Part shown: positions 1 to 64,000 of the stretch, piece after piece
How positions within the stretch are numbered: position 1 is the stretch's first letter
Layout: each line of letters begins with the position of its first letter
NCBI GenBank assembly: GCA_018262705.1
Contig: JADFDQ010000006.1
Coordinates: 1 to 64,000 of the forward strand
From: Xanthomonas sp.
GTDB taxonomy: Bacteria; Pseudomonadota; Gammaproteobacteria; Xanthomonadales; Xanthomonadaceae
Direction: 5' to 3'
Length of the DNA: 64,000 nucleotides
Translations under genes and position numbers: made by a program
The notes under the pieces: model-generated
What the model saw: only the letters and a program-made list of their open reading frames with translations
The model's database searches: none
Told to the model about the DNA's origin: nothing

Positions 1-187
1 CATCGCGGCCCTTGCGCGCGGTGAAGGCCTCTTTCACCTTGGCGTCCAACGCCGCACGCGCACGCGTCCGCTTCGACGGCTTCCGGCCCCGCCAGGCGTA
101 GTACCCGCTCGGCGACACCGACAGCACCCGGCACATCAGCCGCACTCTGAACTCACCCTCGTTCGCCTTCATCGTTGCGTACTTCAC
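1..187 (-). CDS. IS3-family transposase OrfB, N-terminal part (cut by window edge)
   Basis: N-terminal part of the IS3 OrfB integrase/transposase. The reading frame, taken from the GTG at 187, contains the conserved segment MCRVLSVSPSGYYAWRGR, which is typical of the region before the DDE catalytic core. The DDE core itself is off the window. The GTG overlaps the orfA stop. OrfB is probably made mostly as an OrfAB fusion by -1 frameshifting at 217-223, since that frame is open from the slippery site onward. Another internal ATG exists at 172. Whether the transposase is intact cannot be judged here. Confidence 0.85.
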   Translation of the reverse strand, partial: MKYATMKANEGEFRVRLMCRVLSVSPSGYYAWRGRKPSKRTRARAALDAKVKEAFTARKGRD

Positions 188-483
188 TTCGGCTGCTTCG
201 CGAAGTACGCCGCCGCCTTTTTTAGAAACGCGACCTCCTCTTCAAGGCGCGCCACCTCACGCCGTAGCCGCGTCTGCTCCGATTGCGCCAGCCGCTGCGC
301 CTCTGCGTCCTGACCGGTCTGCTGCGCCTTGGCGCGCCATGCGTACAACTGGGCTGGCTGCAGGCCCAAGTCGTTCGCCACCGCGGGCACGCCCTCCGTC
401 GCTGCGCGCAATAGCGCCTGCTGCCTGAATTCCGGGCTGAACCCCTTGCGCTTGGGGGCGGTCGCCGCCTTCTTCTTGATCAT
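184..483 (-). CDS. IS3-family transposase OrfA (helix-turn-helix/leucine-zipper protein)
   Basis: A 99-residue DNA-binding subunit of an IS3-family element. The N-terminal half is a helix-turn-helix of the IS3/IS911 OrfA type (FSPEFRQQALLRAA followed by GLQPAQLYAWR). The C-terminal half is a leucine-zipper-like helix ending LEEEVAFLKKAAAYF. I chose the ATG at 483 because AGGTGA lies 8 bases upstream; a GTG at 492 would add three residues. The LKK codons near the C-terminus form the A6G slippery site. Family-typical in length and architecture. Confidence 0.9.
   Translation of the reverse strand: MIKKKAATAPKRKGFSPEFRQQALLRAATEGVPAVANDLGLQPAQLYAWRAKAQQTGQDAEAQRLAQSEQTRLRREVARLEEEVAFLKKAAAYFAKQPK
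217..223 (-). promoter_or_regulatory. Programmed -1 frameshift site (A6G) joining orfA to orfB
   Basis: On the minus strand the bases read AAAAAAG inside orfA (codons CTA AAA AAG). This is the X XXY YYZ heptamer used by many IS3 elements for -1 slippage. After a -1 shift the frame is open through the orfA stop into orfB without interruption, which supports production of an OrfAB fusion transposase. Seen directly in the sequence; the slippage rate is unknown. Confidence 0.75.
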
Positions 484-521
484 CTGTCTCACCTCGGGTT
501 GCGATATTGAATCGCTTAACC

Positions 522-549
522 GGGTGTCCGTGAAACAGGGGCAAGATCA
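522..549. repeat. Terminal inverted repeat of the IS3-family element
   Basis: Read on the minus strand the end begins TGATCTTGCCCCTGTTTCAC and continues GGACACCC. This matches the usual layout of IS3 ends (TGAxC start, then GGACAC about 20 bases in). Its outer edge at 549 marks the insertion junction. The opposite repeat lies outside the window, so the match between the two ends could not be tested. Confidence 0.7.
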
Positions 550-600
550 TTCCGCCACCTGCTGGCCATCGCCGGGGGCGCGTTCTTCCTTGCTGCGCTG

Positions 601-1767
601 GTGGCGCTCCACTACTTCCCCAGCGGCGGCACCGAGCTGCAGCTTGCGGTCGGGCTGGGAATTTTCACTGCGCTCACCGCCGCCGGCGTCTGGTGGCTGG
701 TGCTTGCGCCTTTGGGCGAGCGTCTGAACGAAGCCAACGGCGAGCTCGCTGTCCGCGCCGCGCATCTCGAAGAACGTCTGCGCGCAATCGAAACCGACGG
801 CCGCCCGCAGCACGCGCTCGACATCGCCGAGGATGAATCGGCGGTGTTGCGTATTTCCGAGCAATCGCTGGAGGCGCTGCAAGCCGGCTCGTCTTCGCAG
901 CTGCTGCTGGCCGAGGATCCCGATGGGGACATTTCCACGACGATCACCATTGGCGACATGCCCGATGCGGCGCGCTGCAACATCCGCCGGGCCGTGGATT
1001 GTCCGGCGGTCCGTCGGGGCCAAGGCATGGTCTACGAGGACAGCATGTCGCTGAGTGCCTGCCCCGGCCTGGGCGGACGCATCGAGTCCTCATGCGCAGC
1101 CGCCTGCACGCCGGTGATGGTGGCAGGACGCGGAACCGGCATGCTGCGTGCACTCGGGCAGACCGGCGATCCCGACCTGTTCCGTCTGCTGCAGGTGCTC
1201 ACCACCCACGCCAACCGGGTCGGCACGCGGCTGACCGTGATCCGCTCGATGGTCGCCTCCGAAATGAAGGCGGCCACCGACCCGCTCACCGGCCTGTCCA
1301 ACCGCCGGGTGCTGGAAGTGCGGCTGAACCAGTTGATCGAACGCCGCGCCGCGTTTGCCTTGATCATGGCCGACATCGACCACTTCAAGAAGATCAACGA
1401 CACCCATGGCCATGAGGTCGGCGATCGCGCGCTGAAGGCGTTCTCCGCCGCGCTGCGGCAATCGATCCGCGGCGAAGATCTGGCCTGTCGGATCGGCGGT
1501 GAGGAATTCGTACTGCTGCTTCCTGGATTCGACATTTTCAACGCGGCCCAGATCATGCAGCGGATCCGCAGCGAGTTGCCGCGTCTCACCCAGCGCGGTG
1601 GCTTGCCAAGTTTCACCGTCAGCGCCGGTGTGGTCGACCAGCGGCTGGCCCAATCCGGTGAGGATCTGCTGCGCCTGGCCGATCAACTGCTGTACCGCGC
1701 CAAGAGCGAAGGCCGCGACCGGGTGATCCTCCCCGACGAAGTCGGGGAAGCCGAGCTGGCGGGCTGA
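601..1767 (+). CDS. Membrane-anchored diguanylate cyclase (GGDEF), N-terminus removed by IS insertion
   Basis: Makes cyclic di-GMP from two GTP. Counting from the GTG at 601, the GGDEF domain covers about residues 220-385: a DPLTGLSNRR entry motif, a DIDHFKKIND metal/GTP segment, and an active-site GGEEF at 299-303. An RGED at 290-293 sits exactly five residues before it, so the product-inhibition I-site (RxxD) is intact. Upstream is a Cys-rich region of roughly GAF size. The frame is open back to 550 and encodes a first transmembrane helix (HLLAIAGGAFFLAAL) directly after the IS end; a second helix follows at about residues 14-36. The native start was therefore displaced by the IS. Without a new start the protein would lose helix 1 or not be made. 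Confidence 0.85.
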   Translation: MALHYFPSGGTELQLAVGLGIFTALTAAGVWWLVLAPLGERLNEANGELAVRAAHLEERLRAIETDGRPQHALDIAEDESAVLRISEQSLEALQAGSSSQLLLAEDPDGDISTTITIGDMPDAARCNIRRAVDCPAVRRGQGMVYEDSMSLSACPGLGGRIESSCAAACTPVMVAGRGTGMLRALGQTGDPDLFRLLQVLTTHANRVGTRLTVIRSMVASEMKAATDPLTGLSNRRVLEVRLNQLIERRAAFALIMADIDHFKKINDTHGHEVGDRALKAFSAALRQSIRGEDLACRIGGEEFVLLLPGFDIFNAAQIMQRIRSELPRLTQRGGLPSFTVSAGVVDQRLAQSGEDLLRLADQLLYRAKSEGRDRVILPDEVGEAELAG

Positions 1768-1806
1768 CGCGGATCGACCGCGCGCTCCGGGTAGCCGGAA
1801 GGCGGC

Positions 1807-4800
1807 TCAAGCGGTCGCGGCCAGCTCCGACTGCGCGGTCACGCCGCGCGCCCTGGCGATGATCCTCGAAGTGCCGCTGCGCAGGTCGTCGAGCAGCGCG
1901 TAGATGGTCGGCAGGAACAACAGGGTGACAACGGTCGAGAATGCGAGGCCACCGGCAATCGCCCGCGCCATCGGGTAATACGGCGGACCTTCGCCGGCGA
2001 TCTGGGTGTTCGAGATCGCGATCGGAATCATCGCCAGGATCGCGGTGCCCATCGTCATCATGATCGGGCGCAGACGCTCGCGGCTGCCTTCGATCAGCGC
2101 TTCGATCCGCGGCAACCCGCGTCGGCGCAGGTTGTTGATGTGTTCGATCATCACGATGCCGTTGTTCACCACCACGCCCATCAGCACCAATATCCCGATG
2201 AAGGCCATGATGTTGAACGGGGTGCCGGTCAGCCACAGGCTCCAGTACACGCCGAAAATCGAAAACACCACGCTGCTCATGATCGCCAGCGGAAACAGCA
2301 GCGATTCGAACACCGAGGCCATCACGATGAACATCAGAGCGACGGCGATGAAGACGTTGCGCAACATCTGTTGGTTCATGTCGATGTTCATGCCGAAGCC
2401 GCCGCCTTCGAACGTGTAGCCGTAGCCGGGTGGCAGGTCGAGTCCCTTGAGCGTGGTTTCGATGTCATTTTTCGCCTGCTCCATGTTGGCACCCGGCGCG
2501 AGGCTGGCCTGTACCTTGAGCATGGTCTGGCGGTTCATGCGCTGGATCGAATTGGCCGACGCCTGCACGGCGACATCCACCATCGCCAGCAGCGGCACGC
2601 TGCGGCCATCGGGCGCACGAACGGTGAACGATTGCAGGTCTTCGGTTCCGTAATGCTCCGCACCTTTGAAACGGACGTTCACCGGAATTTCGATCTCGCC
2701 GCGTTGGAATTCGCGCAGCGATGCGCCGCGCAGTGCCAGTCCGACGAACTGCGCCACCTGCTGGGCGCTGAAGCCGTAAGCCGCGGCACGTTCGCGGTTG
2801 ACGTGCACGGTCAGCTCGCTGCTGGCATCGCCGGTGTCCACGCGCACGTCGCGCAGGCTGCGGCTGCGCGCGAGGATCGGCAGGATATCGTCGGCGATGG
2901 CTTTCAGGGTCTGGGTCGAATCCCCCATCAGGCTGAACGAAATGTCCTGGTCGTTGCCGCCCATGCCGCCCTGTCGACCCATGCCGACGTTGGCGCGCGC
3001 CGACTTCGGCAGCCCCTTGCGAATCTGCTCCTGGATCGCTTCGGCGCGCTTGGGGTCGGTGGTCGTCAGTTCGACCTGGGTGAACGCCCAGCCCTGCTCG
3101 GCATAGCGCGAATACACCTGCTTGACCTCGAAGCGTTGGCGATTGGCGTTGACGTAGCGTTCGACCGCGGCGACCACCTCGCCCATCTGCTCTTTCGAAT
3201 AAGAACCGTTCCACTGGTAATAGATCTGGACCTTGGTTGGGTCGTTGTCGTTGCCGCTGTCGCCCTTGGTCAGCTTCATCGGCACCACGCTCACCGCGAC
3301 GATCAGCAAAATGCCGAGAACGCTCCAGCCGCGATGCTGCAAGGTCCAGCGCAGCAGCTTCGCATAGCGATCCTGCAGCCGGACGAGAAACGGCGACTTG
3401 AGCGCAGGCGGCGTGGAGAGCTTGGCCGACAGCATCGGAATCAGGCTGACCGCAACCAGCCACGAGGCCAGCAGCGAGACCGAGATCGTCACCGCCAGCT
3501 GGGTCAGGTAGATCGTCAGCATGTTCTTTGCGCCGAACATCATCGGCAAAAACACGATGCAGTGACACAGCGTGCCGGCGGACAGCGCGATCGCGACGTG
3601 GCGGGTGCCGATCACCGAAGCCAGCCGCGGCTGGGACGGATATTTTTCGCGTTCCTGGTAGATGCTCTCGACCACCACCACCGCGTTGTCGACCAGCATG
3701 CCCACCGCCAGCAGCAAGCCCATCATCGACAGGATGTTGAGGGTGATCCCGGCGAAGTACATGAAGCCCAGGGTCATGATGAAACAAATCGGGATCGCCA
3801 GAGTCACCATCAGGGTCGACGGCCAGTGACGCAGGAAGAAGTACAGCACCGCCACCGACAGCAGCAGGCCGATCGCGCCCGCTTCGGCCAGCGCGGTCAG
3901 CGAGCTGATCACCTGCTGGCCCTGGTCTTCGGTGACTTGGATATCGATGTCGCGCATCGCCGGATCGTTGCGCAGCGCGTCCAGTTCGGCATTGACGGCG
4001 CGCGAGAGATCGACGAGGTTGGCGGCGCGCTCCTTGTAGATGTCCACGCCCACGCTCGGGCGGCCGTCCATCTGCCGCACATAGGTCATTCGCTGCGGCT
4101 TGAGCGCGACGTCGGCGATGTCGCCCAGACGCACGCCGCGCGCGTTGATCGGAAGTTCGCGCAGCTGCGCCAGGTCGGTCAATTCGCCCTTGGGTTGAAT
4201 CCGCAGGCGACGCCCGTCGTCGGTGATGGTGCCGCCGGAGACCGAAAAATTGGCGGCCTGCAGACGGCTGACCAGTTCATCGAGCACCACGCCGTTGGCG
4301 GTCAGGCGGTCGGGCTCGATCGCCACCACCACTTCCTGCACCGGCACGCCTTCCACTTCGATCCTGGCAACCCCCGGCAAGCGTTCCAGCCGACGTTTGA
4401 TGGTCTGGTCGATCAGCTCGCCGCGCGAGGTGAGATCGTCCTTGCTGGTCAGGCGCAGGCTGATGGCCTCCTGATCGCCGCTGCTCCAGCGCCACACGAA
4501 ATAGCGGCGGAAATCGTCCGGAAGCTGGTCGCGGATGGCGTCGATGCGCTCGCGCGCCTCGGAAGCGGCGACCGCGATATCGCGCCCCCAGTCGCTGAAC
4601 TGGACGAAGATGCTGCCGCTGTCGGACGCGGCGGTGGCGTTCATCGACTTGATGCCGGACATCGTGGCCAGCGCCTCTTCGACCGGCTTGACGACGTTTT
4701 GCTCGACTTCTTCCGGCGTCGAGCCGGGATAGGGAAGCGAGACGAAGAAGAACGGCGCGGTCGCCTCCGGCTGCGATTCCAGCGGCAGCCGGAACGAAGC

Positions 4801-4881
4801 GATCAGCCCGATCACCACCATCGAGACGAACAGCATGATGGTCGTCACCGGGCGGCGGATCGACAGCTCGGTGATGTTCAT
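1807..4881 (-). CDS. RND efflux transporter permease (HAE1-like), second permease of the operon
   Basis: A 1024-residue inner-membrane proton/drug antiporter of the AcrB superfamily, normal length for the family. It has the N-terminal SIRRPVTTIMLF helix, two large periplasmic loops and two sets of six transmembrane helices. In TM4 the relay motif reads VDN (D398, N399) rather than the VDD of AcrB. In TM10 the AcrB lysine position is N906 (VNNGIV). The VDN/VNN pattern exists in other RND groups, so it need not mean inactivity. The start overlaps the upstream permease gene by 4 bp (ATGA), so the two are translationally coupled. Substrate unknown; no outer-membrane channel gene is present nearby. 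Confidence 0.93.
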   Translation of the reverse strand: MNITELSIRRPVTTIMLFVSMVVIGLIASFRLPLESQPEATAPFFFVSLPYPGSTPEEVEQNVVKPVEEALATMSGIKSMNATAASDSGSIFVQFSDWGRDIAVAASEARERIDAIRDQLPDDFRRYFVWRWSSGDQEAISLRLTSKDDLTSRGELIDQTIKRRLERLPGVARIEVEGVPVQEVVVAIEPDRLTANGVVLDELVSRLQAANFSVSGGTITDDGRRLRIQPKGELTDLAQLRELPINARGVRLGDIADVALKPQRMTYVRQMDGRPSVGVDIYKERAANLVDLSRAVNAELDALRNDPAMRDIDIQVTEDQGQQVISSLTALAEAGAIGLLLSVAVLYFFLRHWPSTLMVTLAIPICFIMTLGFMYFAGITLNILSMMGLLLAVGMLVDNAVVVVESIYQEREKYPSQPRLASVIGTRHVAIALSAGTLCHCIVFLPMMFGAKNMLTIYLTQLAVTISVSLLASWLVAVSLIPMLSAKLSTPPALKSPFLVRLQDRYAKLLRWTLQHRGWSVLGILLIVAVSVVPMKLTKGDSGNDNDPTKVQIYYQWNGSYSKEQMGEVVAAVERYVNANRQRFEVKQVYSRYAEQGWAFTQVELTTTDPKRAEAIQEQIRKGLPKSARANVGMGRQGGMGGNDQDISFSLMGDSTQTLKAIADDILPILARSRSLRDVRVDTGDASSELTVHVNRERAAAYGFSAQQVAQFVGLALRGASLREFQRGEIEIPVNVRFKGAEHYGTEDLQSFTVRAPDGRSVPLLAMVDVAVQASANSIQRMNRQTMLKVQASLAPGANMEQAKNDIETTLKGLDLPPGYGYTFEGGGFGMNIDMNQQMLRNVFIAVALMFIVMASVFESLLFPLAIMSSVVFSIFGVYWSLWLTGTPFNIMAFIGILVLMGVVVNNGIVMIEHINNLRRRGLPRIEALIEGSRERLRPIMMTMGTAILAMIPIAISNTQIAGEGPPYYPMARAIAGGLAFSTVVTLLFLPTIYALLDDLRSGTSRIIARARGVTAQSELAATA

Positions 4882-7800
4882 GCCAGCGCATCGCCTTCAT
4901 GGGCCAGCACGTCGGCCACGGCGGCCGCATCTTTGCGCGCGCGCCGGCCGCGCTCGGCGTACCAGGCATCGGGGCGGCGATCCAGCAGGTCGTAGACCAC
5001 CGGAATCACCACCAGCGTCAGCAGCGTGGACACCAGCAGGCCGCCGATCACGGTGATGGCCATCGGGCTGCGTACTTCGGCACCGTCGCCGAAGGCCAGC
5101 GCCAGCGGCAGGAAGCCGAACACCGCGCACAGCGTGGTCATCATGATCGGGCGCAGGCGCGAGCGTGCGCCTTCCACCAGCGCCTCGCGTTTGGCCACGC
5201 CTTCTTCGCGCAGCTGGTTGACCTTGTCGATCAGGATGATCGCGTTCTTCACCACCAGACCGACCAGCAGGATCAGCCCGATGAACACCACCACCGACAC
5301 CGGCGAACGGGTCAGCACCAGCGCTCCGACCGCGCCGACCATGGCCAGCGGGATCGAGAACAGAATCACGAACGGGTGCAGCAGCGATTCGAACTGCGAG
5401 GCCATCACCAGATAGACCATGAACACCGCCAGCGCGAAGGCGAACAGCAATGAACGCAGTGATTCCGCAAGTTCCTGACCTTGCCCGCCGATCTGCATGC
5501 CGATGTCCACGCCGAGCGGGTTTTGCGCAACCAGCGCTCCCACCTCGCGCACCGCGCCGCCGAGATCGATCCCGCGCAGGTTGGCGGAAATCACCGCAAC
5601 CCGGCGATGGTCGACCCGATGAATCTCGCTGGGTCCGGAGGTGGCGACCACCCGTGCCACCGATGCGAGCGTGATCGGCGCGCCCTTGCCGGGATTGACG
5701 ATCAGGCGGCGGATGTCTTCGACCGTGGCGCGATCGGATTCGCGCACGCGCACCAGCACGTCGATCTTGCGATCGCGGAAGCTGTAGCGCGTGGCCACTT
5801 CGCCGGCAACCTTCTTGGTGACGGCATCGGCGATCTGGCGGGTGGTCAGGCCCAGCGCCGCGGCGCGGTCGGGGTCGAACAGGATCTGGATCTCTGGAAA
5901 GCCCTGCTCCACCGTCGATTTCACGTCGGCATAGTGGGCATTGCCGCGCAGCATCGCGGCCAGCTTGTTGCCGGCAATTCGGATGGCTTCGAGATCGTTG
6001 CCTTCGACCTCGATTTCCAGCGGCGGCGACAGGCTGAACAGTTCGGGGCGTGCGAAATCGACCTGCACGCCCGGATGGTCGCGCATGGTCGAGCGCAGCG
6101 CCTCGGTCAGCGGGCCTTCGAATTTGTTTTCGGTCATCACCACGTCGAGCTTGCCGATGTTCTCGCCGCTCTCGGTGGGGCTGGCATCGAGCCGGGTGCC
6201 GGTGCCGGACACGCCGTACAGCACGCGCGCGCCGGTATCGCGCTCGTGCGCTGCTTCGACCTGCCGAATCAGGTCGTCGGTGCGCGCCAGCGGCGTGCCC
6301 GGCGGCAGCTTGGCGGTCATCTCGAAGCGGTCCTGCGCCAGCTGCGGGATCAGGTCGGTGCCGAGGAAGGGCAGCACCGCCAGCGTCAGCGCGAAGGCAA
6401 TGCCGGCCACCAGCAGCACCGGCGCCGGACGCGCCAGCGCACGCGGAAGGATCTTCAGATAGCGCGCCTCGGCGCGTCCGTACAGCGCCATTGCGCGATC
6501 GCTCAGGAAGCGCATGATCGGGCCGATCACTGCGGCGGTTCCGCGCCAGACGGTCACGATGGTCAGCACGATGTAGAAGAACCCGTAGCGGAACAGCGCG
6601 CCGATGCCGCGTCCGGCATGCATCGCCGGTTTCTGCCACGGTTGTTGCGCCTGCCAGCGCGGATGCGCCGGCTCTTCGGGAAACCCCATCGGCGCCCTGC
6701 CCTTGAGCGAGCTGAGCATCGGGATCAAGGTGATCGCCACCACCAGCGACACCGCCACCGCGATCGCCACGGTCAGCGCCTGGTCGCGGAACAGCTGCCC
6801 GGCAATTCCCTGCACGAAAACCAGAGGCAGGAACACCGCAATCGTGGTCAGGGTCGAGGCCATCACCGCCATGCTCACCTCGCGGGTGCCGGCAATCGTC
6901 GCATCGAGAACGCCAAGTCCGCGATCGCGCGCCTTGGCGATGGATTCGAGCACTACGATCGAATCATCCACCACAAGGCCCGTGGCCAGGGCGAGACCGC
7001 CCAGCGACATCACGTTCAGGCTCAAATCGAGTCGACCCATGAAGAAAAAGGTGGTGATGATCGACACCGGCAGCGACAGGCCGATCACGAACGTGCTCCA
7101 GCCGTCGCGCAGGAACAGAAAGATAATCAGGATCGACAGCAGTCCGCCGATGACGCCGTCCACCTTCACGTCGTGCACTGCGTTGCGGATGAACACCGAC
7201 TGGTCTTCGACCATGGTCAGTTCGACGTCGCGCGGCAGCTGCGCGCGGATGTCCTCGAGCTTAGCCTGCAGCGCATCGGCGGTGGCCACGGTGTTGGCGT
7301 CGCCTTCCTTGTAGATCGCCAGTTCGACCGCTTCTTGGCCGTTGAGGCGGATGATGGTTTCGCGCTCCTTGTAACTCTGGCGCACGCTGGCGACATCGCC
7401 CAGGCGCAGCGCCTGCCCGCCGGCGCTGGCGGATGTGCCGCCGGACTGCTGCGAAAGCGCGGCCATCACGCTGGCGTTGCCGCTGGCCGCGGCCACCCGC
7501 ATCGCCTGCTGGGCGCCGCTGTTGTCGGCCGCTGCCGCGCGCGTGGTCAGCAGCATGTTGCGGATCGCATCGACGCTGGCGAACTGATTGACCGTCCTTA
7601 CCAGATAGCGCTGCGAACCTTCCTCGAGGCGACCGCCGGAGATATTGACGTTCTCCTGCTGCAGCCGCGAGATCACGTTGTCGATGGTCAAGCCGAGCTG
7701 GGCCAGCCTGCCCTGATCGATATCGACCTGCACCTCGTCTTCGAGGCCGCCGCCGACCTTGACCGCCGCCACCCCGGCCACCGGCTCCAAGCGGCGCTTG

Positions 7801-8348
7801 AGGTCTTCGTCGGCATAGCGGCGAATTTCCACCAATCGCCGCAATTCGTCGGCAGCGCTGCCGCCCTGTTTGGTCGACAGCGCCAGTCGCATGATCGGCT
7901 GGGTCGAGGGATTGAAGCGCAGCAGCACCGGCGGCTTGGCGTCGAGCGGAAACTGCAGCGACTCCATCTTGTCGCGCACGTCGAGGCTGGCCTGCTCCAT
8001 GTCGGTGCCCCAGGCGAACTCAAGCACGACGTCGCTCTGGCCGGTGCGCGAAATGGATTTCAGCCGGCGCAGCCCCTTGACCACGCCGAGCGCTTCTTCC
8101 GCCGGCTGCGAAACCAGTGTTTCGACTTCGGCCGGCGCCGCGCCCGGATAGTCGGTGCGCACGGTCAGCGTGGGATAGCTCAGATCCGGCAGCAGGTTGA
8201 CCTTGAGCCCGCCCAGCGCGATCAGCCCGAACAGCACCAAGGTGACTGTCATCATCGCCACCGTCACCCGCCGGCGGGTGGCGAATTCGACCAGGCTGAA
8301 GCCGCGCGATGGCGCGGCCAGAGGATCGTGCGCTTCGTTCGGCGTCAT
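4878..8348 (-). CDS. RND efflux transporter permease (AcrB superfamily), first permease of the operon
   Basis: A 1156-residue RND permease, longer than the usual 1030-1050. The extra length comes from an N-terminal extension, a low-complexity Ala/Ser/Gln insertion in the first periplasmic loop (about residues 265-305), and an enlarged segment between the two membrane halves. The canonical proton relay is present: VDD at D461-D462 in TM4 and K1034 in TM10 (VKNAIIL). It overlaps the adaptor gene by 4 bp upstream and the other permease gene by 4 bp downstream. Two permeases with one adaptor recall MdtABC, where unlike permeases form one trimer. That a heterotrimer forms here is inference. Confidence 0.93.
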   Translation of the reverse strand: MTPNEAHDPLAAPSRGFSLVEFATRRRVTVAMMTVTLVLFGLIALGGLKVNLLPDLSYPTLTVRTDYPGAAPAEVETLVSQPAEEALGVVKGLRRLKSISRTGQSDVVLEFAWGTDMEQASLDVRDKMESLQFPLDAKPPVLLRFNPSTQPIMRLALSTKQGGSAADELRRLVEIRRYADEDLKRRLEPVAGVAAVKVGGGLEDEVQVDIDQGRLAQLGLTIDNVISRLQQENVNISGGRLEEGSQRYLVRTVNQFASVDAIRNMLLTTRAAAADNSGAQQAMRVAAASGNASVMAALSQQSGGTSASAGGQALRLGDVASVRQSYKERETIIRLNGQEAVELAIYKEGDANTVATADALQAKLEDIRAQLPRDVELTMVEDQSVFIRNAVHDVKVDGVIGGLLSILIIFLFLRDGWSTFVIGLSLPVSIITTFFFMGRLDLSLNVMSLGGLALATGLVVDDSIVVLESIAKARDRGLGVLDATIAGTREVSMAVMASTLTTIAVFLPLVFVQGIAGQLFRDQALTVAIAVAVSLVVAITLIPMLSSLKGRAPMGFPEEPAHPRWQAQQPWQKPAMHAGRGIGALFRYGFFYIVLTIVTVWRGTAAVIGPIMRFLSDRAMALYGRAEARYLKILPRALARPAPVLLVAGIAFALTLAVLPFLGTDLIPQLAQDRFEMTAKLPPGTPLARTDDLIRQVEAAHERDTGARVLYGVSGTGTRLDASPTESGENIGKLDVVMTENKFEGPLTEALRSTMRDHPGVQVDFARPELFSLSPPLEIEVEGNDLEAIRIAGNKLAAMLRGNAHYADVKSTVEQGFPEIQILFDPDRAAALGLTTRQIADAVTKKVAGEVATRYSFRDRKIDVLVRVRESDRATVEDIRRLIVNPGKGAPITLASVARVVATSGPSEIHRVDHRRVAVISANLRGIDLGGAVREVGALVAQNPLGVDIGMQIGGQGQELAESLRSLLFAFALAVFMVYLVMASQFESLLHPFVILFSIPLAMVGAVGALVLTRSPVSVVVFIGLILLVGLVVKNAIILIDKVNQLREEGVAKREALVEGARSRLRPIMMTTLCAVFGFLPLALAFGDGAEVRSPMAITVIGGLLVSTLLTLVVIPVVYDLLDRRPDAWYAERGRRARKDAAAVADVLAHEGDALA

Positions 8349-9472
8349 CGTGCGTCCTGCGCCGAACCTGCGCTGGCGGGCGTCGCCGCACGCGGCGCCG
8401 GCGCGGAATCAAGCACCTTGACCGCGCTGCCGTCGCGCAGCGCCGCCTTGCCGGCGACCACCACCCGATCGGCGTCCTTCAAGCCGGAACGCACTTCTAC
8501 CCACGGGCCGTCGTCATAGCCCAGCTGCAGCGTCGTGCGCACCGCCTTGCCGCCGCGAACCACGAACACCGCCGGATCGCCTTCGTCGTCGAGCAGGGCT
8601 TCGCGCGGGATCACCCGCGCGTCGGCTCGCTGGTCGTAGCGGATCCGGATGCGACCGAACATGCCTGGCTGCAGCGCGCCATCGCCATCGAAAGCGACGA
8701 TCACGCGGAACGTGCCGCTGCCGGCGTCAACCACCGGCGCCACCCGATCCACCTTGCCCGTGAACGTCCGCCCGGGCAGCGCGTCGATGCTCAGATCGAC
8801 CGGCTGGCCGGCCTTGAGGGTTTCGATTTCGCGCTCGGGCACGTTCAAGGTCGCTTCGAGACGCGAGGTGTCGACGATGGTGAAAATCGGCGAGTTGATC
8901 TGCACGAAATTGCCGGGCTTGATGTCGCGGGTGGCGACTACGCCGGAAATCGGCGCGGTGACGTTGCCGTAGGACAGTTCGAGCTGCGCCATGCGTAGCG
9001 AATCGCGCGCGTTGGCCAGATCGAAGCGCAGCTGATCCACGTCGTTGGCGCTGACCATCTTCTGCTCGGCCAGTTGCACCGCACGCCGATAGTTCGCTTC
9101 CAGCTTGCTGACCTGCGCCGACGCTTGCGCGGCTTGCAGGGTGGCGCGGTCGCGGTCGATCCGCACCAGCGTCTGACCGACGTTGACGTGCTGGCCGATA
9201 TCGACCAGCACCTGCAGCGCAATGCCCGAGGTCTTGGCGACGACCTGCGCTTCGCCGCGCGCTTCCAGCGCCGCTGTGCCGCCGTAGCTGGCTGCGATCG
9301 AACGTCGCGACACCGGCGCGACTTCGACCGGCACCGCTTCGGGGGCCGCAGCCTCTTTGCCGGTATCGCCGGAACCACCCGATTTCATCTTGCAGCCGCC
9401 CAGCCCCAGAGCCAACGCCAGCCCCAGCAGGGCGAGGAACGGCCAGCCGCGCGCAAAGTCCTTCTCGTGCAT
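8345..9472 (-). CDS. RND efflux periplasmic adaptor (membrane fusion protein), lipoprotein
   Basis: A 375-residue adaptor that would bridge the RND permeases to an outer-membrane channel. After a short charged N-terminus there is a hydrophobic segment ending in a lipobox (LGLGGC), so it should be anchored to the inner-membrane outer leaflet. The body shows the expected order: beta-barrel/lipoyl half-motif (SGIALQVLVDIGQHVNVGQ), an alpha-helical hairpin around residues 110-170, the second lipoyl half (VTAPISGVVATRDIKPG), then beta-barrel and membrane-proximal domains. I placed the start at the ATG at 9472 so that the lipoprotein signal is N-terminal; an in-frame ATG at 9520 would prepend 16 residues. 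First gene of the operon. Confidence 0.9.
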   Translation of the reverse strand: MHEKDFARGWPFLALLGLALALGLGGCKMKSGGSGDTGKEAAAPEAVPVEVAPVSRRSIAASYGGTAALEARGEAQVVAKTSGIALQVLVDIGQHVNVGQTLVRIDRDRATLQAAQASAQVSKLEANYRRAVQLAEQKMVSANDVDQLRFDLANARDSLRMAQLELSYGNVTAPISGVVATRDIKPGNFVQINSPIFTIVDTSRLEATLNVPEREIETLKAGQPVDLSIDALPGRTFTGKVDRVAPVVDAGSGTFRVIVAFDGDGALQPGMFGRIRIRYDQRADARVIPREALLDDEGDPAVFVVRGGKAVRTTLQLGYDDGPWVEVRSGLKDADRVVVAGKAALRDGSAVKVLDSAPAPRAATPASAGSAQDAR

Positions 9473-9594
9473 CGGAATCGAACCAGTTGCTAGTGTTGTA
9501 GTCAAGTATGTCACCTGCATATGGGTGCCGTCATCCGCCGAAGGTCATGGTCGACAGCGTAGCGGATTACTGAATTCGGTTTGCTGCAAATATT

Positions 9595-9608
9595 TTGACT
9601 GTAGTCAA
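9595..9608. promoter_or_regulatory. Palindrome TTGACT-N2-AGTCAA, candidate operator upstream of the RND operon
   Basis: A perfect 6-bp inverted repeat with a 2-bp spacer in the 242-bp gap between the adaptor gene and the cytochrome gene. A related half-site (TTGTAGTCAA) recurs at 9496-9505, nearer the adaptor start; the two AGTCAA halves are 103 bp apart. The symmetry fits binding by a dimeric repressor, and RND operons are often under such control. No regulator gene is adjacent, so the assignment is inferred from symmetry and position only. Confidence 0.4.
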
Positions 9609-9631
9609 TGCCGAACCGGAAAATATCGGGA

Positions 9632-9659
9632 TGGACGTGCACACTGACATCGTTATACT
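9632..9659 (+). promoter_or_regulatory. Putative sigma-70 promoter for the cytochrome c gene
   Basis: A good -10 hexamer TATACT at 9654-9659 lies 55 bases before the ATG at 9715. The best -35 in register is TGGACG at 9632-9637 with a 16-bp spacer, which is only a moderate match. A GGGGAAG ribosome-binding site follows at 9701-9707. Confidence 0.4.
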
Positions 9660-9714
9660 GAACGGGTCGCGCATGTCATGTCAGGCGCGACTTCTTTCAT
9701 GGGGAAGACACCAG

Positions 9715-10098
9715 ATGACGCGATCGCTGTGGATTGCTGCAAGTCTCGCCCTGCTCGGGGCGGCATTTTCCGCTACCGCGCAGGATCCCGCACCGGCCGC
9801 CGCACCGGCACCTGCGGCGACGCCCGCGCCAGCCGCCTCGGCCAGCGCCGGCGATGCCGCACGCGGCAAGGCGCTGACCTACACCTGCCGCGGCTGTCAC
9901 GGCGTGACCGGCTATAAGAACGCCTATCCGAGCTACCACGTTCCGATGATCGGCGGCCAGTCACAGACCTACCTGCGCAACGCGCTGAACGAATACCGCA
10001 GCGGCAACCGCCAGCACCCGACGATGCAGGCGCAGGCGGAGAGCTTCTCCGAGCAGGACATCAACGACATCGTCGCCTACCTTTCCAGCGTGAAGTGA
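9715..10098 (+). CDS. Periplasmic monohaem cytochrome c (class I)
   Basis: A 127-residue electron carrier. Residues 1-22 form a Sec signal peptide cut after an Ala-x-Ala type site, followed by an Ala/Pro-rich linker to about residue 45. One haem site, CRGCH, is present; a Met in the HPTM segment is the likely sixth ligand. The fold resembles one half of cytochrome c4 (GGQSQTYL, ALNEYRSG). The start is fixed by a strong GGGGAAG site and by the signal peptide. The next gene starts 8 bases after its stop and encodes a similar cytochrome, so the two are likely co-transcribed and could work as a pair. The redox partner is unknown. Confidence 0.9.
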   Translation: MTRSLWIAASLALLGAAFSATAQDPAPAAAPAPAATPAPAASASAGDAARGKALTYTCRGCHGVTGYKNAYPSYHVPMIGGQSQTYLRNALNEYRSGNRQHPTMQAQAESFSEQDINDIVAYLSSVK

Positions 10099-10106
10099 GC
10101 TCAGCC

Positions 10107-10538
10107 ATGAACAAGATCTCCATGACCGTGCTCGCCGCCGCCTGCGCCCTTGTTCTGTCGGCCTGCGGCTCCTCGGGGGAATCGGGCCACGCCGTCGACG
10201 CCGGCAACGCCAGCGTTCCCGCCCGCCTGCCGGAAGGCCACGCCGCCGCCGGCCAGATTATCGCCGCCAAGGGCGTCGGCAGTACCGCGGCCTGCGTCTC
10301 CTGCCACGGCGCCGAAGGCAATGCGCCGATTGCCGACATGTACCCGAAGATCGGCGGCCAGTACACGGACTACCTCGCCCACGCGCTGCAGGCCTATCGC
10401 GCCGGTACCCGCGCCGGCGGCACCGGCGCGGTGATGGCGGCCCAGGCCAAGGATCTGACCGATCAGCAGATCGCCGATCTGGCCGCCTATTTCGGCAGCG
10501 TGCCGACCCATCTGCGCGATCTGGAAAACGCCCGGTAA
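10107..10538 (+). CDS. Monohaem cytochrome c lipoprotein
   Basis: A 143-residue class I cytochrome c with one CVSCH haem site and a C4-like fold (IGGQYTDYL, ALQAYRAGTR). The N-terminus is a lipoprotein signal with the lipobox LSAC, so this copy should be membrane-anchored, unlike its soluble neighbour. I use the ATG at 10107; a GTG at 10095 overlapping the upstream stop would add four residues. The similarity to the preceding gene suggests an old tandem duplication, possibly giving an anchored donor and a soluble acceptor. That role is inference. Confidence 0.88.
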   Translation: MNKISMTVLAAACALVLSACGSSGESGHAVDAGNASVPARLPEGHAAAGQIIAAKGVGSTAACVSCHGAEGNAPIADMYPKIGGQYTDYLAHALQAYRAGTRAGGTGAVMAAQAKDLTDQQIADLAAYFGSVPTHLRDLENAR

Positions 10539-10701
10539 ACGCACGTTCCCGCAGCGTTCGACAAGGGGCCCGCGTGGCCACTTGCCCGTTTCGCGTGGCC
10601 CGTCGCAACGCAGTCGCGCGTTGCCGCTTCATTGATGGCGGTCATGGTCTGGTCGGCAAGCGCCGATGCACAATATCGCAACTGCCGAAGGCAGATGAAG
10701 C

Positions 10702-10986
10702 ATGCGCAAGACCATTCCCATCGACCTCAAGCCGAAGCTGGAAATCGCGATCGACGGCGTACCGATCGCGCAAGCATTGGGTCTGGACAAGGACGAATTC
10801 TTCCGCCTGCTTGGCGTGCGCAAAATCGACCAGCTGTGCGAGCGCGGCGTCGGCGAAGATGCCGGTCGATACCGCGCCAGCTTCTACTTCCAGCGCAAGC
10901 GCGTGCGCGTCGTGGTCGATCGTGAAGGCCACCGGGTCGGCGCGATCGAAATCAGCGAACGCCAACAGGGACGGCGCCAGTCATGA
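10702..10986 (+). CDS. Small conserved protein, possibly DUF6522 family
   Basis: A 94-residue cytosolic protein with no signal peptide or membrane segment. It contains an LGLDKDEFFRLLG segment, an ERGVGEDAGRYRASF segment and a basic C-terminus (QRKRVRVVVDREGHR). The pattern resembles the DUF6522 family of small proteobacterial proteins, but I place it from memory and cannot confirm it. No function is known to me. It is preceded by 163 bp without an evident gene and ends 185 bp before a convergent gene. Confidence 0.7.
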   Translation: MRKTIPIDLKPKLEIAIDGVPIAQALGLDKDEFFRLLGVRKIDQLCERGVGEDAGRYRASFYFQRKRVRVVVDREGHRVGAIEISERQQGRRQS

Positions 10987-11171
10987 AAAAGAAGGCCCGG
11001 CTCCGCGGGCATTGCGCCTGTTGGGAGTCGGGCCTCATCTGCTGGAGCGATTCTGCGCGCCGCATTGCGCGTCGCGCAGTTTTTCTCCAACGTCGACAGA
11101 TTAACGCGGCGCTTGTTAGAAATTGGCTAAGGCAAGCGCATTCAGGATAACCGTTTGTCGGAGAAACGAAT

Positions 11172-11651
11172 TCAGGATGCCGCATCCTTCGCCCACGGCC
11201 ACCAGCCCCTGCCGGTGCGGGCATAGCGATCGGCGGCGTGCTCGAAACGGTTGTCGGCGCTGATCGCCGCGCCGGTCAGCAGATACAGCGGCAGGAACAG
11301 CACGCCCAGCGCCATGTACTGATAGACGTGGGCGCGCTCGTGGTCGGACATGACGATTGCGGGCTCATCCGTCAACCCGGCACGGTGCGCATAGGTGTGA
11401 CAGGGACAGGCCAGATCCGCCCCGGTGTGCAAAATCACATTGCCCAGCGTGATCGCCCCGCCCGGCCCCCAGGGAAAGTTCTGGAACACCAGCGCCAGAT
11501 CGCCTTTGCGTATTCGAATGCGCGCGCCAAACGCCAGCGCGACCAGACCGGCGAGCAGACCGCACACCGAAACCGGCAGCGCCCACAGCATGCCCAGCGC
11601 GAACAGCAGCCCGCGCAGGACGCGTTGCCGTGGCGTGGAATCGACGCCCAT
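11172..11651 (-). CDS. Membrane protein with an HExxH motif, function unknown
   Basis: A 159-residue protein directly downstream of phaC. Residues 10-42 form one or two hydrophobic helices, and a third hydrophobic segment lies at about 113-130. Between them is SDHERAHVYQYMALG, which contains an HExxH zinc-protease-like motif. Further on, RFEHAADRYA supplies a Glu and an AD pair like the third-ligand region of M48-type gluzincins. A family of small proteins with HExxHxxQYxxxG is known without an assigned function. A TTG at 11669 overlapping the phaC stop could be the true start; I use the ATG at 11651. Protease activity is inferred from the motif only. Confidence 0.75.
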   Translation of the reverse strand: MGVDSTPRQRVLRGLLFALGMLWALPVSVCGLLAGLVALAFGARIRIRKGDLALVFQNFPWGPGGAITLGNVILHTGADLACPCHTYAHRAGLTDEPAIVMSDHERAHVYQYMALGVLFLPLYLLTGAAISADNRFEHAADRYARTGRGWWPWAKDAAS

Positions 11652-11665
11652 CGGTCGGTGCAGCC

Positions 11666-12733
11666 TCAACAGCGCTTGCGCAGCCAGTCGTGGATGGTCT
11701 GCGGCACCTCGCGCTGGGCGCGGCCGGACACGTAGATGCCGATGTGCCCGCCCTTGAACGCAAGCTCGGTGTAATCGTTGCTGCCGATCAGGCCGCGCAG
11801 CGCGCGCGAGGAATCCGGCGGCACCAAATGGTCCTGCTCGGCGTAGATATTGAGGATCGGCATGTCGACGTCGCCCAGATGCACGTCCCGATCACCGATC
11901 CGCGGCGCGCCGGTGATGAAACGGTTTTCCTGGAAGAACTGTTTGCTGAACTCGCGGAACGCCTCGCCGGCCTGGTCGGGCGAATCGAAGATCCACTTCT
12001 CCATGCGCAGGAAATCTTCCATCGCCCTCTTGTCGTCGAGGATGTCCACCATGCCGACATACTTCTGCGCGAACAGCCGCCACGGCTTGAGCATCAGGTA
12101 AGTGAAATTCATCATGTCGGCGGGAACGTTGCCGAGCGTATCGACCAGCAGATCGACGTCGATCTCGCGGTTCCAGTTCGACAGCATGTTGTCCGGCGTA
12201 TGGAAATCCACCGGGGTCACCATCGCAATCAGATTTTTGACCTTCTCCGGATGCAGCGCCGCAAAGCACAGCGTGAACGCGCCGCCCTGGCAGATACCGA
12301 GCAGATTGATCGCCGCCAGCCCATGCGCCTTGCGCAGGTAGTCCACGGCGCCGCCGATGAAGCGCTCGATGTAGTCCTCCAGCGTCAGGTAGCGGTCGGA
12401 GCGGTCGGGGTAGCCCCAGTCGATGACATAGACGTCTTCGCCGCGTTCCAGCAGTCCCTTGACCAGCGAACGGTCGTCTTGCAGATCCACCATGTAGGGC
12501 CGGTTGACCAGCGCGTAGCTGATCAGGATCGGCACCCGTGCGGTTGGCTTGCGCTCGCCCATGAAGCGGTACAGCACGGTCTTGCCGTCGCGCCAGACCG
12601 GCTCGCGCGGGGTGACGCCGAAATCGACGTCCTCCATCTCGCGCAGGGTGTGCACGCCAGCGCCGAGTTTGCGCTGCAGCCTGGTTGCTTCTTCGGCCAG
12701 CGATTCCGGAGTGATGTTCAGTGGGCCGATCAT
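11666..12733 (-). CDS. phaC: Class III poly(3-hydroxyalkanoate) synthase subunit PhaC
   Basis: Polymerises (R)-3-hydroxybutyryl-CoA into PHB, as a complex with PhaE on the granule surface. The 355-residue length is typical of class III PhaC. It has an alpha/beta-hydrolase fold with the lipase-like box GICQGG; the nucleophile is C148. The catalytic Asp lies in YAEQDHLVPP and the His in KGGHIGIY. The start at 12733 lies one base after the phaE stop, so the two are tightly coupled. An upstream in-frame start at 12775 would run into phaE and is unlikely. Confidence 0.95.
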   Translation of the reverse strand: MIGPLNITPESLAEEATRLQRKLGAGVHTLREMEDVDFGVTPREPVWRDGKTVLYRFMGERKPTARVPILISYALVNRPYMVDLQDDRSLVKGLLERGEDVYVIDWGYPDRSDRYLTLEDYIERFIGGAVDYLRKAHGLAAINLLGICQGGAFTLCFAALHPEKVKNLIAMVTPVDFHTPDNMLSNWNREIDVDLLVDTLGNVPADMMNFTYLMLKPWRLFAQKYVGMVDILDDKRAMEDFLRMEKWIFDSPDQAGEAFREFSKQFFQENRFITGAPRIGDRDVHLGDVDMPILNIYAEQDHLVPPDSSRALRGLIGSNDYTELAFKGGHIGIYVSGRAQREVPQTIHDWLRKRC

Positions 12734-12734
12734 G

Positions 12735-13793
12735 TCAACGCGTCCTTGCGGCGCGCTTGCCGCTCTTCTTGGCACTCTTTACGGGTTTGGCAGCCGGTTT
12801 GCGGGTCGGCGGCGCGGCTTTTTTCGCGGCCGGTTTCCTGGGTTTCACCGCCTTGGGTTTCACCGCTTTTTGCGCAGCCGCGCGCGCGCGCGGCGTCGAT
12901 GGCGGCTGCGTTTTTTCGGGTGCGGCTTCACGCTCGCGAACGACCCCACGAAGGCTGCGCTCGAGTTCGGCGATCTTGCGGTGCGCGCTGTCCAGCTCGG
13001 TGCGACCGGGCAAGCCAAGGGTTTGCGCGGCCTGCTCGGAAATCGCCTGCGCCGCATTGCGCAGATGCATCTGCGCGTTGGCCAGTTCGCCGAAAGCGTG
13101 CCGATAGTCGCTGGAGAGCGCGACCTCGGCCCAGGATTCTTCGGCGGCATCGACCCACAGGTCAAACAGCGCGCGCGCGCTGTCGATCTGGCGGCCCGGC
13201 TCTTCGCGTTCGGCCAGCTTCGATTCGAAGCGCGAAAACGCATCCTGCGAAGCCTTGGCCAACAGCGCACCGTAGGCGCGCTGGGCCTCCTGCACGCGCA
13301 GCTGCGCCTTGCCCAGCGCCTGCAACCGCTCTTGACTCTCACGAGCGAAACCGAACGCAGGCAAGCCCAGCGCAGCCGCGGCCTGCGAGCGCAGCCCGTC
13401 CAGCCACGGCGCGGCGGCATCATTCCACTGCATGATGTTCTGCAACCCGGGGCCATTGAAGCCCTGCATCAGGCTTTCGAATGGATGCGCATCGCCGAAC
13501 GCCGAACGCCACGCATTGACCACATCCTTGGCGGCGTGATCGCGCCCGGCAAACTGGCCGGCAACCTGCTGCATCTGGCCGTACCAGTCGCGGCACTGGT
13601 GCTGGAAACGTTCCAGCATGTCGCCAAACGGCCCTTGCGCGCCAGCCTGTCGACCCCAGATTCCGAGCGCATCGCCCAGCCCCTGCTTGCCGACGTCGTA
13701 GTTCAGCCCGACCGCGCCATCGCGCAGCGCGTCGGCCCACAGGCCCCAGTAGCGCTGCGCCAGCGCCATCGGGTCGTTGGAAGTGTTGGCCAT
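12735..13793 (-). CDS. phaE: Class III PHA synthase subunit PhaE with a basic Lys/Ala/Pro tail
   Basis: A 352-residue partner needed for activity of class III PhaC. The N-terminal part matches PhaE (DPMALAQRYWGLWADAL; SLMQGFNGPG; coiled-coil-rich middle), and a helix of the TELDSAHRKIAELERSLRG type is the usual PhaE end. After about residue 295 there is a tail rich in Lys, Ala, Pro and Arg (repeats such as KPAAKKAAPPTRKPAAK), resembling histone H1 and the tail of the phasin PhaF. The tail could tie granules to nucleoid DNA; this is inference. The start follows a strong GGAGG site, which decides it over the longer frame from 13979. Confidence 0.92.
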   Translation of the reverse strand: MANTSNDPMALAQRYWGLWADALRDGAVGLNYDVGKQGLGDALGIWGRQAGAQGPFGDMLERFQHQCRDWYGQMQQVAGQFAGRDHAAKDVVNAWRSAFGDAHPFESLMQGFNGPGLQNIMQWNDAAAPWLDGLRSQAAAALGLPAFGFARESQERLQALGKAQLRVQEAQRAYGALLAKASQDAFSRFESKLAEREEPGRQIDSARALFDLWVDAAEESWAEVALSSDYRHAFGELANAQMHLRNAAQAISEQAAQTLGLPGRTELDSAHRKIAELERSLRGVVREREAAPEKTQPPSTPRARAAAQKAVKPKAVKPRKPAAKKAAPPTRKPAAKPVKSAKKSGKRAARTR

Positions 13794-13860
13794 GGTTCCT
13801 CCGAAATGGTGTGCGAATGCTAACAACGCGCGCGTGCCGTGGCGATGAATGCGTCCGCGA

Positions 13861-14112
13861 TTATGGCGTCGGGGTTTTGGAATGCGTTCGGTGACGTTGT
13901 AGAGCGCGAGCCGGCTGACGCAGCAAATGCGACTGCCGTCCGCGCAGCGCGCCGAGCACGGCGTCCAGACCGAGCGCAATCACGGCGATGGCGAACGCAA
14001 GACGCAGCGTCGCGCCGGCGGACAGGCGCGCGATCCACAGTCCCGCAAACAGGCACAGCAGCCCCGCCAGCGCGCTGAAGATGCGTCCCCGTGGCCTGCT
14101 TGCGCGCTCCAT
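13861..14112 (-). CDS. Small predicted membrane protein
   Basis: An 83-residue frame between phaE and the oligomer hydrolase gene, with two hydrophobic stretches (SALAGLLCLFAGLWIA and LRLAFAIAVIALGL) and a basic C-terminus. No family recognised. The ATG at 14112 has a GGGAG placed too close to it; a TTG at 14127 is an alternative. The two well-formed helices argue that it is real, but the sequence is short and GC-rich, so a chance frame is possible. Confidence 0.45.
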   Translation of the reverse strand: MERASRPRGRIFSALAGLLCLFAGLWIARLSAGATLRLAFAIAVIALGLDAVLGALRGRQSHLLRQPARALQRHRTHSKTPTP

Positions 14113-14172
14113 GGCTCCCTGCGTCAACCGATCGACCGCCGCAGTTTGACACGCGCGAACGTGGCGGTGCGC

Positions 14173-15972
14173 TTAACGCGATGGCATCGCCAAGTTCTCA
14201 GCCGCCAGCGGCTTGCCTATACGCGGCACGGTGGCGATGACCGCATCGGCCGGAAGCGCGCCCTTGCCGTCCAGATACGCATCCACGCGATCCAGCGCTT
14301 CGTACACATAGGGCAGCAGCGGCAGATAAACCGCCGCCAGGTGTGGCAGCGCGAGGAAAGCGTCGAAGTGCTGGGTGTTTTTCACTTGCCAATAGCGCAC
14401 GTCTCGACCCGCCTCCCGGCTCATCGCCACATACGGCAGACTGGAAAACGCCTGCGGCACCAGCCCGTCGTCGGTGCCGTGGATCACCACCACCGGCAGC
14501 CCGGCGCGCGGCGGCGCGGCGCGGGTTTCTTCGACGCCCTTGCGCACGCGGGCCCCGGCTTCGGAATCGTCGGTCCACAGCGCGCGCAGACAGCGCATGC
14601 CGCTGATGCCCAGATCGACCTGCGGGTTCGGATCCATGATCACCACGCCGTTGCCGGGCGGAATGCCGGCGGCGTCCGACCACCACGCAGCGCGCTCTTC
14701 CGGCGTTGCGTCGCGTGCGACCGGCGCTACCGTCACCGGGCCCATCGCCGAATACCAGTAATCGCAAGGATGCGCATTGTGCGGATAGCGTCCGTAGGCC
14801 GACGCATAGCTCACGCCAATTGCGCGCCACAGGTCGAAGGCGACCGCGATCGAACCGGCGCGCAGCGCGGCGTCGGTCCAGCCCGAAGCGTGCAGCGCGT
14901 CCAGCGCCTCCTGCTGGCGCGCTTCCGCCGTCTGCCCTTCCAATGCACCCACCCGCCCCAGTTCTTCGCAGCGTGAATCGCTGATCGGCAACGAGGGAAT
15001 GCCGACTCTTGGCAGGGCGCATGGCATCAGCAGCGCCGCCTCGGTGGTGTAGTCGTACAGGCTGCGCGCGCCGTGGCCGCGTGCGTAAATATTCGGCTCG
15101 CCGGCCACCACCGCGTCCAGCCACGGCTCGCCGTCCTCGGCCGCGCGCAACACCGCGCCACCGCCATTGGAAATGCCCACGGCAATGACGCGGGTGTTTT
15201 CGAAGGTGAACGGTGCGGCTTGCGGCAACTGTGCGTTCAAGGTTTCGATTGCGAACTGCGCGGCTTGCTTGACGTGCCGGCCCCAGTCGGCTTCCGGGTT
15301 GTCCTGGGAATGCGCGTGTTTGTAAGCCACGCCGCGGCCGGTCGCCGGCTCGGGCATGAACGCAAGCCCTGCATCGGGTTTGGCCACCTGCCCGGCCGCG
15401 TCGAAACCCAGTCCGGCATCGACGTCGAAATAATCGGATCCGGTGCCCTTGTCGGTGTAGACCACCGCGCAGCCGCGCGGCAGTCCCCACGCGCCGGCCA
15501 CGGCAATCGCGCCATACACGCCGCGCGAGCCGGACGAGGGCGCGACGATTAGGCAGCGCTTCGTGCGATCGAAATGGTCGGGCAGTTGCAGCAGGACGCG
15601 GTGCGGTTGCTTCGCGCCAGGCAGGGTCGCAAACGCGCTGAACTCGCGCCCCGGCACATTGGCAACGCTGCCGTACAGCTCGCCATAGCCGCCGCCCGGC
15701 GCCAGATCGGCGATCCCACGCCAGTTGCTCCACAGCGCGCGCCGACGCAGTTCCTCGGGCGTGGGATGCGCCGGATCCGCAAAAGCAGGCGCAACCGCAG
15801 ATTGCAGACCAGCCAGACCCAAGCCTGCCGTCAACAGATCGTCCTGTCCGCGGTGCTCCGTCGTGCGCTGCTGGGTGAACATGGCGGTGGTTCCTCCTTG
15901 TGCTGAAAAACCGATGACGCTGCCCAGGAGCAGAACGGAAGCCATCAAGGCGCTGTGTCGAAACGATTTCAT
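14173..15972 (-). CDS. D-(-)-3-hydroxybutyrate oligomer hydrolase
   Basis: A 599-residue hydrolase of the 3HBOH family (Pfam 3HBOH as I recall it), which cleaves dimers and oligomers released from PHB into 3-hydroxybutyrate. A signal peptide covers residues 1-24 (MKSFRHSALMASVLLLGSV), so this form should be exported. The serine-hydrolase box is GISNGGG; further family segments include YTDKGTGSDYFDV and VVVIHGTDDGLVP, the latter carrying the likely catalytic Asp, and a late His in NTQHFDAF. The start at 15972 is set by the signal peptide and an AAGGTAAGG site. It lies divergent from bdhA and next to phaCE, which fits a PHB-degradation role. Confidence 0.9.
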   Translation of the reverse strand: MKSFRHSALMASVLLLGSVIGFSAQGGTTAMFTQQRTTEHRGQDDLLTAGLGLAGLQSAVAPAFADPAHPTPEELRRRALWSNWRGIADLAPGGGYGELYGSVANVPGREFSAFATLPGAKQPHRVLLQLPDHFDRTKRCLIVAPSSGSRGVYGAIAVAGAWGLPRGCAVVYTDKGTGSDYFDVDAGLGFDAAGQVAKPDAGLAFMPEPATGRGVAYKHAHSQDNPEADWGRHVKQAAQFAIETLNAQLPQAAPFTFENTRVIAVGISNGGGAVLRAAEDGEPWLDAVVAGEPNIYARGHGARSLYDYTTEAALLMPCALPRVGIPSLPISDSRCEELGRVGALEGQTAEARQQEALDALHASGWTDAALRAGSIAVAFDLWRAIGVSYASAYGRYPHNAHPCDYWYSAMGPVTVAPVARDATPEERAAWWSDAAGIPPGNGVVIMDPNPQVDLGISGMRCLRALWTDDSEAGARVRKGVEETRAAPPRAGLPVVVIHGTDDGLVPQAFSSLPYVAMSREAGRDVRYWQVKNTQHFDAFLALPHLAAVYLPLLPYVYEALDRVDAYLDGKGALPADAVIATVPRIGKPLAAENLAMPSR

Positions 15973-16084
15973 GAGCGTGACCTTACCTTCTAGAGCACGC
16001 CGCTGCGTCGTACCTTCGTACCAAGGGCCAGCTGCGCGGTTCCTGCTAGCGTAGTCGATGAAAACGTATCGGGACGTACGCAGC

Positions 16085-16894
16085 ATGACAACAGACGGCT
16101 TTCTGCGGGGACGCCGCGCGCTGGTGACCGGCAGCACCTCCGGCATCGGACTGGCCATCGCCTGCCGGCTCGCCGCGGCGGGCGCACAGGTGGCCATTCA
16201 CGGGCTGGGCGCGACCGAACAGATCGCTGCCGCAGTCACGGCGGTCGAGGCGGCGGGCGCAACGCCGCCTCATTTCGACGGCGATCTGCGCGATCCGGAC
16301 GCCATTGAAAACCTGATGTCGGCTGTTTCCGACTGGTCGCAGGGCGGCGTCGACATCCTCGTCAACAACGCCGGCATTCAGCACACGGCGGTGCTGGCAG
16401 ACATGCCGGTGGAGAAATGGGATGCGATCCTCGCAGTCAACTTGTCCTCTGCGTTCCATACCATGCGCCACGCCCTGCCCGCCATGGCCGCACGCGGCTT
16501 TGGTCGGGTGATCAATATCGCCTCGGTGCACGGGCTGGTGGCTTCGAAGGAAAAAGCGCCGTATGTGGCCAGCAAGTTCGGGCTGGTCGGAATGAGCAAG
16601 GTGGCGGCGCTCGAATACGCCGCGCAGGGCAGCCGTGACTCCGGCGGCGTCACCATCAATTGCATCTGCCCGGGCTGGGTGGAAACGCCGCTGATCGAAC
16701 CGCAGATCGACGCCCACCGCGGCGGCGGCAGTCGCGACGATGGCGTGCGCGCACTGCTCTCGGAAAAACAGCCGAGCCTGAGGATGTCGCTGGCCGACGA
16801 GATCGCCGCGCTGGCGGTGTTCCTGTGCCGCCGCGAAGCGCACAACCTGACCGGATCGGCAATTCCGGTGGACGGCGGCTGGAGCGCGCAGTGA
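16085..16894 (+). CDS. bdhA: 3-hydroxybutyrate dehydrogenase (short-chain dehydrogenase)
   Basis: A 269-residue NAD-dependent SDR oxidising (R)-3-hydroxybutyrate to acetoacetate. The Rossmann motif TGSTSGIGLAIA is at the N-terminus, NNAG follows at about residues 95-98, and the catalytic Ser/Tyr/Lys are in IASVHGLVAS and YVASKFG. The segment SVHGLVASKEKAPYVASK is characteristic of bacterial 3-HB dehydrogenases. I use the ATG at 16085; 16058 is an upstream alternative. Its position opposite the oligomer hydrolase gene and near phaCE supports the substrate. Confidence 0.92.
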   Translation: MTTDGFLRGRRALVTGSTSGIGLAIACRLAAAGAQVAIHGLGATEQIAAAVTAVEAAGATPPHFDGDLRDPDAIENLMSAVSDWSQGGVDILVNNAGIQHTAVLADMPVEKWDAILAVNLSSAFHTMRHALPAMAARGFGRVINIASVHGLVASKEKAPYVASKFGLVGMSKVAALEYAAQGSRDSGGVTINCICPGWVETPLIEPQIDAHRGGGSRDDGVRALLSEKQPSLRMSLADEIAALAVFLCRREAHNLTGSAIPVDGGWSAQ

Positions 16895-16928
16895 CGGCAG
16901 GCCGCACGATGCGTCAAAGTAGTCACCC

Positions 16929-17594
16929 ATGCCGACCCTGCTGATCGCCGACGACCACCCGCTGTTCCGCGCTGCGCTCAAACAGGCGGCGCGCGACGCG
17001 CTGGGCGAGATCGATCTGTTCGAAGGCGATTCGCTGGAGACCGTGCTGGCCCTGCTTGACGCCCAGCCGCAAGTCGACCTGGTGTTGCTCGACCTGCACA
17101 TGCCCGGCAACCACGGCCTGGCCGGACTGGCCGCCGTGCGCGCCCAGTACCCGGGCGTGGCGGTGATCGTGGTGTCGGCCAATGACGATCCGCGCGTGGT
17201 GCGGCGAGCGCTCGACCACGGTGCCGCCGGCTACCTGCCCAAGAGTGCAGGACTCGATGAACTGCGCGACGCGATTCGCACCGTGCTCGCCTGCGAGACC
17301 TGGCTGCCGCCCGCCCTGCGCGCCAGCGTCGCCCGCGCCCAGAGCACGCCCGCCGACGCCGATCTGGCATCGCGTCTGGCCAGCCTGTCGCCGCAGCAGT
17401 TCCGGGTGCTGACGCTGGTGGCCGGCGGCCTGCTCAACAAGCAGATTGCCGACCGCCTCGACATCCAGGAACGCACCGTCAAGGCGCATCTGACCGCCAT
17501 TTTCGAACGCCTCGGCGTGCGCAACCGCACCCAAGCCAGCGTGGTGCTGCGCGAACTGGAGCTGACCGATCCGGCGCGTCGGATCGAAGGGTGA
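16929..17594 (+). CDS. NarL/FixJ-family response regulator (receiver plus LuxR-type HTH)
   Basis: A 221-residue transcription regulator. The receiver domain (about 1-120) has the acidic pair D8-D9, the phospho-acceptor D55 in LLDLHMPG, and a Lys in YLPKSAG. The C-terminal LuxR-type helix-turn-helix spans about 150-210 (LSPQQFRVLTLVAGGLLNKQIA and VKAHLTAIFERLGV). It starts 34 bp after bdhA, on the same strand, so it is probably co-transcribed. No sensor kinase gene is nearby. Control of PHB or 3-hydroxybutyrate metabolism is a reasonable guess from position only. Confidence 0.92.
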   Translation: MPTLLIADDHPLFRAALKQAARDALGEIDLFEGDSLETVLALLDAQPQVDLVLLDLHMPGNHGLAGLAAVRAQYPGVAVIVVSANDDPRVVRRALDHGAAGYLPKSAGLDELRDAIRTVLACETWLPPALRASVARAQSTPADADLASRLASLSPQQFRVLTLVAGGLLNKQIADRLDIQERTVKAHLTAIFERLGVRNRTQASVVLRELELTDPARRIEG

Positions 17595-17600
17595 GAATCG

Positions 17601-17640
17601 GGGACCGGGGACCGGGGGCCGGGGGCCGGGGGCCGGGGAA
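17601..17640. repeat. G-rich short tandem repeat (GGGG-ACC/CC units), potential G-quadruplex
   Basis: Immediately after the response regulator stop codon, six runs of four or five G are separated by ACC or CC. The regular spacing fits the pattern for a stable G-quadruplex on the plus strand. Related GGGACC text occurs at 25744-25770. Confidence 0.7.
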
Positions 17641-17719
17641 TGCTACAGCCCAAGTTTCGAAGAGGCTGCCTCAGGGCGAGGGACAAGATGATCAGAGCCA
17701 AACCGGCGAAGCCCGCGCT

Positions 17720-17775
17720 ATATCATGTGCAACGATTTTGGAGAGATGGCCGGGCGGTTCAAGGCACCGGTCTTG
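17720..17775 (+). repeat. Duplicated 5' half of tRNA-Ser with its leader (tRNA remnant)
   Basis: These 56 bases closely match 17821-17876, which is the promoter-proximal leader and 5' half of the intact tRNA-Ser downstream. The match runs from the TATCATG block through GGAGAGATGGCCG and ends at the anticodon stem (GGTCTTG). After 17775 the sequence diverges, and no 3' acceptor strand (CTCTCC) follows, so it cannot make a tRNA. Two D-arm differences show the copies have drifted. Confidence 0.75.
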
Positions 17776-17840
17776 CTTGCGCAGGCAGGACTATACGTGC
17801 CGCAGATCAGCCGCTGAGCGGTATCATGCGCAGCGATTTC

Positions 17841-17930
17841 GGAGAGATGGCCGAGTGGTTTAAGGCACCGGTCTTGAAAACCGGCGAAGGCTCAAACCTT
17901 CCGTGGGTTCGAATCCCACTCTCTCCGCCA
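17841..17930 (+). tRNA. tRNA-Ser (anticodon UGA)
   Basis: A 90-nt class II tRNA with a complete cloverleaf. The acceptor stem pairs GGAGAG with CTCTCC, the anticodon loop is CTTGAAA (anticodon TGA), a long variable arm follows (GGCTCAAACC region), the T-arm loop is TTCGAAT, and CCA is encoded. Reads UCA and, by wobble, other UCN codons. It is preceded by the partial copy at 17720-17775. Confidence 0.96.
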
Positions 17931-17994
17931 ACAGCAAGCGCACGCCACGCAAGCACCGGCTTTCGCCCTTTCAAGCAAAAGCCGGCTCGCGTAA

Positions 17995-20679
17995 TCAGGC
18001 AACTGCCTCGGCCTCCATCGGCTCGAAACGCCCCTGGAAGAAGCGCAGGTCTTTCGGTTCGTAGGTGAAGCGCAGGCCGTGGATCGACTCGCGGCGCTGC
18101 CACAGGCGGATGATGCCGTTGGCCACTTCGCGCAGGTGGTCGTCGCTGTACACGCGACGCGGCAGGGTCAGCCGCACCAGCTCCAGCGCCGGATGGTGGT
18201 TGCTGCCGTCGGGATCGCGGCCGCTGGACACGTTGCCGCGTTCCATCGTGCGCACGCCGGTTTCGATGTAGATCTCGCTGGACAGGCGCTGCGCCGGATA
18301 GTCGTCCTGATCGACGTGCGGCAGGAAGCGGCGCGCATCGACGAACACCGCATGGGTGCCGGTCGGCTCAACCACCGGCACGCCAGCCTCACGCAGCCAG
18401 CCGGCCAGTCGCTGCGCCTGCTCGACGCGGGTGCGGATATAGCGATCGTCCACCATCTCGCGCACGCCCTGCGCCATCGCCGCCAGATCGCCGGCCGGCA
18501 GACCGCCGTCGCGCACGCCGCCCTCGTAGATGCGCAATTTGGCCTCGGACTTGCGCGCCCACTCGGCGTTGTCCTTGAAGGTCAGCAGGCCGCCGATGTT
18601 GATCAGGAAATCCTTCTTGCCGGAGACGGTGGCTCCGTCACCGTAAAGCATCATCTCGCGCAGGATGTCCTTGACCCTGGTGTCGCGGTAGCGCGGATCG
18701 AACTTCTGGATCATGTAGGCGTTTTCGACCGCGCGGGTGGCGTCGAACATCACCGCGATGCCGTGTTTGCGGGTGTAGGCGTACACCTCTCGCAGATTGT
18801 CCATCGACACCGGCTGGCCGCCGGCGAGATTCACCGACAGCTCGAACGAGATATAGGCGATCTGGTCGGCGCCGTGCTGCTGCACCAGCGCATCGACCTT
18901 GGCGAGATCGATATTGCCCTTCCAGCGAAACGGCGAAGTCGAATCGTGGGCTTCATCGACGATGACATCGGCGAACACGCCGCCGGCATATTCCTGATGC
19001 ACCTTGGTGGTGGTGAAATACATGTTGCCGGGCACGATCTGGCCGGGTTTGATCATCACCTCGGACAGGATCTGTTCGGCGGCGCGGCCCTGATGGGTCG
19101 GCAGCACGTGCGCGTAGCCGTAGGTGTCGTGGATCGCTTCGGCAAAGTCCAGATAGGCGCTGCTGGTGGCCGGTGTCGGCAACGCCGCATCGAATGCGGC
19201 CCACTGCACGGTGGACATGGCGGTGGTGCCGGAATCGGTCAACAGGTCGATCGCCACGTCGGCAGAGCGCAGCAGGAAGGTGTTCCAGCCGGACTCGCGC
19301 ATCGCTTTCTCGCGCTGTTCGCGGGTGGTGACGGCGATCGGTTCGATGGTGTGGATCAGCCACGGCTCGCAGTCGTACTCCACCACATCCAGATCCGCAA
19401 ACACCGTATCGAAGCGCAGCGCGTCCTGCCATTCATCGGCATGCTGCAGGTTCGGCACCGGCACCCGTTCGCGCTGCCGGTACAGCGCAATCACCGCATC
19501 GGCGACCTGATCGAGCTGTCGGTTGGTCATGGCCAGACGCGGAATCTGCAGCGGCAGCAGCGCATCGTGACCCACCCGCCCCTGCGCCAGCGCGCGCACG
19601 CCGGCGGCCTGGTACAGCGCGCAGGCCAGCGCGTGCTCCGGATACTCGGGCACGTGCGGCAGGAACGCGTCGGCCCGCAGATAAGCGCCATCGCAGCCGC
19701 GCTCGATCGGCACCCCGGCCTCGCGCAGCCGGGCGGTGAAACGCTCGGTCTGCTGCATCGCCCACTGCACGGTCGGCTCATCGCACATTTCGCCGAGCCC
19801 GCGCGCCAGCACCTCCATCGTGCGGCCGGCCATGCCGCCGTAGGTGTGCAGGCCTTCGAACACCACGATTTCGTTGATGAAGTGCTCGTGGTCGGACGGA
19901 TTGTCGGTGGCAAGGAAGCCGCCGGTGTTGGCGCGCGCGTCCTGGGCGCCATCCATCAGGATCACATGGGCGGTCTTGGACAGCAGCTTCACCAGTTCGG
20001 CGATGGTGCGATCGCCCATGCCAGGTTCATAGCGCTGGATGTACCAGGCGTTTTCCACCACGCGCGAGACGTCGAGCACCAGCCGCAGTCCGTGACGGTC
20101 GGCCACCTCGCGCGCCGCGCGCAGGTTGGCGAGGCTGATCGGATGCTGCCCGTCGGCGAAAGCCTGGGCGCCGACGAAGGGCGGCCGCTGCTCGCGGATG
20201 TCCGCGTCCAGCCGATCAAGATCGATATTGCCGGTAAAGATCTTCGCTGCGTGATCGCGCATGTCGCGCAGTTCGATCCCGCGCGGCGCGTGCAGATCCA
20301 CCCGACCGCGCGCATTGCTGGGCAGACGCTGGCCGCGCTTTGCGAACACGTGCAGCAGGATCTTCACCGAACCCAGCGAATTGTGGGTCGGGCAGACGTA
20401 GCTGTGGCCCAGCACGCGGTTGATCGTCGCGCACAGGGTTTCGAAATTGCGCGCACCGGCGTAGGCCTCGTCGCCGATCAGCTGGCCGGCCAGCTGCTCC
20501 TGCGTCATCGCGCCGCTGCCGTAGGACACCATGTCGAAGCTGACCTGCTGCGGGGTCAGGTTGAAGACGTTGAAATGCGCGGCGGCGAGGTTGTGCTTGC
20601 GTTCGTCGAGCGTGGGGAATGCGATTGGGCGAACGGTCTTGACCTTGTGCGGCTCGTGGACGGGAACGGGGGTGGCCAT
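17995..20679 (-). CDS. Double-length beta-eliminating lyase: tyrosine phenol-lyase-like C-terminal half fused to a degenerate N-terminal copy
   Basis: An 894-residue protein about twice the length of tryptophanase or tyrosine phenol-lyase (456-471). Two homologous PLP-fold halves can be aligned, roughly residues 20-430 and 431-894. The C-terminal half is complete: PTHQGRAAEQ, NLAGGQPVSM, FDATRAVENAY, and the PLP lysine K689 in SGKKDFLINIGG. At the positions that separate the two enzymes it looks like tyrosine phenol-lyase: FTTT (T556; tryptophanases have FDTT) and MERG (R814; E. coli tryptophanase has VEIG). The N-terminal half keeps the fold landmarks (LDVSRVVENAW, ANTGGFLATDN) but has MDGAQ where the lysine should be, so it should be catalytically dead. 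Divergent from an Lrp-type regulator. Confidence 0.85.
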   Translation of the reverse strand: MATPVPVHEPHKVKTVRPIAFPTLDERKHNLAAAHFNVFNLTPQQVSFDMVSYGSGAMTQEQLAGQLIGDEAYAGARNFETLCATINRVLGHSYVCPTHNSLGSVKILLHVFAKRGQRLPSNARGRVDLHAPRGIELRDMRDHAAKIFTGNIDLDRLDADIREQRPPFVGAQAFADGQHPISLANLRAAREVADRHGLRLVLDVSRVVENAWYIQRYEPGMGDRTIAELVKLLSKTAHVILMDGAQDARANTGGFLATDNPSDHEHFINEIVVFEGLHTYGGMAGRTMEVLARGLGEMCDEPTVQWAMQQTERFTARLREAGVPIERGCDGAYLRADAFLPHVPEYPEHALACALYQAAGVRALAQGRVGHDALLPLQIPRLAMTNRQLDQVADAVIALYRQRERVPVPNLQHADEWQDALRFDTVFADLDVVEYDCEPWLIHTIEPIAVTTREQREKAMRESGWNTFLLRSADVAIDLLTDSGTTAMSTVQWAAFDAALPTPATSSAYLDFAEAIHDTYGYAHVLPTHQGRAAEQILSEVMIKPGQIVPGNMYFTTTKVHQEYAGGVFADVIVDEAHDSTSPFRWKGNIDLAKVDALVQQHGADQIAYISFELSVNLAGGQPVSMDNLREVYAYTRKHGIAVMFDATRAVENAYMIQKFDPRYRDTRVKDILREMMLYGDGATVSGKKDFLINIGGLLTFKDNAEWARKSEAKLRIYEGGVRDGGLPAGDLAAMAQGVREMVDDRYIRTRVEQAQRLAGWLREAGVPVVEPTGTHAVFVDARRFLPHVDQDDYPAQRLSSEIYIETGVRTMERGNVSSGRDPDGSNHHPALELVRLTLPRRVYSDDHLREVANGIIRLWQRRESIHGLRFTYEPKDLRFFQGRFEPMEAEAVA

Positions 20680-20923
20680 GGCGGGAACCTGCTGGGAGTG
20701 AGGGCAATGCCTGCACGCGCGAAGCGCGGAGGAGTGCCTGAAATTATAAAAAGCAAGTCGCAGCTTCTTAATACTGATAATCTTGTAAAATGCTGCTATT
20801 ACCTAAACAATCATCATGTTCTATGGTTTTTACTTAATAATGCGCTGATCAATTCAGGCCATCCTTGAAGCCAGCGCAGCACAAGCCTCAGTCCCAGTCA
20901 AACGCCAGCTTCATCCTTGCTCA
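20680..20923. promoter_or_regulatory. AT-rich divergent promoter region between the lyase gene and the Lrp-type regulator
   Basis: A 244-bp divergent intergenic region, clearly AT-rich between about 20740 and 20855 against a GC-rich background. The AT-rich part is bracketed by an inverted repeat, GCCTGAA at 20736-20742 and TTCAGGC at 20853-20859. Several -10-like hexamers are present, but no single promoter stands out. The layout fits an Lrp/AsnC regulator controlling itself and the lyase gene. Confidence 0.55.
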
Positions 20924-21418
20924 ATGTCCGACAAACTCCTCGATGCCACCGACTGGAAGCTGCTGGAACTGCTGCAGGAAGACGGCCGCGCCAGCTTTGC
21001 CGCGCTCGGGCGTGCGGTCGGCATGTCCACGCCTGCGGTGGCCGAGCGCGTTCGCCAGCTGGAAGCGCATGGCGTCATCCGCGGTTACCGCGTCGAAATC
21101 GATCTCGCCAAAGTCGGTCGCCCGATCCTGGCCATCCTGCGCATGAGCATCGTCGGCGACGTGCTGGGCCGGATCACCGAGGCTGTGCGCAAAATTCCGG
21201 AGGTGCTGGAATGCCACCGCGGCACCGGCGCCGATTCGTTCATCGCCAAAGTTGCCGTCGGCAGCGTGGAAGATCTGGAACGACTGATCGACAAACTCGC
21301 GCCCTACGGCACCACTTCGACCGCGATCGTGCTGTCCACGCCGGTCGCGGAACGCACCATCACCGCGCCCACCGCCGCGCCGCGCCCGCCGGCGCACGAC
21401 CATCGCAGGCGGCGCTGA
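20924..21418 (+). CDS. Lrp/AsnC-family transcriptional regulator
   Basis: A 164-residue regulator. The N-terminal winged helix-turn-helix matches the family (LLDATDWKLLELLQEDGRASF, then LGRAVGMSTPAVAERVRQLE), and the C-terminal RAM/effector domain follows (ILAILRMSIVGD, ECHRGTGADSFIAKVAV). The last 25 residues are an Ala/Pro/His/Arg-rich tail beyond the usual end. Lrp-type proteins sense amino acids and often control a divergent amino-acid enzyme. The neighbour here is an aromatic amino-acid lyase homologue, so Tyr or Trp sensing is a fair inference. Confidence 0.92.
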   Translation: MSDKLLDATDWKLLELLQEDGRASFAALGRAVGMSTPAVAERVRQLEAHGVIRGYRVEIDLAKVGRPILAILRMSIVGDVLGRITEAVRKIPEVLECHRGTGADSFIAKVAVGSVEDLERLIDKLAPYGTTSTAIVLSTPVAERTITAPTAAPRPPAHDHRRRR

Positions 21419-21429
21419 ATTGCAAACGC

Positions 21430-22344
21430 TTACAACCGCGAAGCTTCCAGCAGCGGCGGCAGTTTGTCGGCAAGAAAATCGAGAAACACCCGCACCGCCG
21501 GCAGCATGCCGCGGCGCGAGGCGAACACGGCGTGGGCAATCCCCTGCGGCAGCCGCCAGTCCGGCAACACCACCTCCAGCGCGCCGGAGCGCACGGCATC
21601 GGCACACAGGGTTTCCGGCAGCAGGGTGATCCCGAGGTCGCTTTCGGCCAGCGCCAGCATCATCGGCAAGTCGTGGCCGCTGACGCGCGGCTGCAATTCG
21701 ATCCGGCGCACATCGCCGTCCGGCCCGTGCAACTCCCAGCGTTGGCGCACCTCGTCCTCGCTGGCGCACAAGGTGACGTGTCCGGCCAGATCGTCCGGTG
21801 TTTTCGGACGTCCGGCGCGAGCCAGATAACGCGGGCTAGCCACCAGCAGTTCCTGGATCTGGCCGAAACTGCGCATGGCAAGACTGCCGCCGTTGTCGAG
21901 CCGGCTGCGCACGCGGATCGCCACGTCCACGCCTTCGTTGATGACATCGACCCGGCGGTTGCTGACGATCAACTGCAGACGCACTTTCGGATAGCGCGCC
22001 ATGAACTCCGGGATCAGCTTCGGGAACTGCAGCTGCGCCATCGACACCGGCACGCTGACCCGCACTGTCCCGCGCGGCTCGGCGCTGAGGCGATCCACCA
22101 CTTCGCGCGCGGCCTGCGCCTCGGCCAACATTGACAATGCGTGCCGGTGCACGCTCATGCCGACATCGGTCACCGCAAAGCGACGCGTCGAGCGCTGCAG
22201 CAGGCGCACGCCGAGATCGGCCTCCAGCGCCGTCACCCGCCGACTCAGGCGCGACTTGGGGATGCCCAGAACCCGCGAAGCTGGGGCAAAGCCGCCGTGA
22301 TCCACGACCGCGGCGAAGTAATAGAGATCGTTGAGATTCTGCAT
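21430..22344 (-). CDS. LysR-family transcriptional regulator
   Basis: A 304-residue LysR-type regulator with an N-terminal winged HTH (LNDLYYFAAVVDHGGFAPAS, then LGIPKSRLSRRVTALE) and a periplasmic-binding-like effector domain (about 90-300). The HTH resembles the subgroup that includes the aldehyde/quinone and stress regulators near YafC/AaeR, but the target is not evident. I use the ATG at 22344 because the conserved MQNLNDL start lies there; upstream frame to 22551 is not conserved-looking. Its stop lies 9 bp from the convergent Lrp-type gene. Confidence 0.9.
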   Translation of the reverse strand: MQNLNDLYYFAAVVDHGGFAPASRVLGIPKSRLSRRVTALEADLGVRLLQRSTRRFAVTDVGMSVHRHALSMLAEAQAAREVVDRLSAEPRGTVRVSVPVSMAQLQFPKLIPEFMARYPKVRLQLIVSNRRVDVINEGVDVAIRVRSRLDNGGSLAMRSFGQIQELLVASPRYLARAGRPKTPDDLAGHVTLCASEDEVRQRWELHGPDGDVRRIELQPRVSGHDLPMMLALAESDLGITLLPETLCADAVRSGALEVVLPDWRLPQGIAHAVFASRRGMLPAVRVFLDFLADKLPPLLEASRL

Positions 22345-22434
22345 TGACCGCTTCAGATTCGAAACACTGACTGCAATTCGACCATGCTTCGCCGCAAAAA
22401 CGCAACGAACGAAGCTTTGCAATCGTCTGTAGTC

Positions 22435-22454
22435 GCGCACCGCAGGGGCGCGAT
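22435..22454. repeat. Dispersed repeat copy (shared 20-mer with 35254-35273)
   Basis: The 20 bases GCGCACCGCAGGGGCGCGAT are identical at both places, each in an intergenic region. This copy lies in the 287-bp gap between the LysR gene and serS, in which I see no other gene. The second copy sits in a hairpin (35248-35298). They look like members of a REP-type dispersed family. Confidence 0.6.
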
Positions 22455-22631
22455 TTGCAGGAGTCTCCCAAAGCGTTCGCACCCCATTCGGCGTGCTCCT
22501 GCGGTGGTCGAACAAACGAGGTGCAGTTTCAGTAGACACCCCATGGATCACGCCGGATCAAGCGCTTACGTGTTTGATCCGCGGTTGCGCCATCCGTTGC
22601 GCGCGGCAACGCTGACTTGATCAGCGCCGCC

Positions 22632-23990
<1,359 letters not shown>

Positions 23991-24102
23991 TCACGATGAA
24001 TGAGCCGACATTATCGCCGACAGCGGCCGGCTTGGGCCGCGTCGTTCACATGACGCCTGCCGTCAACACACCGGCGCACGCCGGCTGTGCGAAAATCCAG
24101 CC

Positions 24103-24732
24103 ATGACCGAAGAAGACCTGCCCAAACCCGCGCACCCGCGCTGGAGTTTGCGCAAATTGCTCGTACTGGCTTTCGCGGCAGGCTTGCTGCTGTTCTTCCT
24201 AGTATGGCTGAGTTCACGCCACGACTATGATTTCTACACTGCGACCGACGCCGGCGACGCGGCGGATCAGAGCGATACCCTGCCTGCCCCGATTGCGCCG
24301 GACGTCGCCAGCGGCAGCGGAGCCAGCGGTTTGAGCGTGGATCCTGCAGCCGCCGTAACGCCGGCACCGGCGAATGCGGTGCCGGGAATCATCGAAGCCC
24401 CGCCCGCGTCCCCGGCGCCGCCGCCCGCTACCGCAAGTACCAGCGCGGGCTCGCTGGCCAACGACCGCGCAAGCCCGATTCCGCTAGCCACTCCCGCCCC
24501 GCGCTATCCGCAGGAAGCCCTGCGCCGCGATGTCGACGGCACGGTGCGGGTGCGGATCAGCGTGGCATCCGACGGCAGCGTGACGAACACTGCGATCGAA
24601 AGCAGCAGCGGCGACCGTTCGCTGGATCGCGCCGCACTCGACGCAGCGCGGCGCTGGAGCTTCCAGCCGGCCACGCGCGGCGGTCAACCGATCGCCGCCG
24701 ACGTGGTGGTGCCGATCATCTTTCAGCGCTGA
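24103..24732 (+). CDS. TonB-family energy transducer
   Basis: A 209-residue protein with an N-terminal cytosolic segment, one transmembrane helix (about 18-37, LLVLAFAAGLLLFFLVWL), an Ala/Pro-rich periplasmic linker (about 60-125), and a C-terminal TonB domain (PAPRYPQEALRRDVDGTVRV through WSFQPATRGGQPI). TonB proteins pass proton-motive energy from ExbBD to outer-membrane transporters. No exbB or exbD is adjacent, so it may be an accessory TonB-like protein. The helix lacks the SxxxH motif usual in TonB helices that contact ExbD. Confidence 0.85.
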   Translation: MTEEDLPKPAHPRWSLRKLLVLAFAAGLLLFFLVWLSSRHDYDFYTATDAGDAADQSDTLPAPIAPDVASGSGASGLSVDPAAAVTPAPANAVPGIIEAPPASPAPPPATASTSAGSLANDRASPIPLATPAPRYPQEALRRDVDGTVRVRISVASDGSVTNTAIESSSGDRSLDRAALDAARRWSFQPATRGGQPIAADVVVPIIFQR

Positions 24733-24812
24733 TCGGTGCTGCGGGGCCGGAAAGGCAAACGATCGATTTGCATAGTGACCTCCGAAGGTCACTTGGAAAG
24801 CAACCGCGGAAG

Positions 24813-25712
24813 TCAAAAACAATCCAGATCCTGCGCCACGATCACCGGGCCCTTGTAGCCACCGGCGCGGATGGCGGACAGCATCGCGGCGTCGTCGCTG
24901 CCGTGGCGGACGATGTGGTGCAACACCAGCCGCTTGGGATTGGCCAGCGCGGCGATGACACCCAGTTCGAGGTCGGAGGTGTGGAACTGGCCCATGTAGG
25001 TGGGCCAAACTTCGCCACCGATGCGCAGCTCCGGCAGGGCCTGGGTGTGCGGATAGACCTCGTGGACGAGGGTATCGACGCCACGGCTGGCTTCGACGAT
25101 TCCCTCTGTGGGTCGGGTGTCGCCGGAAATCACGATCGAACGATCCGGCGTATCGATGCGAAAGCCGTAGGCCTGCTTCCAGCAGCCGTGCTCGACCGGG
25201 ATGGCGGTGACTTTCACGCCATCCTTGTCGTAGACGACGCCGGCCTCGAACTCGTGCACGTCCACCTTGTAGCCGGTCGTGGTCTGCCGCTCCAGCCCTT
25301 CGATGCGTACATGGATGTCCTCGTCCCACGCGGCGAGGATGTGCCGGGTCATCTTCTTCAGGCCACGCGGCCCGTAGGCCTGCAACTTGTCGCGCCGGCC
25401 CATGACCCAGGTAGTCAGGATTAGGTCGGGATAGCCGAGGGTGTGGTCGCTGTGCAGGTGGGTGAGAAACACCGCTTCCGGCCCGCGAATCGACAAGCCC
25501 GCCGCCGCCATCCGCCGCATCACGCCGGCACCGGCATCGAACAGGAACACGCGACCATCGAACACCACCGCCGTCGCCGGCCCGAAACACGCCGGATCCG
25601 GTCGCGGCATCCCGGTTCCAAGCATCACCAGCGTGGTCGCCCCCGGTTTGCTCGCGGCGGCGCGCTTGAGTGCAGCGGTGCGGTACTTGTCGGTGGATTG
25701 TTTGGTTGGCAT
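24813..25712 (-). CDS. MBL-fold metallo-hydrolase (ribonuclease Z-like subgroup)
   Basis: A 299-residue metallo-beta-lactamase-fold hydrolase. Metal-ligand motifs are visible: HLHSDH at about residue 84, a His in VEHGCW, an Asp in ISGDTRP, and a His near LHHIVRHG. The LGTGMPRPDP N-terminal segment is typical of RNase Z-like and arylsulfatase-like MBL proteins. No signal peptide is obvious. It is not a canonical tRNase Z, because the exosite arm is not recognisable. The substrate is unknown. It is a single gene with an unusual repeat-filled region upstream. Confidence 0.85.
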   Translation of the reverse strand: MPTKQSTDKYRTAALKRAAASKPGATTLVMLGTGMPRPDPACFGPATAVVFDGRVFLFDAGAGVMRRMAAAGLSIRGPEAVFLTHLHSDHTLGYPDLILTTWVMGRRDKLQAYGPRGLKKMTRHILAAWDEDIHVRIEGLERQTTTGYKVDVHEFEAGVVYDKDGVKVTAIPVEHGCWKQAYGFRIDTPDRSIVISGDTRPTEGIVEASRGVDTLVHEVYPHTQALPELRIGGEVWPTYMGQFHTSDLELGVIAALANPKRLVLHHIVRHGSDDAAMLSAIRAGGYKGPVIVAQDLDCF

Positions 25713-26055
25713 TTTGAAAATCAGCGGTCAGGGGCGGGAGTTGGGGACCGGGTACCGGGAACTTGGGACTTGGGACAAGAGCAGGGCAGGTGGCGAGTGG
25801 ACAATCGTGATGATCACGGCGCAAGCTCTGTGCGCTCTGGCCCCCGACCTCTAGCTTCTGAACCTGGCCCGCTTGCCCTCTTGCACTTGGTTCCCTGCTC
25901 CCAAGCTCTCTGCTCTGCCTTCCGGCTCTTGGTCCCTGGTCCTCGGTTCCCAAGCTCTCTAGCTCTGCCCTCTGGCTCTTGGTCCCCGGTACCCGGTTCC
26001 CTGTCCCTAATCTCTTAATCCCTGCCCTCTGGCCTCCGACCCCTGCCCCCTGGCA
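25713..26055. repeat. Gene-free region filled with low-complexity GGGACC/GGTCCC repeats forming a long imperfect inverted repeat
   Basis: A 343-bp gap between the MBL gene and fumC with no credible gene. The left part (25740-25800) is G-rich (GGGGACCGGGTACCGGGAAC). The right part (about 25870-26050) is C/T-rich with recurring TCTTGGTCCC, GGTTCCC and AGCTCTCT words. The block at 25981-26004 (GTCCCCGGTACCCGGTTCCC) is close to the reverse complement of 25744-25763, so the region could fold into a long hairpin. It separates two minus-strand genes, and no promoter could be picked out. Confidence 0.75.
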
Positions 26056-27453
<1,398 letters not shown>

Positions 27454-27509
27454 GTTTGGCGACTCCATGAAAAATTTCGGCGCGGAAGGATACCGCCTCC
27501 GGCAGTTAG

Positions 27510-28904
<1,395 letters not shown>

Positions 28905-28937
28905 CACGATTCCGCGCGCAGCGGCGCAGGAGCCCCG

Positions 28938-29438
28938 ATGAACGACACGCCCGCCCCCACCGACCTGATCCGAATCACCGATCAGGAAACTGCCGTAGCC
29001 ACCACTGCACGCGCGATCGCCGACGCCCGCCGCTTCGTGTGGATCCGCAGCCTCGACCTCGATCCATGGCTGTTCGACCACCCCGACGTGCTCGACGCCC
29101 TGCGCGGCTTTGCCACCCACGGCCACGACACCCAGGTGCTGATTCTTCTGCACGACCACGCCGCGCCGCAGGCCGCACACGCCAAGCTGCTCGACCTCGC
29201 CCAACGCCTGCCCAGCGTGTTCCAGTTCCGCGAAGTGGACGACCCCGCCTACCGCGAGGATCGCGCGGCGATGGTGGCCGGCGATGCCGGTGGCTACTAT
29301 TTCCGGCCGCAGGGCGACCGCTTCGAAGGCACCGGCTCGCTGGCTTCGCGCGCCCGCGTTCGCCAGCTCAAGGAACGCTTCGACGAAATCTGGGAGCGTT
29401 CGCGGACGATCACCGAATACCGCGCGCTGGGGCTGTAG
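28938..29438 (+). CDS. Conserved hypothetical protein, possibly phospholipase D-like/DUF7931
   Basis: A 166-residue soluble protein with no signal peptide. The central segment (FVWIRSLDLDPWLFDHPDVLDALRG, then TQVLILLHD) looks like the beta-strand core of phospholipase D-like proteins, and I recall it as DUF7931. The catalytic HxKxxxxD motif is not present: HAKLLDLA has the His and Lys but the Asp falls too early. It begins 33 bp after purB on the same strand and may share its transcript. Function unknown. Confidence 0.75.
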   Translation: MNDTPAPTDLIRITDQETAVATTARAIADARRFVWIRSLDLDPWLFDHPDVLDALRGFATHGHDTQVLILLHDHAAPQAAHAKLLDLAQRLPSVFQFREVDDPAYREDRAAMVAGDAGGYYFRPQGDRFEGTGSLASRARVRQLKERFDEIWERSRTITEYRALGL

Positions 29439-29474
29439 CGCAGGCTGAAACGCCCTATTCAGCAAGTTCCGGCC

Positions 29475-29480
29475 TATAAT
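29475..29480 (+). promoter_or_regulatory. Consensus -10 hexamer TATAAT upstream of sucA
   Basis: A perfect TATAAT lies about 100 bases before the sucA start, after the upstream gene's stop codon. No clear -35 is found at 16-18 bp spacing, so activation by a regulator is possible. Expected transcript start is near 29487, giving a leader of about 95 nt. Confidence 0.5.
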
Positions 29481-29581
29481 TCCAGTTCTTTGCAGTCGCT
29501 TGTCCGAAAAACCGGCGAATGCACGTCACGGCCCGCGCCGGGCCGGGATTCCCACCCATCTCGAAGGTTGTCAGCCACGCC

Positions 29582-32410
29582 GTGGACAGTCTCCTCAAGC
29601 AGTTCGCCCAAACCTCACAACTCGTCAGCAACGGCACCTACATCGAGGATCTGTACGAACAGTACCTGGCCGCGCCCGACAGCGTCAGCCCGGACTGGAA
29701 GCGCTATTTCGACACATTGCACGGCCGCGAAGCCGGCGACGTGCCACATTCGGCCGTCATCGCGCAGATCGCCGAAGCCGCACGCAATGCCGCGCGCGGC
29801 ATTGTCTCCGCCGGCTCGAGCGACGAGCGCGAGCGCCACGTCGGGCGTCTGATCACGGCCTTTCGCTCGCGTGGCCATCTGGGTGCCAAACTCGATCCAC
29901 TCGGCATGACCCCGCCGATGAATCCGCCGGATCTGGAACTGGGCTTCCACCAGTTTTCCGACAGCGACCTCGATTCCGAATTCAGCACCGGCGGCATTGG
30001 CGGCCAGAGCCACATGAAGCTGCGCGATCTGCTGGCTCGCCTGCGCGCGACCTACACCGCCAGCATCGGTGCCGAGTTCATGCACATCGCCAACGCCGAG
30101 CAGCGACGCTGGATTTACGAACGACTGGAATCCGCTGGCGGCAACTACGGTCGCAGCAAGGACGAAAAGCTGCGCATCCTCGAACGCCTGACCGCCGCCG
30201 AAGGGCTGGAACGCTACCTGCACACCAAGTACGTCGGCCAGAAGCGCTTCTCGCTGGAAGGCGGCGATTCGCTGATCCCGCTGCTGGACGTCGCGGTGCG
30301 CCGCGCCGGCGCGGACGGCGTCAAGGAAGCGGTGATCGGAATGGCCCACCGCGGCCGCCTCAACGTGCTGGTCAACACCCTCGGCAAGCCGCCGCGCAGG
30401 CTGTTCGACGAATTCGAGGGCAAGTTCGAAAGCAGCCGTCCGAACGATCGCGCCCACACCGGCGACGTGAAATACCACCTCGGTTTTTCCGCCAACATCG
30501 ACACCCCGGGGGGGCCGATCCACCTGGCGCTGGCGTTCAATCCCTCGCACCTGGAAATCGTCGATCCGGTGGTTGCCGGCAGCGTGCGCTCGCGCCAACT
30601 TCGCCACGAAGACCACGAGCGCAAGCGGGTGCTGCCGATCCTGATCCACGGCGACGCCTCGTTCGCCGGCCAGGGCGTGGTGATGGAACTGCTGCAGATG
30701 TCGCAGGCGCGCGGCTTCCGCGTCGGCGGCACGATCCACGTGGTGGTCAACAACCAGGTCGGCTTCACCACCAGCGCGGCCGAAGACGCGCGCTCCACCT
30801 TCTATTGCACCGACGTCGCCAAGATGGTCGGCGCGCCGGTGCTGCACGTGAACGGCGACGATCCCGAAGCCGTGGCCTTCTGCGCCGAACTTGCCTTCGA
30901 CTACCGCCAGCGCTTCGGCAACGACGTCGTCATCGACATCGTCTGCTACCGCCGCCACGGCCACAACGAGGCCGACGAGCCGGCGGCGACCCAACCGCTG
31001 ATGTACAAGATCATCCGCGCGATGAAGACCACCCGCGAGCTGTACGCGGCGAAACTGGCCGCGGAAGGCACGCTCGACGCAGCGGGCTCCCAGGCGCTGA
31101 TGGACAGCTACCGCAACCAGCTCGACGCCGGCGAGGTGACCGCCGACGTGGTCGAAGTTCCGCCGGACGCGCTGGCCGTGGACTGGCGCCCGTTTCTTGA
31201 GGCCGACCTGCACGACGAGGTCGACACCCGGGTCGCGCGCAAGACGCTGGACAAACTGGCCGCGCAGATCAATGCGGTTCCAGATTCGGTGTCGCTGCAT
31301 CCGCGCGTGGCCAAGATCTACGACGACCGCCGCAAGATGGTCTCCGGCGAGCATCCGGCCGACTGGGGCTTTGGCGAAAATCTCGCCTACGCCACGCTTG
31401 TCAGCGAAGGCTACCGGCTGCGGCTGGTCGGTCAGGATTGCGGGCGCGGCACCTTCTTCCACCGTCATGCGATCCTGCACGACCAGAACACCGACGCCTA
31501 CTACATTCCGCTGCGCCAGCTGGTCGAAAAGCCGGAAGACGTCGCCATCATCGACTCGCTGCTCAGCGAGGAAGCCGTGCTCGCCTTCGAATATGGCTAT
31601 TCCACCGCCGACCCGATGACCTTGGACATCTGGGAGGCGCAGTTCGGCGACTTCGCCAACGGCGCTCAGGTGGTCATCGACCAGTTCGTGTCCTCGGGCG
31701 AAGCCAAGTGGGACCGCCTGTGCGGCCTGGTGCTGTATCTGCCGCACGGCTACGAAGGCCAGGGCCCCGAACACAGCTCGGCGCGGCTGGAGCGCTTCCT
31801 GCAGCTGTGCGCATTGGACAACATGGTGGTGTGTGCGCCGACCACGCCGGCGCAGGATTTCCACATGATCCGCCGGCAGATGCACCAGAAGACCCGCAAG
31901 CCGCTGATCGTGATGACGCCCAAGTCGCTGTTGCGCCACAAGCTGGCCGTCTCCACCATGGACGAATTCGCCAAGGGCGGATTCCAGCGCCTGATCCCGG
32001 ACAGCAACGCCACCGCGAAGAAAATTCGGCGCGTGGTGCTGTGCTCGGGCAAGGTCTATTACGACCTGCTGGAAGCAGCGCAAAAGCAGAAGCTCGACGA
32101 CGTGGCGCTGGTGCGGGTGGAGCAGCTGTATCCGTTCCCGCGCCCCGAACTGATCGCCGAACTCAAGCGCTTTGCCGCGGTGAAGGACGTGATCTGGTGC
32201 CAGGAAGAGCCGCTCAACCAAGGCGCGTGGTACCAGATCCAGCACCATCTGTACGCCTGCCTGCAGCCGAAGCAGACGCTCCGCTACGCCGGCCGCGACC
32301 GCTCGCCGGCCCCGGCGGTCGGCCACATGTCCGAACACGTGGCCGAACTGAAACAACTGGCTGCCGACGCGCTGACCAACAATTCCTCCGACGTCAACGA
32401 CGCCGACTGA
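29582..32410 (+). CDS. sucA: 2-oxoglutarate dehydrogenase E1 component
   Basis: The thiamine-diphosphate-dependent decarboxylase of the 2-oxoglutarate dehydrogenase complex (TCA cycle). With the GTG start at 29582 it is 942 residues, the usual length, and begins with the E1o N-terminal segment (SNGTYIEDLYEQYLAAP). Core motifs include GMAHRGRLNVL, GDASFAGQGVVMELLQ with HVVVNNQVGFTT (ThDP/metal), and CYRRHGHNEADEP. The in-frame ATG at 29519 would add 21 residues of unconserved sequence. It is followed by sucB after 27 bp and then lpdA, in a classic operon order. Confidence 0.96.
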   Translation: MDSLLKQFAQTSQLVSNGTYIEDLYEQYLAAPDSVSPDWKRYFDTLHGREAGDVPHSAVIAQIAEAARNAARGIVSAGSSDERERHVGRLITAFRSRGHLGAKLDPLGMTPPMNPPDLELGFHQFSDSDLDSEFSTGGIGGQSHMKLRDLLARLRATYTASIGAEFMHIANAEQRRWIYERLESAGGNYGRSKDEKLRILERLTAAEGLERYLHTKYVGQKRFSLEGGDSLIPLLDVAVRRAGADGVKEAVIGMAHRGRLNVLVNTLGKPPRRLFDEFEGKFESSRPNDRAHTGDVKYHLGFSANIDTPGGPIHLALAFNPSHLEIVDPVVAGSVRSRQLRHEDHERKRVLPILIHGDASFAGQGVVMELLQMSQARGFRVGGTIHVVVNNQVGFTTSAAEDARSTFYCTDVAKMVGAPVLHVNGDDPEAVAFCAELAFDYRQRFGNDVVIDIVCYRRHGHNEADEPAATQPLMYKIIRAMKTTRELYAAKLAAEGTLDAAGSQALMDSYRNQLDAGEVTADVVEVPPDALAVDWRPFLEADLHDEVDTRVARKTLDKLAAQINAVPDSVSLHPRVAKIYDDRRKMVSGEHPADWGFGENLAYATLVSEGYRLRLVGQDCGRGTFFHRHAILHDQNTDAYYIPLRQLVEKPEDVAIIDSLLSEEAVLAFEYGYSTADPMTLDIWEAQFGDFANGAQVVIDQFVSSGEAKWDRLCGLVLYLPHGYEGQGPEHSSARLERFLQLCALDNMVVCAPTTPAQDFHMIRRQMHQKTRKPLIVMTPKSLLRHKLAVSTMDEFAKGGFQRLIPDSNATAKKIRRVVLCSGKVYYDLLEAAQKQKLDDVALVRVEQLYPFPRPELIAELKRFAAVKDVIWCQEEPLNQGAWYQIQHHLYACLQPKQTLRYAGRDRSPAPAVGHMSEHVAELKQLAADALTNNSSDVNDAD

Positions 32411-32437
32411 CCCATCGTTTTTCGACAGGACGCCCTC

Positions 32438-33649
32438 ATGGCCACCGAAGTCAAAGTCCCGATACTTCCCGAATCCGTCGCCGACGCCACCATCGCCAGC
32501 TGGCACAAGAAGGTCGGCGATCCGGTTGCACGCGACGAAAACCTGATCGACCTTGAAACCGACAAGGTGGTGCTGGAAGTGCCCTCGCCGGTCGACGGCG
32601 TGCTCAAGGAGATCAAGTTCGCTGAAGGCGCCACCGTCGTCGGCGGCCAGCTGATCGCCATCATCGAAGAGGGCGCAGCACCTGCGGCCGCGCCGCCGGC
32701 ACCCGCCGCCGCCGCTGCGCCGGTCGCTGCCTCCGCGCCCGCTGCGGCGCCTGCGGCTGCTGCCAAACCCTCAGCCCCTGCAACAGCCGCTCCCGCCGCC
32801 GACGCATTGCCGCCGGGCGCACGCTTCACCGCCGTCACCGCCAACGTCGATCCGTCCAACGTCGCCGGCACCGGCCGTCGCGGCATGGTGACCAAGGAAG
32901 ACATCGTCAACTACGCCGCCGGCAAGACTGCGCCGCTGCCGGCCAGCGCCCGCCCCGAGCAGCGCGTGCCGATGACCCGCATGCGCACCCGCATCGCCGA
33001 GCGGCTGATGCAGTCGAAGAACTCGATCGCGATGCTGACCTCGTTCAACGAGGTCAACCTAGCCAAGGTCATGCAGATGCGCAAGGAACTGGGCGACCAG
33101 TTCCAGAAGGAAAACGGCATCAAGCTCGGCTTCATGAGCTTCTTCGTGAAGGCCGTCGCCAACGCCCTGCAGAAATATCCGGTGGTCAACGCATCGGTGG
33201 ACGGCAACGACATCATCTACCACGGCTACGCCGACATCAGCATCGCGGTCTCGACCGAACGCGGGCTGGTGACGCCGGTGCTGCGCAATGCCGAGCGCAT
33301 GTCTTTCGCCGAAATCGAACAGGGCATCGCCACCTACGCCACCCAAGCCCGCGAAGGCGGCCTGAAGCTGGAAGACCTGCAGGGCGGCACCTTCACCATC
33401 ACCAACGGCGGCACCTTCGGTTCGCTGTTCTCCACGCCGATCGTCAACCCGCCGCAAAGCGCAATTCTCGGCATGCACACGATCAAGGAACGCGCCGTGG
33501 TCGAAAATGGCCAGGTGATCGCCGCGCCGATGATGTACATCGCCATCAGCTACGACCACCGCGTCATCGACGGCAAGGACGCGGTACTGTTCCTGGTGGA
33601 CATCAAGAACCAGCTGGAAAATCCGCACCGGATGCTGCTGGGGATGTGA
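32438..33649 (+). CDS. sucB: 2-oxoglutarate dehydrogenase E2, dihydrolipoyllysine succinyltransferase
   Basis: The 403-residue core of the complex. The lipoyl domain (1-77) carries the lipoylation lysine K43 in [10 protein letters not shown]. It is followed by an Ala/Pro linker (about 80-122), a peripheral subunit-binding domain ([18 protein letters not shown]), and the acyltransferase domain with [13 protein letters not shown] near the C-terminus (catalytic His and Asp). The first helix of the binding domain looks atypical ([15 protein letters not shown]), though related Lysobacterales proteins appear similar. A 27-bp gap separates it from sucA. Confidence 0.96.
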
Positions 33650-33653
33650 TCGT

Positions 33654-35225
<1,572 letters not shown>

Positions 35226-35247
35226 TCTCGCCTGCCTCGCCATTTCC

Positions 35248-35298
35248 GTAGGAGCGCACCGCAGGGGCGCGATGCTTTCGTGGCGTGTTCGCTCCTAC
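35248..35298. repeat. REP-like hairpin after lpdA
   Basis: GTAGGAGCG at 35248-35256 pairs with CGCTCCTAC at 35290-35298. The loop contains the 20-mer also found at 22435-22454. It lies between lpdA and a convergent gene, where a transcription end would be expected, but there is no U-run, so it is better read as a REP-type element. Confidence 0.65.
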
Positions 35299-35318
35299 GC
35301 CGTCCAATCAAGTTGCGT

Positions 35319-36299
35319 TCACAGCGGCAACCGCATCCCCTCGCGCGAGACGTGGAATCCACGCTGCTCCACGCTGCGCGCCTGCGGGCTGTCGGCGCGC
35401 AGCAGCGGGTTGCTGTGGTTCATGTGGATGAAATAGAGCTTGCCGCGTTCGCTGGCCGGCAGATCCGCGAGCAGATCCATCGTATGTGTCACCAGCGGGT
35501 GCGGGATGTCCGTCATGTCGCGTCCCGGCAGTTCGTCCATGCTGTAGAAGGTGGCGTCGACCAGCGCGTAGTCCACCGTCGCCAGCATCTCGCGCAGATT
35601 GCGGTTCCATTTTTCCCAGGCGTCGATGTCGGGAATGAACAGCGCCGACCGGTTCGGGCCACGAATCAGAAAGCCCACCGTTTCGGAATACTCGTCCCGG
35701 TGCGGCACCTGCAGCGGCGTGACGGTGATGCCATCGGCGAGCCGCGTCGGCTGGCCGTCTTCCAGCGGCTTCAGCGCGATGTTGTGCAGCGACACCAACT
35801 GGCTCCACGGCCCGTTGCCGGTCAGGAACGCGCGCATCCTCGGCATGGCATAGACCGGCACGTCCTTCGTCCCCATCACCTCGCGCCCGAAATACATCAA
35901 GCCGACGTAATGGCCGATGTGCGCATGGGTCAGAAACACCCCGCCGAAGGCGTAGGTTTTGCTCGGCGCTTCCCGTTCCAGCCGGTAGAACTGGATCGGA
36001 AAATCGGGCGTGGCGTCGAACAGGTAGTCGAGCTTCGCGACCGGATCGATCAGCGCCAACGATGAGGTTGGGTGACGCAGCTCCGGGTACTTCCAGCCGA
36101 GCAGGCAATGCGGCTTGAAGCAGCCGGCCTGCGGATCGCTGCCGTCCTGACTGATACCGAGCACGAACAGATAGGGCGACGTGGGCTGCAGCGTCATGGC
36201 CGCATCCTGCCCCGCTGGCTGCACTGCTCCCGCAAGGTCGCTCAGCGCCAGCGCGGCGGCAAGCAGCGGAAAAATCAACATTCTTGCAACTATAGACAT
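35319..36299 (-). CDS. Exported PqqB-like MBL-fold hydrolase
   Basis: A 326-residue metallo-beta-lactamase-fold protein resembling PqqB of the pyrroloquinoline quinone pathway. A signal peptide covers about residues 1-25 (MLIFPLLAAALALSDLAGA). Similar-to-PqqB segments are VLGISQDGSDPQAGC, THAHIGHYVGLMYFGRE, VPHRDEYSETVGFLI and IHMNHSNPLL. The first metal motif reads HAHIGH rather than the usual HxHxDH. No pqqA, C, D or E gene is nearby, and the family member here is exported, so it is unlikely to act in PQQ synthesis. The substrate is unknown. Confidence 0.82.
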   Translation of the reverse strand: MSIVARMLIFPLLAAALALSDLAGAVQPAGQDAAMTLQPTSPYLFVLGISQDGSDPQAGCFKPHCLLGWKYPELRHPTSSLALIDPVAKLDYLFDATPDFPIQFYRLEREAPSKTYAFGGVFLTHAHIGHYVGLMYFGREVMGTKDVPVYAMPRMRAFLTGNGPWSQLVSLHNIALKPLEDGQPTRLADGITVTPLQVPHRDEYSETVGFLIRGPNRSALFIPDIDAWEKWNRNLREMLATVDYALVDATFYSMDELPGRDMTDIPHPLVTHTMDLLADLPASERGKLYFIHMNHSNPLLRADSPQARSVEQRGFHVSREGMRLPL

Positions 36300-36401
36300 C
36301 CGCGTACCCGAAGCGGGTTTCGCACCATCCTAACCTTGATCCGCCGCCGCGGTACGCGTTTTCCACACGCCGCATCACGCCGGCAATGGCACAATGCCGC
36401 G

Positions 36402-36995
<594 letters not shown>

Positions 36996-37060
36996 GCATC
37001 GCTCCGGCCTTTACTCGAACCACCGATGCAAGCAGGAATCAGCTTGACCGCACCCTTGCT

Positions 37061-37086
37061 CGTCATCCCGGCGCAAGCCGGGATCC
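37061..37086. repeat. Palindromic repeat, copy 1 (CATCCCGGCGCAAGCCGGGATC)
   Basis: A stem-loop with arms ATCCCGGC/GCCGGGAT and a GCAA-type loop, in the gap after the LOG gene. The same element occurs three times at 37434-37602 and once at 48970-48995, in either orientation. It is a REP-type repeat common in Lysobacterales. Confidence 0.8.
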
Positions 37087-37128
37087 AGCTTTTGCCCTTG
37101 CCCTTGTCGACTCCCAACGCCAGCAGCC

Positions 37129-37417
37129 ATGAAAGCCCCCCTGCGTATATCTCCTCGCCAGTCGCTACCGCGGAACTCTATACGCAGGAGTCACTTCGGA
37201 TCTCGTCAAGCGCATCTGGGAGCACAAGAACGACGCAGTTGCCGGGTTCACCCGAAAGTACCAAGTGCATGATCTGGTCTGGTTTGAGCAATATGACACC
37301 ATGGAAGCCGCGATCCAGCGCGAGAAGGCGATCAAGGAGTGGAAACGGGCCTGGAAGATTGAATTGATCGAGAAGGAAAATCCTCGATGGGTTGATCTGT
37401 ATCCGAGGTTGCTTTGA
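37129..37417 (+). pseudogene. GIY-YIG endonuclease-domain gene, frameshifted in a C6 tract
   Basis: From 37145 to the stop at 37415-37417 the frame encodes a UPF0213-like GIY-YIG protein: VYLLASRYRGTLYAGVTSDL (the GIY-YIG core), then RIWEHK, AIQREKAIKEWKRAWK, and a typical end NPRWVDLYPRLL. This frame has a stop at 37130 and no start codon near its beginning. The ATG at 37129 begins a frame (MKAP) that is one base off. A single missing base in AAAGCCCCCC (C6 at 37136-37141) would restore a normal 90-odd-residue gene. This could be a true mutation, a phase-variable tract or a sequencing error. Confidence 0.8.
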
Positions 37418-37433
37418 AGGCAGAATCAAGGGC

Positions 37434-37602
37434 TGGATCCCGGCCTGCGCCGGGATGACGTGGTAAAGCCGGGATGTGGATCGGCTGCACCTGAAATCGA
37501 GAGTTGGATCCCGGCCTGCGCCGGGATGACGTGGCAAAGCCGGGATGTGGATCGGCTGCACGTGAAATCGAGAGTTGGATCCCGGCTTGCGCCGGGATGA
37601 CG
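37434..37602. repeat. 71-bp tandem repeat, 2.4 copies, each with a REP palindrome
   Basis: Units begin with TGGATCCCGG at 37434, 37505 and 37576 (spacing exactly 71). Each starts with the GATCCCGGC-N-GCCGGGATGACG palindrome followed by a conserved 43-base spacer; the third copy stops after the palindrome. Copies 1 and 2 differ at only a few positions. The array fills the gap between the GIY-YIG pseudogene and the next gene. Confidence 0.9.
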
Positions 37603-37624
37603 AGCAAAATCCGAAAGAATCACC

Positions 37625-38629
37625 ATGACCGTTCCAGCAAACTTCCGCGCCTTCCGCATCCACAACGACGCCAGCGGCTACCGCAGCGGCATTGAAGCCA
37701 TCACGCTGGATGATCTCAATCCCGGTGAAGTGGTCGTCCGCACGGCGTATTCCTCAGTCAACTACAAGGACGCGCTGGCCGGCACCGGCAGAGGCAAGAT
37801 CCTGCGCCGGTTCCCGCTGGTCGGCGGAATAGATATTGCCGGTCACGTGGTTGCTTCCAGCGATCCCGCGTTCAAGGAAGGCGACGCGGTACTGACGACC
37901 GGCAGCGGGCTGTCGGAAACCCGCGACGGCGGCTATTCGGACTACGCGCGGCTCGACGCACGCTGGGTTATTCCGCTGCCCGCCGGGCTGAGCCTGCGCG
38001 AAGCCATGATCCTCGGCACCGCCGGTTTCACCGCCGCGCTGGGCCTGCTGCGCATGGAAGACAATCGGCAGACGCCGGAACTGGGGCCGCTGGCGGTCAC
38101 CGGCGCCACCGGCGGGGTCGGCTCGCTGGCGGTCGCCATTTACAGCCAGGCCGGCTACGAGGTCCATGCGATCAGCGGCAAATCGGCGCAGGCCGACTAC
38201 CTGAAAGCGCTGGGCGCAAGCGAAGTCTTCGGGCGCGAAGTGCTGGCCACCACCCGACCAATGGATTCGGCGCGCTTCGGCGGCGGGCTCGACAACGTCG
38301 GCGGGTCGATGCTGGCCGCCCTGCTGGCGCAGACCGCGCCCTACGGCAACGTCGCCAGCTGCGGGCTGGCGGCCTCGGCCGATCTGCACGCCACGGTGAT
38401 GCCCTTCATCATCCGCGGCGTCTCGCTGCTGGGCGTGGCCTCTGGCGGTACCGCGCGCGACGTCCGCGAAGAGGTCTGGCGGCGTCTGGCGGGCGACTGG
38501 AAGCCGGCCCACCTTGAGCAAATCTGCGCACGCGAGGTCGATCTGGACGGCCTGTCGGCGGTATTTTCCGACATGTTGGAAGGCAAATCGCTGGGCCGCA
38601 GCGTGGTGCGGCTTGGGAATGTGATCTAA
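37625..38629 (+). CDS. acuI: YhdH/AcuI-family quinone/acrylyl-CoA reductase
   Basis: A 334-residue zinc-independent MDR-superfamily oxidoreductase of the YhdH/YhfP group. AcuI members reduce acryloyl-CoA to propionyl-CoA with NADPH. Visible motifs are the SSVNYKDALAGTGRGKI segment, GTAGFTAALGLLRME and the NADP-binding GATGGVGSLAVAI. The start has the family-typical FRAFRIH. It is a single gene whose stop is followed closely by the promoter of the next gene. Exact substrate not proven by sequence. Confidence 0.88.
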   Translation: MTVPANFRAFRIHNDASGYRSGIEAITLDDLNPGEVVVRTAYSSVNYKDALAGTGRGKILRRFPLVGGIDIAGHVVASSDPAFKEGDAVLTTGSGLSETRDGGYSDYARLDARWVIPLPAGLSLREAMILGTAGFTAALGLLRMEDNRQTPELGPLAVTGATGGVGSLAVAIYSQAGYEVHAISGKSAQADYLKALGASEVFGREVLATTRPMDSARFGGGLDNVGGSMLAALLAQTAPYGNVASCGLAASADLHATVMPFIIRGVSLLGVASGGTARDVREEVWRRLAGDWKPAHLEQICAREVDLDGLSAVFSDMLEGKSLGRSVVRLGNVI

Positions 38630-38633
38630 GCGC

Positions 38634-38661
38634 TTGCAAGCGAAAAGTCGTCGGCTACAAT
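38634..38661 (+). promoter_or_regulatory. Putative sigma-70 promoter of the PilH-like gene, over a 12-bp palindrome
   Basis: A -35 TTGCAA at 38634-38639 and a -10 TACAAT at 38656-38661 are 16 bp apart. The -35 lies inside the perfect palindrome CGCTTGCAAGCG (38631-38642), which might be an operator. A GGGGA ribosome-binding site precedes the ATG at 38686. Confidence 0.55.
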
Positions 38662-38685
38662 TCCAAGGCAAACACGGGGATTTCC

Positions 38686-39063
38686 ATGGCACGCATCCTG
38701 ATCGTCGACGATTCGCCCTCCCAGCTGATGAGCATTCGTCGCATCGTCGAAAAACTTGGCCACGACGCACTCACGGCGGAAGACGGGGCTGCCGGCGTCG
38801 AAGCCGCCAAACGCGAGGTGCCGGATCTCGTCCTGATGGACGTGGTGATGCCTAACCTCAACGGCTTTCAGGCGACGCGCTCGATTTCACGCGAGCCGAC
38901 CACCCGCCACATTCCGGTGATTCTTGTGACGACCAAGGATCAGGACACCGACCGCGTCTGGGGCATGCGCCAGGGCGCCAAGGCCTACATCACCAAGCCC
39001 TTCAGCGAAGCCGAACTCGCGGCGATCATCGCCCAGTACGTGGGTGGGCCGAGCGCCGCTTGA
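38686..39063 (+). CDS. Single-domain response regulator, PilH-like
   Basis: A 125-residue stand-alone receiver. The acidic pair is D8-D9, the phospho-acceptor is D52 in LVLMDVVMP, and the conserved Lys is K104 in YITKPF. The sequence resembles PilH/PilG of the Pil-Chp twitching-motility system (LPVILVTTK, GMRQGAKAYITKPF). No pil genes are adjacent, and it has its own promoter, so assignment to PilH is by resemblance only. Confidence 0.88.
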   Translation: MARILIVDDSPSQLMSIRRIVEKLGHDALTAEDGAAGVEAAKREVPDLVLMDVVMPNLNGFQATRSISREPTTRHIPVILVTTKDQDTDRVWGMRQGAKAYITKPFSEAELAAIIAQYVGGPSAA

Positions 39064-39142
39064 ACCGCGGCGCGGGTGCGCGCAAGCCCGCAAGACAGCG
39101 CAGCAGCAACCCGGACAGGCGCGGCCACCGCGGCGCCATTAC

Positions 39143-40051
39143 TCATTCTCGGCGCCAATCGTCGCCGAAGGCATCGCGCATCGCGGCATAGGCCTTGCGC
39201 TGGGCGTCGTTGTGCGCTCGCGGCGCGAGAATTTCCAGCTCGACGATCTGATCGCCCGCACCGCCGTGTCCATCAGGCAGTCCGCGCCCGCGCAGCCGCA
39301 GTTTGCGGCCGGATTCCGAATTCGCGGGAATCGTCAGATTCACCGAACCACCCAGCGTAGGCACTTCGATCTCCGCGCCAAGCGACGCTTCCCACGGTGC
39401 CACCGGCAGCGTGTAGATCACGTTGCGGCCATCCACCTCAAACCGCGGGTCAGCGGCGTACTCGATTTCCAGCAACAGATCGCGCCCGCCCTGCCCCTGA
39501 CGTGTCAGGCGGATCGCTTTCCCGGGCTGGATGCCCTTGGGAACAGTCACTTCGAGCGTTTTACCATTGACGGTGATGCGAACGCTGCTGCCGGCATGCA
39601 CGGCTTGCAAAGGCACGGCGAGGCGTGCACGGTCTTCGCGCGCCGGCGCCGCCCCCGGCCGTTGCCGTCCCGGTCCGCGGCCGCGTCCGAACATGTTCTC
39701 GAAGAAGTCCGAAAACCCGCCGCCAGCACCGCCGCCGGCAAAGATTTCCTCGAAGTCCACGTCGGGTCGGCCGCCCTGTCCACCGCCATAGCCGAACCCG
39801 CCCGGCGGTGGCCGCACCTGATCGCCCGGCCGATAGCCGCCCGCACGCAGCTGGTCGTACGCCTTGCGTTTTTCGGGATCCCGCAGTGCCTCGTAGGCCT
39901 CGTTGACGGCCTTGAACTTTTCCTCGGCGCCTTTTTCCTTGCTGACATCCGGGTGGTACTTGCGCGCCAGTCGCCGGTAGGCGGTCTTGATTTCCGACTC
40001 ACCCGCGCTGGGTTCCAGTCCGAGGATTGCGTAGTAGTCCTTGAATTCCAT
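39143..40051 (-). CDS. cbpA: DnaJ-class co-chaperone, CbpA-like
   Basis: A 302-residue Hsp40. It has an N-terminal J domain with HPD at residues 33-35, a G/F-rich linker (about 70-135), and two C-terminal substrate-binding beta-domains without the Cys-rich zinc fingers of DnaJ, which defines the CbpA type. I use the ATG at 40051 because the J domain starts there (MEFKDYYAILGL). It lies downstream of hsp20 on the same strand, but a strong terminator between them suggests separate or attenuated transcription. Confidence 0.92.
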   Translation of the reverse strand: MEFKDYYAILGLEPSAGESEIKTAYRRLARKYHPDVSKEKGAEEKFKAVNEAYEALRDPEKRKAYDQLRAGGYRPGDQVRPPPGGFGYGGGQGGRPDVDFEEIFAGGGAGGGFSDFFENMFGRGRGPGRQRPGAAPAREDRARLAVPLQAVHAGSSVRITVNGKTLEVTVPKGIQPGKAIRLTRQGQGGRDLLLEIEYAADPRFEVDGRNVIYTLPVAPWEASLGAEIEVPTLGGSVNLTIPANSESGRKLRLRGRGLPDGHGGAGDQIVELEILAPRAHNDAQRKAYAAMRDAFGDDWRRE

Positions 40052-40094
40052 CGTCCATCCAGTCCACGCGGGCGCAAAATCAGGCCCGTAATGC

Positions 40095-40126
40095 AAAAAA
40101 ACGACCCGCGCGGGGCGCGGGCCGTC
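40095..40126 (-). terminator. Rho-independent terminator after hsp20
   Basis: Read on the minus strand, a GC-rich stem (GACGGCCCGCG with GCGCGGGTCGT) is followed by a run of seven T. It lies between the hsp20 stop and the cbpA start. A shorter T-run on the other flank gives weak bidirectional character. Confidence 0.8.
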
Positions 40127-40191
40127 ATTTTACGTCAGTGGCTGCAGCGGCCGTATCGGCAACCTGCGGCCGCCGCACGATGCACGCTCGC

Positions 40192-40686
40192 TCACGAAGC
40201 GCGAGCGGGCCCTTTGCCGACCTGGATCCGCCGCGGCGTGGTCTCCGGTCGCTTGGGAATGCTGATTTCCAGCACGCCGTTGCGGCCTTCGGCGGTGATG
40301 CCTTCCGGATCGGCGCTGTCGGGCAGCGCGAAACGCCGGTGGAACAGACCATAGCGCCGTTCGATGCGGCTGTACTGGTGCTCGTGCTCCTCGAACTCGC
40401 TTTTGCGCTCGCCCTTGATCGTCAAAATGCCCTTGTCCATCAGGATCTCGACGTCGTTCGGGTCGATGCCGGGCAGGTCGGCCTGGATCACAAACCGGCC
40501 GTCGTCTTCACGGATGTCCACGCGCGGGATCCACTGGCTGGTGACCACCGACGACCCGTCGGCAAGATCGCCGAACTGGAAGAAGCGCTCGAACAACTGG
40601 CGGGCATCGTCCTGCCGCTGCGCCTGCCCATCGCGAAGTTCGCCTCGTGCAAAACGCGGACCGCGGGGATGTCTCATCGGATTCAT
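40192..40686 (-). CDS. Small heat-shock protein Hsp20
   Basis: A 164-residue alpha-crystallin-domain chaperone that holds unfolding proteins. The domain spans about 57-150 (WIPRVDIREDDGRFVIQADL, DVEILMDKGILTIKGER, GLFHRRFALPD), with a C-terminal IxI-type motif in VLEISIPKR. The start at 40686 is decided by a strong AGGAGG at proper spacing, against a longer frame to 40785. It has a sigma-32-like promoter and lies upstream of cbpA, consistent with a heat-shock role. Confidence 0.93.
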   Translation of the reverse strand: MNPMRHPRGPRFARGELRDGQAQRQDDARQLFERFFQFGDLADGSSVVTSQWIPRVDIREDDGRFVIQADLPGIDPNDVEILMDKGILTIKGERKSEFEEHEHQYSRIERRYGLFHRRFALPDSADPEGITAEGRNGVLEISIPKRPETTPRRIQVGKGPARAS

Positions 40687-40728
40687 GCTGTGCCTCCTTT
40701 CGCCGTGGCCACTTGCCACCTGCGTTCG

Positions 40729-40756
40729 ATATGGGAGCGCTGGCGCGATGCACAAG
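40729..40756 (-). promoter_or_regulatory. Putative sigma-32 heat-shock promoter of hsp20
   Basis: Read on the minus strand, CTTGTGC and CCCATAT are separated by 14 bases, matching the sigma-32 pattern CTTGAAA-N11-16-CCCATnT. It ends 43 bases before the hsp20 start codon. Confidence 0.65.
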
Positions 40757-40818
40757 ATGTTGCGAACGGGTACGCTGATCCCCATTCAATGTTCCTTCAC
40801 TCTTTTCGGAACGTTTCC

Positions 40819-41301
40819 ATGCATATCCAGCCGGGCGACCGCATTCCGGAAGCGATCTTGCAGTACGTCGACAACGGCGTGCACAAGATCAGCACAGTGT
40901 CCCTGTTCAACCACCGTCGCCTGCTGCTGTTTGCGGTGCCCGGCGCGTTCACGCCGACCTGTTCGCAGCGCCACCTGCCCGGCTTCATCGAGCATTTCGA
41001 TGCGTTCCGTGCGTGCGGCATCGAGGTCGCCTGCATGGCGGTCAACGATCCGTTCGTAATGCAGGCCTGGGGCGCCAGCCAGAACGTCCCGCACGGATTG
41101 CGCATGCTGTCCGACGGCAACGCCGATTTCACCCGTGCGCTGGGCATGGAGTTCGATGCCAGCGGTTACGGCATGGGCGTGCGCAGCAAGCGTTTCGCGC
41201 TGTACGCCGATGACGGCGTCGTGCGCGCGCTGTGGGTCGAGGCGCCCGGCGAGTTCCGGGTCTCCGCAGCCGAGAACGTGCTGGCACAGCTGCCCACCTG
41301 A
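40819..41301 (+). CDS. Peroxiredoxin (Prx5-type)
   Basis: A 160-residue thiol peroxidase reducing hydrogen peroxide and organic peroxides. The peroxidatic cysteine is C48 in PGAFTPTCSQ, the Prx5 signature. Further family segments are AVNDPFVMQAWG and LSDGNADFTRALG. I use the ATG at 40819; an ATG at 40789 would add ten residues. Divergent from hsp20, so the two stress genes share a 132-bp promoter region. Confidence 0.93.
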   Translation: MHIQPGDRIPEAILQYVDNGVHKISTVSLFNHRRLLLFAVPGAFTPTCSQRHLPGFIEHFDAFRACGIEVACMAVNDPFVMQAWGASQNVPHGLRMLSDGNADFTRALGMEFDASGYGMGVRSKRFALYADDGVVRALWVEAPGEFRVSAAENVLAQLPT

Positions 41302-41324
41302 TCCGGCAGGCTTCAGGTTCGGAA

Positions 41325-43778
41325 TTATTCGAGAATCGCAAAGCGCACGCTGTCCCAGGCGCCGCTGTCGGCCAGCGCGGTCAACTCGTGGCGACCCGGC
41401 TCGGCAAACGCGCGGGTGAACGTCTGACCGCCGGCGCTTTCCGCGATCCAGCGCCCATCCAGCAGCCACTGCACGCGGCCGGTTGTCCCCAAGGCGCGCA
41501 GACTCACCTGCACGCCACCGGTCTGCCCGGGCGGGCGCGCCAGTGCACTGTCTGTGTTGATCCCCTGGATACGCAGCGTTTCCAGCGCGGCGCGGCCATC
41601 GTCGGCGCAATCCGGCGCCAGCGGCGGCAGACTCGATTGCGCCCGCCACTGCGCCGACAGCCACGGCCCGAGCAGCGCCGGCCAGCGTGCGATCTCCGAC
41701 GGTTTGGCGACGTGCACTGCGCCGCACTGCGCAGAGAGCCGCTGTCCGGTTCCGGCATCGACTTCGAAACGCTCGACGCCGGCGCTCCAGCGGCGCGCTT
41801 CGCGTTCGGCAAAGGTCGGCGGGATGGCTCCCTCCAGCGTCCACGCCTGCATCCGTTTCTTGCACGTCTCCGGCGACTGCTCCGCCGCCGCGATTCCAAG
41901 CGGCCAACAGATTTCGACCTGCGCCACGCTGGCCGGCGGCGGCGCTTCGCGGGCATCGCCCGCCGTGCGCGGCAGGTTGTCTACCACTTCGAACAGCAGC
42001 GGCAGCGCGGTGACGGCGCCGTACTGGCCCGGCAGCGGGGTGCCGTCCGGCCGCCCGACCCACACTCCAACCGTGTAGCGCGGCGTTGCGCCCAACGCCC
42101 AGGCATCGCGAAACCCATAGCTGGTGCCGGTTTTCCAGGCCACCCGCGAGCGTCGCCCGCGATCGAACATGCCTTCAGGCTCGCCGGGGCGGGCGCCGGA
42201 AGCCAGAATCTCTCGCACGATCCACGCCGCGCCGGGCGACAGCAGGCGACGATCGATGCGAGGCGCATCGGCCGTGTAGCGCACGCGACCGGCAATGCCG
42301 CCACGCTGCAATGCGGCGAAAGCGCCGACCAGATCTTCCAGACGCGCGCCGGTGCCGCCGAGGATCAGACTCAGATTCGGCGGCGCGCCCTTGGGAAATT
42401 GCAGATTGAGTCCGGCGTTTTGCAGCCGCGCGGCAAAGCGCACCGACCCGAACCGATCCAGCAGATCCACCGCCGGCACGTTCAGCGACAGCCGCAGCGC
42501 TTCGGCGGCGCCGATCGGGCCATTGAATGCGGTATCGAAATTGCTCGGCCGATAGCCGCCGAACGACTGCGGCGCATCGACCATCAAGCTCTCCGAGTGG
42601 ATCAGTCCGGCGTCGAGCGCCATCCCGTACAGGAACGGCTTCAAGGTCGAACCCGGCGAACGCAGCGCCTGCACCATGTCCACATCGCCCAGCCGCTGGC
42701 GATCGCCGAATTCGACCGAGCCGACGTAGGCGCGCGCCTCAAGGCTGGCGTTGTCGACCACCAGCAACGCCGCCGATGTCCGCGGCGGCAGCTGCGAGAA
42801 ATACGCCGCAATGCGTTCCTCCAGCGCACGCTGCAGGCCGGGGTCGAGAGTGGACACGATGCGCCGCGCCTGCGGCTTTTCCGCGTGCAGGCGCTGGGCC
42901 AACAGCGCGGCATCCATCGGGTTGCGCAGCCGCCGGGCGACGACGTTCTCGATGCGCGCGTCCTCGACCTGCGCCTGCGTCCAGAAGCCGCGATCGGCCA
43001 TGCGCTTGAGCAGTTTGTCGCGCGCGACCTGTGCCGCCTGCGGATCGCGGTCCGGACGCAACCGGCTGGGCGCCTGCGGCAGCACCGCCAGCAGCGCGGC
43101 TTCGGCATGCGACAATCGCGCCGCCGGCTTGCCAAGATACGCCCAACTGGCGGCTTCCACACCTTCGATGGTGCCGCCGAACGGGGCGCGTTCCAAATAG
43201 ATCGTCAGGATCTCGCGCTTACTCAGGTGCGCTTCCAGCTGCAGCGCGCGCAGGATCTGGCGCAGCTTTCCGGTCGCGCTACGGGTGCCCCGTCCATGCA
43301 ATTTCGGATCGATGATGCGCGCCACCTGCATGGTCAGGGTGGAACCGCCCGACACGATCCGGCGGCCAATGGCCAACTGCACCGCAGCGCGCGCCAGCGC
43401 CACCGGATTGACGCCGGGGTGGTGCCAGAACCAGCGGTCTTCGTAGCCCAGCAGCGCTTGCAGGTACAGCGGCGAGACCTGCCCGGGCGACGTTGGATAG
43501 CGCCACACGCCGTGGGCGTCGGCAAACGCGCGCAGCGGCGTGCCGTCGCGCGCCACCACGACCGTGGACAGATCCTTGCGCCCCGGCAGCGGCAGCGGAA
43601 ACGCCAGATCGAGCACCAGCAGCAGGGCCAGCAGCGCGGCGGCGAACCAGCGCAGCCACGGCAGGACGGCGCGGCAGCACCGCCGGAACGACGCGCCATG
43701 TTCGGCCCCGTTGAGCGCGCCAGACCGCCGTTGGATGAAAGTTGAAAGTGCTCGCAAGGGCTTGGTCTGGCGCAGCAC
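41325..43778 (-). CDS. pbpC: Penicillin-binding protein 1C
   Basis: An 817-residue bifunctional peptidoglycan synthase of class A. After an N-terminal membrane helix (about 38-60), the glycosyltransferase domain shows GYEDRWFWHHPGVNP, GGSTLTMQVARI and ERAPFGG. The transpeptidase domain has the Ser motif SPGSTLKPF and the WKTGTSYGFRDAW Lys-Thr-Gly motif. A C-terminal PBP1C domain (about 690-817) is typical of PbpC. The start is a GTG, 41 bp after the alpha-2-macroglobulin gene on the same strand. The two are paired in many proteobacteria, where the pair is thought to defend and repair a breached envelope. Confidence 0.95.
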   Translation of the reverse strand: MLRQTKPLRALSTFIQRRSGALNGAEHGASFRRCCRAVLPWLRWFAAALLALLLVLDLAFPLPLPGRKDLSTVVVARDGTPLRAFADAHGVWRYPTSPGQVSPLYLQALLGYEDRWFWHHPGVNPVALARAAVQLAIGRRIVSGGSTLTMQVARIIDPKLHGRGTRSATGKLRQILRALQLEAHLSKREILTIYLERAPFGGTIEGVEAASWAYLGKPAARLSHAEAALLAVLPQAPSRLRPDRDPQAAQVARDKLLKRMADRGFWTQAQVEDARIENVVARRLRNPMDAALLAQRLHAEKPQARRIVSTLDPGLQRALEERIAAYFSQLPPRTSAALLVVDNASLEARAYVGSVEFGDRQRLGDVDMVQALRSPGSTLKPFLYGMALDAGLIHSESLMVDAPQSFGGYRPSNFDTAFNGPIGAAEALRLSLNVPAVDLLDRFGSVRFAARLQNAGLNLQFPKGAPPNLSLILGGTGARLEDLVGAFAALQRGGIAGRVRYTADAPRIDRRLLSPGAAWIVREILASGARPGEPEGMFDRGRRSRVAWKTGTSYGFRDAWALGATPRYTVGVWVGRPDGTPLPGQYGAVTALPLLFEVVDNLPRTAGDAREAPPPASVAQVEICWPLGIAAAEQSPETCKKRMQAWTLEGAIPPTFAEREARRWSAGVERFEVDAGTGQRLSAQCGAVHVAKPSEIARWPALLGPWLSAQWRAQSSLPPLAPDCADDGRAALETLRIQGINTDSALARPPGQTGGVQVSLRALGTTGRVQWLLDGRWIAESAGGQTFTRAFAEPGRHELTALADSGAWDSVRFAILE

Positions 43779-43819
43779 CCAATCGCGGCCCCTGCCCGTG
43801 GACAGGGGCCGAAACCGGG

Positions 43820-46800
43820 TCAGGGTTCCACCACCGTCAATGTCGCCGGCACGGAACGTCCCACGCCGCGCAGCTGCGGACGGTACATGTCTTCCAGCAG
43901 CGGCGGCGGCACCGTGTAGGTTCCCGGCGTCACTGCGCGCACGAGGTAGAAGACGTGCGAAGTGGAGCCCGTGCCCAGCTTGAGCACCGCCACGTAGCGG
44001 TCTTCGCGGAACTCCTCGTGGGTGACGTCCGCTTCACCGGTGCGGTTGTCCATCGAGACGCCATCGATCGACACCTCCGACCACTGGTCGTCGCCGCCGA
44101 GGTTCATGTTCTCGATTTCCAGACCCGCCGGCAGCAGGTCGGTGAGCAGCGCATCCCGCATCGCCCGATCCGACGTGATCGACACCCGCACGATCAGCAT
44201 TTCGCCTTCCTTGAGCGGGCGCGGCGTCCACGGCTTGCCGTCGGTGGTGAACAGCGCCCGTTCGACCTTGACCACGCTGGCGTCCGCTGCCGGCGCGCTG
44301 CGCGGCACGCCAGCCACGTCGAGGCTGGCGAAGAACGGCGGCTGGCCCTGTGGTAGGAAGCGCAACCCGCGCGACAGCGCCGGGTAATCGAAATCGCGCG
44401 CAAAGCTCTTCACCGCCGCAATGGTTTCCTGCGCGCCGCCCTGACTGAGGACGCCGGAGACTTCGCGGGTCTGGTTGGCCAGCAGCGCCTTGCCCAGACG
44501 CGCCAGCGCGATCTGCTCCTGGGTGCTCAGCCAGAACCACGGCGCTTGGCGACGGGCTTCCAGCTCACGGCCGAGATCGATGACCCTGGCATCGTAGGCG
44601 GCCTTCGGATAGCCGCGTTCGTGGGTCAGCGCGATCATCAGCGCCAGGTCGCGCAGCGGGCTGCCGTAATCGCCCAGCCAGCCGGTGCGCTCGCCCTTGA
44701 ACGCGAAGCCTTCGGCGATCGCCTTGTCGCCGCGCGTGCGGTCGCCCTGCAGCGACAGCGCAAGGCCAAGGTGCACCAGCGGCAACCCCTTGAGCGCCTT
44801 GCCGCGGTCGTTGTCGTAAAGCGCCCGCAACGTACCCAGCGGAGCCCGGTTGACCCGCGCCAGCACGTAGCCGGCATAGGCCTTGTAGGCGAACTTCAGA
44901 TACTCGCGGTTGTCGCGGCCGTAGAACTCCGCGCCGCTGCCGGTCAGCAGGTCCTCGCTCATCCGCTGCAGGGCCTTTTGCAGGACCGCATCGGGAATCG
45001 CGAAACCGGCCTCGCGCGCATCCAGCAGGAACTCGGCGATGTAGGGCGTGAGCAGTGGGTCGACGTCGCTGTCGCTGCCCCAGGTCGAGAAATGGCCGTT
45101 CGACATTTGCAGCGAAGCCAGCCGACCAAACGCACCGTCCATGCGCGCTCGGCGCTGGGCGGCATCCAGGCCGGACACACCAAACCCGCGCGCGGTCGCC
45201 GCGTCCAGTTCGAGCGCCGCATAGCCCTTGCTGGTGGTTTGTTCGGCGCAGCCGTAGGGGTACTCCAGCGCGCCCTTGAGCGCCGCCCCGAACGGGATCG
45301 GCGGCAGCGCGCTGACCTGCATGCGTGCGCGAACCGATCCCGGCAGCAACCCTTCGGCAATTCCGGCGTCGAGCGTGACCGCCGCGCCGGCTCCGAGCGC
45401 CAGCGTGCGCGAGCGCATCACCGACGGCCAGGCCGGACGCACCGGCAGGTCGTAGCGGCGATCGGCCTTGTAGCCATTGCCTTCGATCACCACCCGCACC
45501 TGCGCGGTCCCGAAGCCTTCCTGCGCGGCCAGCGGGAAGCTCAGGGTGGTCTTCGCCTTGTCGGTCAGGGTGATCGAGCGACTGCCGCCGGTGATCTGGG
45601 CGGGCCCGATGCCTTCCACCTTCACGCTGAAACTGCCCGGCTTGCCCGAGAAGTTGCTGACATCCAGCGTCACCGTGCCGCGATCGCCCGGTGCCATCAC
45701 CCGCGGCATGCTGGCCTCGGCCACGATCGGCGCGCGCACCAGCACCTCGGTGTCGCGGTTGCCGTACTGCTGATCCGAATACACCAGTGCAGAGACCCGC
45801 AGGGTGCCGTTGAAATCCGGCGTGCGCAGCGTGACCTGCGCCTTGCCCTTGCCGTCGAGCTTGACCGGGCCGGAGAACAGGTCGACGGTCTGCACCCGCG
45901 AGGTCGGGCGTCGCGCCTGCGGCAAGGCCGCCAGCGCCATGTCGCCGCCGAAGCGCAGGCGTGCGGTCCCGCCGTCGTAACTTTCGATCACGCGCCCGTA
46001 GATGTCGTAAGCGTCCACGCCAAGCCGGCGCTGGGCGAAGAAGTGCGCATTCGCATCCGGCACCGGGTAGCGGGTGATGTTGAGAATGCCGACATCGACC
46101 GCCGACAGCGTGGCCCAGGCCTGCTTGCCGGCCATCTGCGGTGCGTTGATGGTGACTTGCAGCGGTTCGTCCGGACGCATCTGCGGCCGCGTGGAAAGCG
46201 CCACATCGACCCGGCGGTCACGCCGGTCCATCGGCACGAACACCTCGCCCACCGCGCGGCTCGGGGTGATCTTGCTGGGCGCGCTGCCGCCGCGGAAGAC
46301 CAGCGCGGTGATGTAAACGTCGTGTCGCTCCCAGTCCTGGGTGACCGGAATCTCGACCACGGTGCCGGCCTTCACGTCCAGCGAGCGGACGAACAGCATG
46401 TGATCGCTTTCGACGATCACCATGCCCTTGCCGGCGTGCGGCGGGGTCAGGGTCACTTTCAACGTTTCGCCGGCACGGTAGGCGGTGCGGTCGAGCGCCA
46501 GCTTGACCTTGTCCGGACGCGCATCCAGCCCGCGGTTCTGATCGTCCCAGCCCCAGCCGGCTTGGAACGGGTAGCGCATGGTCAGCTTGGTTTCCGGATC
46601 GTAGACATCGACCCGGTAATCGCCCCATTCCACCGGGAAATCAAGGCGGGCCGCGGTCGCGCCGGCATCGAGGGTGCGGGTTTCCAAGTTCTCGAAACGG
46701 CGGGTGAAGTCGTACTTCCAGCCATTGTCGTCATCGTGAACCCAGCGGTAGTCGCGGCGTTCGCGCACCAGCGTCACCTTCAGCCCCTTGACCGGGCGCG

Positions 46801-48766
46801 GCTTGCCGTCGGCGCCGAAACGCATCAGTTCGAAACCGGCCCGGGTGTTGGCACCGGAGCCGTCGGCATCGTTGAACAGCGGGCGCACGCCGACCAGCGC
46901 GTCGGCCGGCCACAGGGTGCGGGTCAGCCCGCGGTTCACGGTGCGGCCGCCGGTTTCGTACAGACTGCCGTTGAGCACCACCTTCACCGGCGTGTTGCCC
47001 TTCACCTCGTCCGGCAGCGCGATGTCCTCGTGCAATTCGCCGCGCGCATCCAGCTTGCTGTCGAGAACATCGTTGGCACCCTTGGGCATCGCCACGGTGG
47101 GATCGCCGAAGAACCAGCCGGTGGCCGATTCCAGCGGGTGCTGGTCGACCAGCACCGCCAGTTTCGCGGTGAAGCGGTTGCCGTCGGCCGGTGCGCCGTA
47201 CAGATAGGCGCCTTTGGCCGCAAGCCTCAGCGGCTGGCCCGGTTTCAGCACCTTGCCAGCGGCATCGAGGTCGAGCTTCATCCGCTCCGGAAGAAATTCC
47301 TCAATCCGCAGGGTCATGCCCTGCACGGCGTCCTTGCTGGCCGGGTCGGTGCGGAATTCGACCTGCCAGCGTCCGGTCGGCGCTTCCGCCGGAATCGTGC
47401 GCTCGAAGTTGAAATACCCGCCGGCCGCAGGTTCGATCCGCGATTCGACGAAGGTCTTGCCGTCGGGCTGCTTCAGCCGCACGAACAGCGGCTGCGGTTT
47501 GCCGCCTTGCGCGGCCACCGGCTTGCCGTCGAAATCGCGCAGCAGCGCCGACACGCGCACGGTTTCACCAGGCCGGTAGAGGTCGCGCCCCGACCATGCG
47601 AACACGTCGAACCACGCCTGCTGGCGCCCGGACACGGCAAATTCCGACAGATCCAGCGCCGGTTGGTTGAAGCCGAGAATCGACAGATCCTTGCCGCGGC
47701 GCGCGGTGATCACATGGCCGGCGTCGAGCTTGTAGTTGAGCAGCGCGTTGCCGTTGGCGTCGGTTGCGCCCTTGAAGATCGGCTCGCCGCGGGCGTTGAG
47801 GATCCGCAGTTCGACCCCGCCGATTCCGAACCCATCGTTGAGCGAGGCGGTGTGGACGAACAGCTTGTCCTTGTAGGCGCGCACGTGCAAGCCGATGTCG
47901 CTGACGCTGAAGTAGGCGACCTCGTATTCGTCCTTGAAACTGCCGGCCTTGCGCATGACCGCGAAATACAGCCCCGGCTCCTGCAGTTCGTCAATGTCCT
48001 GCACCGGCAAATAGGTCAGCATGCGCTCGTTGCGCTTGCCGCCGATGATGAAGCGGTTGACGTAGACGGAATCGGCCAGCTTGGTGATCGGCGGTTTGCT
48101 GTCCGCATCGTCCGGGTCGTACCAGGACGGATCGAGCTCCCAACTGCCGACACGGCCGCCGCGCTGGTAGCTGGCGAGGAAGCGCGGCAGCGAGGATTCG
48201 CGCACGCGCAGGAACTCGACGTCGACTTCTTCCACGTTCACCGACACCACCGGCAAGCCGCGCGATTCTCGCGCCGGCAGCACGCTGCCCTGCGAGGCGA
48301 AGCCCACCGAAGGCGCCAGTTCGCCGGTGTACACCTTCAGTTCGCGATCCGTGCCCAGCGTGTTGCCATCGGCTGCGGTCAGCTTGCCGGAAATCCGCAC
48401 CGTGTAGGTCTTGTTCGCCTCGGCGTAGGGGAAGCGCAGCTTCTTGCCGTCGTCGCTGAGCACCCAGCTGCTGTCGTCATCGTCCCCCTTGGCGTCGATG
48501 GTCAGCAGGCTGTCGAATTCCTGGGTGCCCACCAGCGGCCTGGAAAACTCGATGGCGACACCGAGCCCGTCCGAGTCCTCGTCCGGGTAGGCGCGCACGA
48601 TGTCGAAGCCCTTGATGGCGTCGCGCTCGGCCTGGATCGCCTCGCCGCCGGCGACAGGCAGCTGTCCGCCCACGTTGCGTTTGCAGCCGGGCAGCCCGGT
48701 GATCAGCGCCAATGCCAGCACGACCGTGGCAACGGCACCCAGCGCCCCCGAACGTAAACGCATCAT
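43820..48766 (-). CDS. Bacterial alpha-2-macroglobulin lipoprotein
   Basis: A 1648-residue protease-trapping protein, YfhM-like. The lipobox LPGC places the lipidated cysteine at residue 28, so it is periplasmic and membrane-anchored. MG domains and a bait region precede a thioester motif GCAEQ with the reactive C1173, which covalently traps attacking proteases. The C-terminal part includes the alpha-alpha toroid and receptor-like domains. It is directly upstream of pbpC, the usual arrangement. Either of two consecutive ATG codons could start it. The 233-bp region upstream, to 48999, holds one REP palindrome and no evident gene. Confidence 0.95.
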   Translation of the reverse strand: MMRLRSGALGAVATVVLALALITGLPGCKRNVGGQLPVAGGEAIQAERDAIKGFDIVRAYPDEDSDGLGVAIEFSRPLVGTQEFDSLLTIDAKGDDDDSSWVLSDDGKKLRFPYAEANKTYTVRISGKLTAADGNTLGTDRELKVYTGELAPSVGFASQGSVLPARESRGLPVVSVNVEEVDVEFLRVRESSLPRFLASYQRGGRVGSWELDPSWYDPDDADSKPPITKLADSVYVNRFIIGGKRNERMLTYLPVQDIDELQEPGLYFAVMRKAGSFKDEYEVAYFSVSDIGLHVRAYKDKLFVHTASLNDGFGIGGVELRILNARGEPIFKGATDANGNALLNYKLDAGHVITARRGKDLSILGFNQPALDLSEFAVSGRQQAWFDVFAWSGRDLYRPGETVRVSALLRDFDGKPVAAQGGKPQPLFVRLKQPDGKTFVESRIEPAAGGYFNFERTIPAEAPTGRWQVEFRTDPASKDAVQGMTLRIEEFLPERMKLDLDAAGKVLKPGQPLRLAAKGAYLYGAPADGNRFTAKLAVLVDQHPLESATGWFFGDPTVAMPKGANDVLDSKLDARGELHEDIALPDEVKGNTPVKVVLNGSLYETGGRTVNRGLTRTLWPADALVGVRPLFNDADGSGANTRAGFELMRFGADGKPRPVKGLKVTLVRERRDYRWVHDDDNGWKYDFTRRFENLETRTLDAGATAARLDFPVEWGDYRVDVYDPETKLTMRYPFQAGWGWDDQNRGLDARPDKVKLALDRTAYRAGETLKVTLTPPHAGKGMVIVESDHMLFVRSLDVKAGTVVEIPVTQDWERHDVYITALVFRGGSAPSKITPSRAVGEVFVPMDRRDRRVDVALSTRPQMRPDEPLQVTINAPQMAGKQAWATLSAVDVGILNITRYPVPDANAHFFAQRRLGVDAYDIYGRVIESYDGGTARLRFGGDMALAALPQARRPTSRVQTVDLFSGPVKLDGKGKAQVTLRTPDFNGTLRVSALVYSDQQYGNRDTEVLVRAPIVAEASMPRVMAPGDRGTVTLDVSNFSGKPGSFSVKVEGIGPAQITGGSRSITLTDKAKTTLSFPLAAQEGFGTAQVRVVIEGNGYKADRRYDLPVRPAWPSVMRSRTLALGAGAAVTLDAGIAEGLLPGSVRARMQVSALPPIPFGAALKGALEYPYGCAEQTTSKGYAALELDAATARGFGVSGLDAAQRRARMDGAFGRLASLQMSNGHFSTWGSDSDVDPLLTPYIAEFLLDAREAGFAIPDAVLQKALQRMSEDLLTGSGAEFYGRDNREYLKFAYKAYAGYVLARVNRAPLGTLRALYDNDRGKALKGLPLVHLGLALSLQGDRTRGDKAIAEGFAFKGERTGWLGDYGSPLRDLALMIALTHERGYPKAAYDARVIDLGRELEARRQAPWFWLSTQEQIALARLGKALLANQTREVSGVLSQGGAQETIAAVKSFARDFDYPALSRGLRFLPQGQPPFFASLDVAGVPRSAPAADASVVKVERALFTTDGKPWTPRPLKEGEMLIVRVSITSDRAMRDALLTDLLPAGLEIENMNLGGDDQWSEVSIDGVSMDNRTGEADVTHEEFREDRYVAVLKLGTGSTSHVFYLVRAVTPGTYTVPPPLLEDMYRPQLRGVGRSVPATLTVVEP

Positions 48767-48969
48767 GGCAGTCCCGCTCCATATTCCCCAATCGGAGTAT
48801 ATGACGCGAAAAGCGGCGACAAGCGGACGCGCGGCAATCGGGTCGGATGGCGAAGATTCAGGTGCCGCGGGCCAGGGCCGGATCCATCACGCCAGGCGAA
48901 AACATCGCCGCAGCAAGACGCGGCGGAGCGGCCGGTGCAACCGTCGGGGCATCGCCTTGAAAGAGAACC

Positions 48970-48995
48970 GGATCCCGGCTTGCGCCGGGATGACG
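48970..48995. repeat. REP palindrome copy downstream of gyrA
   Basis: GGATCCCGGCTTGCGCCGGGATGACG, the same element as at 37061 and 37434-37602. It starts just past the gyrA stop codon and may protect or end the transcript. Confidence 0.8.
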
Positions 48996-48999
48996 GGCG

Positions 49000-51591
49000 T
49001 TATTTGCCCTGCTCCGTTCCTTCGCCGCCGTTGCTGCCGCTACCGTTCTCGCCGTTGCCCTCGTCCAGCGACGCATCCAGACGTTCGATCGCCTGCAGCT
49101 TCTCGCCTTCGGACAGCCGGATCAGGGTGACGCCCTGGGTGTTGCGACCGACCTGCGAAATGTCCGACGCCGGGGTGCGCACCAGCGTGCCGCCATCGGA
49201 AATCAGCAGCACGTCGTGGTGATCGCTGAGCTGGATGGCGCCGACCAGCGCGCCGTTGCGCTCGCTGGCCTTCATCGCGATCACGCCCTGGGTGCCGCGT
49301 CCCTTCTTCGGAAACTCTTCGAGCACGGTGCGTTTGCCGTAGCCGTTTTCGCTGGCGGTGAGGATGTCGCCCTCGCCGTGCAACACCACGAGGCTGACCA
49401 CCTGCTCGCCTTCGGGCAGCCTCATGCCGCGCACGCCGGTCGCGGTGCGGCCCATCGGACGCACGGTTTCGCCGGCAAAGCGCACCGCCTTGCCGTTGCT
49501 GGCAAACAGCATGATGTCGCGGCTGCCGTCGGACAGGTCGGCGTTGACCAGCGCGTCGCCTTCGGCAAGGTTGATGGCGATCTTGCCGCGCTGCAGCTGG
49601 AAGGCGTATTCGGTCAGCGGCGTCTTCTTCACCGTGCCGTTTTTGGTGGCGAAAAACACGAACTTGTCGTCTTCGTACTCGCGCACCGGCTGCACCGCCT
49701 GCACCTTCTCCCCGTCCTGCAGCGGGATCCAGTTGATGATCGGGCGCCCAAGCGCATTCGGTCCGGCTTCGGGAATCTGGTGGACCGGCAGCCAAAACAC
49801 CCGGCCCTGGCTGGTGAAGGTCAGCAGGGTGTCGTGGGTGTTGACCAGCCAAAGCTGCTCGATGAAATCCTCGTCGCGGGTGGCAGCGGCGTTGCGGCCA
49901 CGGCCGCCGCGACGCTGGGCGCGGTAGCTGGTGGCCGGCTGGCGCTTGGCATAGCCGGCGTGCGAGAGCGTCACCACCACGTCTTCCGGTGCAATCAGGT
50001 CGAGGATGTCGAGGTCTTCCTCGGATTCGCGGATCTCGCTGCGGCGGGCGTCGCCGAACTCGGCCTTGACCGTGCGAAGCTCGCTGCGGATCACGTCGAG
50101 CAGCACGCTGGAATCCTCTAGAATGCGAATCAGCCCGGAGATTTCCTCCAGCAGCTGACGGTATTCGTCGGTGAGCTTTTCCTGCTCCAGCCCGGTCAGG
50201 CGATGCAGGCGCATTTCGAGGATCTGCTGGGCCTGGGTCTCGGTGAGCTGGTAGCCGTCCGCAAGCAGGCCGACCCCGGCCGGCAGATCTTCGGGACGGC
50301 TGGACTCGGCCCCGGCGGCCGCCAGCAGGCTGCCAACCAGCCCCGGCGCCCAGCGCCGCGTCAGCATCCGCTCCTTGGCGACCTGTGGATTTTCCGAGGT
50401 CTTGATCAGCTCGATCATGGCATCGATGTTGGCCAGCGCGACGGTCAGGCCTTCCAGCACGTGCGCGCGCGCGCGCGCCTTGCGCAGTTCGAAGATCGTC
50501 CGGCGAGTGACCACCTGACGGCGGTGGCGCACGAACGCTTCGAGGATCTGCTTGAGGTTGAGCAGCTTCGGACGGCCGTCCACCAGCGCCACCATGTTGA
50601 TCCCGAACACCGACTCCATCTGGGTCTGCTGGTACAGATTGTTGAGCACGACCTCGGCGGATTCGCCGCGCTTGATCTCGATGTAGATCCGCATGCCGTC
50701 CTTGTCGGACTCGTCGCGGCGCTCGCCGATGCCTTCGATCTTCTTGTCCTTGACCAGTTCGGCGATCTTCTCGATCAACCGCGCCTTGTTCACCTGGTAG
50801 GGAATCTCGCTGACGATGATCGCCTCGCGGCCGCTGTCGCTGACTTCGATCTCGGTTTTGGCGCGTATCCGCACCCGCCCGCGCCCGGTGCGGTAGGCTA
50901 GATGGATGCCCGCGGTGCCGTTGATGATGCCGCCGGTCGGGAAATCCGGGCCGGGGACGTGTTCCATCAGCGCATCGATTTCGATGTCCGGATCGTCGAT
51001 CAACGCCAGCAGTGCCTCCACCACCTCACCGAGGTTGTGCGGCGGGATATTGGTCGCCATGCCCACCGCAATGCCGGCCGAACCGTTGACCAAAAGGTTC
51101 GGCACCCTTGTCGGCATGACCGTGGGTTCGAGTTCTTTCTCGTCGTAGTTGGGCTGGAAATCGACGGTGTCCTTGTCGATGTCGGCCATCAGTTCGTGGC
51201 TGATCTTCGCCATCCGCGCTTCGGTGTAGCGCATCGCCGCGGCGCTGTCGCCATCGACCGAGCCGAAGTTGCCCTGCCCGTCCACCAGCATGTAGCGCAG
51301 CGAAAACGGTTGCGCCATGCGCACCAGGGTGTCGTAAACCGCGCTGTCGCCGTGCGGGTGGAACTTGCCGATGACGTCGCCGACGATGCGCGCCGATTTG
51401 TAGTACGGCTTGTTGCTGTGCGCGCCCAGCTCATTCATCGCATACAGCACGCGTCGGTGCACCGGCTTGAGCCCGTCGCGGACGTCGGGAAGCGCGCGCC
51501 CGACGATCACGCTCATCGCGTAATCGAGGTAGCTGCGCCGCATCTCGTCTTCGAGCTTGACCGGGATGATTTCCTGCGCGAGATCGGTCAT
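49000..51591 (-). CDS. gyrA: DNA gyrase subunit A
   Basis: An 863-residue type IIA topoisomerase subunit that cleaves and rejoins DNA for negative supercoiling. The start at 51591 matches the conserved N-terminus; the catalytic Tyr lies in MRYTEARM, and the GyrA box QRRGGRG is present in the C-terminal beta-pinwheel. In the quinolone-resistance region, [11 protein letters not shown] keeps S83 and D87 (E. coli numbering, which aligns without gaps), so no common resistance substitution is visible. Next to mtnA, as in related genomes. Confidence 0.98.
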
Positions 51592-51687
51592 CGTGAATCC
51601 GTTGTCCTGAAGGCGGGAATCGGCCACGACAAACGCGCGGAAAGTCAATCCGCAGGCGGCTTGCGCGGGAATTCACCGGAAGCGGGA

Positions 51688-51696
51688 ATTATAGCA
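51688..51696 (-). promoter_or_regulatory. Extended -10 promoter of gyrA (TGCTATAAT)
   Basis: On the minus strand, TATAAT is preceded by TGC, an extended -10. The -35 at 17 bp spacing is weak (GTGCGA). The transcript would start near 51681, giving a leader of about 90 nt to the gyrA ATG. Confidence 0.55.
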
Positions 51697-51757
51697 TTTC
51701 AGTCGATTTTTCGCACTTCCCGGAGCCTGAGACCGGGGCCCGGGTCAAGCGCGCTGG

Positions 51758-52816
51758 TCAACGCTGGAACAGCCCCTGCATGCGCGCCGCATCCGGGCCT
51801 TCCACGACGCCCTTTTCCGTGACGATGGCGTCGATCAAATCGTGCGGGGTGACGTCGAACACCGGGTTCCACGCGCGCACGCCTTCGGCCACGCTGCGCA
51901 CGCCGCGCGCGCTCAGCAGTTCGTCCGGATCGCGTTCTTCGATTTCGATCGCCTCGCCGCTGAAGGTTGCCATGTCGACGGTGGACGACGGCGCCACCAC
52001 CATGAACTTCACGCCGTGATGTTTCGCGGCGATCGCGAGCTGGTAGGTGCCAATCTTGTTGGCGGTGTCGCCATTGGCGCAGATGCGATCAGCGCCGACC
52101 ACCACCCACTGCACCTGCCCGGTCTTCAACAGGTGCGATGCGGCGGAATCGGCGATCAAGGTGGCCTCGATGCCGTCTTGTTGCAGCTCCCAGACGGTCA
52201 GTCGCGCGCCCTGATTCCACGGGCGGGTTTCGGTGGCGAACACGCGGGCAATGCGCCCGTCGGCCACGCCGGCGCGGATCACGCCCAGCGCGGTGCCGAA
52301 GCCGGCGGTGGCCAGCGATCCGGTATTGCAATGGGTCAGCACGCCGCTGTCCGGCGCGATCAACCCCGCGCCCAGCCGCCCCATCGTGCGGTTGGCGGCC
52401 AGATCTTCGGTTTCGATCGTCTGCGCTTCGCGCTCCAGCGCTGCAAGCCAGCCGCTGCCCGCATCGGCCAGGGCACCCCGCATCCGCGCCAACGCCCAGG
52501 CCAAGTTGACCGCCGTCGGCCTGGCGGCGTTCAAGCGCGCCAGCGGAGCGTCCAGCAGCCGCGCCGCCTCGGTCGCGCTGCAGCCCGAATCCAGCGCCCG
52601 CGCGGCCAGCACCACGCCCCAGGCGGCGGCAATCCCGATCGCCGGCGCGCCGCGAACAACCAGCTCGCGGATGGCACCGGCCACTTCGTCGCTGGTCCGG
52701 AACGACAGATACGCGACATCGAACGGCAAAGCGCGCTGATCCAGCAGTTCCAGCGCCTGCCCGGTCCAGCGCAGCGGACGCACGTGATCGAAGCGGTCGT
52801 AGTCGAAGGCGGTCAT
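51758..52816 (-). CDS. mtnA: Methylthioribose-1-phosphate isomerase
   Basis: A 352-residue enzyme of the methionine salvage pathway, converting 5-methylthioribose-1-phosphate to the ribulose form. Family motifs include [25 protein letters not shown] (catalytic Cys), and [18 protein letters not shown] (catalytic Asp). The start at 52816 is the first ATG and fits the conserved N-terminus. It is upstream of gyrA on the same strand, 166 bp apart, with gyrA having its own promoter. Confidence 0.95.
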
Positions 52817-52862
52817 GCCGCGATTTTACCCATGGCAACGCTGATTAAATCAGCGTGCCCAA

Positions 52863-52899
52863 TTCCAAAAACACAACCGGCGCCGCAGCGCCGGTTGTG
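52863..52899 (-). terminator. Rho-independent terminator after the DUF3011 gene
   Basis: Read on the minus strand, a perfect 12-bp stem CACAACCGGCGC/GCGCCGGTTGTG (52872-52899) with a 4-base loop is followed by TTTTT. It ends the upstream minus-strand gene. Confidence 0.88.
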
Positions 52900-52922
52900 A
52901 AACCGCCTGAAGCCGGCGCCGC

Positions 52923-53639
52923 TCAGTAGCTGCGGAATTCGGCGCGGCAGCCCTGATTGACCCAGATGCCGATCCGGCCATAGCCCCAGGTGCGGCCCTC
53001 GATGCAGGGCGCATTCGACAGCTGGCGGGTTAGCTGCACGCCGCCACGGACATTGGCCTGGCATTCCTGATAGCGGCCATCGTTGGACTCGCAGCGGAAC
53101 GTGCGCCCGCCGTAGCCGCTGTTGTTCCAGCCTCCGCCGCCGGTATCACGGCTGGCGAACTCGGCCCGACAGCCGTTGTTGACCCAGACCGAATTCCGGT
53201 CCGCGCCCCAGGTGCGGCCCTCGATGCACGGTGAATTGGATATCTGGCGGATCAGCTGCGGACGTCCGCGCCCCGGAACCATGCAGCGGTTGTAGCGCCC
53301 ATCGTGGGATTCGCAGCGCACGCTGTTGACGTAGCCGCCGCCACCGTAGGCCCCGATCCGGAAATCCGCGCGACAGCCCTGCGTCACCCAGACGTTGCCG
53401 CGCTCCTGTCCCCAGGTTCGACCCTCGATACAAGGAGAACTGGAAATCTGGCGCTCCAGCACGACCCGCCCACCGCCGGTCGCGCACTGGCGCGTGCGTC
53501 CGTCGATCGATTCGCAGCGGATGATGTCGCTGCCATAGCCGGGGCCGTCGTAGTACTGCGCAGAGGCGGGCGAGGACGCCAAGGCGCCAAGCACCAGCAA
53601 GACCGATGAAGCGGCAAGGGAAACGATCGTCTTCAACAT
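52923..53639 (-). CDS. Secreted DUF3011 protein with three tandem repeats
   Basis: A 238-residue exported protein. Residues 1-27 are a signal peptide (MLKTIVSLAASSVLLVLGAL, cut near ASA-Q). Then come three copies of a roughly 65-residue module: RCES-xDGRY, a short variable loop, LxRQxSxxPCIEGRTWG, and VWVxxGCRAEF. Each has four cysteines that can form disulfides. Copies are joined by Gly/Tyr/Asn-rich linkers. DUF3011 has no known biochemical function; a binding role in the periplasm or outside the cell is possible. The longer frame from 53750 is not a real start. Upstream, 215 bp holds no recognised gene. Confidence 0.9.
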   Translation of the reverse strand: MLKTIVSLAASSVLLVLGALASSPASAQYYDGPGYGSDIIRCESIDGRTRQCATGGGRVVLERQISSSPCIEGRTWGQERGNVWVTQGCRADFRIGAYGGGGYVNSVRCESHDGRYNRCMVPGRGRPQLIRQISNSPCIEGRTWGADRNSVWVNNGCRAEFASRDTGGGGWNNSGYGGRTFRCESNDGRYQECQANVRGGVQLTRQLSNAPCIEGRTWGYGRIGIWVNQGCRAEFRSY

Positions 53640-53854
53640 GCTCTGGCTCCTTGTTGGGCTTGGGACAAGGCTTGAATTGCTGCGCTCACGACAATGGTGG
53701 AAACGCGACAGAACGCAAAAAACGGACACCCTGCCAAACGCTACAACCACCGTTGCCCCCCTGATGTGCCTGTTTTGCCACCGTCATGCGGCAAATGCAA
53801 ACCGGATGCGAACGCATCGTTCATCTTGATGTACGAACTTCAAACGAAGCGATC

Positions 53855-56957
<3,103 letters not shown>

Positions 56958-57659
56958 TCAGCGCGAACGCAGCGGCGGCACCGCAGTTTGGCGATCATAG
57001 GTGCGCAGTTCTTCACGAATGTGCTGGATGCGCTGGCGTCCGAGCGCGTTGCGTTCGGAATCGAGCACCACGCCGTCGAGCAGGCTGGCCATGCGCTGCG
57101 CGGCCGGCTCCATGGTTTCCCAGGCATCAAGCGCCGCCACCGGCGCCGGCAGGGTCAGGAAAAAGGCCAGCGCCGGGGTTTCCATCGCCGCGATATTGGG
57201 AAGGTCGAAACTGCCCGGCTTGACGATATTGGCCACGCTGAAGATCGGCCCGGCTTCCGGGCGTCCGTCGACCAGGCGATGGTAGATGCCCATGTAGCCG
57301 TAGGTCAGGCCGGCCTTCTCGGCCGCCACCACGATGTCGGGGCCGTGCAGCAGATTGCCGGCCTTGGCCGCAACGTACAGGGAAAGGATCTTGTCGTAGT
57401 CGTCGTTCGGTCGCTGCCCGGGCTCGGCCATGGGCGGCTCTTGCGGCAGCGGCAACTCGCCTTGCGCCGCCGGCGCCTTGCCCCAGCTGCCCGCCAGCTG
57501 CTCGCCCAGCGAAGGTTCGTGGCGACCGTCGCCGCCGCGTCCGCGATCGCCGCGCAGGTCGCGCGCTCCCTTGGGGCTGCGTCCGAAGAAAATAATCGCG
57601 CCCAGCAGCAGCGCCACCGCCACCGCGATGCCGATGCGCAACAGGGACAGGTCCGACAT
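56958..57659 (-). CDS. zipA: Cell division protein ZipA
   Basis: A 233-residue inner-membrane protein that anchors FtsZ to the division site. A single N-terminal helix (about 7-26) is followed by a short charged and Pro-rich linker (about 28-85) and the C-terminal FtsZ-binding domain (ILSLYVAAKAGNLLHGPDIV, GYMGIYHRLVDGR, FSVANIVKPGSFDL). The linker is shorter than in E. coli ZipA (328 residues). It starts 12 bp after the smc stop and precedes ligA, a common order in gammaproteobacteria. Confidence 0.93.
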   Translation of the reverse strand: MSDLSLLRIGIAVAVALLLGAIIFFGRSPKGARDLRGDRGRGGDGRHEPSLGEQLAGSWGKAPAAQGELPLPQEPPMAEPGQRPNDDYDKILSLYVAAKAGNLLHGPDIVVAAEKAGLTYGYMGIYHRLVDGRPEAGPIFSVANIVKPGSFDLPNIAAMETPALAFFLTLPAPVAALDAWETMEPAAQRMASLLDGVVLDSERNALGRQRIQHIREELRTYDRQTAVPPLRSR

Positions 57660-57671
57660 CGTTTCGCCTCC

Positions 57672-60600
57672 TTATACGGCGCCGGCCAGGCGCGCGGCTT
57701 CAGCCAGATCCACGGACACCAGCCGCGACACGCCGGGCTCGCGCATGGTCACGCCCAACAGTTGCTGCGCGGCCTCCATGGTGGCTTTGTTGTGGGTCAC
57801 GAACAGGAACTGTACCGCCTGACTCATTTCGGTGACCAACGCGGTGAATCGGCCGACGTTGGCCTCGTCCAGCGGCGCATCGACTTCATCGAGCAGGCAA
57901 AACGGCGCCGGATTGAGCCGGAAGATCGAAAACACCAGCGCCACCGCGGTCATCGCCTTCTCGCCGCCGGACAGCAGCGAGATGTTGGACACCCGTTTGC
58001 CGGGCGGGCGCGCCATGATCGATACGCCGGTGTCCAGCAGATCCTCGCCGGTCAATTCGAGATAGGCGTGGCCGCCGCCGAACAGGCGCGGATACAGCTC
58101 CTGGATGCCGGCGTTGACGCGGTCGAAGGTGTCCTTGAACCGGCTGCGGGTTTCGCGGTCGATCTTGCGGATCGCCTCCTCCAGCGTGTCCAGCGCCGAC
58201 GTCAGGTCGTCGTTTTGGGCATCGAGATAGTCCTTGCGCTTGGCCGCTTCGGCGTGTTCGGCGATCGCGGCAAGATTGACCGGCTCCAGCCGACGCAGCT
58301 TGCCGTCCAGATCCTGCACGGCCTGTTCCCACGCCGCCGGATCGGCGTCTTCGGAAAGCTGCGCGAGCACATCGTCAATGGCGAAACCACCCGCGACGAT
58401 GGCCTGACGGTACTGGTCGGCCTTCAATTCCAGCGCCTGCCGCTCCAGCCGTCGCTGGCCGATCGCTTCGCGCTGCTGCAACGCCTGCGCGTCGCACCGG
58501 TGGCGCAACTGCTCTTGATGGCGCAGTTCGGCATCGACCGCTTCCAGCGCCGCGCGCGCCTGCGCCAGCCCCTGATCGGCGTGCACGCGCTGCGCCAGCG
58601 TGGTCTGGCGCTGGCTCTCTAGCGTCTGCGACTGGCTGCCGCCGTCGGCCAGCTGTGAAGCAAGGTCGTCGATCCGTGTGCCGAGCTGGCCTTTCTGCGA
58701 ATCCATGCGCTGCAGTGCCTGCACCAGCGCATCCATCTGGGTGCGCCGGGTTTCCAGCGCCAACGCCACCGCGTAGGCGGCTTCGCGCGACTGCCGTGCG
58801 GCGTCCCGCGCAGCTTCCCGCGCGCTGGCCACGCGCTGGCGTTCCTGCTCCAGCGCGAGCCGCGCGGTTTCCAGTTCGCCCATGCGCTGCACGGCCGCAT
58901 CCAGCCGCTGACGTGCTTCGGCCGCCGCGCTCTGATTGGCCTGCAGTCCTTCATCGAGTTGGGACAAATCGGCGTCGATGCGTTCGATCCTGCCGCGCGC
59001 GCCGTCCAGCAGTCCCTGCGCGCTTTGCAGCCGTCCGGACAGTTCCGAGAGATTGCGGTGGGCCTGATAGAGCTGGCGCTGGGCGTCCTCGCGCTGCTGC
59101 TCGGCGTCGCGCAAAGCATCGCGCAACCGCGCCAGTTCTGCGTCCAGTTCGGCCTCGCGCGCAATCTCGGCTTCGATCTGCTGACGCAGTGCGTGGATCT
59201 CTTTTTCACGCACCAACACGCCCTGCCGCGAGGCGTCGGGACGCGCCGCCTGCGCCCACCCGCTGCCGAGCCGCTCGCCGCTGCGAGTGATGACGCTGTG
59301 GCCCGCAGGAATCTGCGCAAGCAGCGCACGCGCCTGTTCCAGCGTGTCGGCGCCGTGGATCCGCGCCAGCACCTCGCGCACCGCGCGCGGCCCGGACACG
59401 CGGGCGGCCAGCGAGGTCGGCGCGTAGTGGCTTGGGCTTGCCGCATCGGTCGCATCGACGACCAGTGCGACCCGGTCTTCGGCCAACTCCGCCAGCGCGT
59501 CCACCAGCGTTGAACCCAGTCCTTCGGGCGTTGCAACCAGTGCGGCTTCGATCAACTGGCCGAGCGCGGTTTCCACCGCCGTTTCCCAACCCTCGGCCAC
59601 GTCCAGCCGTTCCCCCAGGCGCGCCGTATCACCCAGCCCGTGCGCCTGCAGCCAGTGCGCTCCGGCGCCCTGCTCCTGTCCGAGCGCGGCCGCCTGCAAG
59701 GTCTCCAGCGAAGCCAGCCGACCGCGCGCGGCCTGCAGGCGTTTGCGCAGCTCGGCTTGTTCGCCCTGCAGCTGTCGCTGCTGTTCCTGCACCTGCGCGC
59801 CGGCATTGCGCCCGGCCTCGACCTGCTCGGTCAGCGTCTGCACCGAGGTCTTGCCCGTTGCGCAGCCGGCTTCAATCTCGACCAACGCTGCGGCCAGCGC
59901 CGCCAGATCCAGCCCGGCGTGTTCGTCGCGCAGCTGCTGCGAGCGCCTGCCGGCGTCGAGAATCTGGCGGTCGAGGTGCTCGATGCGGGTGCGATCCACG
60001 TCGGCCGCGCGGGTTGATTCGGCCTGCTCGCGCGCATGCGCGTCGCGACGCTGCTGCCAGTCGGCCAGCTGGGATTCGGTTTCCCGCAGCGCCTGCTGGC
60101 GTTCATGGTCGTCGCTCTGCAACGCTTCCAGCTGGGGCGTCGCCTCTGCAACCGCGGCGCGCAACCCTTCCAGGCGGCCGTGATCCGCTTCGATCTGTCC
60201 GCCCAGTTCGTCCAGCGCCGTGCCGGCCTCATCGCGGGCGCGCTGCAGGCGTACGGCCAGCTCGCGCTGGTGGGCGATCTGCTGCTCGACCCGCGCCAGC
60301 GCGCCGCTGGCCTCGTACACCGCGGCCTGCGCCTGATTGAGCGTTTCGCTGGCACGTTCGCGCTGCGTGCGGCCTTCTTCCAAAGCGCTCTCGGCGCGGC
60401 GCTGGCCGGCAACGAGTTCCTCAAGGCGGGTTTCATCGCGCGCCATGTCCGCGCGCAGCGCCTGCAGTTGGCCATCGAGGGTGCGGTATTCCAGCGCGCG
60501 CCACTGCGCGTCTTGTTCCTTGCGCCGCTCTTGCAGCGCGGTGTACTGCTCGGCCTGCTTGGCCTGACGTGCAAGATGCTGGAGCTGCTTGTCGATTTCC

Positions 60601-61211
60601 TCGCGCAGATCGCCGAGGCGATCGAGGTTCTCGCGGGTATGGCGGATCCGGGTTTCGGTTTCGCGCCGGCGTTCCTTGTATTTGGAAATGCCGGCGGCTT
60701 CTTCCAGGTAGACGCGCAGCTCCTCGGGCTTGGCGTCGATCACCTGCGAAATCATGCCCTGCTCGATGATCGAATAACTGCGCGGACCGAGGCCGGTGCC
60801 GAGGAACAGATCGGTGATGTCGCGGCGGCGGCACTTGCCGCCGTTGAGGGAGTAGGTGCTCTGACCGTCGCGGCCGACCGTGCGCTTGACCGAGATTTCG
60901 TTGAAAGCCGCCACGCTCCCCATGGAAGCGGCGCCGGCGATGGTGTGGTCGGAGTTGTCGAAGATCAGTTCGACGCTGGCCTGCGACACCGGTTTGCGCG
61001 CGGAGCTGCCCGAGAAGATCACGTCGGTCAACGCATCGCCGCGCAGTCGGCTGGCGGCCGATTCGCCCATGACCCAGCGGATGGCGTCGATGATGTTGGA
61101 CTTGCCGCAGCCGTTCGGCCCCACGATGCCGGTCATATTGGTCGGCAGGTGCAGCGTGGTGGGATCGACGAATGATTTGAAACCGGACAGCTTGATCGTG
61201 GACAGGCGCAT
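57672..61211 (-). CDS. smc: Chromosome segregation ATPase SMC
   Basis: A 1179-residue condensin ATPase that compacts and separates chromosomes with ScpA and ScpB. Walker A (GPNGCGKSNIID) is at residues 32-43. Two long coiled coils flank a hinge (about 515-650, with LGERLDVAEGWETAVETALG), and the ABC signature LSGGEKAMTAVAL and Walker B FCLLDEVDAPLDE are at the C-terminus. The start is at the conserved MRLSTIKLSGFKSF. scpA and scpB lie 1 kb away on the other strand. Confidence 0.97.
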   Translation of the reverse strand: MRLSTIKLSGFKSFVDPTTLHLPTNMTGIVGPNGCGKSNIIDAIRWVMGESAASRLRGDALTDVIFSGSSARKPVSQASVELIFDNSDHTIAGAASMGSVAAFNEISVKRTVGRDGQSTYSLNGGKCRRRDITDLFLGTGLGPRSYSIIEQGMISQVIDAKPEELRVYLEEAAGISKYKERRRETETRIRHTRENLDRLGDLREEIDKQLQHLARQAKQAEQYTALQERRKEQDAQWRALEYRTLDGQLQALRADMARDETRLEELVAGQRRAESALEEGRTQRERASETLNQAQAAVYEASGALARVEQQIAHQRELAVRLQRARDEAGTALDELGGQIEADHGRLEGLRAAVAEATPQLEALQSDDHERQQALRETESQLADWQQRRDAHAREQAESTRAADVDRTRIEHLDRQILDAGRRSQQLRDEHAGLDLAALAAALVEIEAGCATGKTSVQTLTEQVEAGRNAGAQVQEQQRQLQGEQAELRKRLQAARGRLASLETLQAAALGQEQGAGAHWLQAHGLGDTARLGERLDVAEGWETAVETALGQLIEAALVATPEGLGSTLVDALAELAEDRVALVVDATDAASPSHYAPTSLAARVSGPRAVREVLARIHGADTLEQARALLAQIPAGHSVITRSGERLGSGWAQAARPDASRQGVLVREKEIHALRQQIEAEIAREAELDAELARLRDALRDAEQQREDAQRQLYQAHRNLSELSGRLQSAQGLLDGARGRIERIDADLSQLDEGLQANQSAAAEARQRLDAAVQRMGELETARLALEQERQRVASAREAARDAARQSREAAYAVALALETRRTQMDALVQALQRMDSQKGQLGTRIDDLASQLADGGSQSQTLESQRQTTLAQRVHADQGLAQARAALEAVDAELRHQEQLRHRCDAQALQQREAIGQRRLERQALELKADQYRQAIVAGGFAIDDVLAQLSEDADPAAWEQAVQDLDGKLRRLEPVNLAAIAEHAEAAKRKDYLDAQNDDLTSALDTLEEAIRKIDRETRSRFKDTFDRVNAGIQELYPRLFGGGHAYLELTGEDLLDTGVSIMARPPGKRVSNISLLSGGEKAMTAVALVFSIFRLNPAPFCLLDEVDAPLDEANVGRFTALVTEMSQAVQFLFVTHNKATMEAAQQLLGVTMREPGVSRLVSVDLAEAARLAGAV

Positions 61212-61254
61212 GCGGCAGTCGCGTACCTTCGCGACGCGGCGGGCGTCGCATGAT

Positions 61255-61283
61255 GTATTAGATTAATATGTGTAGATAACTAA
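61255..61283 (-). promoter_or_regulatory. Putative promoter of smc in an AT-rich block
   Basis: On the minus strand, TTAGTT and TAATAC are spaced by exactly 17 bases, within the AT-rich stretch 61250-61320. This would start transcription about 37 bases before the smc ATG. The match is moderate, and several other AT-rich hexamers are nearby. Confidence 0.4.
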
Positions 61284-61344
61284 TTGATTTTTATATTGTA
61301 TAACAACACAAAACCAGTTCGCGACAGGTCGAGTATAGCGAGCC

Positions 61345-61656
61345 TCAACCCGACTCGCCTGGGGTGCGTGCGGCAATCGACAGCGCGTGGATATCGGTCT
61401 GCAGCAGTTCGCCCAATGCCGAATACACCATCCGGTGCCGCGCTGCCGGCGACATGCCGGCAAAACTCGCGCTGACGATCTCGACGCTGAAATGGCCTTG
61501 CCCATGCCGGCTGCCGGCATGGCCGGCGTGAAGATGGCTGTCGTCGCGAATGTCCAGCGCCTGCGGCGCCAGCGCCGCGGCCAGCAATTCGCGCATGCGC
61601 AGCATCCGGCCCGGGCTTAGGCTCGGGATGTCGGCTTCGGTCCAACCGGTGCTCAC
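61345..61656 (-). CDS. BolA-family protein
   Basis: A 103-residue BolA-like protein. The fold segment [20 protein letters not shown] is followed by a conserved histidine-rich [16 protein letters not shown] and [21 protein letters not shown] near the C-terminus. BolA proteins work with monothiol glutaredoxins in iron-sulfur handling and, in some bacteria, in shape control. I use the GTG at 61656, which overlaps the stop of the upstream gene (GTGA) and so is translationally coupled. Confidence 0.9.
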
Positions 61657-61952
61657 GGCAGCACCTTGCAGAACGGACGCACATCCACCCGCTGGTAGAC
61701 GCCGGCCACGCAATACGGATCGGCGTCAGCCCAGGCGCGCGCGTCCTCCATCGAAGGAAAGTGCGCAATGACCACGCTGCCGGTGAACCCGGCCGGCCCC
61801 GGATCTTCGGCATCGATGGCCGGACAGGGGCCAGCCAGCAGCAGCCGACCGTCGTCGCGCAGATGGGTCAGCCGCGCCAGATGGTCGGCGCGCGCCGCCT
61901 TCCTGTGTGCCAATACGTCGGGCCCGTCGAACCCCTGGATCACATACCACAT
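61653..61952 (-). CDS. YciI-like protein
   Basis: A 99-residue protein of the YciI/YCII family. It has the conserved N-terminal strand ([20 protein letters not shown]), [22 protein letters not shown], and a late [11 protein letters not shown] with the family's Asp/Pro. Members are small alpha-beta-barrel-like dimers with uncertain enzymatic roles. It overlaps the bolA-type gene by 4 bp, so the two are likely one operon. Confidence 0.9.
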
Positions 61953-62241
61953 CGCCCGCCGCCTCCATGAACCGTTGCCGGCATTGTAGCCTTGCCCAGT
62001 GGACAGCCCGCCGGCGAATGCGTAGGCTAGCGCCGTACGTTTTCGGCTCGGTTGCGCGAACGTGCGTCGTCACCCCGCCGGCGCGCCTACCGATCCGCCC
62101 CTGACTTGCCATCGATCCACCGACGGGACCCAGCGGTCGTGCCGTCGTCGCGTGATGGCAGGCGGACGCAACGCAACCCGCACATCCGGCCGCAAACGGC
62201 CATAGCAAACCAGGCGTGGCCCGGAGGGGGGCCGCCAACCG

Positions 62242-63171
62242 ATGACACCCGAAACCCGCAGCGACACCGTGGCCGCGGCCAACAGCGCGAATGGCACTAC
62301 GCCGCCCCAGCAGCAGGAAATGCCGCTGGCGGTGGTGCTCGGCCAGCCGCTTTCGGAAATCCCGAAGGATCTGTACATCCCGCCGGATGCGCTGGAGATC
62401 ATCCTCGAAGCCTTCGAAGGGCCGCTGGACCTGCTGCTCTATCTGATCCGCCGGCAGAACCTCGACATCCTCGACATCCCGGTCGCCGAGATCACCCGCC
62501 AGTACGTCGACTACATCCAGACCATGCACGAGCTGCGCTTCGAGCTGGCCGCCGAATATCTGGTCATGGCCGCGATCCTGGCCGAGATCAAATCGCGCAT
62601 GCTGCTGCCGCGCCCGCCCAGCGAGGAAGGCCTTGAGGACGACCCGCGCGCCGACCTGGTGCGCCGCCTGCAGGAATACGAGCGCTACCGCAAGGCCGCC
62701 GAGGACATCGACACCCTGCCCCGGCTGGAACGCGACACGGCCACGGTCAGCGCCCACGTCCCGGAACGTGCCACGGTGCGGCTGCCGCCGCCGGTGGAGA
62801 TCCGCGAGATGCTGCTGGCCCTGCACGAAGTCCTGCAGCGCGCGGAGCTGTTCACCCAGCACGCGATCCGGCGCGACCCGCTGAGCGTGCGCCAGCGCAT
62901 GAGCGAACTGCTGGAACGGCTGGAAGATGGCGCCTTCCATCGCTTCGAATCGCTGTTCGCAGCGGAAGAAGGCCGGCTCGGCGTGGTCGTCACCTTCCTC
63001 GGCCTGCTCACGTTGGCCAAGGAGCAGTTAATCGACGTCATTCAGGATCACGGATCCGAGGATGGCCGGGGCATCGCGCCGATCTATGTGAAATCGCTGG
63101 CGTCCGGCGACATTCCCGCGGCGGACGCGCTGTCCAGCGAATTCGATGACGAAACCGAGCCAAACGCATGA
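62242..63171 (+). CDS. scpA: Segregation and condensation protein A
   Basis: A 309-residue kleisin subunit of the SMC-ScpAB condensin. The N-terminal domain contacts the SMC neck (EAFEGPLDLLLYLIRRQNLDI, VAEITRQYVDYIQ, EYLVMAAILAEIKSRMLLP), and the C-terminal winged helix closes the ring at the SMC head (TFLGLLTLAKEQLIDV). A GGAGGGG site precedes the ATG at 62242. It overlaps scpB by 4 bp. Confidence 0.95.
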   Translation: MTPETRSDTVAAANSANGTTPPQQQEMPLAVVLGQPLSEIPKDLYIPPDALEIILEAFEGPLDLLLYLIRRQNLDILDIPVAEITRQYVDYIQTMHELRFELAAEYLVMAAILAEIKSRMLLPRPPSEEGLEDDPRADLVRRLQEYERYRKAAEDIDTLPRLERDTATVSAHVPERATVRLPPPVEIREMLLALHEVLQRAELFTQHAIRRDPLSVRQRMSELLERLEDGAFHRFESLFAAEEGRLGVVVTFLGLLTLAKEQLIDVIQDHGSEDGRGIAPIYVKSLASGDIPAADALSSEFDDETEPNA

Positions 63172-63842
63172 CCGAAATTGATCAAACCCTCGTCACCCGG
63201 ATCGTCGAAGCCGCGCTGCTGGCCTCCAGCCAGCCGTTGACAGCGGCGCAGCTGCAGGGCTTGTTCACGCTCGACGCACCGGCGCCGGAAGGCAGCATCG
63301 AAGCGGCGCTGCGGGAGCTGGCCGAGACCGGCGCGCGCGGCGTCGAACTGATGGAAGTCGCCTCCGGCTGGCGCTTTCAGGTGCGCTCCGACGTGCATCC
63401 GTGGGTGGCGCGGCTGTGGACCGAACGCCAGACCAAGTACACTCGCGCCACGCTCGAAGTGCTCGCGTTGATTGCCTACCGGCAGCCAATCACCCGCGGC
63501 GAAATCGAACAGATCCGCGGCGTGTCGACCAACAGCAATCTGCTGCGGGCCTTGGAAGAGCGCGACTGGATCCGCGTCGTCGGCCACCGCGACGTGCCCG
63601 GCAAACCGGAACTGCTCGCCACCACCAAGACCTTCCTCGACTACTTCGGCCTCAAGCGCCTCGACGACCTGCCGCCGTTGTCGGAACTCAAGGACATCGG
63701 CGAACTCGAGCCGCAGCTGCCGATCGCGCAGGTGGCCCCTCCCAGCGAAGAAATGAGCACACCCCCAGCGTCCAACGACGCCCCGAACAACGAACCCACA
63801 GACGACGCAACTGCCGCATCGTCGGAGCCAACCCATGAATGA
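63168..63842 (+). CDS. scpB: Segregation and condensation protein B
   Basis: A 224-residue partner that dimerises and binds ScpA in the SMC complex. Two winged-helix domains are visible: RIVEAALLASSQPLTAAQLQ at the start, then KYTRATLEVLALIAYRQPIT with the TRGEIEQIRGVSTNSNLL segment. After about residue 165 the C-terminus is Pro/Asn/Thr-rich and probably disordered. It overlaps scpA (ATGA) and the next gene by 8 bp, so three genes look co-translated. Confidence 0.94.
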   Translation: MTEIDQTLVTRIVEAALLASSQPLTAAQLQGLFTLDAPAPEGSIEAALRELAETGARGVELMEVASGWRFQVRSDVHPWVARLWTERQTKYTRATLEVLALIAYRQPITRGEIEQIRGVSTNSNLLRALEERDWIRVVGHRDVPGKPELLATTKTFLDYFGLKRLDDLPPLSELKDIGELEPQLPIAQVAPPSEEMSTPPASNDAPNNEPTDDATAASSEPTHE

Positions 63843-64000
63843 TGAAACACCCCGCCGCCCGCTGAGCCTGAAACGCGTCGGCGACACTTCGGCCGCCGCG
63901 ATCAGCGAACGCCTGCACAAGGTGCTGGCGCAGGCCGGCCTCGGTTCGCGCCGTGCGCTGGAGCAGCGCATCGCCAGCGGCCTGATCAAGGTCAATGGCG
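63835..64000 (+). CDS. rluB: Pseudouridine synthase RluB, N-terminal part (cut by window edge)
   Basis: The first 55 residues of a 23S rRNA pseudouridine synthase of the RsuA/RluB/E/F family. The segment RLHKVLAQAGLGSRRALEQR is the S4 RNA-binding domain at its N-terminus. The catalytic domain is past the window. It overlaps the scpB stop by 8 bp; rluB after scpAB is a common arrangement in gammaproteobacteria and supports the specific name. Confidence 0.88.
   Translation, partial: MNDETPRRPLSLKRVGDTSAAAISERLHKVLAQAGLGSRRALEQRIASGLIKVNG

Follow-up and report, generated by a model that had tools for sequence, protein, structure and literature searches.

A tandem tyrosine phenol-lyase-like protein whose N-terminal half, lacking the PLP lysine, probably completes the active site of its C-terminal half

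Tyrosine phenol-lyase (TPL; EC 4.1.99.2), known from C. freundii and E. herbicola and represented by the profiles TIGR02618 and PF01212, is a homotetramer in which each identical subunit both gives and receives the tyrosines Y71 and Y291. Tryptophanase, or tryptophan indole-lyase (TnaA), belongs to the same family and uses the same trans tyrosines, Y74 and Y307 in E. coli, which align with Y71 and Y291 of TPL. Published work describes the roles of these residues: the hydroxyls of TnaA Tyr74 and Tyr307 bond the pyridoxal phosphate (PLP) phosphate of the neighbouring catalytic-dimer subunit (PMC2770544), the substrate-reaching Tyr-72* of the Proteus tryptophan indole-lyase belongs to the other chain (PMC11301627), C-gamma of the departing phenol receives its proton from Tyr-71 of TPL (PMC9262865), and TPL Y71F has undetectable activity on tyrosine (PMC5054688). 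A first-pass annotation of the locus described here had taken the natural enzyme to be a tetramer of dimers; PMC2770544 corrects this to a dimer of dimers. TnaA-type enzymes carry D, I and H at positions 124, 381 and 448 (TPL numbering).

Asymmetric pairs of PLP-fold units are already known outside this family. The glycine decarboxylase P-protein (GcvP) is one chain with two homologous PLP-fold halves and PLP only in the C-terminal one, which makes it the closest architectural precedent for the fusion, although its family and reaction differ. Serine palmitoyltransferase SPT1/SPT2 (LCB1/LCB2) likewise joins related PLP-fold subunits in a heterodimer, with a presumed single site and the PLP lysine in SPT2 only, according to PMC6148460; unlike the fusion, it is encoded by two genes, catalyses another reaction and is eukaryotic. 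PLP domains of the Beta_elim_lyase type in NRPS/PKS lines (PMC3870968; 9cen) resemble the fusion in that such a domain lies inside a larger chain, and in the accessible portion of PMC3870968 they have the TPL Tyr71 equivalent replaced and R381 missing, with no live and dead twin in tandem described. Among the open-access matches listed, titles and abstract beginnings hold no report of a TPL-family fusion of this kind, which agrees with the earlier view that such a fusion had not become an established form. We rate the protein as putative TPL-like chemistry with a subunit logic that is new in the TPL family.

A double-length gene of the tyrosine phenol-lyase family

The window analysed here is a 64,000-nucleotide stretch of one contig from a Xanthomonas sp. 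genome (2.49 Mb, 24 contigs), and the fused gene lies on its minus strand (Table 1). The reading frame is intact, and PF01212 matches both halves of the product (217 bits at 18121-19248 and 103.9 bits at 19579-20535, cut-off 27), so that the two tandem tryptophanase/tyrosine phenol-lyase folds proposed in the first-pass annotation are borne out.

Table 1. Positions of the fused gene, its parts and the divergent regulator gene within the window
Feature	Positions	Strand	Remarks
Fused TPL-like gene	17995..20679	-	894 aa, stop codon included; ATG at 20679, stop at 17995-17997, no internal stop
N-half	19408..20679	-	aa 1-424; keeps the TPL fold, lacks the PLP lysine; presumed trans-residue donor
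Inter-half junction	19381..19407	-	aa 425-433; short; approximate bounds
C-half	17998..19380	-	aa 434-894; substrate pocket and PLP site
GDEAYAG motif	20455..20475	-	N-half aa 69-75; Y73 = TPL Y71
EGLHTYGGMAGRTME motif	19813..19857	-	N-half aa 275-289; Y280 = TPL Y291
K689	18613..18615	-	PLP Schiff-base lysine (TPL K257); K in 83/83 C-halves
Q246	19942..19944	-	PLP-lysine position of the N-half; Q in 80/85 rows, K in 0/85
Lrp/AsnC-family regulator	20924..21418	+	divergent from the fused gene; regulation inferred from position only

The tryptophanase subfamily profile NF009709 scores the whole protein at 829.8 bits and the N-half alone at 303.6, both above its cut-off of 285. With the TPL equivalog TIGR02618 the whole protein obtains 861.2 bits, a sum over the two halves, while the C-half alone reaches 611.7 and the N-half 254.7 bits, both below the cut-off of 720.7. 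Since the summed score passes and neither half does, automated annotation may name the product a plain tyrosine phenol-lyase; the score of the C-half certifies neither a TPL nor tyrosine as its substrate, so that 'works like TPL' is the stronger statement. The whole-protein scores with TIGR02617 (611.2 bits, cut-off 825.8) and NF053783 (652.7 bits, cut-off 750), likewise summed over both halves, fall short of their thresholds.

In structural alignments of the predicted model, residues 434-888 of the C-half share 50-52% identity with solved TPLs; the N-half shows about 32% identity over its own alignment and matches TPL by sequence (E = 3.9e-60). TPL and the C-half are alike in fold, PLP site and the phenol-pocket residues T124, M379, R381 and F448. 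The specificity residues T556, R814 and F880 correspond to TPL T124, R381 and F448, so that the T/R/F set stands where tryptophanases have Asp, Ile and His, which were not found in the C-half; the earlier assignment of K689, T556 and R814 to TPL K257, T124 and R381 held up in the alignment. Among all fusions, T124, M379, R381, F448 and F449 are present in every C-half that reaches those positions. These features indicate a TPL-type PLP enzyme, and the likely reaction is cleavage of L-tyrosine, or of a closely related 4-hydroxyphenyl analogue, into phenol, pyruvate and ammonia, or the same reaction run backwards.

An IQ-TREE phylogeny of 89 rows, comprising the halves of 22 fusions drawn from the 76 that exceed 860 residues plus 45 single-domain proteins, recovers the N-halves and the C-halves each as monophyletic (100 and 100) and places both within the TPL clade (100). 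FastTree, run with all 76 fusions, also places both there, supporting the N clade at 1.0 and the C clade at only 0.46. The two methods differ in where the N-halves join: FastTree groups them with the C-halves, whereas IQ-TREE places them outside TPL plus the C-halves with a support of 53, and the long N branch carries a risk of attraction to deep branches.

Complementary residues and a putative shared active site

An alignment was built from both halves of the 85 fused rows, which stand for 82 distinct genes and three duplicates and provide 83 C-halves long enough for comparison, together with 17 single-domain rows and the TPL of C. freundii, in which T49, Y71, K257, Y291, R381, R404 and F448 land at their literature positions. 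Eighteen TPL positions that serve the subunit's own site were compared, their roles being partly confirmed from papers. The C-halves reaching these positions keep them in 1474 of 1474 cells, and the N-halves in 161 of 1530 (gaps counted as lost), with gaps at positions 448 and 449 in all N-halves. What remains in the N-halves is mostly D214 (71/85) and R217 (74/85), two PLP-binding positions, and the N-half pocket is thus not wholly erased.

The pattern is reversed for the trans tyrosines, Y71 and Y291 being present in 169 of 170 N-half cells and in none of 166 C-half cells. At the aligned K257 position the N-halves have Q in 80 rows, H in two, R in two, L in one and K in none, Q246 belonging to the MDGAQ string in which loss of the lysine had first been noted; no alternative N-half lysine is thus found at that position. 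With K257 and neither tyrosine in the C-half, and both tyrosines and no lysine in the N-half, neither is by itself a TPL unit that both donates and accepts, and by sequence the lysine and residue pattern is what an asymmetric PLP fold-type-I pseudo-heterodimer would have. When every column conserved to 90% or more across 19 single-domain rows (from 16 distinct genes) was scanned, 38 proved to be kept in the C-halves (at least 95%) and lost in the N-halves (at most 20%), and eight to be kept in the N-halves and lost in the C-halves. These eight make up two motifs, one with G67, D68, Y71 and G73 and the other with Y291, G296, R297 and E300; both donor tyrosines occur in 44 of the 45 single-domain proteins. 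The two motifs are also the most conserved N-half segments, with invariant columns making up 17 of the 23 inside the motifs and 28 of the 397 outside them, within motif bounds drawn after the alignment was seen, and residues 275-283 of the EGLHTYGGMAGRTME motif are invariant across 65 sequences. The G, D, R and E residues retained near these tyrosines might equally have a role in packing or in catalysis.

Taken with the published structures, this pattern assigns the known trans donors to the N-half and the receiving site to the C-half. Both tyrosines would be missing from a C:C pair and the PLP lysine from an N:N pair, which leaves N:C as the only pair that can be complete. We therefore consider it very probable, on the evidence of the residues, that the protein is a single-chain asymmetric pseudo-heterodimer with one site per chain, its PLP and substrate pocket lying in the C-half and Tyr73 and Tyr280 coming from the N-half. 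The two-subunit catalytic unit of a TPL-type enzyme would here have been turned into one asymmetric chain, in which the C-half would bind PLP through K689 and hold the cofactor, carboxylate and phenol pocket, while the N-half retains the fold and has no lysine for a PLP Schiff base. By analogy, Y73 would be the general acid, protonating the carbon of the departing phenol, and Y280 would bond the PLP phosphate, so that one working site per chain would be left instead of two. In TPL, by comparison, the giving and receiving roles are united in each subunit, whereas the fusion splits them between its halves. The first-pass suggestion that the dead twin may feed a neighbouring site is strongly supported, at the level of sequence, by reciprocal loss and retention of residues together with the published structures.

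The productive N:C pair may lie inside one chain, or it may join the two chains of a homodimer (a pseudo-tetramer). In the predicted monomer the trans site is not visibly built, and the loops at residues 71-80 and 271-290 have low confidence, with no gain from the presence of the C-half. Good predictions for the first 70 N-half residues are obtained only when the C-half is present, suggesting that the two are in structural contact. These predictions weakly hint that the productive pair is formed by two chains.

The N-half also has conserved features of its own. Fifteen N-half columns are at least 95% conserved for residues that are nearly absent there from single-domain proteins and C-halves, and N100, S205 and D243 are invariant (85/85 N-halves) at TPL positions Q98, T216 and S254 of the PLP site. 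S254 of TPL is, we presume, the phosphate-binding Ser, and its replacement by Asp should repel PLP. Estimates of dN/dS against nine relatives range from 0.118 to 0.347 for the N-half and from 0.117 to 0.227 for the C-half; both halves are under purifying selection, and the N-half is therefore not decaying.

The 15 N-specific columns with their three invariant residues, the retained D214 and R217 and the purifying selection on the N-half would fit if the N-half were mainly an allosteric or ligand-sensing domain whose former PLP pocket binds something else and controls the C-half. We think this rather unlikely as the main role, since it leaves unexplained why Y71 and Y291 were lost from every C-half and retained in the N-half, and the new residues may just replace hydrogen bonds that PLP used to make. 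A ligand-sensor role, named in the first-pass annotation as the alternative, is compatible with the shared-site explanation and may be added to it. A combined arrangement, in which the reciprocal sites of a symmetric homodimer have decayed in opposite directions in the two fused copies of a widespread lyase lineage, two chains with swapped halves are needed (the N-half of one completing the C-half of the other) and the emptied N pocket is a fixed non-PLP ligand site regulating the live one, is similarly doubtful in our estimation.

The same asymmetric lyase design could also serve a physiological substrate other than tyrosine, such as DOPA, an S-substituted cysteine or another beta-substituted aromatic amino acid. 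The C-half alone falling below the TPL equivalog cut-off speaks for this, as do L277 of the N-half at the position of TPL M288, a residue that presumably reaches the neighbour's pocket, and gene neighbours that vary between lineages. The full phenol-pocket set in every C-half reaching it and the position of both halves within the TPL clade in either tree argue the other way, and we regard a different substrate as possible though improbable. That the N-half is a relic merely stabilising the C-half, with no part in catalysis, would fit the loss of its PLP lysine and the contact suggested for its first 70 residues, and is nevertheless very unlikely given that its donor motifs are its most conserved parts.

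Distribution, gene neighbourhood and history

A scan of genome_contigs gave 331 pattern matches and 315 relative-coding stretches, of which the best 80 were analysed. All 80 match across both halves, some being interrupted by a contig end or frame break, and they represent at least six phyla. The search for two-domain homologues advised in the first-pass annotation thus succeeded, and with 82 distinct genes matching both halves in many separate assemblies, including four other genomes of the same genus, an artefact of sequencing or assembly joining two genes has a next to negligible probability and is rejected. Best-segment identity to the query among these 80 loci is 48-89%, the closest relatives being Thermomonas records (86-89%). 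By record title they comprise 20 Acidobacteriota (including Thermoanaerobaculia and Holophagae), 17 Bacteroidota, 12 delta-type records (Myxococcota or Myxococcales, Desulfobulbaceae, Polyangiaceae and 'Deltaproteobacteria'), 10 Gemmatimonadota, nine Planctomycetota, six Lysobacterales (Thermomonas, Dokdonella), one Eisenbacteria and five titled only 'bacterium' or 'proteobacterium'.

Within the genus the fusion is found in five of 25 genomes, its own included; three of the four other copies are identical to genes at analysed loci (L009, L017 and L073), and a single-domain gene carrying residues of the TPL type is present in one further genome (G018). This patchy occurrence suggests that the gene may have been transferred, possibly with its regulator. 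A split form or stand-alone N-half was recognised in none of 369 sampled genomes of the class, nine of which (own included) have matches, those outside the own genome being single-domain-sized frames of 33-39% identity. TIGR02618 matches occur in 18 of 398 sampled genomes of the phylum, where again no split form was recognised and the frame described here is the sole double-length one. Plasmids yielded no split form among 82 records, all below 60% identity, the ten listed being at 31-35%.

Several single-domain relatives were seen alongside. On the same contig, outside the window, a TnaA-type gene (G000:C21:67845-69194; 42% identity to the C-half) has Y, D, C, K, Y, I and H at positions 71, 124, 216, 257, 291, 381 and 448. 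One genome (G038) has neighbouring same-strand TnaA-type and TPL-type genes (L150 5853-7229 and 7133-8611, first-start frames), each with the lysine and both tyrosines; retention of Y71 and Y291 by both rules this tandem out as a split form, and it possibly pictures the state before fusion. A single-domain TPL paralogue at L143 (G737:C7:60605-61954; L149 8597-9967, minus strand) keeps K257 and R381, while Y71, T124 and Y291 are replaced by D, A and S, respectively, and it looks C-half-like or degenerate; no TPL-like partner occurs among the surrounding frames listed, and its genome has a TPL-type and a TnaA-type gene besides.

Upstream of the fused gene, 19 of the 85 rows (16 once duplicates are removed) carry a divergent Lrp/AsnC gene with 66-100% identity to that of the window, counting one match truncated at a contig end (L014) and another about 1 kb away (L037); all these rows are Lysobacterales or Acidobacteriota-type loci. 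A distant Lrp/AsnC gene (24-27%) occurs at two Bacteroidota loci. As at least 600 upstream bases are available in 76 of 85 rows, most fusions are without such a gene. Other neighbours are bound to single lineages among the 40 largest clusters listed, many of which are shadow frames. In Bacteroidota, with one protein of each kind checked against Pfam, a pyruvate/2-oxoacid ferredoxin oxidoreductase-type subunit follows the fused gene at six loci (L069-L072, L076 and L088), and an aminotransferase class I/II gene lies near it at six (L074-L079). Within the window, a tRNA-Ser (TGA) gene at 17841-17930 ends 64 bases from the 3′ end of the fused gene, tRNA sites being frequent recipients of transferred DNA, and a minus-strand gene at 14173-16197 encodes a protein matching 3HB-oligomer hydrolase (PF10605, 423.9 bits).

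Meaning for the enzyme family

Many environmental bacteria have this double-length chain of the tyrosine-splitting enzyme type. TPL serves in L-DOPA production, as stated in the abstract of PMC7508748, and with donor and acceptor roles fixed in separate halves of a chain, each could be altered independently. The fusion would represent an exceptionally clear example from nature of complementary degeneration, in which the site of a symmetric homodimer has become a 'donor' half and an 'acceptor' half in many phyla, and it raises the testable question of what is gained by surrendering half of an oligomer's active sites, be it stability, asymmetric regulation or a new binding site.
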